From a virus: a stretch of DNA of 23,069 nucleotides. The position numbers and the translations under genes were made by a program. Numbering within the stretch: position 1 is the first letter of the stretch; every line of letters starts with the position of its first letter. The stretch spans positions 1 to 23,069 of the IMG/VR virus record IMGVR_UViG_3300010391_000141, one strand, 5' to 3'. Under the pieces are notes generated by a model. The model saw nothing but the letters and a program-made list of their open reading frames with translations. It did not search any database and was not told where the DNA came from. Positions 1-23,069 of this stretch are shown piece by piece.

Positions 1-104
1 CTCGTGCCGCCCGTCGTTTGCGATTGGACAATCAGGGCGCCGCCGGCCAGCAGCAACAACAGCACCAGCGCTTTCATGCTCACTCGATCCCAAAATCGTT
101 TCAT
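1..104 (-). CDS. small secreted or lipoprotein-like protein, N-terminal fragment
   Basis: Partial gene running off the left edge; 34 codons are visible. The ATG at 104 is preceded by AAAGGAG with 7 bases of spacing, a strong ribosome-binding site. The product starts with a basic stretch (MKRFWDRVSMK), then a hydrophobic run ALVLLLLAGGALIV (residues 12-25) and a polar QSQTTGG, as expected for a Sec signal peptide or an N-terminal anchor. A second in-frame ATG at 77 would give a shorter basic region but has a poorer ribosome-binding site. It lies downstream of the capsid gene across a hairpin-rich gap, so it could be a phage gene or a host-type cargo gene. Function unknown. Confidence 0.6.
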   Translation of the reverse strand, partial: MKRFWDRVSMKALVLLLLLAGGALIVQSQTTGGT

Positions 105-136
105 GTCAGTTCTCCTTTTCATTCAGAGCCGCGATC

Positions 137-230
137 CCCCGGCAGGCCGGGGCTAGGTAAAAATCTTTTCTCCAGCCCCGGCGTGCCGGGGAGTTCTTAG
201 CGTCGCAGCGGGGCGGCTAAGCCCCGCTGC
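137..230. repeat. three hairpins in the 147-bp gap after the capsid gene
   Basis: CCCCGGC-AG-GCCGGGG at 137-152, CCCCGGC-GT-GCCGGGG at 176-191, and a 10-bp perfect stem GCAGCGGGGC / GCCCCGCTGC with a 6-base loop at 205-230. The first two belong to the CCCGGCnnGCCGGG palindrome family that recurs across the window. The third lies just past the capsid stop and could attenuate or terminate leftward transcription, although no T-run follows it. Confidence 0.75.
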
Positions 231-251
231 GCAAAGGCCGCCAGGCAGTGG

Positions 252-2843
252 CTATCCGGCCACGACGTTCTTTGCAAACCCGCGGTAGTCAATCACCACG
301 GGCTCGTACTCGTGCCGCACCTTGTACGTGATGCGGTCCGCAAAGAACACCCGATCGGCGGTCGGCTGGTCCTGAAGCCACATCTCCGGCTCCTGCCGCC
401 CTTGCAGGAACCCCAACTCGATGCAGGGCACCTCATCCTGATTCGCAAGCACGCAAAAGTCAGTTGCGTCGGTGAACAACGGGCAGGTGATGATTCGCTC
501 GCTGTTCGGACCGAAGCGATGGAATGCCTCGTTCTTCGCGGCATCTTCCTTCTGATGCTCGTTCAGGTCCTTGGCCGTCTTCTGGAGCTGCCGCGGGATG
601 ACCAGGATCGCCGCTTCAATCCCAATCACCTTTCCGGAGTCCTTCTCCGTTTGCAGATACATGAGCTGCGCGACGGCTTCAATCTCCGCCGCCGAGAGCG
701 CCACGGTCCGCAGATTCGCCCCGTGCGAGCTGGCGTGCGCCCAGGTGACGCCGTCGAAGATCGCGGCGTTGTTGATCATCAGGTCGTACACGCGCTGCGC
801 CAGGGTGCGTCGCGCCGCGCGGCCCAGCTTGTTCACCGTATCGTTCAGGAAGCCGAGGTCGTCATTGATGATCGTCTCGCGATGGATCGTCACCAAGCCG
901 CCGCGCGTGAGGATGGCATAGGTGGCCTTCTCGTCCGTCGGCGCGGTCAGCTCCGCGTAATTGGCCACTTTCGAGTCAACGATCGGCAGGTCGCCGAAGT
1001 AGCCCACCCGGATGCGCTCCTGCGTCCGGAAATCCCGGATCGCTTTGCGGTTCCCCTGCGGCACGACCAGATCCAGGCCGAAGTCCGGCTGCATGTAGCC
1101 CTGCAACAGCAAGCGGGTCATGCTGGTGCCGAGCACATTCGGGAACGACGAGGGTAGCCAGTCTTCCGAAACGTGCCGCATCTTTTCCGGGTCAATCACG
1201 CCGGTGACGTCCCGGTCACCCGTGAAGTGGACGTAGGCTTCACGGATTCCGTGGAAAGCCGGGATGGATGAATCCAGCTTCTCGCCCTGGACCATGCGGA
1301 TCATCTGCCCTTCCTCCACGCGATTCCAGTTGTGCGTCACGCCCAGCAGCTTTTGCATCCCGATCGCGGCTTTGTCGCGCGATTCCAGGCCCACCGACGC
1401 CGGCGTGCTGGAAATTCTCGCGGGGCCCGGGGCCACGGCCCCGTAGGCCTCCCGCACCTGCCGGATCTCGCTGTCGAGCTCCTCGGGGGAGCATTCCTTG
1501 CCCTTGTAGCGCGTCCGCACCAGCTTCGCCAGCGCCGCCGGTAGTTTGGAATCGCTCAGCTTCTGCGACAGCAACATCTGCGACTCCGCGATGCGCGTGT
1601 GTTTCTGCGCCTCCTCAACCTTCTTTTGCAGCTCGGTCACCTGCGCGTCAATCTCGCCGACCGTTTCGCCGCGCTCGGCGACTTCCAACGCCGCGCCACT
1701 CAGCGCTTCGCTGGCCTTCGTCAGCAATGCGCCGTGGTCGGCATTCTCTTTGGCCGCTTCCGCCTCGATCGTGGTGGCTGTTGCCAGCCACGATTCCCCT
1801 ACGCTCGGGAGAGCACGGAGCGACTCCAGCACTTTCTTGATGGTCTCTTTCATGATTGCTCCTTTTTCGTTGCTCCGTTTGGCGGAGCTTAAATTACCCC
1901 CGCTCTCGGCCGGGGGATTTTGTTCTTCCAGCACGGCCAGCGGCGCGCCGCCGCTCGATGCCGCGCTCACCAGGTCGCAGCTCTTGATGGCCGCAATCTC
2001 TTCCACCGCCAGCGCCCGCGCGCCGCCTTCGCCGATCGGCCGGACGGCAATCATGGCGTCCACGCTAAAGCCCAGCGGCCGGCCGATTTTCCAGGCCGCA
2101 AGCATCTTGCGCTGCGCCCACTCCTCCGATTCCAGAACCGTCAACGTCGCCTCCGGGCCTTTCGCTCCCAGCGATGGATCGGAATAAAAGCCGATCAGGT
2201 CGCGGACGCTGCCGCCCTTGGCGCCCTCGCTGTGATCCGCAAAGCATCGCGCGCCATCGAGATGCGGCAAGGCTGCCTTCGCCGATTGTGGCGTCCACTT
2301 GAGAGGTAATTGCTCCTTGGCGCGGCCCGGCGCGCCATATTCGTAGCGGTTCTTGGACAGGCCGTATTCGAAAACGCGCACGCGCCACTTGCTGCCGGTG
2401 GGCTCGGCAACGAGCGAGCCGATTGCTTCGGTAATTTCCAGAGACTCAGAAGCAGCCCAGGCTTGCTCGACTTGCTCTTCCTTGCCAAGCTTGACTTCCG
2501 CGTTATCAATAATTTCGTATGGAATTTTCCAAAAAACACCGTCCCTATCTACGACGACATAATCGCCGTAGATTTCCCGAATATATGGCCAGATCGGTTG
2601 ATTCTTCTTCACTGGCCACTTTTTTAGCAGCGCGGCATCGATCAGCCGACGTACCCCATCAAAGCTAAGGCTGGAAGAGGATTCCTTTGCTTGCTTCGCA
2701 GCACCCCAGGCGATTTTGGCGGACTCTTCTTCCGTTTTCCCGGCAGCATGCGCCGCGTTGAACGCCGCCATCCAGCGCTTCTGTTCGTCCTCGCCGAGCT
2801 TCTGCACCGCTTCCGGCAACTCGGCCATGGCGTGATAGGGCAT
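252..2843 (-). CDS. ChaB-like / prohead protease / scaffold / major capsid polyprotein
   Basis: 863 residues that appear to combine four modules. Residues 8-50 resemble ChaB (LPEAVQKLG..., AFNAAH, KIAWGAAK). Residues about 150-300 resemble phage prohead proteases: CFADHSEG with H204, RPLGFSVDA with S261 as the likely nucleophile, and the family-typical end DLVSAASSGG (290-299). Residues about 330-470 are charged, helical and scaffold-like. The rest resembles the capsid part of protease-capsid fusions of Mu-like phages, ending in GFLQGRQEPEMW (near 810) and YEPVVIDYRGF. The start has AAGGAG seven bases upstream. It is the last structural gene before a hairpin-rich gap. Such proteins normally self-cleave during head maturation to release capsid protein. 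An in-frame internal start at codon 331 has its own strong ribosome-binding site. Family recognition is by motif only. Confidence 0.85.
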   Translation of the reverse strand: MPYHAMAELPEAVQKLGEDEQKRWMAAFNAAHAAGKTEEESAKIAWGAAKQAKESSSSLSFDGVRRLIDAALLKKWPVKKNQPIWPYIREIYGDYVVVDRDGVFWKIPYEIIDNAEVKLGKEEQVEQAWAASESLEITEAIGSLVAEPTGSKWRVRVFEYGLSKNRYEYGAPGRAKEQLPLKWTPQSAKAALPHLDGARCFADHSEGAKGGSVRDLIGFYSDPSLGAKGPEATLTVLESEEWAQRKMLAAWKIGRPLGFSVDAMIAVRPIGEGGARALAVEEIAAIKSCDLVSAASSGGAPLAVLEEQNPPAESGGNLSSAKRSNEKGAIMKETIKKVLESLRALPSVGESWLATATTIEAEAAKENADHGALLTKASEALSGAALEVAERGETVGEIDAQVTELQKKVEEAQKHTRIAESQMLLSQKLSDSKLPAALAKLVRTRYKGKECSPEELDSEIRQVREAYGAVAPGPARISSTPASVGLESRDKAAIGMQKLLGVTHNWNRVEEGQMIRMVQGEKLDSSIPAFHGIREAYVHFTGDRDVTGVIDPEKMRHVSEDWLPSSFPNVLGTSMTRLLLQGYMQPDFGLDLVVPQGNRKAIRDFRTQERIRVGYFGDLPIVDSKVANYAELTAPTDEKATYAILTRGGLVTIHRETIINDDLGFLNDTVNKLGRAARRTLAQRVYDLMINNAAIFDGVTWAHASSHGANLRTVALSAAEIEAVAQLMYLQTEKDSGKVIGIEAAILVIPRQLQKTAKDLNEHQKEDAAKNEAFHRFGPNSERIITCPLFTDATDFCVLANQDEVPCIELGFLQGRQEPEMWLQDQPTADRVFFADRITYKVRHEYEPVVIDYRGFAKNVVAG
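1851..1866 (-). promoter_or_regulatory. internal ribosome-binding site and in-frame ATG inside the protease-capsid gene
   Basis: On the minus strand AAAAAGGAG sits five bases before ATG at 1853, in frame with the 863-residue protein. Translation from here would give a 533-residue scaffold-capsid product lacking the protease, starting MKETIKKVLE. The match to the Shine-Dalgarno consensus is as good as any in the window. Use in vivo is an inference. Confidence 0.55.
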
Positions 2844-2846
2844 CGT

Positions 2847-3104
2847 CTACTCCTTCGGCTTCAGCTCCTTCGGCTTTGCGCGGTCGTCGCGGACGTAGAA
2901 CTTCTTCCCGTCCACCGTTACCACGCAAATCGTCCCGTCCTCGCGCGGGTTGCCATTCGCCGCGATGGTTCCTTTCGGGAAATCGCTCAGCGACTTGGGG
3001 TCGTCCGGGATCAAAACAGAATCCACCATCGTTCGGTAGATGGGATTCCCCTCCCGGTTTTTCTCCCCTGTTTTTTCCTGGTGCGATCCTGTAATCACTC
3101 GCAT
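2847..3104 (-). CDS. small phage protein between F-like and capsid genes
   Basis: 85 residues, starting MRVITGSHQEKTGEK and ending in a Lys/Pro/Glu tail (KPKELKPKE). The ATG at 3104 is chosen because the longer frame runs through a repeat palindrome and into the previous gene; GAAAGG lies about 10 bases upstream. The middle contains IPDDPKSLSDFPKGT and DGKKFYVRDDRAK, a soluble acidic/basic pattern without a domain I can name. It ends 3 bases before the capsid polyprotein start and sits where head-completion or capsid accessory proteins are usually encoded. A structural or decoration role is only a guess. Confidence 0.65.
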   Translation of the reverse strand: MRVITGSHQEKTGEKNREGNPIYRTMVDSVLIPDDPKSLSDFPKGTIAANGNPREDGTICVVTVDGKKFYVRDDRAKPKELKPKE

Positions 3105-3131
3105 GTACTTCGTACCTTTCTGCGCTCCCGG

Positions 3132-3146
3132 CCCCGGCAACCGGGG
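3132..3146. repeat. CCCCGG-CAA-CCGGGG palindrome in the gap 3105-3174
   Basis: Perfect 6-bp stem with a 3-base loop, flanked by GCTCCCGG. It lies in the 70-bp intergenic gap and is a relative of the dispersed CCCGGCnnGCCGGG palindromes. Confidence 0.65.
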
Positions 3147-3174
3147 CGGTCGCGGCGTTTCGATTCGAACGTTT

Positions 3175-4086
3175 TTACGCGGCCAGGGCGCGGGCTCTGG
3201 ACGCCTCGAACTGTTTATCCAACGCGCTCGATGCGACAATATGCGGCGCCATCGAGCAACTGCACTGAATGTTTTCAGACGCCGACATCGAGTCCGGGAT
3301 CACCGCAGGGTCGTGCGGGAACCGCAAGGTTGCTGTCGTATCCAGGTTTATAAACCGCTCATCCACCGGAATCGGCGGCGATGCGCCCAGCAGAATGTGT
3401 CCCACGCGGGGCACGCGCGCCACCGGATGATGCACCCAGCGCTTCTGCACCGCCCCCTTGCCGTAGCGATCCGCCATCTGCCCGATCCTTACGTCGCTGG
3501 CAATGGCCTGCACCGTGGGGATCTCCGTGGCTGCGATGCGAAACGCCCGCTCGCCGGCTTTGGACCATAAGCTGGGCGGACCTTTCTCGGTCCCCCCGAG
3601 CGCCCCGGCAATCTCCCGGATGGTCTCGCCGAACGGCTTCCCGCCGATCAGACTCCGCCTGAGCGCAATGTCAATCTGTCCGCGCGTCTCCCGCGAGATA
3701 TTCGTAATGAGCCGCGCGCTGTAATCCTGCAGGACGGCCAACTGCTCCAGCGGCAGCCGCCCGAAACTGAATCCCAGGCCCGCGCGTCCGAACGGGATAT
3801 CGACCACTTCAGCCCCAACTTGAAAAGCCCGCCGCTGCCCTTGCCCGACTTGCTGCGCCAGCCTCCGGCCCAGCTCATCCAGCAATTGGTCGAGATCCTG
3901 GCGCACGCGGTCCAGTTGGAACCGCGTGTAGCCTTCGTTGGGCAAGCCGGCCAGCCGCGCCAGCGCTTCGCGCCGGGCGTCTTCCAGCTCCCGAATCATC
4001 CGGCGAATCACTTCCTCGGGCAAATCTCTGCCTTCCCGCAACAAGCGGTTCACCCGCTCCCTAAATCCCTCTCGCGCGCTAGGCAC
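3175..4086 (-). CDS. Mu F / SPP1 gp7-like minor head (head morphogenesis) protein
   Basis: 303 residues. Starts at GTG overlapping the portal stop (TAGTG), so translation is coupled. The N-terminal half is long and helical with many Arg/Glu residues (EEVIRRMIRELEDARREAL). The C-terminal half has the family layout: an Arg/Glu helix with AGERAFRIAATEIPTVQA, a basic KRWVHHP segment, PPIPVDERF, LRFPHDP and a terminal Cys pair (ENIQCSCSM) matching the NCRC-type end of this domain. In SPP1 and Mu these proteins associate with the portal and are needed for head assembly or DNA ejection. Position directly after portal agrees. The D-x-R-x-x-H core of classical members looks degenerate here. Confidence 0.85.
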   Translation of the reverse strand: MPSAREGFRERVNRLLREGRDLPEEVIRRMIRELEDARREALARLAGLPNEGYTRFQLDRVRQDLDQLLDELGRRLAQQVGQGQRRAFQVGAEVVDIPFGRAGLGFSFGRLPLEQLAVLQDYSARLITNISRETRGQIDIALRRSLIGGKPFGETIREIAGALGGTEKGPPSLWSKAGERAFRIAATEIPTVQAIASDVRIGQMADRYGKGAVQKRWVHHPVARVPRVGHILLGASPPIPVDERFINLDTTATLRFPHDPAVIPDSMSASENIQCSCSMAPHIVASSALDKQFEASRARALAA

Positions 4087-5648
4087 TACTGCGTAGACCT
4101 TTGCGCTCCCGGCTCGGCCATAGCCGAGCGGTCGCGGTCCGGTTCTCCTCCTGGATTCTGATTCCTGACTCCTGACTGCTCGTCGTCCGGCAACGGACGA
4201 CGGTAATCCCTCGCCCGCTCGGCGTCGCGCTCCGCCCGCGCCTTCTGGAGCATCTCCGCCGGGTCCACTTCCACGCCCAACTGCTGCAACTGCATCGCCA
4301 GGGCGCTCGCCGCCGTTTTCTCATCCACCAGGCCGTCGGCCTTCGCCAGCGAAAGCGCCGTAACCGTCTGGCTGAACGCCGTGGCGATCTTGCCCTGGTC
4401 CTTCACGGACAGCTCCGGCATCTGCACTTCAAATTTTTGGTTGATCCCTTCGGGCAGCGCGCCGGCGGCGATCTTGGCGCTGAGCACGTACCGCAGCATC
4501 TCTTCCAGCATGAATTTCACGTCGCGCTGCCGCCGCGTGAGCATCTTCAATGCCGGGTCGCCCATCTCCAAAGCCGTGGCCCGGTTTACGTCCCCGCCTT
4601 CAGCGAACCAATGCGGCGGAAATCCGAACCCAGCCAGGATCATGGCCTTCACGGTCTTGATCATCCGGTCTTGTTCGACCGCGGCTATTTGCGGATTGAC
4701 GGCGTGCCACTCGGTGTTCTCGTTGTGCACGCGCACTGCGCCGGCGCGCGGCCCCTCGGGATTATCTTTGAGCCATTGGGCAATCTGCTCCTGGGTCGCG
4801 CCGCGCATCAGGAGGTCCCAAATAAACGCGCCCTGATGCTTGGCGTGCTGTACTGCCGCCCAGATCAGCTCATCCACCGCGCCCGCCAGGTCCGCGCCTT
4901 TGAATAGATCGCTGATGCCCCGCGTGGCCGCCCGCGACTTCCGCAGAGGCCAGTAGAAACAGTCTCCTTGCAGTTGTCCGTAGCCTTCGGACAATGGGTC
5001 TTCTTCACGCGCCACCACGCGCAGCCGCCGCGCTTCTTTCTCCTGCCAATCGCGGCGTAACACCACCGTCCTGGGGCGCGTCACGGCGCGGCCGGGGTCG
5101 CCTTCGAGCGTGGCGTATTCCACGGAGTCAATCCATAGCGGGTCGGTATCCCCGATCCGCACCTGGCCGCTGATGGGGTTGGTGTAGCATTGCACCAGCG
5201 CTTCGCCAAAGACCGACTGGCCCTGCACCAGTTGCGGGATGAATTTGTCGAGGTCGTTTTCCTGATCGTTCCAAAACGCCTCCAGCTCCTCCTGCACCGC
5301 CGGCTCTTCGGCGCGCACTGTGACGCCTTCGCCCACGATGAAGTCCACCAGAATCTCCACGCAGCGCGCCGCAATGTTGTTCGTAACGTAGAGGTAATAG
5401 GCCACGCGCTGCATGCGGTCCTGTTGCGGCAGGATCAGGTCGCGCGCGTTGGGCGACTGGTTTACCCGGCGGTAATCCGCGTCCGCGCCCCCCTGATTCG
5501 GAAACAGGATCGGGACCCCTGCTTCCGCCGCATGGATGGTCTCGGAGCCGCGCGCGCCAGCGGATTCGACAAGCTCACCACCCCGTCCCGAGCGGAGTCG
5601 AGGGGCAAGCGGCGGCCGATATCCGATATTGAGTAGCGTCAAACTCAT
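4086..5648 (-). CDS. phage portal protein (Mu gp29 / SPP1 gp6-type)
   Basis: 520 residues from the ATG that overlaps the terminase stop (ATGA, 5645-5648); a 15-codon longer frame exists but is unlikely. Recognised from the overall portal pattern: NNIAARCVEILVDFIVGEG in the N-terminal wing, a middle part with GDTDPLWIDSVEY, then AMILAGFGFPPHWFAEGG and NRATALEMGDPALKML, typical of portal stem and crown regions. It forms the dodecameric ring for DNA entry at one capsid vertex. Two stretches look repeat-derived: residues about 13-25 (PRLRSGRGGELVES, from the host-type repeat at 5562-5609) and the tail EQSGVRNQNPGGEP (from the TGACTCC run at 4155-4179). Both lie at termini that portals can usually vary. 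Confidence 0.9.
   Translation of the reverse strand: MSLTLLNIGYRPPLAPRLRSGRGGELVESAGARGSETIHAAEAGVPILFPNQGGADADYRRVNQSPNARDLILPQQDRMQRVAYYLYVTNNIAARCVEILVDFIVGEGVTVRAEEPAVQEELEAFWNDQENDLDKFIPQLVQGQSVFGEALVQCYTNPISGQVRIGDTDPLWIDSVEYATLEGDPGRAVTRPRTVVLRRDWQEKEARRLRVVAREEDPLSEGYGQLQGDCFYWPLRKSRAATRGISDLFKGADLAGAVDELIWAAVQHAKHQGAFIWDLLMRGATQEQIAQWLKDNPEGPRAGAVRVHNENTEWHAVNPQIAAVEQDRMIKTVKAMILAGFGFPPHWFAEGGDVNRATALEMGDPALKMLTRRQRDVKFMLEEMLRYVLSAKIAAGALPEGINQKFEVQMPELSVKDQGKIATAFSQTVTALSLAKADGLVDEKTAASALAMQLQQLGVEVDPAEMLQKARAERDAERARDYRRPLPDDEQSGVRNQNPGGEPDRDRSAMAEPGAQRSTQ
4155..4179. repeat. TGACTCC-type run inside the portal 3' end
   Basis: ATTCTGATTCCTGACTCCTGACTGC in units of about 7 bp (shown here as two adjoining parts: ATTCTGATTCC and TGACTCCTGACTGC). 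Translated in the portal frame as SGVRNQNP. Confidence 0.7.
5562..5609. repeat. host-type dispersed repeat in the portal 5' end
   Basis: Contains GATTCGACAAGCTCACC and CGTCCCGAGCGGAGTCGAGG, the words of the common chromosomal repeat GTCATCC-GAGCGnAGTCGAAGG. It is read in frame in the portal N-terminus. Confidence 0.65.
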
Positions 5649-7105
5649 CGCCCAAATACTCCCATGCCCGGTTCTTCCCGGTCCGCATCCCACACGCTCG
5701 GCATGCGGTCTTCCCGGCTGTCATCCCGAGCGAAGCCGACGGACCTGCTTCTCTCTTCTGGCTGCCATCCCGCCTCCGCCGCCGCCACGCCGCGATCGGC
5801 GGCATGCAGCGCCAGAGCCAGACTCCAAAATCGGTCCGCGTGACCGGCCTCGGTGCGCTCGGCGTCGAAACGGATGTTCCCAGCCGTGGTGATGATTTTC
5901 TTCACGGCGTTCAGGTCGCGCCGCAATAAGCGGTCGTCGGGGATGCGGATGGTGCGCTCCTCGAATGCTTTCTTGGTGGTAACCGCCAGGTCCTGCTTGA
6001 CCTGCATGGTGAATTGCACCGGCTCGACCCGTCCCGCAAATTTCTGCGCCAGGCGCTCGGCCAGGTCCATGCCCAGGCCGCTGGCGTCAATGCAGCCCCG
6101 CAAGGCTTTCAGTTCCGGGGCGTTCACCACGTCCGCGATGGCTTTCTCCTGCACCGCAAACTGCGCCTTCGGCATTTCCTTCAGCATCCGCACCCAAAGC
6201 GTGTCGCCGAGCTTCTCGACCAGCGTCAGCACGGAAAGGTCCTTCGTCCGGCCCACGTCAAACCCCCAGAAACAGGGCCCCTGGGCCGTCCATCCGGCGG
6301 GCAAATCTTTCGTAGCGTCCACGCTCTCGCACGAGACGATCAGCTCCAGCGGGATGTAGGTCTCCGAATCCGAATGGAACACGCATTCGTACTCCTGCTG
6401 CCAAATGTCCTCGTCGCCAATCGCCCGTCGCAGCTCGTCAATCTGGATCGGACAACCCTCTTCCACGGCCTGATAGACGTCGCACCAATGGCCGCTCCAG
6501 CCGCCCGTAAACGCCGGCTGTGATTCCGCGCCGCGAGACGGCGGCAAGCCCGGCCCGCGCGATTCCACGAGTCCCACTTCTTTGGCCAGCTCAAAGTATT
6601 TTCCGCGCTGCCCGTTGGGCGTGGAGATCACCCGCAGCTTCAGATTGCCGCGCGAGATCCGCCCAAACGCCGCCGCCCAGATGGCTTTGTCGTCTTTGTG
6701 GAACGCAAACTCGTCCAGGATCATGTTCCCGCTATAGCCACGCGCCGTGTCCGGATTGGCCGGCAGGCCGATGATCCGCGAGCCGTTCGGGAACTTCACT
6801 TCATGCTGTTGGAGCTGCGTGTTCTCGAAGAAACTGGTTTCTAAATCCGCGCCGGCAATGCGCATCGCTTGAACGTGTTCCCGAACTCTCAGCATGAATT
6901 CGAGCGACTGCCGGTCGCCGCGCGAGAGCACGATCCAAAGTCCCTTCTGCTTCAGACATTCGAATACCGCTTCAAGGGCTGCGGCGAAGGAGTAGCCGAT
7001 TTGCGTGGACTTCACCGCAATCTTGAACCGGCTGTCATCCTCCACCCAGCGTTGCTGATAGGGATACAGCAAAGGCGCTGCGGCTTTATTGGACTGCGAC
7101 GCCAT
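5645..7105 (-). CDS. terminase large subunit (Mu gp28-like)
   Basis: 486 residues, motor plus nuclease. ATPase: AVKSTQIGYS (residues 30-39) is a degenerate Walker A of the gp28 kind; NMILDEFAFH (127-136) is Walker B with catalytic Glu; VISTPNG (159-165) is the coupling motif. Nuclease: GFDVGRTKD (281-289) with D283, CIDASGLGMD with D340, and GHADRFWSLALAL with D424 form the expected RNase H-like acidic triad. The start overlaps the small terminase end by 20 bp and the stop overlaps the portal start. Two stretches look inserted: residues 181-201 (ESRGPGLPPSRGAES) and the tail near 452-466 (SRSVGFARDDSRED), the latter exactly over a host-type repeat. The enzyme packages DNA into proheads; in Mu-like phages this proceeds from integrated copies. 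Confidence 0.93.
   Translation of the reverse strand: MASQSNKAAAPLLYPYQQRWVEDDSRFKIAVKSTQIGYSFAAALEAVFECLKQKGLWIVLSRGDRQSLEFMLRVREHVQAMRIAGADLETSFFENTQLQQHEVKFPNGSRIIGLPANPDTARGYSGNMILDEFAFHKDDKAIWAAAFGRISRGNLKLRVISTPNGQRGKYFELAKEVGLVESRGPGLPPSRGAESQPAFTGGWSGHWCDVYQAVEEGCPIQIDELRRAIGDEDIWQQEYECVFHSDSETYIPLELIVSCESVDATKDLPAGWTAQGPCFWGFDVGRTKDLSVLTLVEKLGDTLWVRMLKEMPKAQFAVQEKAIADVVNAPELKALRGCIDASGLGMDLAERLAQKFAGRVEPVQFTMQVKQDLAVTTKKAFEERTIRIPDDRLLRRDLNAVKKIITTAGNIRFDAERTEAGHADRFWSLALALHAADRGVAAAEAGWQPEERSRSVGFARDDSREDRMPSVWDADREEPGMGVFGR
5719..5756. repeat. host-type dispersed repeat in the terminase 3' end
   Basis: TGTCATCCCGAGCGAAGCC followed by GACGGACCTGCTTCTCTC. This is the fullest copy of the repeat in the window. 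It is translated in the terminase frame as RSVGFARDDS. Confidence 0.75.
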
Positions 7106-7658
7106 AGAATTCCTTGAGCTTTGCGAGCTTTTCGGGGGTCAAATCGCCCGCAGCCCCTTCCATGATTTCCTTCACGCCCTCCGCTGCTTTCTTCATGCGC
7201 TCCTGCCGGCCGATCAACTGCTCCAGTTTCCTGCGGTCGAGTTCCAGCTGCTGCTCTTTCAGCGCCAGCTCCTTGTCTTTGCGTTCCGCCTCCGCGTAAT
7301 TGAGCGCCAGCTTGACCAGCAGGAATGGAGACGTTTTTTTGAGCTCGCCTTCCTGCGACAACTCGTAAAACGTCTGGAGCAGCTCGGCCCGCACGCCTTC
7401 GGTCATCTGCGCGCCCATCTTGACGGCTGTCTCCACGGCCACTTCCGTGCGCTCCAGCACCAAGGCCCGCCGACGCATCTCTCCGCGATACCAGGCCGCA
7501 TAACGATTGAAGCTCGACGTGGCGATCTTCTCTTCCGTCACCCGTTCTATTTTCGCAATGATCGCTTGCTCGCGGTAATTTCTCTCCAGGCCGTCCCGCG
7601 CAATCCTCCGGGCCTCCTCGCTCAAATCGTCCACCGCGAAATGTGGGTTTCTGGCCAT
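7086..7658 (-). CDS. DUF3486 family protein, Mu gp27-like small terminase subunit
   Basis: 190 residues beginning MARNPHFAVDDLSEEARR. The N-terminal part resembles an HTH region of DUF3486 (ARRIARDGLERNYREQAI, then ATSSFNRYAAWYR). The C-terminal half (about 110-160) is strongly charged and likely coiled-coil (KDKELALKEQQLELDRRK). It lies just upstream of, and overlaps, the gp28-type large terminase, as in Mu. Its expected role is recognition of the packaging site and recruitment of the large subunit. The ribosome-binding site is weak (GGGCAGAG). A hairpin palindrome lies in the short gap before it. Confidence 0.85.
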   Translation of the reverse strand: MARNPHFAVDDLSEEARRIARDGLERNYREQAIIAKIERVTEEKIATSSFNRYAAWYRGEMRRRALVLERTEVAVETAVKMGAQMTEGVRAELLQTFYELSQEGELKKTSPFLLVKLALNYAEAERKDKELALKEQQLELDRRKLEQLIGRQERMKKAAEGVKEIMEGAAGDLTPEKLAKLKEFYGVAVQ

Positions 7659-7683
7659 TCATACGCTCTGCCCGCTTGCTCAT

Positions 7684-7697
7684 CCCGGCTAGCCGGG
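7684..7697. repeat. CCCGGC-TA-GCCGGG palindrome
   Basis: Perfect 14-bp palindrome in the 49-bp gap between two phage genes (7659-7707), preceded by TCAT as in the other family copies. Confidence 0.7.
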
Positions 7698-7707
7698 ACG
7701 GCTCGGA

Positions 7708-8049
7708 TTAAAATTTCACTCCTGGATCTTCCCCGATTTTTTTGTCATAAAGCTGCACGCCCTTGTTCGTGATCCCTAATTGCATAATGTCGTCCGGAGA
7801 GCCTTCGCGATGCGGCCGGTCCGTCCGGAAACCCGGCAGGTCCCGGCGACGCTTGAGCTCGACGAGTCCGGCTTCCTGGAGATAGACCAGATGGAAGGTC
7901 AAGGCGTCATCGCTCATTGCCTGGCCCATGTCGTCCATGACGTAGTAGAGCGTCTTGAACGTCATCCAGGCGCGGCCGTAGCCGACCAGCGCGCGCACGA
8001 TCTCGCCGCGCTGTACGTCGTGTTTGGCCTGGTCGCCCGTTTCGCTCAC
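7708..8049 (-). CDS. winged-helix-like small phage protein (gp26 slot)
   Basis: 113 residues from a GTG that overlaps the previous stop (GTGA at 8046-8049). The pattern VRALVGYGRAWMTFKTLYYVMDD, then DALTFHLVYLQEAGLVELKRRRD looks like a winged helix with a recognition helix followed by a beta wing (FRTDRPHREG), and ends GITNKGVQLYDKKIGED. It sits between the putative holin/gp25-like gene and small terminase, the place of Mu gp26. Mu gp26 has no settled function that I can cite. DNA binding is inferred from the predicted fold only. Confidence 0.7.
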   Translation of the reverse strand: MSETGDQAKHDVQRGEIVRALVGYGRAWMTFKTLYYVMDDMGQAMSDDALTFHLVYLQEAGLVELKRRRDLPGFRTDRPHREGSPDDIMQLGITNKGVQLYDKKIGEDPGVKF

Positions 8050-8462
8050 CGCTTCAACTCCTGAATGTCGGTTTTCATTTCGTCAATTTTCAGCGCCAGC
8101 GCCCGCAACGCCACGCCCGTGTCTCGCTGCTCCGTCAGGCCGTTCTCCACCGAGCCCGCCAGCTTCCCCATGCTCCGCGCAATATCGCGTTGCGATTCGA
8201 TCCAGGGCGGCGCCCATTTGTTCATCAGCCAGACGCCGACGAAAATAATTAAGACCCCCGGCCCCCAGCCGACCAGCGGCGCGAGCACGTCGCGGTATTG
8301 CTCCAATGCCCCGGAGCGCGCCAACTCCACCAGCAACACGATCAGCGAGGTCCCCACCAAGGCGCCCGCCGCGGGCGCCATGCTCTTTCGCAGGCTGCCA
8401 TTCTTCGCAACCTTTCCATTGCTGTCATCCCGAGCGGAGGGAGGGCCCTGCTGTTCGCTCAT
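8046..8462 (-). CDS. two-TM protein with C-terminal coiled coil (holin or Mu gp25/DUF2730-like)
   Basis: 138 residues; the ATG overlaps the endolysin stop (ATGA, 8459-8462). Two hydrophobic segments are visible, GALVGTSLIVLLVELA (about 33-48) and GPGVLIIFVGVWLM (about 68-81), then a charged helical tail (LKIDEMKTDIQELKR). Placement directly after an amidase endolysin suggests a role in lysis as a holin or pinholin; the coiled-coil tail also fits the DUF2730-type proteins found before the terminase in Mu. Residues 4-15 (QQGPPSARDDSN) are encoded by a host-type repeat, so the N-terminus is probably dispensable. The two roles cannot be separated from sequence alone. Confidence 0.7.
   Translation of the reverse strand: MSEQQGPPSARDDSNGKVAKNGSLRKSMAPAAGALVGTSLIVLLVELARSGALEQYRDVLAPLVGWGPGVLIIFVGVWLMNKWAPPWIESQRDIARSMGKLAGSVENGLTEQRDTGVALRALALKIDEMKTDIQELKR
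8423..8455. repeat. host-type dispersed repeat in the 5' end of the two-TM gene
   Basis: TGTCATCCCGAGCGGAGGG followed by AGGGCCCTGCTG. It covers codons about 3-14 of the gene and is read as GPPSARDDS. Confidence 0.7.
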
Positions 8463-9124
8463 GTCTTCGCCCCCCAGGGTCTTTCCGCCAGAACTGCCTT
8501 CACGGCCGTCGCCACGGCGTGCATCGCTTTTTTCTGCCAGGCGGGATCGCTTAGTAAGGCGTAATCCTCGTCGTGGTCAATGAATCCCATCTCCAACAGC
8601 ACGCTGGGCTTGTACCGCAATACGTACAGCCCGTTCCGCCAGACGACTCCTTCGCCGTGCAGCGCGATCAGTGGCTTCATGCAGTCCCGAATGGCTTCGG
8701 CAAAGAAACCGGATTGCTCGTTGGAGTAGAGGATTTCGAAGCCGCGCGCCTCGCCTTTGGAGTCTTCCGGGGCGGCATTGATATGGAGCGAAATCAGTAG
8801 CGCCGCTTCGGAATTGCGCGCGATTTTTGCGCGGTCTCTGAGCGAGACCGACTCGATATTGTCCCGGCGCGTCCAGAGGAGCTCTCGCCGGCTGTTGCCG
8901 CTGCGCAGCGCGGCGTCCAGCTTCTCGGCAAACGCCAACGCCAGGTCGCACTCCCGCGCCAGCGGCACGCTCTTGTCGTTTTTCAAAAGAACGCAGCCGG
9001 GATCGAGCACGCCTGGGGACCGGTTGCCCCGGCCATGCCCCGGATCAATCACGATTTTGAAAGGAGGGGTCCCCGCCGGCTGGGTCGAAGGATCAGGTTG
9101 GCGGACCGGCGGGGAATTGTTCAT
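8459..9124 (-). CDS. N-acetylmuramoyl-L-alanine amidase (Amidase_3), phage endolysin
   Basis: 221 residues. The zinc-amidase motifs are complete: IDPGHG with H30, SLHINA with H114, and LLEMGFIDH with the catalytic E178; E58 in LARECDLA is the likely third zinc ligand. It cleaves the lactyl-peptide bond of peptidoglycan at lysis. No signal peptide is seen; the first 20 residues are Pro-rich and polar, so export would depend on a holin, probably the overlapping next gene. A near-consensus promoter at 9136-9164 lies just upstream, with almost no leader before the ATG. This matches the location of Mu Plys ahead of the lysis gene. Confidence 0.93.
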   Translation of the reverse strand: MNNSPPVRQPDPSTQPAGTPPFKIVIDPGHGRGNRSPGVLDPGCVLLKNDKSVPLARECDLALAFAEKLDAALRSGNSRRELLWTRRDNIESVSLRDRAKIARNSEAALLISLHINAAPEDSKGEARGFEILYSNEQSGFFAEAIRDCMKPLIALHGEGVVWRNGLYVLRYKPSVLLEMGFIDHDEDYALLSDPAWQKKAMHAVATAVKAVLAERPWGAKT

Positions 9125-9135
9125 CAGCGCGGCGC

Positions 9136-9164
9136 ATAATCGCCAACGTTCCCCGCTTTGTCAA
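9136..9164 (-). promoter_or_regulatory. putative late/lysis promoter TTGACA-17-GATTAT
   Basis: On the minus strand TTGACA (9164-9159), exactly 17 bases, then GATTAT (9141-9136). The predicted start is near 9129, only about 5 bases before the endolysin ATG, and no ribosome-binding site is seen. It is the first sizeable gap after the coupled early/middle operon, as expected for a late promoter. Confidence 0.5.
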
Positions 9165-9178
9165 GTAATTTACGCAAT

Positions 9179-9418
9179 TTACGCATCCTCGCCGTTCGGT
9201 ATGAGATAACTGGCAGCGTCCTCATGAATCCAGATCGGGTTCCCCGCCCCGCCAGGCTGATCCCAATGATCGCGTCGTATTTGCCCACGCTCGATTCGGG
9301 AATAAAGGGTGCTTTGCGGGATTTTCAAGCGGCGAGCAAAGGCTGGCAGGCGCTGCCACGGCCCGCGCCAGAGCGCCTCTTCGTGTTTGCTCACTGCGCC
9401 CATTTTACACCGTTTCAC
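9179..9418 (-). CDS. small MerR/excisionase-type HTH protein in the Mor/C position
   Basis: 79 residues from a GTG overlapping the upstream stop (GTGA, 9415-9418); an internal ATG is six codons in. RLPAFARRLKIPQSTLYSRI (residues 23-42) is a clear helix-turn-helix, followed by ERGQI and a short wing ending DAASYLIP, as in excisionase/MerR-like DNA-binding domains. It is the last gene before the putative lysis promoter, immediately after the GemA-like gene. Mu places its middle and late activators (Mor, C) in this interval, so this protein is a candidate late regulator. It is not visibly homologous to Mor or C; the role is inferred from position. Confidence 0.75.
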   Translation of the reverse strand: MKRCKMGAVSKHEEALWRGPWQRLPAFARRLKIPQSTLYSRIERGQIRRDHWDQPGGAGNPIWIHEDAASYLIPNGEDA

Positions 9419-9957
9419 GCCGCCGACTCCGGCCGCCAGGTTTCGAGCAGCCGCTTCAGTTTCGCCCGCGCCCCCTTCAGCTCCCCGGCACTAACGGGTC
9501 CTGAGCTTGCCGAAGGGCGCCGCTGCTTCGCTTCCTCCCGCGCGGCAATGGCAAACAGCATTTCGATCAAGCGCCAGGCCTGCGCGTGGCTCAGGAATTT
9601 CGGGTTCGATTCGTGGAACTTGGCGCGTAAGAACCCTTCCAGGCGCGCCGGGTTTCCCGCCCAACCCAGGAAATGTTCGAGCTGCCAAATCTTCCATAGC
9701 TGCCTGTCCGTGATCCCGCTCGTGTTCGGAAACCGCTTTAGCTTCTGACTCCTGACTCCCGACTCCTGACTCCTTTGCAGTTCCCTGATGCACTTCTCCA
9801 GCTCCTCCTCGCTCAAATCGTTCGCCGAATCCACCAGGCGCCCCACCCGCTGCGCCAGCCAACGCAGCCGCTCATACTTCTTTTCTTTGGCGTCCGTCAG
9901 CGGACAAACTTCTCCCCACAGCGCGAGAAGTCTTACGACTCTTTTCCGCTCCGGCAT
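9415..9957 (-). CDS. GemA / Mu gp16-like protein (DUF1018)
   Basis: 180 residues. The two conserved parts of DUF1018 are visible: LTDAKEKKYERLRWLAQRVG with DLSEEELEKCIREL (residues 20-60), and GITDRQLWKIWQLEHFLGWA (81-100) followed by LSHAQAWRLIEMLF. In Mu, GemA influences host gene expression and DNA supercoiling. The linker between the halves, SQESGVRSQ (63-71), is translated from a TGACTCC run, and RRPSASSGPVS (147-156) from a host-type repeat, so repeats were accepted in loops on both sides of the second half. The start is 3 bases after the ThyX stop; the stop overlaps the HTH gene. Confidence 0.75.
   Translation of the reverse strand: MPERKRVVRLLALWGEVCPLTDAKEKKYERLRWLAQRVGRLVDSANDLSEEELEKCIRELQRSQESGVRSQKLKRFPNTSGITDRQLWKIWQLEHFLGWAGNPARLEGFLRAKFHESNPKFLSHAQAWRLIEMLFAIAAREEAKQRRPSASSGPVSAGELKGARAKLKRLLETWRPESAA
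9491..9520. repeat. host-type dispersed repeat in the GemA-like gene
   Basis: CTAACGGGTCCTGAGCTTG then CCGAAGGGCGC, matching the TCCTGAGCTTGTCGAAGG words. Read in frame as RPSASSGPVS. Confidence 0.65.
9743..9774. repeat. TGACTCC-type run in the GemA-like gene
   Basis: About 4.5 units of the 7-mer CTGACTC with one variant (CCGACTC). Translated on the minus strand as RSQESGVRSQ. Confidence 0.75.
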
Positions 9958-9960
9958 TGG

Positions 9961-10614
9961 CTATCTCATCTGCTTCATGTTCTCGGACTGCTTCCGGTTC
10001 GGGACAATGTCCTCGTAGAGGACCGGGATCTTCTCCTGAAATTCGGCCAGCAGCGGAATCGTGACTTCGCGCATCTGCGGGTGCGCTTCGGCGCAGGTCC
10101 GCATCAGAAAGAAGTGCCTCCACTGCCGCAGGTCGTAAGTAATCCAGAGTTTGGAGGCTAGCGCATTGGGAAACACCGAGCGCGCGATCTGCGGCGGGAC
10201 GCGCTCATGGATCATTCGTCTGTATGTTTCCTCGCAACCGCCGATCGCTTGCAGCCACCACTCTTTTTCAAACGCGCTTAGCTCGGGCATGATAAAGCTC
10301 GGCGGCATTTTCTTCTCGTAGTTCACGAACCGGGTGGACTCCTGGGTGTACGCCCCGATGCGGTGCCGCACCCACTCATGCGTGATCCCGCGATCCACCA
10401 CGGCCTCCACCGTAACGACGCGATGCTCGATCACCGAGAAGTCGCCGTGCTCCATCACCACGAAGCGGATGAACCGCTCCCAGGAATTGTCTTTCTGCGC
10501 CTCCTCGGAACGGTGCGAGATCCGCGCCGCGCGCTCGCAGAACTTCAACAACTCGACCCCGGCAGCCAGATCAGGCACGTCAATGATTTTTGCGTATGGC
10601 TTTACGATCTGCAA
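9961..10614 (-). CDS. thyX: flavin-dependent thymidylate synthase ThyX
   Basis: 217 residues, the usual ThyX length. The signature RHRX7S is exact: RHR at 83-85 and S93 (RHRIGAYTQES). HGDFSVIEH near 56-64 and the dUMP/FAD-binding region NALASKLW with LRQWRHFFLMR follow in the expected order. It makes dTMP from dUMP using methylenetetrahydrofolate and FADH2, and probably raises the dTTP supply for phage replication. The start overlaps DUF3310 by 35 bp, a gene often found beside nucleotide-metabolism genes in phages. Either a phage-borne copy or captured from the host; the sequence shows no repeat insertions. Confidence 0.95.
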   Translation of the reverse strand: MQIVKPYAKIIDVPDLAAGVELLKFCERAARISHRSEEAQKDNSWERFIRFVVMEHGDFSVIEHRVVTVEAVVDRGITHEWVRHRIGAYTQESTRFVNYEKKMPPSFIMPELSAFEKEWWLQAIGGCEETYRRMIHERVPPQIARSVFPNALASKLWITYDLRQWRHFFLMRTCAEAHPQMREVTIPLLAEFQEKIPVLYEDIVPNRKQSENMKQMR

Positions 10615-10819
10615 TTCTTTTCTCCTCCACTCCGATCAGCCGGCCCAAATACCACGCGGCCTTTTTCAGGTCCTCCAACTCGCTGCCTTTGTGCCCGGCC
10701 CTGGCGACATACTTGACGACGTTTCCGGCATGGAAGCCGAGGTCCCACGCTTCGATGGCGTCAATGACTTCAATCCCTCCGACGTTGTAGTGCGCCGGAT
10801 GATTTACTTTCTCAGCCAT
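10580..10819 (-). CDS. DUF3310 small phage protein
   Basis: 79 residues starting MAEKVNHPAHYNVGGIEVID, the hallmark of DUF3310 (NHPxHY...GGIExID), followed by LGFHAGNVVKYVARAGHKG and DLKKAAWYLGRLI. This family is widespread in phages and is often annotated as a nucleotide kinase-like protein, although the biochemical basis is thin. The ATG overlaps the upstream stop (TAATG); the 3' end overlaps thyX by 35 bp. Its context supports a role in DNA precursor supply or its regulation. Confidence 0.9.
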   Translation of the reverse strand: MAEKVNHPAHYNVGGIEVIDAIEAWDLGFHAGNVVKYVARAGHKGSELEDLKKAAWYLGRLIGVEEKRIADRKAIRKNH

Positions 10820-11082
10820 TACGCCTTCTTTCGCCCGTTGGCGGCCAGGAGCAAAGGTTGCTTCGGCTGCCGCTGGTCTTCTATGCTGCCCATGAACGAG
10901 CTCGCCGGCATGCCGGTCGCGTTGATGAAGGCCACCTCGACTTTGGCTGAGTTTATAATGGCCTGCGCCGCGTTCACGATCGCTTTCGCGCGGTCAATGT
11001 CCATCGGCTTGTCCGGGTCCTTCAGCGACTCGATGATCTCGAATAGATGATCCCGAAGGTCCGTCATTTTGTTCTTTGCCAT
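10819..11082 (-). CDS. conserved small phage protein of unknown function
   Basis: 87 residues with the pattern LFEIIESLKDPDKPMDIDRAKAI (residues 14-36) and IINSAKVEVAFINATG. I know this pattern from many tailed-phage early regions, where it has no assigned role. The ATG at 11082 has GGAGG six bases upstream, so the start is secure even though it lies 89 bp inside the HNH gene. The last part (KQPLLLAANGRKKA) is basic. The protein is mostly helical and soluble. Confidence 0.8.
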   Translation of the reverse strand: MAKNKMTDLRDHLFEIIESLKDPDKPMDIDRAKAIVNAAQAIINSAKVEVAFINATGMPASSFMGSIEDQRQPKQPLLLAANGRKKA

Positions 11083-11920
11083 GCCGTTCCTCCATCCTGC
11101 GAATTCGCCGTTTCAGCGCGCCGGCGAGTTGGATCGTGTGCTCCAGCTCCGGCGGATAATTGTGGATCGTGGTCCGCGCCATGTGCTCCGCCCCGCTCAG
11201 CAGCTCCAGGTTCTCCAGGGCGCAGTTCGCGTGGTCGCGGTCCTTCCACCAGATACGATGACTTTTGGGAATCGGGCCGTGCGCCGCTTCCCATACGCGC
11301 CGATGAATGAATTCCCAGGCCTTGTCGCTCCCGCCATTGCCATTGCGAACGGCAGAGACTTTGATTCGCAGGTAGCCGTCGCCGTCCCCCTTCACCGTTC
11401 CCACCGGGAGACAATTGCGCGAGCGCTGGCCCTTTTTGAATTGCGTCTCGGCCATGCGTCCGGGCGCGTATCCCGGCCGCCGCAATCCTTTGTTCGCCGG
11501 AACGTGGCCTTTCCCGAAGCGGTGGGCCCCGCCCAGGTTGTCGCCGCGCCGCAGGCGGCAGGCCGCCGAGCTGGCGAGATAGGCCGCGCTCTTGTGCAGG
11601 CCCAGCCTCTGCGCCATTCCGTAGGCGCCCGCGAGCGGGTGTCCCAGCAGTTTCGCGACCTGCGCGGTTGCTTTGTGCGGATAGAGAGAACGGAGCTTCG
11701 ACAACTGTGCTTCCGTCCAGGCCTTGCCGTTTGTCGGCCGCTGCGCGGCTCGCATTCTGCGACGACACTCCGCGCTTTTCCTCACGCCCAGCAGGGCAGC
11801 TTGATGATATACGCTCGCCACGGGGTGCCCCAGAAGTTTCGCGATTTCCCCAGTCGGCGCGTTGGCATAGATGCGCCGCAGTTTTCTTAGTTCGGCGGGC
11901 AGCCAGCCGCGGCCGTTCAT
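10994..11920 (-). CDS. HNH endonuclease with two N-terminal HTH repeats
   Basis: 308 residues from an ATG in a TGATG overlap with the upstream stop. Two tandem HTH-like repeats open the protein: ANAPTGEIAKLLGHPVASVY and HKATAQVAKLLGHPLAGAYG (about 20-40 and 82-102). A basic linker with GKGHVPANKGLRRPGYAPG and AETQFKKGQ is typical of phage HNH nucleases. The nuclease core follows: WEFIHRRVWEAAHGPIP, then WWKDRDHANCALENLELL with the conserved Asn. The last metal/His position of the classic motif is replaced by Lys/Asp, as often seen in this subgroup. The last ~30 residues overlap the next gene. Could be a homing-type or packaging-associated nuclease; target unknown. Confidence 0.88.
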   Translation of the reverse strand: MNGRGWLPAELRKLRRIYANAPTGEIAKLLGHPVASVYHQAALLGVRKSAECRRRMRAAQRPTNGKAWTEAQLSKLRSLYPHKATAQVAKLLGHPLAGAYGMAQRLGLHKSAAYLASSAACRLRRGDNLGGAHRFGKGHVPANKGLRRPGYAPGRMAETQFKKGQRSRNCLPVGTVKGDGDGYLRIKVSAVRNGNGGSDKAWEFIHRRVWEAAHGPIPKSHRIWWKDRDHANCALENLELLSGAEHMARTTIHNYPPELEHTIQLAGALKRRIRRMEERHGKEQNDGPSGSSIRDHRVAEGPGQADGH

Positions 11921-12156
11921 CAACCACGCTCCTTCGGCGGTTTCTTCCAGGCCATGATGTCGGCGAGCTCCTTCATCCGGTAGGGATCGTCCGCGACGTT
12001 ATAAGCAATCATCGTTTCTAGATCGTGGGAGGCGGAGCGCAGCGTCGGCAGGGGGTTACCGTTGGCGCCTTGGTTCCAGGCAACCTCTTGGATGCCCTGA
12101 CGCACCGCCCGCCGAATGAATGAATCCACGCGCTCGCGCTTGCTATTTCCGTTCAT
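11920..12156 (-). CDS. small hypothetical phage protein
   Basis: 78 residues starting MNGNSKRERVDSFIRRAVRQG. The ATG overlaps the upstream stop (ATGA, 12153-12156), and its own stop overlaps the HNH start (TGATG), so it is embedded in the coupled operon. The sequence is largely helical (LETMIAYNVADDPYRMKELADIM) and ends in a basic KKPPKERG. I do not recognise the family. Confidence 0.7.
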   Translation of the reverse strand: MNGNSKRERVDSFIRRAVRQGIQEVAWNQGANGNPLPTLRSASHDLETMIAYNVADDPYRMKELADIMAWKKPPKERG

Positions 12157-12581
12157 TTGCAGACCTCCAAGGGCAGCTGGCCCAGCATTTCCTTGAAACG
12201 CTTGTCGTCGCCCCAGATCGCGCGGACCGTCAGCGCCATCTTCACGAATTGGCGGAAGTAAGGCCGCGCGGCGGCGTCCCGGTCGTGGATGGATTCGGCG
12301 ATGAAATATCCCACCGGCAGGCCGCGCTTGCCGCGCGCCGAGCCCACCGGAATCTTGTGCCGCACGCGCAAACCCTCCACCGCCCGCTTCACCATCCGCT
12401 CGCTCATTCCGGTGCGCAGATGGATGGATTTCAGCGGCAGAGCGTTTTCGCGTCCGTGGTAGAACAGCCCCAGCTCGCTGAACACCGCCCACTCCGCCGC
12501 GGTCGGAGGCACGTTGGAGCCGGGGATGGCGCGCTCCGCGCCCGGTGAGTAGTGAGTGGTGAGTGGTGAGTGGCCGCTCAT
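12153..12581 (-). CDS. winged-helix-like regulatory or replication protein
   Basis: 142 residues from the ATG at 12581, which has AGAAGG nearby; an upstream-extended frame runs through a hairpin repeat and is rejected. Residues about 2-14 (SGHSPLTTHYSP) come from the GAGTGGT run at 12544-12573, so the native protein probably begins later, near VPPTAAEWAVFSELGLF. It then shows an HTH pattern, LPLKSIHLRTGMSERMVKRA, and a wing-like basic segment (VGSARGKRGLPVGYF), ending in a helical region with a C-terminal Cys. The layout resembles winged-helix replication or regulatory proteins. Target unknown. Confidence 0.68.
   Translation of the reverse strand: MSGHSPLTTHYSPGAERAIPGSNVPPTAAEWAVFSELGLFYHGRENALPLKSIHLRTGMSERMVKRAVEGLRVRHKIPVGSARGKRGLPVGYFIAESIHDRDAAARPYFRQFVKMALTVRAIWGDDKRFKEMLGQLPLEVCK
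12544..12573. repeat. GAGTGGT 7-bp run at the 5' end of the winged-helix gene
   Basis: GGTGAGTAGTGAGTGG followed by TGAGTGGTGAGTGG, about four 7-bp units. It encodes HSPLTTHYSP just after the start codon. Confidence 0.75.
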
Positions 12582-12591
12582 TTCGCCTTCT

Positions 12592-12861
12592 TTAGCCCCG
12601 GCGCGCCGCAGCGCGGGCGTGCCGGAATTGTGGATTCGTTGGTTTACCCAAGATGGCGGAAAGCTCCTCAATCACCGCCGCCACGGTCTCCCCGCGCACA
12701 TGCCACGTCGCGCGATATTGCCGCTGGCCGTTGTAGGTGGTGTAGACCACGACGGTAACGCCGCAGGTGGGCACTTCCGTGGCGCGTTTGTGCTCTCGCG
12801 CTTCCGGCGTCCAGCCGAATTCCTTCATCTCCCCGCGCTGGAATCCATTCAGCATCACCAT
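12592..12861 (-). CDS. small hypothetical phage protein
   Basis: 89 residues starting MVMLNGFQRGEMKEFGW. Either ATG at 12861 or the one two codons on (12855, in a TGATG overlap with the upstream stop) could be used. The middle part CGVTVVVYTTYNGQRQYRAT with HVRGETVAAVIEELSA suggests a small alpha/beta fold. The last ~9 residues (HARAAARRG) are read from a GC-rich inverted repeat, so the C-terminus is probably extended by repeat capture. Family not recognised. Confidence 0.62.
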   Translation of the reverse strand: MVMLNGFQRGEMKEFGWTPEAREHKRATEVPTCGVTVVVYTTYNGQRQYRATWHVRGETVAAVIEELSAILGKPTNPQFRHARAAARRG

Positions 12862-13517
12862 GTCGCCGTCAACACCACAATCATCAATCCCGCACAGACG
12901 GCCGCGAGCGCAAAACCCGCCAGCAGCGTCCATACCCAGGCTTTCTTCCAATAGCGGACCTGCTGTTGCTCTTCGGCCAGGGCCTTCGCCGCGCGTTTGC
13001 ATTCGGCGCGGGCGATTTCCACCACCTGTTGCTCCGACTTCCGCAGCCACCTGGCCTCCGCGGCAAGACGGAACGCGTCCACCTGCGCCCTGGCAAGCTG
13101 GGGCGCATCATGGCGACATTGGAGCTCGATGCCGATCTTCACTCCCTGCTCGAACCCGGCCTGCAACAGCACTATCTCGGCTTCATCGAGCGTCTGGGCG
13201 CAGCCGTTGCAAACCACCATGCCCGCCATCGTGCCCTCCGGCGCCTCCGGCAGCGGCCCCAGGCGTCCGCACACCGCGCAATTGACTAGGCCATAGGCCT
13301 GGTCATCCTGAGTCCCGGCCTGCCGGGACGAATGGATCTGCTTTTCAGCTTGCTCCTTGCCCTGCTGGCTCCAGAACTCAATGTCGCGGACCAGGCCGGG
13401 ACAATATTTCTCCAGCCAGTTCAAGGAGAAGGAATGGGATTCTCCCCTCGATCCCGGCGCGCCGGGACCATCGGGACCCGAAGGGGGGTTCGGGATTTGC
13501 GCTTCGGGATCATTCAT
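12855..13517 (-). CDS. zinc ribbon protein with coiled coil and C-terminal membrane anchor
   Basis: 220 residues from the ATG at 13517, supported by CAGGAG and by ATGA overlap with the previous gene. A CxxC...CxxC zinc ribbon is formed by C80, C83, C103 and C106 (VNCAVCGRLG, VVCNGC). It is followed by a long charged helix (RKSEQQVVEIARAEC...LAEEQQQ) and one C-terminal hydrophobic span (TLLAGFALAAVCAGLMIVVL). Two segments are repeat-derived palindromes: PGAPGSRGE (18-26) and HSSRQAGTQDD (62-72). It looks like an inner-membrane tail-anchored protein facing the cytoplasm. Role unknown; it lies next to another zinc ribbon gene. Confidence 0.7.
   Translation of the reverse strand: MNDPEAQIPNPPSGPDGPGAPGSRGESHSFSLNWLEKYCPGLVRDIEFWSQQGKEQAEKQIHSSRQAGTQDDQAYGLVNCAVCGRLGPLPEAPEGTMAGMVVCNGCAQTLDEAEIVLLQAGFEQGVKIGIELQCRHDAPQLARAQVDAFRLAAEARWLRKSEQQVVEIARAECKRAAKALAEEQQQVRYWKKAWVWTLLAGFALAAVCAGLMIVVLTATW
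13303..13345. repeat. host-type repeat with central palindrome inside the zinc ribbon gene
   Basis: TCATCCTGAGTCCCGGCCTG then CCGGGACGAATGGATCTGC. It combines the TCATCCTGAG...GATCTGCTTTT repeat with the CCCGGC-CT-GCCGGG palindrome at 13314-13327. A second palindrome of the same family lies at 13453-13466 in the same gene. Confidence 0.72.
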
Positions 13518-13678
13518 TTTGAAAGTCTCCTGCCGCAATCCGCGCAGAATTTCTTGCCGCTTAGCGATTTGGACCCGCATTCGCAACGAGGATCATCAAA
13601 CTTGTTCAGCTTCTCTCCGCAGTCATCGCAGAACTTGTCGGAAAAGAATTTCTTGCCATGCTTCGGACAAACTTTCAT
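13514..13678 (-). CDS. 54-residue double zinc ribbon protein
   Basis: Too short for routine gene calling but well supported. Its ATG overlaps the Gam stop (ATGA, 13675-13678) and its stop overlaps the next start (ATGA, 13514-13517). The protein begins MKVCPKHGKKFFSDKFCDDC and continues CGEKL...RCECGSKSLSGKKFCADC. Two CxxH/CxxC-type knuckles repeat the same plan, G-K-K-F-(C/F)-x-D-x-C-G, so the protein is an internal duplication of about 27 residues. It probably binds two zinc ions and could bind nucleic acid or a host protein. Confidence 0.82.
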   Translation of the reverse strand: MKVCPKHGKKFFSDKFCDDCGEKLNKFDDPRCECGSKSLSGKKFCADCGRRLSK

Positions 13679-14184
13679 CGGGGCACCTCCACGCCGTCTT
13701 TCTCGACTTTGTCGAGATCGGGCTTGGCGAAGAAAACCTCACCGCGCGCGATGCGCAGCCCGCACGGCTCAAATTCGGTGTCGCGTCCAGCAGCGAGGAT
13801 GGCGTCTTTGTTGACTTCTTCTTTCTGGCGGATGAAGAAGCCCAGCCCGCGCGACTTCAATGCGATCACCGCCGTCTCCCAGCTCCAGTGGCCGGGAATC
13901 AGCGCCACCGACTCGATCCAGCGGGCTCCAATCTTTCCGAAGGTCATCTTGAAGGAGCGCTTTCCCTTGGCCAGCTCCGCGCGCGCCGACGCAAACCACT
14001 TTTCGAGCGCCTGCTCGATGGCCTGCTCGGCGCGCATCCAGGGCGCGGCTTCCGCTTCCGCTTCGGCTTTGATCTTGATGATCTTCTCGTTCATGCGGGC
14101 TTCAATCTTTTGCCGGGCAAGCTGCGCCCGGCCCAGCTCGGCCAACAGCGCGTCTGCTTGCTCGCGTGTGCCGGGAATCTTCAT
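13675..14184 (-). CDS. gam: Mu Gam-like host-nuclease inhibitor
   Basis: 169 residues from an ATG that overlaps the upstream stop (ATGA). The Mu Gam pattern is clear: an N-terminal coiled-coil helix with ARQKIEARMNEKIIKIKAEA (near 22-41), then IEQALEKWFASARAEL, and SFKMTFGKIGARW, followed by a WETAVIALKSRG stretch. Gam proteins bind double-stranded DNA ends like Ku and protect phage DNA from RecBCD/AddAB-type nucleases. In Mu, gam is also in the semi-essential early region after A and B, as here. The conserved GxxxxR core is intact. Confidence 0.88.
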   Translation of the reverse strand: MKIPGTREQADALLAELGRAQLARQKIEARMNEKIIKIKAEAEAEAAPWMRAEQAIEQALEKWFASARAELAKGKRSFKMTFGKIGARWIESVALIPGHWSWETAVIALKSRGLGFFIRQKEEVNKDAILAAGRDTEFEPCGLRIARGEVFFAKPDLDKVEKDGVEVPR

Positions 14185-14420
14185 GGCTCCACTCCTTCGC
14201 GGATCTTCGCAAAATAGTCGTTCAGCTCCGCGGCAGCGCAGGTATGGCCGCACAGCGCGAATTCATCCTCCGCCAATGGCGGCTCGAAGGGCCGCAAGGA
14301 AAGCACACGGGAGAAGCCCGCCGCCGGACCGATCCGCACAATCCACCAGCGGTTGCCTTCCTTTTTGAGCTCTCGACACTGCCGGCAGCGCCAGGTAATG
14401 ACTTCCGACTCACTGGGCAA
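14181..14420 (-). CDS. small Cys-rich protein, probable TTG start
   Basis: 79 residues if started at TTG 14420, which has GGAGG ten bases upstream; no ATG is available between the repeat palindrome at 14441-14454 and the conserved part. Cys residues at 12 and 15 (WRCRQCREL) and 57 and 61 (ALCGHTC) suggest a zinc ribbon split by a basic/aromatic segment (EGNRWWIVRIGP). The C-terminal LNDYFAKI helix ends at the Gam overlap. Function unknown; it may bind DNA or RNA. Confidence 0.6.
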   Translation of the reverse strand: MPSESEVITWRCRQCRELKKEGNRWWIVRIGPAAGFSRVLSLRPFEPPLAEDEFALCGHTCAAAELNDYFAKIREGVEP

Positions 14421-14440
14421 TTGGTTGTTTCCTCCGCGAT

Positions 14441-14454
14441 CCCGGCCAGCCGGG
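14441..14454. repeat. CCCGGC-CA-GCCGGG palindrome
   Basis: Perfect 14-bp palindrome in the 119-bp gap 14421-14539, which otherwise shows no gene. Confidence 0.7.
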
Positions 14455-14539
14455 ACAGCGCAATATTGGCCGAAGTAGCTTCCGCTGGACGCCGGGGCAT
14501 ATTGCGTGGTTTGGGGGGCGGCCGCTGGAGAAGGAGATC

Positions 14540-14776
14540 TCAAGACAGCGTGCCGTCTGCAACCGCAATACCCCCGGCGTCCGGCGCAAGGCACTGCGTG
14601 CCGGCCTTTGTGCTCGCACGCTGGCGCGGCTCGCAGTGTTTGGGCAGGTTCTCCCAGATACTTTCCCGCCCCCTCGCGGCGATTCCCAAGCCTCTTCTCT
14701 GCGTGTTACACTCAGGATTGATCACCCCGCAGTGACTGCCAGGGAACCGCTTCTGCCAGCCCTCCTTTCTTTTCAA
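14540..14776 (-). CDS. small Cys-containing hypothetical protein, TTG start
   Basis: 78 residues if started at a TTG that overlaps the upstream stop (TTGA, 14773-14776). No ATG is available in the short frame. It reads MKRKEGWQKRF, HCGVINPECN, GIAARGRESIWENLPKHC, STKAGTQCLAP, so four Cys (16, 23, 48, 62) are spread along a basic protein. The composition looks coding, and the coupled TTGA start fits the operon, but an alternative GTG at 14725 exists. Family not recognised. Confidence 0.45.
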   Translation of the reverse strand: MKRKEGWQKRFPGSHCGVINPECNTQRRGLGIAARGRESIWENLPKHCEPRQRASTKAGTQCLAPDAGGIAVADGTLS

Positions 14777-14976
14777 GATGCCCCCGGCGAGCCGGGGGAA
14801 ACTTTCTCCCAATTCTTCGCATGCCACGTATCCGCGCGTTTCAAGCCGTCGCGGCGAACCCGTATCAGCCCATTGGCATCGGGCGGGTCCACTACCTTGC
14901 CGGTTTTTGATCCACAAAAATTATTCGGTCCAATCATCCGCACGCGATCCGTCTTTTTTAACTGCGTCTCAGCCAT
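14773..14976 (-). CDS. small basic KOW/SH3-like hypothetical protein
   Basis: 67 residues. The second of two adjacent ATGs (14976) is preferred because AGGGAGG then lies 5 bases upstream. The sequence KKTDRVRMIGPNNFCGSKTG with KVVDPPDANGLIRVRRDG looks like a small SH3-type beta barrel, as in KOW-like phage proteins. The C-terminal SPGSPGAS is encoded by the CCCCCGGC-GA-GCCGGGGG palindrome at 14781-14798, so the gene seems to have run into a repeat before stopping. It follows the B-type ATPase gene by 27 bp. Confidence 0.62.
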   Translation of the reverse strand: MAETQLKKTDRVRMIGPNNFCGSKTGKVVDPPDANGLIRVRRDGLKRADTWHAKNWEKVSPGSPGAS

Positions 14977-15003
14977 CATTTCCTCCCTGTCTCTGTGGCA
15001 AAC

Positions 15004-15963
15004 TTATGCCGCCCGGAAGATTTCTTGCTCCGCCCGCGCCAGCAATTTCTCGTACGAAACCGCCTGGTTCTGCGGCACCCGCTGGAGCCACTCCGCGCGG
15101 TCAATGATTTTCACCACCTCGCGCGCCGTCCGCGGCTGTGCGCTCAGGAACTTCAGGTGCGACTCAGTCGGTCGCGAGATCCGCTGCGTCGCAATCTTTT
15201 GCACGTCTTTCACGGTGAGCTGCGATCCCAACAACGCGTTGATGTCCACCCGCGTGTAAAGCTGCTCCAGCTCTTCCTTGATCCGGCCATCCGCCAGCAG
15301 CATTCGCTCCATGAGCGTCCGCACGCCCATCAGCACCAGGCCGCAGGGCACCGCGTCGTAAATCCGTCGCAGCACTTCCAGGCTCTTCACATTCAGGTGG
15401 CTGGCGTCATCAATCACCAGAAGATATTCCTTGTTGATGAGTTTCCCGATGACGCGGTCTAGGACGGCGTCCGTCGCTCCGTAGGTCTGCTCCCGCAACT
15501 CCACGGCAATTTTCTGCACCAGCGTGCGCGTGGTCGTTACCGGGCTGCAAGTAACCAGCGCGCAGCCTTTTTTGCCGTCGCGCTGCTGCTCCTGCCGGTC
15601 AAGAAATTGCACTGCCGCCGTCGTCTTCCCCATCCCCGAGCGCGAGTGGATGACCACAAACTTTTTTCCTTGCCGGGCGTATTCCAGGCATCCAAAGACG
15701 GCCTGCGCCACGTCCGTCCAGACAAATCCGCCCATCAGTCCCCGGCGCTCTTGCCGCAGGAAATAGGCCCGCAGACGCTCTTGCGCGTTCGCGGGATTGC
15801 CCAGCGAGCCGTCCAGATATCGCGACATCAGCGATTGCGAGTAGCCCAGCTCTTCGGCCAGGCCGGAAATGCTCAGCTTGCGGCGTTTCAACTCCTCTTT
15901 GGCCCGATCCAGCAGTTCCCGGTCATAGCCGTCGTCTAGGATGATTGGGTCGGCTTCCGCCAT
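15004..15963 (-). CDS. B: MuB-like transposition ATPase (AAA) with N-terminal HTH
   Basis: 319 residues. N-terminal HTH: KLSISGLAEELGYSQSLMSR (29-48), as in MuB. AAA core: HSRSGMGKTT (106-115) is Walker A with K113; LLVIDDASHL (181-190) is Walker B with DD instead of the usual DE. The C-terminal helical region ends RAEQEIFRAA. MuB-type proteins bind target DNA nonspecifically as ATP filaments and deliver it to the transposase. The start is strongly supported by AGGAGGAGC. The gene overlaps a small linker gene upstream and sits next to the A-type transposase, as in Mu. A related IstB/TniB type is excluded by context. Confidence 0.92.
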   Translation of the reverse strand: MAEADPIILDDGYDRELLDRAKEELKRRKLSISGLAEELGYSQSLMSRYLDGSLGNPANAQERLRAYFLRQERRGLMGGFVWTDVAQAVFGCLEYARQGKKFVVIHSRSGMGKTTAAVQFLDRQEQQRDGKKGCALVTCSPVTTTRTLVQKIAVELREQTYGATDAVLDRVIGKLINKEYLLVIDDASHLNVKSLEVLRRIYDAVPCGLVLMGVRTLMERMLLADGRIKEELEQLYTRVDINALLGSQLTVKDVQKIATQRISRPTESHLKFLSAQPRTAREVVKIIDRAEWLQRVPQNQAVSYEKLLARAEQEIFRAA

Positions 15964-16106
15964 TGCTCCTCCTGTTGTTTCAGCGCTGCCAGAATCTCTT
16001 GCGCGATCCGCTTGCGCGCGATGCCCGATTGCAGGCCGTGCAGCCGGTAGGGATGCAGCACGTCCAGGATCACGTCAATCTGTTCCTGCTTCTTCGTCTT
16101 CGACAC
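15936..16106 (-). CDS. small linker gene between transposase and B-type ATPase
   Basis: 56 residues from a GTG at 16106 with GGAGG about 10 bases upstream (spacing slightly long). The sequence SKTKKQEQIDVILDVLHPYR and SGIARKRIAQEILAAL is a basic, helical protein. It overlaps the transposase end by 32 bp and the ATPase start by 28 bp, which supports a real gene. It could be an accessory factor of the transposition complex; no family is recognised. Confidence 0.55.
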   Translation of the reverse strand: MSKTKKQEQIDVILDVLHPYRLHGLQSGIARKRIAQEILAALKQQEEQWRKPTQSS

Positions 16107-18195
16107 CCCAGCGCTTCCTCCATTCGCTCGGATAGGTTTTGATTTCCGGCTCGTCGCTTGCGGGCTTCTCAAAGTCGGCTAATTGCGGCCCTGTCGCAAT
16201 GCCGACATCCTGTGCCTTTACCGGCCTCCTGGCTCCTGGGTCGGGGCTTCGCCCTCCCGATGGGGATTGACTCCTGTCTCCTGCTTGTCCCAGCGCGCGC
16301 GCGATGCGGTGCCCTTCCGTCATCGGCAGCACCACGGGACCACTCTGCCCCACCGCCTCCGCCAGCGGCGCTGCTTGCGCCGCCTTCGCTTCCAGCACTT
16401 CGTCCCAGGTCCGCCGCCCAGCCAGCCGCCGCTGCTGCATCTCCAAATAATCTTTGATTACGCCCCGGTCGCCCTTCTGCCGCCGCTTCACTTCCGCCAG
16501 GTCCTCTTCCGAGCTGCCGGAGGGCAGACTGCACTCCGCCATCAGCGCCCGCTCTTTTTTGCCGTCATTGATCAGCACGATCACCTGGCTCAGGTCGTCC
16601 GGGTCAATCCTGACGTCGCAGGCCAGGCCTTTCAAATTGGCGAAATCCGAATGCCAGTAGTGCTGCCCGTAAATCGAGACCCCGTTCGAGAGGATGTGCC
16701 GGTCGCGCCGGCGCATCATCAGGATCAAGAGGGCTTCTTTGGTCAGCCGGTTCACCGGATGCGGATCCCGTTGATAGGCTTCCAGCGGCGTACAGTCCAG
16801 CCGGTCGGTGGGCCTCGAATGGTATTTCGCCGCCACCCATTGACTAATCTTCTCATCCAGTTTCTCGCGCGTCAGGAATGGCGAATGAATGGGCGGTGAA
16901 CCGGCCATTCCCGCTGGGTTCAAATACCGCGCGGCCAGGTATTTTTTGTGCTCCTGGACTTGCGGCCAGAGCACGTCGTCCGGGCGTTCCTTCGGGTGCG
17001 TCCCGCACCACCCCGGCAACAGTTTCATCGCACCGCGCTCGAACGTCCCGAACCAGCGCTCGATGACTTTAGATTTGCCGTGGGATTCACCGCTCCGGCA
17101 CGAGGGGAGTGTTTTGTGCTGAAACTCGATCCCGGAAGCCTGCCAGAACTTCAGGAACTCCTGCGACAGGTAATCCTTACCATTGTCCGTGCGGATCTCC
17201 TCCGGCATCCCAAACTGCATGGCGTAGCGGTAAAGCGCTTCGAGCAGCAGCCGCACGTTCGGCCGCTCGCCCAGCGCCCAAGCCACCACGCCTGTGGCTT
17301 CGTCCTGCCACGCTGAAAGCCAGTAGCGATAGAGCCGCGGCTTACCGGTGTTGGTAAATGGTTGCCGCTCGTCCCAGGCCCACATATCCAGAACGTGATG
17401 GTCTCCCACCACAATGTGGTTGCGATGCTCTCCGCGTTCGATTCTGCCTTTGTAAAGATATTTGTTGGCCACGGCATTCCAGCCGTCCCGCGCCGCCGTC
17501 GCCACCATCGGGTTCAGCCGCAGGCACGCCCGCCGCACACTTGCGTAGCTGACGGCGAAGCCACAACCGGATTCGCCGTCATCTCGAGTCCCGAGCTTGT
17601 CGAGGGGTGAGGGATCTGCTCTTCCGCCCCGACATCTCGCGCTCTTGTACCATCCGCCCGCCCCTCGATGAACCAGTTCCATCGGTCCTGCCTTACATTT
17701 TGGACAGGTCTCCGTCACCATCTCGAACACCCAGGAGAAACCCGGCTTGATCCGCGTCAGAACCCCTTTCGGTGCCGTCTTCGGATCCCGCTGGTAGCCG
17801 TAATAGGCCTGGATCAGCTCTTCGATCTCCGGCGTGACCGTGACCCGCTGATCTTTTGTGGGGTCCACCACCAGCCCGCCGGGATGGTTTGCCAGCCCCT
17901 GCTGCTCCCGTTGCTGCTTCCGCCGCAGCCGCGCCAGCAATTTCTGTTGATCCTTGGGAAGATAGCTGATGAAGACCCGTGTTTCCTGACCGGGCTTCCC
18001 GTCTCGCCGCGCGACGCGCGCGCAAACCCCCCCGCTGCGCCATACTCGCAGTTTGGCGGTGTTGTAACTCATGGCCCAGACCTGCGCCAGCTCCCGGATG
18101 CTCGCTGTCTTCAGCCGGACCTCTTCCGGGCTGGGCCGCTCCTCGCGGTACTGCTCCGCCAGCGGTTTCAACAGATGCATGGCATTCGCGCCCAT
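16075..18195 (-). CDS. A: Mu A-like DDE transposase
   Basis: 706 residues, close to MuA length. N-terminal HTH: ASIRELAQVWAMSYNTAKLR (31-50). The catalytic triad aligns with MuA by motif: VVGDHH with D265 (MuA NGDGY), RTDNGKD with D337 (MuA TIDNTRG) and KSKVIERWFG with E379 (MuA KPVERAFG). A beta-barrel and basic region follows (TPLEAYQRDPHP, SIYGQHYWHSDFANL). A Cys-rich insert before the core (CPKC 164-167, CRGG 188-191, GCGF 210-213) is probably a zinc ribbon. A host-type repeat interrupts it, encoding GRADPSPLDKLGTRDDGES (191-209). The C-terminal 100 residues are low-complexity and partly repeat-derived. The ATG at 18195 is 3 bp past the previous stop. Confidence 0.96.
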   Translation of the reverse strand: MGANAMHLLKPLAEQYREERPSPEEVRLKTASIRELAQVWAMSYNTAKLRVWRSGGVCARVARRDGKPGQETRVFISYLPKDQQKLLARLRRKQQREQQGLANHPGGLVVDPTKDQRVTVTPEIEELIQAYYGYQRDPKTAPKGVLTRIKPGFSWVFEMVTETCPKCKAGPMELVHRGAGGWYKSARCRGGRADPSPLDKLGTRDDGESGCGFAVSYASVRRACLRLNPMVATAARDGWNAVANKYLYKGRIERGEHRNHIVVGDHHVLDMWAWDERQPFTNTGKPRLYRYWLSAWQDEATGVVAWALGERPNVRLLLEALYRYAMQFGMPEEIRTDNGKDYLSQEFLKFWQASGIEFQHKTLPSCRSGESHGKSKVIERWFGTFERGAMKLLPGWCGTHPKERPDDVLWPQVQEHKKYLAARYLNPAGMAGSPPIHSPFLTREKLDEKISQWVAAKYHSRPTDRLDCTPLEAYQRDPHPVNRLTKEALLILMMRRRDRHILSNGVSIYGQHYWHSDFANLKGLACDVRIDPDDLSQVIVLINDGKKERALMAECSLPSGSSEEDLAEVKRRQKGDRGVIKDYLEMQQRRLAGRRTWDEVLEAKAAQAAPLAEAVGQSGPVVLPMTEGHRIARALGQAGDRSQSPSGGRSPDPGARRPVKAQDVGIATGPQLADFEKPASDEPEIKTYPSEWRKRWGVEDEEAGTD
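16269..16283. repeat. short TGACTCC-type run in the transposase 3' end
   Basis: GACTCCTGTCTCCTG, about two units, in the Pro/Ser/Gly-rich C-terminal region of the transposase. Confidence 0.5.
17578..17622. repeat. host-type dispersed repeat inside the transposase zinc region
   Basis: GTCATCTCGAGTCCCGAGC then TTGTCGAGGGGTGAGGGATC and TGCTC, a copy of the GTCATC-GAG...GATCTGCT repeat. It is in frame and lengthens the loop between Cys 188 and Cys 211. Confidence 0.75.
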
Positions 18196-18198
18196 TGG

Positions 18199-18495
18199 CT
18201 ATTCCCCCAGGATGGTTTGCAATTCGCCGAGCGTGATCCGCAGGCCGCAGGCCAGGTCTCCGCAGACAATGGCGTTCTCCCCGTCCGCCACGATCGGCCC
18301 GAAACAGCGGAAACACGCCCGACTCAGGTAGCGATAGACCGCGCTCGCGTCTGCGTCCCCCGCAATTCTTTGCAGTTCCTCCCGCTCGTTCTCCCGCAAT
18401 CCGCTGTCATCCCGGCGCGCCGGGACCTGCTTTTTCTTTTCCGTGCGTTCTCCTGACTCCTGACTCCTGAATCCTGACTCCTGCGTTGCCCTCAT
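18199..18495 (-). CDS. small zinc ribbon protein with repeat-derived N-terminus
   Basis: 98 residues. The ATG overlaps the upstream stop (ATGA, 18492-18495), so the frame is fixed by coupling. Residues 3-36 are entirely encoded by repeats: TQESGFRSQESGERTE from the TGACTCC run and KQVPARRDDSG from a host-type repeat with palindrome. The likely native part starts near REELQRIAG and contains a zinc ribbon with C61, C64, C78 and C83 (RACFRCFGPIV, IVCGDLAC), then a C-terminal helix. It ends 3 bp before the transposase. It could be a regulatory factor; function unknown. Confidence 0.7.
   Translation of the reverse strand: MRATQESGFRSQESGERTEKKKQVPARRDDSGLRENEREELQRIAGDADASAVYRYLSRACFRCFGPIVADGENAIVCGDLACGLRITLGELQTILGE
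18405..18483. repeat. compound repeat: palindrome repeat plus TGACTCC run
   Basis: TGTCATCCCGGCGCGCCGGG plus ACCTGCTTTTTC at 18405-18436, then about 4.5 units of TGACTCC with one AATCCTG variant at 18451-18483. Together they replace the 5' third of the small zinc ribbon gene. Confidence 0.8.
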
Positions 18496-18899
18496 CTCTG
18501 CGCCTCCGTGCCTCTGTGGCCTTTTACGATTTTCGCTTTCAAGCCTTCGGCGTATGCCGCCGCCAGCTCCGCTTCCAGCCGCGCCCGCCCAAAATCAATC
18601 AAGTCGGTCTGTCCAGGCTCCGGCACAGCCAGGCCCAGCTCTTCGCAAACGATTTTCAATAGGGAATAATCGCCCGTCTCCCGGATCCACGCCGGGAGAT
18701 ATTCCAGCGGGAAGCGATGCCCCGGCCGCGATTCCGCCGTCCAGGCGTCCAGATGATGCTTTGTGATGCTCGCGCCCAGCCGCGCCGACAGTCCCAGCGC
18801 AATCTCTTCGCGCGATTTCCGGTTTGTCCGAACCGTTTGCGCCAGCGACGCCCGCACTATCTCCGCCAGGTTCTCGTTGCCGCCCTGATTCACTGCCAT
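18492..18899 (-). CDS. phage CII-like / Mu-family early regulatory protein
   Basis: 135 residues from ATG 18899 with GAGG upstream. The signature KHHLDAWTAESRPGHRFPLE with YLPAWIRETGDYSLLKI matches regulators found next to transposase genes in Mu-like phages and related to the CII type. An N-terminal HTH-type region (REEIALGLSARLGASITK) precedes it. The last residues GHRGTEAQR are read from the CACAGAGGCACGGAGG-type host repeat (18495-18522), so the C-terminus was extended by a repeat. The first 27 bp of its conserved start (18849-18875) is duplicated at 19247-19273. It likely regulates early or transposition genes. Confidence 0.78.
   Translation of the reverse strand: MAVNQGGNENLAEIVRASLAQTVRTNRKSREEIALGLSARLGASITKHHLDAWTAESRPGHRFPLEYLPAWIRETGDYSLLKIVCEELGLAVPEPGQTDLIDFGRARLEAELAAAYAEGLKAKIVKGHRGTEAQR
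18849..18875. repeat. 27-bp direct repeat, copy 1 (in the intact CII-like gene)
   Basis: 26 of 27 bases match the copy at 19247-19273. It encodes ENLAEIVRAS on the minus strand. The pair flanks the plus-strand gene 18971-19231. Confidence 0.85.
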
Positions 18900-18922
18900 C
18901 TGGCGCCGCCTCACTTTTTTGT

Positions 18923-18928
18923 TATACT
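18923..18928 (+). promoter_or_regulatory. possible -10 for the inserted plus-strand gene
   Basis: TATACT (5 of 6 to consensus) with a poor -35 (CTGGCG) 17 bases upstream, and a ~35-base leader before the ATG at 18971. It would let the inserted gene be expressed independently of the phage operon. Weak evidence. Confidence 0.3.
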
Positions 18929-18970
18929 TTGCTGGATCACAACGCTGCCCGTACTAAAACTGGAGGCGCT

Positions 18971-19231
18971 ATGCTCGCCTTTGAAAATCAGACGTTCGCC
19001 GGAACTACCGTCATCCTCGATGACAAGATCTTCATAAAATGCAAAATAGACCGCTGCACCGTCATCTATGCCGGGGGAGATCTGATGCTGGATGGGACCA
19101 AAATCACAAATTCCTGGTTCAAGTTTGATGGCCCCGCAGCCCGGACAATAAAGCTGCTGAAGTGGCTTAAGGCCCTCCCCGAGGATGCGCTGCCGCAGGT
19201 CGCGCCCCCACCGCCGGATATGATTCAGTAG
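18971..19231 (+). CDS. inserted small beta-rich protein (moron candidate)
   Basis: 86 residues, reading against the surrounding operon, with TGGAGG 5 bases before the ATG. The sequence alternates hydrophobic and polar residues (MLAFENQTFAGTTVILDDKI, FIKCKIDRCTVIYAGGD, TKITNSWFKFDGPAA), like a short beta-helix or pentapeptide-type protein; I recall similar small proteins in bacteria and phages without a function. A Leu-rich helix (TIKLLKWLKALPED) and Pro-rich end follow. The gene is flanked by a 27-bp direct repeat of the CII-like gene start, so it looks like a late insertion. Its strand, own ribosome-binding site and possible promoter suit an independently expressed cargo gene active in the lysogen. 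Confidence 0.75.
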   Translation: MLAFENQTFAGTTVILDDKIFIKCKIDRCTVIYAGGDLMLDGTKITNSWFKFDGPAARTIKLLKWLKALPEDALPQVAPPPPDMIQ

Positions 19232-19288
19232 TCTCATGTTCAGGCTCGCCCGCACAATCTCCGCCAGGTTCTCTTGCCCGTTCGTCAT
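19232..19288 (-). pseudogene. 5' fragment of the CII-like gene left beside the inserted gene
   Basis: Starts MTNGQENLAEIVRASL, then diverges (NMRLLNHIRR) into sequence antisense to the inserted gene. The ATG overlaps the stop of the upstream gene (ATGA, 19285-19288), exactly as an operon neighbour should. It therefore looks like the original start of the CII-like gene, cut off when the plus-strand cassette arrived. The open frame continues to 18911, but only as an antisense shadow. Confidence 0.65.
19247..19273. repeat. 27-bp direct repeat, copy 2
   Basis: CGCCCGCACAATCTCCG then CCAGGTTCTC; one base differs from copy 1 at 18849-18875. Confidence 0.85.
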
Positions 19289-19917
19289 CTGATCGGGTAC
19301 TCCCTCAAAATCTTTGCAGAGGCACAGGTAAACGAAATGTTTGGATGGTTCGGGTCGGGCTCCAACTCGCCCTGTGGCTCCACCTCATAGATTGCTGCCT
19401 CTGTCAGTCCTTGTAGGAGACGCGCCATACGTCGTGCGAAGGGTAAGTCTGTCGTCACATAAACGCGATTTTCTCTATACACGCGGCCACCATTCGCCTT
19501 TAGGCCAGTCGAAGAAGATGGCAAAATCGCTGCCAATCCTGCCAGCCCGCCGTGATAAAACTTCCGCTCTGCCGAAGGTCCTTGTGCAGCCGTAGGCGGA
19601 ACACCATTCCGCCGCCGCTCGCTAATTCGCTTAGCTAATGCCGCCTCGATGGCGGCCCCGATTCGATGTGATTTGGATATACCATAGGCCACTTTGCAGA
19701 CATGCTGCCGCGACACGCCGCATTTCCGTGCCACCTCCGACTCGATGCCCCGAAATTGCCGCAAGAGTACCCGGCGTTCCCGTTTGCTGCCCGCCAGAGA
19801 TGTATTGCGCCTCTCTTGCCTTTGGTCTCGCCGCGCGCGGCTTGTCCCCTCTGCTATCAGCGCCAAACCGATGCTGTGGATGCTGAATCCGAGTTCTAGC
19901 AGCGTTTTTGTTCGCAT
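19285..19917 (-). CDS. HTH domain fused to an Arr-like ADP-ribosyltransferase domain
   Basis: 210 residues from ATG 19917; an upstream TTG (19986) in the same frame is possible, so the start is uncertain. Residues about 50-98 hold an HTH unit (EVARKCGVSRQHVCKVAYGI then SHRIGAAIEAALAKR) like those of the two small upstream genes. The C-terminal 90 residues follow the rifampin ADP-ribosyltransferase (Arr) plan: KFYHGG with H122, a Gly/Ser/Thr loop (PSSSTG), RVYVTTDLPFA with Y153, and YEVEPQGELEPDPN with D188. This H-Y-D set is the Arr active site, which uses NAD+ to ADP-ribosylate rifamycins or other targets. Here the substrate is unknown; the HTH could direct the enzyme to DNA, or to RNA polymerase at a promoter. 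Early position suggests early expression. A repressor-like or toxin role is possible. Confidence 0.72.
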   Translation of the reverse strand: MRTKTLLELGFSIHSIGLALIAEGTSRARRDQRQERRNTSLAGSKRERRVLLRQFRGIESEVARKCGVSRQHVCKVAYGISKSHRIGAAIEAALAKRISERRRNGVPPTAAQGPSAERKFYHGGLAGLAAILPSSSTGLKANGGRVYRENRVYVTTDLPFARRMARLLQGLTEAAIYEVEPQGELEPDPNHPNISFTCASAKILREYPIR

Positions 19918-20006
19918 CACTCGTGCTCTGTCAGTTGTTTGGCCGTCAATTCTTCCGTCCGATGTATAAAAGCTGCCATTGACCAATCCGGTCCGCGCAT
20001 CGCACT

Positions 20007-20309
20007 CTAGCTCGCGTGCGCCAACTCGCTCTCCAATTCGGCCGCCTGCCGCCGCGAAAGCTCCGCCGCGATGTTCCGCATCACTCGCTTCGAGGTCGCC
20101 TTGCGGTGGAAGACGCGGCTGTAGAACGACGGATCTTTGTCCCGCCCCCGCTGGCACGCGGCCGTCAGCAGCCCCGGATATCGCCGCAGCAGCCGGATGC
20201 GGTCGCCCTTCTGGCCTGGGACTACCGACAAATCTGGGTGATCGCGGCGCTCCACCATGCTCCGCATTGCCATCTGGAGATTACCTAACGATGCTTCGAA
20301 CTGGCCCAT
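20007..20309 (-). CDS. small HTH protein, paralogue 2
   Basis: 100 residues; the ATG at 20309 is in a TGATG overlap with the previous stop (a GTG one codon earlier is also possible). The C-terminal half, IRLLRRYPGLLTAACQRGRD with FYSRVFHRKATSKRVMRN and IAAELSRRQAAELE, matches its upstream neighbour almost position by position. It looks like a single HTH domain with a basic recognition helix. The N-terminal 40 residues (FEASLGNLQMAMRSMVERRD) are different. It is probably an early DNA-binding regulator in the place of Mu Ner. Confidence 0.72.
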   Translation of the reverse strand: MGQFEASLGNLQMAMRSMVERRDHPDLSVVPGQKGDRIRLLRRYPGLLTAACQRGRDKDPSFYSRVFHRKATSKRVMRNIAAELSRRQAAELESELAHAS

Positions 20310-20551
20310 CACGCCGCCTCCCCCTGGGAATCTTGGGCTTGGCGACGCGCCAACTCCGCCAGGATCGCGTTTCGCACGCGCTCGGAAGTTGTCGCGCCAT
20401 GAAAGACGCGACAGACGTGGCTCACCCGTACTCGATGACGCCGCGCCACGGCGCTGAGCAGTCCTGGATATTCCCGCAAAAGCCGCCTGCGATCGCGCTT
20501 TCGCGTGGGGATTGTGCTAATCTCAATTTCGCTTGCTTGAGGCAAAGACAT
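20309..20551 (-). CDS. small HTH protein, paralogue 1, first gene of the early operon
   Basis: 80 residues from ATG 20551; the upstream extension lies in the promoter and is rejected. It reads RRRLLREYPGLLSAVARRHR, then VRVSHVCRVFHGATTSERVR and NAILAELARRQAQD, a compact HTH domain with a basic N-terminal arm. It starts about 5 bases after the predicted transcription start, without a ribosome-binding site, so it may be leaderless. The operator-like motif at 20514-20526 lies inside its 5' end. By position it corresponds to Mu Ner, a small early DNA-binding repressor. Confidence 0.72.
   Translation of the reverse strand: MSLPQASEIEISTIPTRKRDRRRLLREYPGLLSAVARRHRVRVSHVCRVFHGATTSERVRNAILAELARRQAQDSQGEAA
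20514..20526 (+). promoter_or_regulatory. operator-like motif GTGCTAATCTCAA, copy 1
   Basis: 12 of 13 bases match the copy at 20591-20603, in the same orientation and 77 bp apart. It lies just downstream of the leftward start site, inside the first early gene. Confidence 0.5.
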
Positions 20552-20561
20552 AACAGTGCCG

Positions 20562-20590
20562 ATGGTAGTGCCACTGGCAAGGATTGTCAA
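20562..20590 (-). promoter_or_regulatory. leftward early promoter TTGACA-17-TACCAT
   Basis: On the minus strand a perfect TTGACA (20590-20585), 17 bases, and TACCAT (20567-20562). The predicted start is near 20555, four to five bases before the first early gene. The -35 abuts the GTG start of the divergent repressor, so repressor binding at the adjacent motif could block it. It is the strongest -35 in the intergenic region. Confidence 0.55.
20569..20579. promoter_or_regulatory. palindrome TGCCA-C-TGGCA in the early promoter spacer
   Basis: Perfect 11-bp palindrome between the -35 and -10 of the leftward promoter, in a place where a dimeric repressor or Ner-like protein would block polymerase. 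Confidence 0.4.
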
Positions 20591-20603
20591 GTGCTAATTT
20601 CAA
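20591..20603 (+). promoter_or_regulatory. operator-like motif GTGCTAATTTCAA, copy 2
   Basis: Covers the first codons of the repressor and touches the leftward -35. With copy 1 it brackets the early promoter. Confidence 0.5.
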
Positions 20604-21397
20604 CTTTTCGCGATGCCCTGATAACACTCAGGGAACAAAGGGGATGGACACAGATCCAACTCGCAGTAAGGCTGCGGCAGAGAGAAAATACGGTGATTCG
20701 TTGGGAGCTCGGGCTGCGGCATCCATCGAAAGAACTTTGTGAGAAGTTAGCCCTACTCTGCGATGGCGAGCCGTCCCGGTTTTTTGCGAAGAAGGCCGGA
20801 CTCCCAGAAGAGGACATAGAATATCTCAGCAGGTCCGCCCGCGAAGACCGCCTGGAGCTTATCCGCAAGATGTATATTGGAGACCGCGAACGCCGGAATG
20901 CTCACGATCAGAAGGCCATGTCCACCGAAGTCGCCAGCGCCGAATCTGTCGCTCTCCGCGCCGTCCAAATCCTCACCGAGCAGGCTGCCGCCGGCCAACA
21001 ATCCGCCCTCAAGACACTCAAAGACCTACCCGATAAGTTGAATGAGGCGACAACCAAACCTTCGAGCTTGCCTGGCGCCGTCCCTGGTCCTGCTTTGGAA
21101 GAGAAGCAACCGAAGATTGTTGCGCCAGTGTCCGAGCAGCCCTGGTATGATTTGTTGCGAAAAGTTCTGCGAAGCGGGGAGCAGATAGCTATCGAGGCGG
21201 TGCAGAAAAACCTGGAGCTCATGTCGCGCTATGGGATGCGGGACTCCAGTCCCGACAACCTGATCGCCTTCCCCGGGCCCGGCCCGCCCGGAAGGCCAGA
21301 TGAGATATATAATGATGCGGCGACTGAGCGCCTCCAGCTCCTGCTGGAGCTGGCGGCCTATTACCTCGCGCTCTCCCGCGCGGCAGTGCCCAAGTAA
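20591..21397 (+). CDS. XRE-family prophage repressor
   Basis: 268 residues from GTG 20591, with AAGGA 7 bases upstream; the longer open frame to the left is antisense to the HTH genes. HTH_3 domain at 8-57: LREQRGWTQIQLAVRLRQRE and NTVIRWELGLRHPSKEL. A helical linker follows (DIEYLSRSAREDRLELIRKM), then a region with KTLKDLPDKLNEAT and a C-terminal helical part (WYDLLRKVLRSGEQIAIEAV, ERLQLLLELAAYYLALSR) that may mediate oligomerisation. No S24 Ser/Lys self-cleavage site is seen, so induction would not be by the LexA-like route. It is divergent from the early operon, as is c in Mu, and probably keeps it silent. Confidence 0.85.
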   Translation: MLISTFRDALITLREQRGWTQIQLAVRLRQRENTVIRWELGLRHPSKELCEKLALLCDGEPSRFFAKKAGLPEEDIEYLSRSAREDRLELIRKMYIGDRERRNAHDQKAMSTEVASAESVALRAVQILTEQAAAGQQSALKTLKDLPDKLNEATTKPSSLPGAVPGPALEEKQPKIVAPVSEQPWYDLLRKVLRSGEQIAIEAVQKNLELMSRYGMRDSSPDNLIAFPGPGPPGRPDEIYNDAATERLQLLLELAAYYLALSRAAVPK

Positions 21398-21417
21398 TCC
21401 CCGAAAAGGAGTCAACG

Positions 21418-21855
21418 ATGCGCATCGTGGCCTATTGTATTCTGCTCCTCTTTTCTCTTCCCCCTGCGTTGTCCGCGGCGGATAAAGTCATCCCAAGAAA
21501 CGCCACCATCTACATCGAGGAAATGGAAGACGATTTCGACGGCTATCTGCGCGCCGAATTCGTCAAAAAGAAAATCCCTTTGAAAGTCCTGCTATCGCTT
21601 GAAGGGGCTGACCTGGTTCTAACCGGGACAGCCACGAAGGAAGAAAAACGCTCTTGGCATGAAGGCTGGCTCACGAGTACGAAAGATCATACGACCTCAA
21701 ATGTCATGATTGTGGACCCCAAAACCAATCAGATGCTCTGGGCAAGTGAGGCTGGGGACCGCTCGCTTTGGTGGGGTGCCCTCCGGCGCGGTGGAGCCAG
21801 AAAAGTAGCGGATCGCCTGGCAAAGAACATCAAAAAGGTGATCCGGGATAAATAG
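21418..21855 (+). CDS. secreted protein of an Acidobacteriota-type family, cargo
   Basis: 145 residues with AAAAGGAG eight bases before the ATG. A Sec signal peptide is clear (MRIVAYCILLLFSLPPALSA, cleavage after residue 20). The mature part has ATIYIEEMEDDFDGYLRAEF, then KKIPLKVLLSLEGADLVLTG, and VMIVDPKTNQMLWASEAGD, a layout I associate with small exported proteins of Acidobacteriota in which a tag-like TIYI...FDGYL strand leads. No Cys, no catalytic motif. It follows the repressor by 20 bp in the same direction, so it may be co-expressed in the lysogen as a lysogenic conversion gene. Confidence 0.75.
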   Translation: MRIVAYCILLLFSLPPALSAADKVIPRNATIYIEEMEDDFDGYLRAEFVKKKIPLKVLLSLEGADLVLTGTATKEEKRSWHEGWLTSTKDHTTSNVMIVDPKTNQMLWASEAGDRSLWWGALRRGGARKVADRLAKNIKKVIRDK

Positions 21856-21857
21856 AG

Positions 21858-22058
21858 ATGCCCGTTTCAGACGCCGACAAACAACTGGCCGCGCAAATCA
21901 TTGCTGCTATGCTTTCAAGCCGGAGCGGTCCAGCGATGTTTAACGCAACCACGCCAAAGGATCAGCAATTCGAGGCTATATGGAAACGTATTCTGGAGGC
22001 TGTGGCGCCGCCCCAAACACCGGATCCTGCCGCCCATTCAGAATCAGGCAAGCCTTGA
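21858..22058 (+). CDS. small hypothetical protein after the secreted protein gene
   Basis: 66 residues, MPVSDADKQLAAQIIAAMLS ... QQFEAIWKRILEAV, starting 2 bp after the previous stop, with no strong ribosome-binding site. It is helical and ends in a Pro-rich tail (APPQTPDPAA). Its last 83 bp overlap a minus-strand frame (21976-22140), and I cannot say which one is dominant; both could be real as a convergent pair. Confidence 0.5.
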   Translation: MPVSDADKQLAAQIIAAMLSSRSGPAMFNATTPKDQQFEAIWKRILEAVAPPQTPDPAAHSESGKP

Positions 22059-22140
22059 GGATCCGCGCGATCTCCGAGGTGGTAAGACCCTCTAGCGCCT
22101 TTTGTACCGCCTCGATCCGTTTGAGCGTTTCTGCATCCAT
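21976..22140 (-). CDS. possible small helical protein on the minus strand
   Basis: 54 residues from ATG 22140: MDAETLKRIEAVQKALEGLT then TSEIARILKACLILNGRQD. This is a plausible coding helix pair, perhaps a short DNA-binding protein. GGAGG lies too far upstream (about 15 bases), with TATACT between, so the start could be leaderless. The last ~28 codons are antisense to the previous gene. Confidence 0.35.
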   Translation of the reverse strand: MDAETLKRIEAVQKALEGLTTSEIARILKACLILNGRQDPVFGAAPQPPEYVSI

Positions 22141-22465
22141 GCTCAAAGTATACCACCTCCCCAAACACCAGGCCATCCCGCTTAATAAAGATGTCATCCC
22201 GCGCGAGGCCCCCAGGCTGACGAGGGACCTGCTTTTTGCCTTTGCCTTGCGATTCCTGATTCCTGAATACTGAGCCCCGAATGCTGTTTCCTGTCCCCTA
22301 TATATAATGATAGCCCGCTCGGCCTGTCCTGCCTGCCCTGAGCAAAGTCGAAGGGAGCGAAGTAGAAGGGCCTCTCCGAAACTTCACTTCTCCCTGCTTT
22401 CCTGTCAAAACCCCGTCACTTCGCCCCCAAACCGTGTCGCCAGGGGTCTTTTTAGCGATTCCCGC
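22141..22465. other. non-coding region with host-type repeats
   Basis: No gene supported. It holds a TCATCCCGCGCGAGG...GACCTGCTTTTTG repeat (22192-22240), a TGATTCC run (22251-22273), an AT-rich TATATATAATGAT stretch (22299-22311) and CCCTGAGCAAAGTCGAAGGG (22336-22355). The open frames crossing it are repeat-driven. Confidence 0.6.
22251..22273. repeat. TGATTCC-type run
   Basis: GATTCCTGATTCCTGAATAC then TGA; about three units, intergenic. Confidence 0.65.
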
Positions 22466-22482
22466 CACGTTCTGCAAACTCC
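22466..22482 (+). repeat. terminal repeat R1 (candidate transposase-binding site)
   Basis: CACGTTCTGCAAACTCC, identical over 17 bp to R4 at 22829-22845. It is preceded by TTAGCGATTCC, which also recurs at 22778-22788. Confidence 0.55.
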
Positions 22483-22524
22483 AAGGAAGTAAGTAACGTT
22501 TTTCGAGCAGATTCGTGCGCAGAA

Positions 22525-22541
22525 CCCGTTCCGCAAAGTCC
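22525..22541 (+). repeat. terminal repeat R2, diverged
   Basis: CCCGTTCCGCAAAGTCC; 14 of 17 bases match R1. It starts 59 bp after R1. Confidence 0.45.
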
Positions 22542-22638
22542 CCAAACTGCACCATTCTTGGTGCAATCCTATTGGTACTACCCGCAATCGGCTCGGTCGC
22601 GCGTTTCAGCACTCAGGGCCAGAACTCGCCCCCAAAAT

Positions 22639-22732
22639 GTACCCTGGGAAAATATGTCCCTTGTACCCTGGGGGTTTCCCTATGAATTCAATTGGTTGGG
22701 AACTATTTTGGCCCGCTTTTTCCCCAGGGTAC
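22639..22732. repeat. GTACCCTGGG direct and inverted repeats
   Basis: GTACCCTGGG at 22639-22648, GTACCCTGGGG at 22663-22673 and its exact reverse complement CCCCAGGGTAC at 22722-22732; a partial fourth (CCGGGGTAC) lies at 22802-22810. The inverted pair encloses 48 bp. It may be a second protein-binding motif of the phage end, or an RNA/DNA stem. Confidence 0.55.
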
Positions 22733-22736
22733 AGAC

Positions 22737-22753
22737 CCGCTTTGCACAACGTG
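22737..22753 (-). repeat. terminal repeat R3, inverted
   Basis: The minus strand reads CACGTTGTGCAAAGCGG, matching the first 12 bases of R1 with one change. Inverted orientation of one site among several recalls the arrangement of MuA sites at attL. Confidence 0.45.
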
Positions 22754-22828
22754 ATAGTTTTGTTGATATCAGACCACTTAGCGATTCCACATCCGGTTCC
22801 GCCGGGGTACAAATCGCCATTTTTCACC

Positions 22829-22845
22829 CACGTTCTGCAAACTCC
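22829..22845 (+). repeat. terminal repeat R4
   Basis: CACGTTCTGCAAACTCC, exact copy of R1. Confidence 0.55.
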
Positions 22846-22861
22846 CGCAATTATCACAACT

Positions 22862-22950
22862 TACAAGCCTCCCCATTATCTCTCACCCACTCTATACTTT
22901 ACCCGCCCTCTCCCGCCCTCTCCCACCTACTCCCGCCTCCCCCCCCATCC
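22862..22950 (+). other. pyrimidine-rich tract next to the prophage end
   Basis: Nearly all C/T on the plus strand, with CCCGCCCTCT exactly duplicated in tandem (22902-22911 and 22912-22921) and a C8-type run near 22939-22946. No gene is present. Confidence 0.6.
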
Positions 22951-22960
22951 CTGCAAACTC
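22951..22960 (+). repeat. terminal repeat R5 (outermost, partial)
   Basis: CTGCAAACTC, the core of R1, followed by ACTAAGGCAGCA. A terminal CA of a Mu-type end could be at 22968-22969 or 22971-22972. Confidence 0.4.
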
Positions 22961-22969
22961 ACTAAGGCA

Positions 22970-23069
22970 GCAAAAAGTTAATTGCTTCTCACTTTTCACT
23001 GATCACTGGCTTGCGCGAAGCGGGAGGGGCGGAGGGCATCTACCGGCAGGGGGGGCTTGCCGGTGAGCA
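22970..23069. other. probable flanking host DNA
   Basis: Contains TTCTCACTTTTCACTGATCA, a host-type TTCACT run, and an inverted repeat ACCGGCA / TGCCGGT (23042-23048 and 23058-23064) that could be a terminator-like hairpin. No gene is visible in this short end. Confidence 0.4.

Follow-up and report, generated by a model that had tools for sequence, protein, structure and literature searches.

The setting of the gene is the window, that is, the whole stretch of 23,069 bases of an IMG/VR virus record, whose gene set is that of a Mu-like transposable phage. Its genes for a Mu-type transposase, an AAA/TniB-like ATPase, Gam, ThyX, an amidase, terminase, portal and head morphogenesis all lie on the minus strand. 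ThyX (Thy1, E = 1.4e-39), at 9961–10614 (−), is a thymidylate synthase within a Mu-like phage.

A palindrome, CCCGGCNNGCCGGG, is repeated through the window in eight exact copies (138–151, 177–190, 7684–7697, 13314–13327, 13453–13466, 14441–14454, 14783–14796 and 18411–18424), some of the copies being upstream of gene starts. When one mismatch is allowed there are 10 copies, against 0.36 expected and a maximum of 3 in 100 shuffles. The palindrome is absent from 274 of 276 loci, the exceptions being L006, which is the window's own copy, and a single site in L219.

The protease–scaffold–capsid gene

The gene studied here is one uninterrupted ORF (table 1), to which phrog_29592 matches over nearly the full length (residues 48–862 against positions 72–891 of the 893 in the profile, E = 1e-86).

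Table 1. Features of the protease–scaffold–capsid gene in the window
Feature	Position	Strand	Remarks
Full-length ORF, protease–scaffold–capsid polyprotein	252..2843	−	863 aa, 0 internal stops
AAGGAG, Shine-Dalgarno (SD) of the full-length start	2850..2855	−	six bases before the ATG; dG −8.3
ChaB-like stretch	2691..2819	−	residues 9–51; 21.3 bits, below the Pfam cut-off of 27
Protease module, gp21/assemblin-like fold	1932..2390	−	residues 152–304; by structure comparison
His204, candidate active site	2232–2234	−	kept in 90/93 members
Ser260, candidate active site	2064–2066	−	kept in 93/93 members
Linker with internal leader	1854..1946	−	residues 300–330
Hairpin 1 in linker	1897..1916	−	6-bp stem
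Hairpin 2 in linker	1872..1888	−	6-bp stem, identical in L007
Internal SD-like site, AAAAAGGAG	1859..1867	−	dG −7.9
Internal ATG, codon 331	1851..1853	−	read 1853–1851
Helical scaffold-like module	1383..1853	−	about residues 331–487; helical in the model at ~320–470, first helix 320–343
Capsid domain, Phage_capsid_4/Mu-like gpT, HK97 fold	267..1154	−	residues 564–859
Proposed second product, scaffold-capsid	252..1853	−	533 aa; proposed from the conserved start

The protease module is a beta-rich domain. Its structure was matched to T4 gp21 (E = 2.1e-4, probability 1.00) and to herpesvirus proteases (probability 0.9–1.0), with low TM-scores (0.2–0.44) in these matches, and the matches in BFVD were phage prohead proteases, including those of the HK97 family. 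A sequence search of solved structures with this module gave no match. As far as the sequences indicate, Ser260 and His204 would be the catalytic residues. Within the linker, the segment 307–323 is predicted to be disordered (pLDDT < 50 in the structure model), and the helical module that follows may, from the same model, act as the scaffold. The structure matches of the capsid domain are HK97-fold shells and encapsulins. Two NCBIfam models, NF045541 and NF045540, stayed far below their cut-offs for the whole protein (158.4 vs. 525 and 145.7 vs. 475, respectively), with both matches confined to the capsid part.

The proposed internal start in the window

The initial annotation had placed an internal ribosome-binding site and an in-frame ATG at codon 331, between the protease-like and the scaffold-like modules, and both parts of this description are confirmed. 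In detail, AAAAAGGAG is followed by five bases (CAATC) and the ATG, and the SD energy differs little from the one at the full-length start. In the structure model Met331 falls at the beginning of the helical module, since residues 307–323 are of low confidence and the first helix spans 320–343. The window by itself is only suggestive, because another in-frame ATG, at codon 514, is preceded by a strong SD-like GGAGG comparable to that of codon 331, and the site of the window was not significant in a synonymous resampling (p = 0.146).

Two hairpins stand ahead of the internal ribosome-binding site in the window and in its relative L007, and one is found near the site in L219. The 106-base fold of the window's linker is unexceptional against shuffled sequences (z = −1.46) and the linker is shorter in most of the family, so no regulatory function is claimed for the hairpins.

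Relatives and their state of fusion

The family was sampled from 107 loci, namely 47 viral and 58 genome loci, the window and Microcystis phage Mae-JY22. Eight loci cut by a contig end, five duplicates and one unfused locus (L254) were left out of the family counts, and 93 distinct fused ORFs were retained, of which 80 are non-redundant at 80% identity. In the sets for which identity to the window was computed, it ranges from 26 to 54%. A viral scan with the single window protein as query had found no relatives.

Of the 94 distinct loci that no contig end truncates, 93 carry protease and capsid fused in one ORF, and the frame through the linker is open in every fused member (93/93). A sequencing artefact or frameshift was rejected as the cause of the fusion, given that independent contigs are fused in frame. 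Two loci differ in their arrangement. At L254:4590–5969 the protease is absent and the capsid domain is preceded by a ParB-like stretch, as read by eye from the sequence. In L253, a Rhodocyclaceae contig, the fused gene (4938–6953) has behind it an additional, unfused capsid-like gene (7172–8257, 361 aa).

Conservation of the start codon and of its leader

Conservation of the internal site among homologues had been set beforehand as a test, and its outcome was positive. In the single alignment column of Met331, methionine occurs in just 21 of 93 members. The variable linker scatters this residue across columns, and for this reason an anchor rule blind to the SD was used, by which the start at the joint of the two modules is the first ATG 8–40 codons after a conserved Gly-Gly. 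This rule takes a wrong ATG in L219, and probably also in L145 and L197; these were scored as misses, and the start of L219 was corrected before the analysis of RNA folding and before the two SD counts over 80 members given below.

A start codon is present at the joint in all 80 non-redundant members, with 76 ATG and 4 GTG. The GTG codons (L031, L264, L272 and L274) are each accompanied by a strong SD-like site, and the chance of drawing four of them from the Val codons of those genes is about 4%, which makes the substitution modest evidence for a start.

An SD-like energy of dG ≤ −5 kcal/mol is found at the joint in 78/80 members, L219 and the GTG-bearing members included. AGGA, GGAG or GAGG precedes the joint in 77/80, compared with 121 of 1,054 other in-frame ATGs. 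By the SD-blind rule, GGAG or GAGG lies upstream of the joint ATG in 62/76, compared with 74/995 elsewhere in frame. Among the in-frame ATGs past codon 60, the joint ranks first in SD strength in no more than 60 of the 80 members.

Synonymous resampling (500 times) retained GGAG or GAGG at the joint in a mean of 34.7 and a maximum of 44 of the 76 genes. The mean SD energy is −7.44 at the joint, −5.88 (sd 0.25, minimum −6.54) after resampling and −2.36 at the other ATGs. As the real count of 62 exceeds the maximum of all resamplings, this comparison of coding sequences shows selection acting on the bases of the SD, beyond the encoded peptide. Moreover, GGAG occurs in two codon registers, one giving Glu and the other Gly (39 and 13 members, respectively), and thus no single peptide accounts for the motif. 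In 76/80 members the RNA from −30 to +20 around the joint is less strongly folded than other parts of the gene, a difference accounted for in part by the GC content (53.5% at the joint vs. 62.9%).

Fusions with other proteases

Two further families of fusions were compared. The ClpP-type fusions (NF045540; mEp460 and LESphi2) comprise 79 ORFs, 34 at 90% identity, after exclusion of L055, L066 and L120, for which the rule yielded no ORF. Like the window, they carry a protease and a homologous capsid in one ORF, but the protease is unrelated (CLP_protease in Pfam). Their joint has an ATG in 34/34 members, preceded by GAGG or GGAG in 33/34 (19/855 at other ATGs; resampling maximum 21), with a long SD spacing of about 11 bases.

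The S78-type fusions, for instance those of Rhodobacter phage RcKemmy and Bordetella phage PY223, comprise 80 ORFs, 39 at 85% identity, with L150 and L152 left out on the same ground. They share with the window the single ORF, the homologous capsid and the SD-preceded start at the joint, whereas their protease (Peptidase_S78 in Pfam) has no detectable profile similarity to that of the window. The rule finds ATG in 38/39, and L143 has GTG with a strong SD-like site. GGAG or GAGG is present in 32/38 (resampling maximum 26); the difference in SD energy alone is weak (−6.49 vs. −5.74, sd 0.42).

The three families have homologous capsid parts (hhalign probability 100 and 99.9). The window's protease profile matched neither the S78 nor the ClpP proteases. 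The window-type and S78 proteases may nevertheless share a fold, as the structure matches of the former include HK97-family proteases.

Two probable products from one gene

A phage shell takes hundreds of capsid chains and, judging by lambda and HK97, only a small dose of protease. A protease–capsid fusion in a single gene is therefore a puzzle of dosage, which a conserved internal start would solve. The initial annotation had proposed that the gene makes both an 863-residue polyprotein and a 533-residue scaffold-capsid, and that it arose when two ancestral genes fused as the stop between them disappeared and the second start was retained. The first part stands as the best explanation: given the conserved start codon and SD at the joint, it is very probable that one gene yields these two proteins with a common C-terminus. 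The origin by stop loss does not share this support.

Ribosomes starting at 2843 would produce the 863-aa protease–scaffold–capsid chain, and those entering at the internal SD and ATG would produce the 533-aa scaffold-capsid chain. That initiation takes place at the joint is suggested by the conserved leader, and the short form would be the more abundant, making up the bulk of the shell. The long chain would join the same procapsid through the common scaffold-capsid part and bring a little protease along; by comparison with lambda, Mu and HK97, this protease would later remove the scaffold and itself during maturation.

If all chains started at 2843, the protease would cut itself free at the linker, protease and capsid would be made 1:1, and the internal SD and ATG would be passengers. 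The linker, predicted by the model to be flexible, would be accessible to such cleavage, and its frame is open in all fused members, which indicates that the long product matters. A polyprotein alone leaves unexplained, however, the start codon in 80/80 members and the selection, across three families, on SD bases at a constant spacing, and is considered improbable. Still less probable is that the SD-like stretch is a ribosome pause at which the protease folds first, the methionine being incidental. The position of the site exactly at the domain border agrees with a pause, but a pause requires no start codon, and in 80 members the ATG is replaced only by GTG; the low local RNA structure is also like that of true starts.

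Origin of the fusion

The gene could also be the fossil of a recent join, in which the stop between a protease gene and a scaffold-capsid gene was lost and the second start was left over. The linkers of the window (31 aa), L007 (33 aa) and L219 (60 aa) would suit such an event, since they are long and contain hairpins or repeats in addition to an A-rich leader, resembling intergenic DNA; the leader resembles that of L007's next gene, AAAAAGGAGCAA. Most members, on the contrary, have linkers of 12–22 aa, and the long linker thus looks, from these sequences, like a later change in the small clade of these three. In addition, none of the 94 distinct uncut loci has its protease and its scaffold-capsid in two genes, and all but one are fused, down to 26% identity, so the fusion is old. 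A start nested in the protease ORF also exists already in unfused relatives. A recent join is accordingly very unlikely, and the derivation from two genes by stop loss is unsupported.

Three unfused relatives of the window's protease, all actinophage capsid maturation proteases, were compared. An SD-preceded nested start is found in two of them, and the third (Frankenweenie) is ambiguous. In Molivia the ATG is codon 176, directly after the protease module; in LuckyBarnes it is codon 249 (dG −11.7), further downstream and ahead of a coiled-coil-like stretch. Molivia and LuckyBarnes (phrog_15531) thus resemble the window in the protease family and in the nested start after the protease module, and differ from it in having separate decoration and capsid genes. 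The capsid gene is annotated as separate in LuckyBarnes and Frankenweenie, and the corresponding gene of Molivia, annotated as a second head maturation protease, is probably the capsid. Plausibly, the nested start in a protease–scaffold ORF is the older feature and the capsid gene was added afterwards, in which case no stop loss at the protease–scaffold joint is needed. The join that distinguishes the window's family from lambda, Mu and the actinophages is the one between scaffold and capsid, not that between protease and scaffold.

L219 (4821–5825) comes from an Acidobacteria relative with 44% identity in the best segment; its linker has short repeats and looks intergenic while being open in frame. 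From this similarity, the host of the window may be an acidobacterium.

Implications

Two products from one gene would mean that an annotated "fusion protein" is in fact two proteins, and that many phage records may give an incomplete account of capsid start sites and masses; the predictions are cheaply testable in laboratory lambdoid phages. A wider proposal, which is somewhat better than an even bet, is that the internal start is a general, unrecognised rule of phage protease–capsid fusions, setting the protease:capsid ratio through an internal start of the major capsid protein, and that the border serves as an exchange joint at which gp21-like, S78 and ClpP proteases are placed before one homologous capsid module. 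Internal starts in protease/scaffold genes are already known (lambda C/Nu3 and Mu I/Z), and a major capsid protein made in this way would be new. A literature search found no description of an internal start in a protease–capsid fusion, which is weak evidence of absence, as subscription literature was thinly covered.

Comparison with known nested genes

The likeness to lambda and Mu drawn in the initial annotation is apt, and the nested starts of both phages are annotated in public records. In lambda, C and Nu3 share one frame and an internal start gives the scaffold alone. The capsid gene E is separate, unlike in the window, and the protease belongs to another family (annotated S49). The start of Nu3 also differs from that of the window in having almost no SD (dG −2.7), and since it is a known start, how far a start is used cannot be judged from its SD strength. 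In Mu, Z is made from a start within I that has a good SD (dG −7.4), and the capsid protein is encoded by a separate gene, T, of the related gpT family. For JBD30, scaffold, protease and capsid are reported to be separate proteins.

The structure matches point to a similar fold in the herpesvirus UL26 protease. UL26.5 is a scaffold gene nested in frame within UL26, with a C-terminus common to the protease; it is expressed from a transcript of its own, and a separate gene encodes the capsid protein. The window has the features of the nested genes of lambda and Mu, namely an N-terminal protease followed in frame by a scaffold-like module, with an internal start and a ribosome-binding site that are kept in relatives, and it departs from them in that the major capsid domain lies within the same ORF.

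Follow-up and report, generated by a model that had tools for sequence, protein, structure and literature searches.

The window analysed here is the whole of an IMG/VR virus record of 23,069 bases, and its genes follow the classical Mu order (Table 1). Gam, GemA, terminase, portal and capsid genes are co-directional, all of them on the minus strand, as in the gene cluster of Mu-like phages (saltoviruses), and the gene of the MuB-like AAA+ ATPase adjoins the A gene, another mark of the saltoviruses. Judged by its predicted MuA-like transposase, MuB-like ATPase, Gam and GemA proteins, the element belongs to the Mu-like transposable phages. On the side of the head genes the contig ends just past the capsid gene, and the right end of the phage lies outside the record.

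The ORF that includes the repressor matched HTH_3 at residues 216-263, as well as phage repressor PHROGs. Three further reading frames deserve a mention. A product of the early region (19285-20157) has a rifampin ADP-ribosyltransferase-like (Arr-ms) domain at its C-terminus, the ThyX-type thymidylate synthase is borne by the phage at 9961-10614, between the HNH and GemA genes, and a small ORF on the minus strand (21976-22197), weakly matching HTH_23, overlaps the plus-strand ORF 21858-22058. No tRNA was found, and 22298-22981 gave no Rfam match.

Table 1. Coordinates of the genes, repeats and putative end features in the window
Feature	Position	Strand	Remarks
HNH protein, ThyX, GemA, amidase endolysin, terminase, portal, head morphogenesis protein, capsid protein	after Gam	-	
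Mu Gam-like end-protection protein	13675-14253	-	phrog_491, E=1.2e-27
MuB-like AAA+ target-selection ATPase	15004-15963	-	phrog_296 DNA transposition protein, E=2.8e-36; AAA_22/TniB
MuA-like DDE transposase	16075-18195	-	706 aa; Pfam Mu-transpos_C, phrog_310
Regulators	between repressor and transposase genes	-	
Candidate operator repeats GTGCTAATYTCAAYTT	20514-20529, 20591-20606		direct repeats flanking early promoter-like site 20590-20562(-)
HTH repressor	20612-21397	+	3' part of ORF 19979-21397, start codon not fixed
Unassigned protein	21418-21855		
Small ORF	21858-22058	+	
Non-coding kilobase	22059-23069		
Innermost full copy, GGAGTTTGCAGAACGTG reading inward	22466-22482	-	exact
14/17 copy CCCGTTCCGCAAAGTCC, GGACTTTGCGGAACGGG reading inward	22525-22541	-	
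Second array, TGTACCCTGGGG-type sites	22638-22811		22638(+), 22662(+), 22722(-), 22800(-)
Inverted copy CCGCTTTGCACAACGTG	22737-22753	+	12/17 overall; 12/13 over core TTTGCACAACGTG, 22741-22753
Full copy, GGAGTTTGCAGAACGTG reading inward, candidate L2	22829-22845	-	exact; ~128 bp from putative terminus
Outermost partial copy CTGCAAACTC, GAGTTTGCAG reading inward, candidate L1	22951-22960	-	10/10 to core
Putative phage terminus	22961-22972		outside-in 5'-TGCTGCCTTAG, TG at 22972/22971; alternative TG 22969/22968; from sequence and site offset
Possible host flank	22973-23069		carries TTTTCACTGATCACTG at 22993-23008, heptamer-type string common in probable host order

The repeat cluster

The non-coding kilobase holds a cluster of repeats whose full copies share the 17-mer CACGTTCTGCAAACTCC. 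Its two exact occurrences have one more base in common on the left, giving the 18-mer CCACGTTCTGCAAACTCC at 22465-22482 and 22828-22845, whereas the outermost copy matches them over 10 bp only. A search of the whole window for CACGTTCTGCAAACTCC with up to three mismatches found 3 copies, against 0.03 expected by chance. When the exact copies were masked, three further local matches scoring at least 8 were left in 22400-23069, against a mean of 0.17 in dinucleotide shuffles, and in 0 of 60 shuffles of this region were three such matches reached. The other 22.4 kb of the window gave 0.21 matches of this score per 670 bp, and the top direct-repeat diagonal scored 18, against a shuffle maximum of 12. 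The cluster is therefore non-random. The original prediction had described five copies of about 17 bp within 500 bp (two exact, one 14/17, one inverted and one partial outermost copy), beyond the last gene at the regulatory end of the element. All five were located, far above the shuffles and confined to the final 500 bp of the contig, and they lie outside the repressor operon, in the place that attL occupies in Mu.

It is very unlikely that these copies resemble each other by chance or through low complexity, or that they stem from a simple, recent and functionless duplication. The succession TCGCCCCCAAA, TTAGCGATTCC, motif does occur twice (22421/22452/22466 and 22626/22778/22829), which hints at an old local duplication. 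Nevertheless, exact conservation is limited to the 17-mer while its surroundings have diverged, and a duplication or chance would have to account for three more copies, in both orientations, which the shuffles do not match.

A second family of repeats, which is not in the original prediction, is interleaved with the first. The four TGTACCCTGGGG sites (two exact, one with 1 mismatch and one with 2) stand in + + - - order and form nested inverted repeats lying between the copies of the end motif. TGTACCCTGGGG was not found repeated in the host-order DNA sampled, and the TGTACCC array, folded as single-stranded DNA, did no better than shuffles (z = -0.8).

Copies spread over 490 bp in mixed orientation, with a palindromic TGTACCCTGGGG array between them, could also be a regulatory array, serving the repressor or some other regulator of the phage as operators or as an enhancer, the true end then being outside the contig; actually, the contig stops only about 100 bp past the last copy, and the true end could be missing. 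We consider this unlikely, although it is the most serious of the alternatives. Relative to the repressor operon the cluster lies downstream, and it is not upstream of a gene; in 22298-22981 there is neither a sigma-70-type promoter-like site nor, among the ORFs tested, any with a Pfam match. Furthermore, the repressor and early promoter region has its own repeats, GTGCTAATYTCAAYTT, which are unrelated to the end motif, and the end motif is not present there; as a repressor operator, the motif was rejected on these grounds.

The transposase and the ends of related elements

The transposase matched Mu-transpos_C at E=2.9e-9 and phrog_310 at E=1.1e-53, and D265, D337 and E379, its catalytic residues, do not vary among 23 aligned transposase sequences. 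When a profile of 23 relatives was compared with solved structures, TnsB chains were matched with E-values down to 2e-72, and MuA with 1e-57 (4fcy) and 3e-29 (1bcm); an AlphaFold model of the transposase (mean pLDDT 70) matched the same TnsB and MuA chains. On the basis of these profile and predicted-model matches, the transposase belongs to the MuA/TnsB superfamily. Enzymes of the MuA type and of the TnsB type both bind several sites at the ends of their elements. Tn7 and CAST elements, whose TnsB proteins are the best solved-structure matches of the transposase family, likewise have multiple transposase sites at their ends; however, they are not phages and have no capsid or terminase genes.

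Relatives were sought by scanning viral sequences with the whole transposase, a fragment of it, two alignments, the terminase (alone and aligned) and the B protein, and by genome scans. No close relative with ends was found in these viral and genome collections, the scans yielding only two contigs, L209 and L032. The closest transposase is that of L209 (IMGVR_UViG_3300037264_008691; L209:9065-11158), 38-39% identical overall and 64% over the catalytic segment. This contig has a homologous terminase, portal and repressor region, but its late genes run from the repressor in the opposite direction, its ends are elsewhere and the motif is absent. Late genes divergent from the early genes, as in L209, are the BcepMu-like layout. 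Because these late genes occupy the attL position, L209 is uninformative on the conservation of the motif. L032 has a terminase 79-81% identical; the contig ends inside the tail genes and no transposase was found in it.

A putative zinc ribbon (C164, C167, C188 and C211, residues 164-211) precedes Igamma-like helices in the transposase, and is also seen in that of L209, whereas it is absent from the other relatives aligned. A speculative and rather improbable extension of these observations would be that this phage and L209 form a small, undescribed MuA-like clade which recognises its ends by the zinc ribbon before the Igamma-like helices. Its left end would be compound, with five transposase sites in both orientations over about 490 bp, placed around the nested-palindromic TGTACCCTGGGG array, to which the N-terminal winged-helix domain would bind as to a built-in enhancer.

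Viral contigs were also scanned with the motif itself. The 30 stretches retrieved are, by our own estimate, about the number due to chance, and no cluster in a Mu-like context was among them. One record (IMGVR_UViG_3300049491_000829) has a 24-bp tandem repeat, CAGTTTGGTCACGTTCTGCAAACT, in two places about 31 kb apart (L010 7585-7745 and L027 1031-1166); the 16 bases that it has in common with the motif are probably a coincidence.

Regarding known ends, the record of Bacillus phage BalMu-1 (KP063903) starts and ends TG...CA; its left end has sites at 13, 120 and 142 bp, its right end at 13 and 35 bp. Its MuA-like transposase is of the same broad family and it also has several short left-end sites, the first of them 13 bp from the terminal TG. 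However, its site is GCAAARTGAKAAAA, its transposase is only 24% identical, its three left sites lie within about 155 bp and both of its ends are known. The D3112-group Pseudomonas phages have 22-bp sites at 10, 93 and 124 bp (PMC4378225), and KS10 has four 15-base sites (PMC2628397). Mu and the D3112 group (PMC4378225) resemble our phage in the order of their genes and in three imperfect copies close to the left end, the outermost of them about 10 bp from the end; their terminal TG may have its counterpart in the TG at 22972/22971. Here the motif is about 17 bp and of unrelated sequence, one copy is inverted and inner copies stand at about 432 and 491 bp. Related MuA-like/AAA elements of the probable host order, whose transposases are 30% identical, terminate in three sites of about 22 bp in tandem, CTGCAACgCAATTCAAACATTA; such elements (L357-L360; genomes G358 and G332) are apparently inserted at tRNA-like sequences.

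Measured from a terminus at 22972, the sites of our phage start at about 13, 128, 220 (the inverted copy), 432 and 491 bp. The first two offsets fit the comparands, and the outermost sites in transposase relatives lie about 10-13 bp from the terminus, against 13 bp here; the inner two are unusually far in.

The putative terminus, its flank and the probable host

The TG at 22972/22971 stands 13 bp outside the outermost site, and read from 22972 outside-in the sequence is TGCTGCCTTAGTGAGTTTGCAG; TG dinucleotides are common, and this one by itself says little about the end. A terminus at 22968-22972, as originally proposed, is plausible from the sequence and the site offset. Mu-like phages make a 5- or 6-bp duplication of their target site, and the contig has a single junction candidate. 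At least 26 among the matches listed from 397 host-order genomes pile on 22993-23008 (counted by hand) and almost none fall at 22951-22985, which is consistent with a junction lying somewhere from 22961 to about 22988. Since host-type repeats also occur inside the phage, this pile-up does not prove the junction. A search for an empty site with the last 170 bp gave short matches only, which accumulate at the heptamer string (22989-23008) and over a stretch of 25 bp, and did not fix the junction either. The 25-bp stretch, at the very end of the contig, resembles a segment, LTGKPPLP, from what we take to be the gene of a family 31 glycoside hydrolase; this resemblance is probably due to chance.

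The REPs at 22192-22232 and 22331-22358 are common to the genomes of an order that was reached from an Acidobacteria MAG (L129). TGTCATCCCGAGCGAG has 7-12 occurrences in each of three genomes of this order (0 in the control), GCCTGCCCTGAGCGAAGTCGAAGGG is abundant in one, and the G+C of these genomes is 61-62%, against 61% in the window. From the shared REPs and the G+C we infer a host in or near this order, presumably one of Acidobacteriota.

The same REPs bring up another reading of the last kilobase, namely that 22060-23069 is host DNA, the motif a host intergenic repeat and the phage end near 22060-22190. Repeated as they are in host-order genomes, the REPs at 22192 and 22331 keep such an earlier phage end alive, as does the host-type heptamer string at 22993-23008. 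Nevertheless, the same REP also occurs among the phage genes of the window (5719 and 8423) and recurs in five positions of L032 (L040/L041), the contig of a related phage, and therefore the REPs cannot mark the last kilobase as host DNA. The motif does not behave as a host repeat either. It had 0 exact matches in 247 genomes. When one mismatch was allowed, 150 genomes from the order that bears the REPs gave 14 matches, and the reversed pattern, used as a control, gave about 12; nor was the motif enriched in 1.2 Mb of DNA from the host order. The original prediction had named copies widespread in the host genome as a result that would refute it; in DNA of the presumed host order the counts are at chance level. 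The motif as a REP was rejected for this reason, and we regard it as very unlikely that the last kilobase is host DNA. The presence of Acidobacteriota-type intergenic REPs among phage genes, in the window and in L032, is an observation in its own right.

Probable recognition of the phage end

The motif is most probably the site by which the MuA-like transposase of the phage itself recognises the phage end, at the attL of a Mu-like phage. Binding by the transposase is the best reading because the repeats are non-random, the gene set is that of Mu, the position is attL-like and relatives have multi-copy ends, and because the motif is neither a host repeat nor an operator. The prediction of a transposase-binding phage end is thus supported in part: the Mu-like nature of the element, the location and the BalMu-1/D3112-like outer geometry agree with it, but the two innermost copies are farther in than in any comparand. 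We are less confident of the exact terminal base than of the motif as an end site.

In such a left end, several transposase protomers would sit on the clustered sites GGAGTTTGCAGAACGTG (read inward from the end). The protomer on the outermost site would cut just outside it, most likely beside the TG at 22972/22971; its partner sites would help to bring the left and right ends together ahead of replicative transposition. The two inner copies and the inverted one would presumably serve as transposase sites as well.

This left end would be an ordinary one for Mu-like phages, and the picture of how such phages work is unchanged. If our reading is right, the left terminus has been placed for a Mu-like phage whose hosts are probably Acidobacteriota, and the site sequence may serve to find right ends, prophages and insertion sites of the group in metagenomes.
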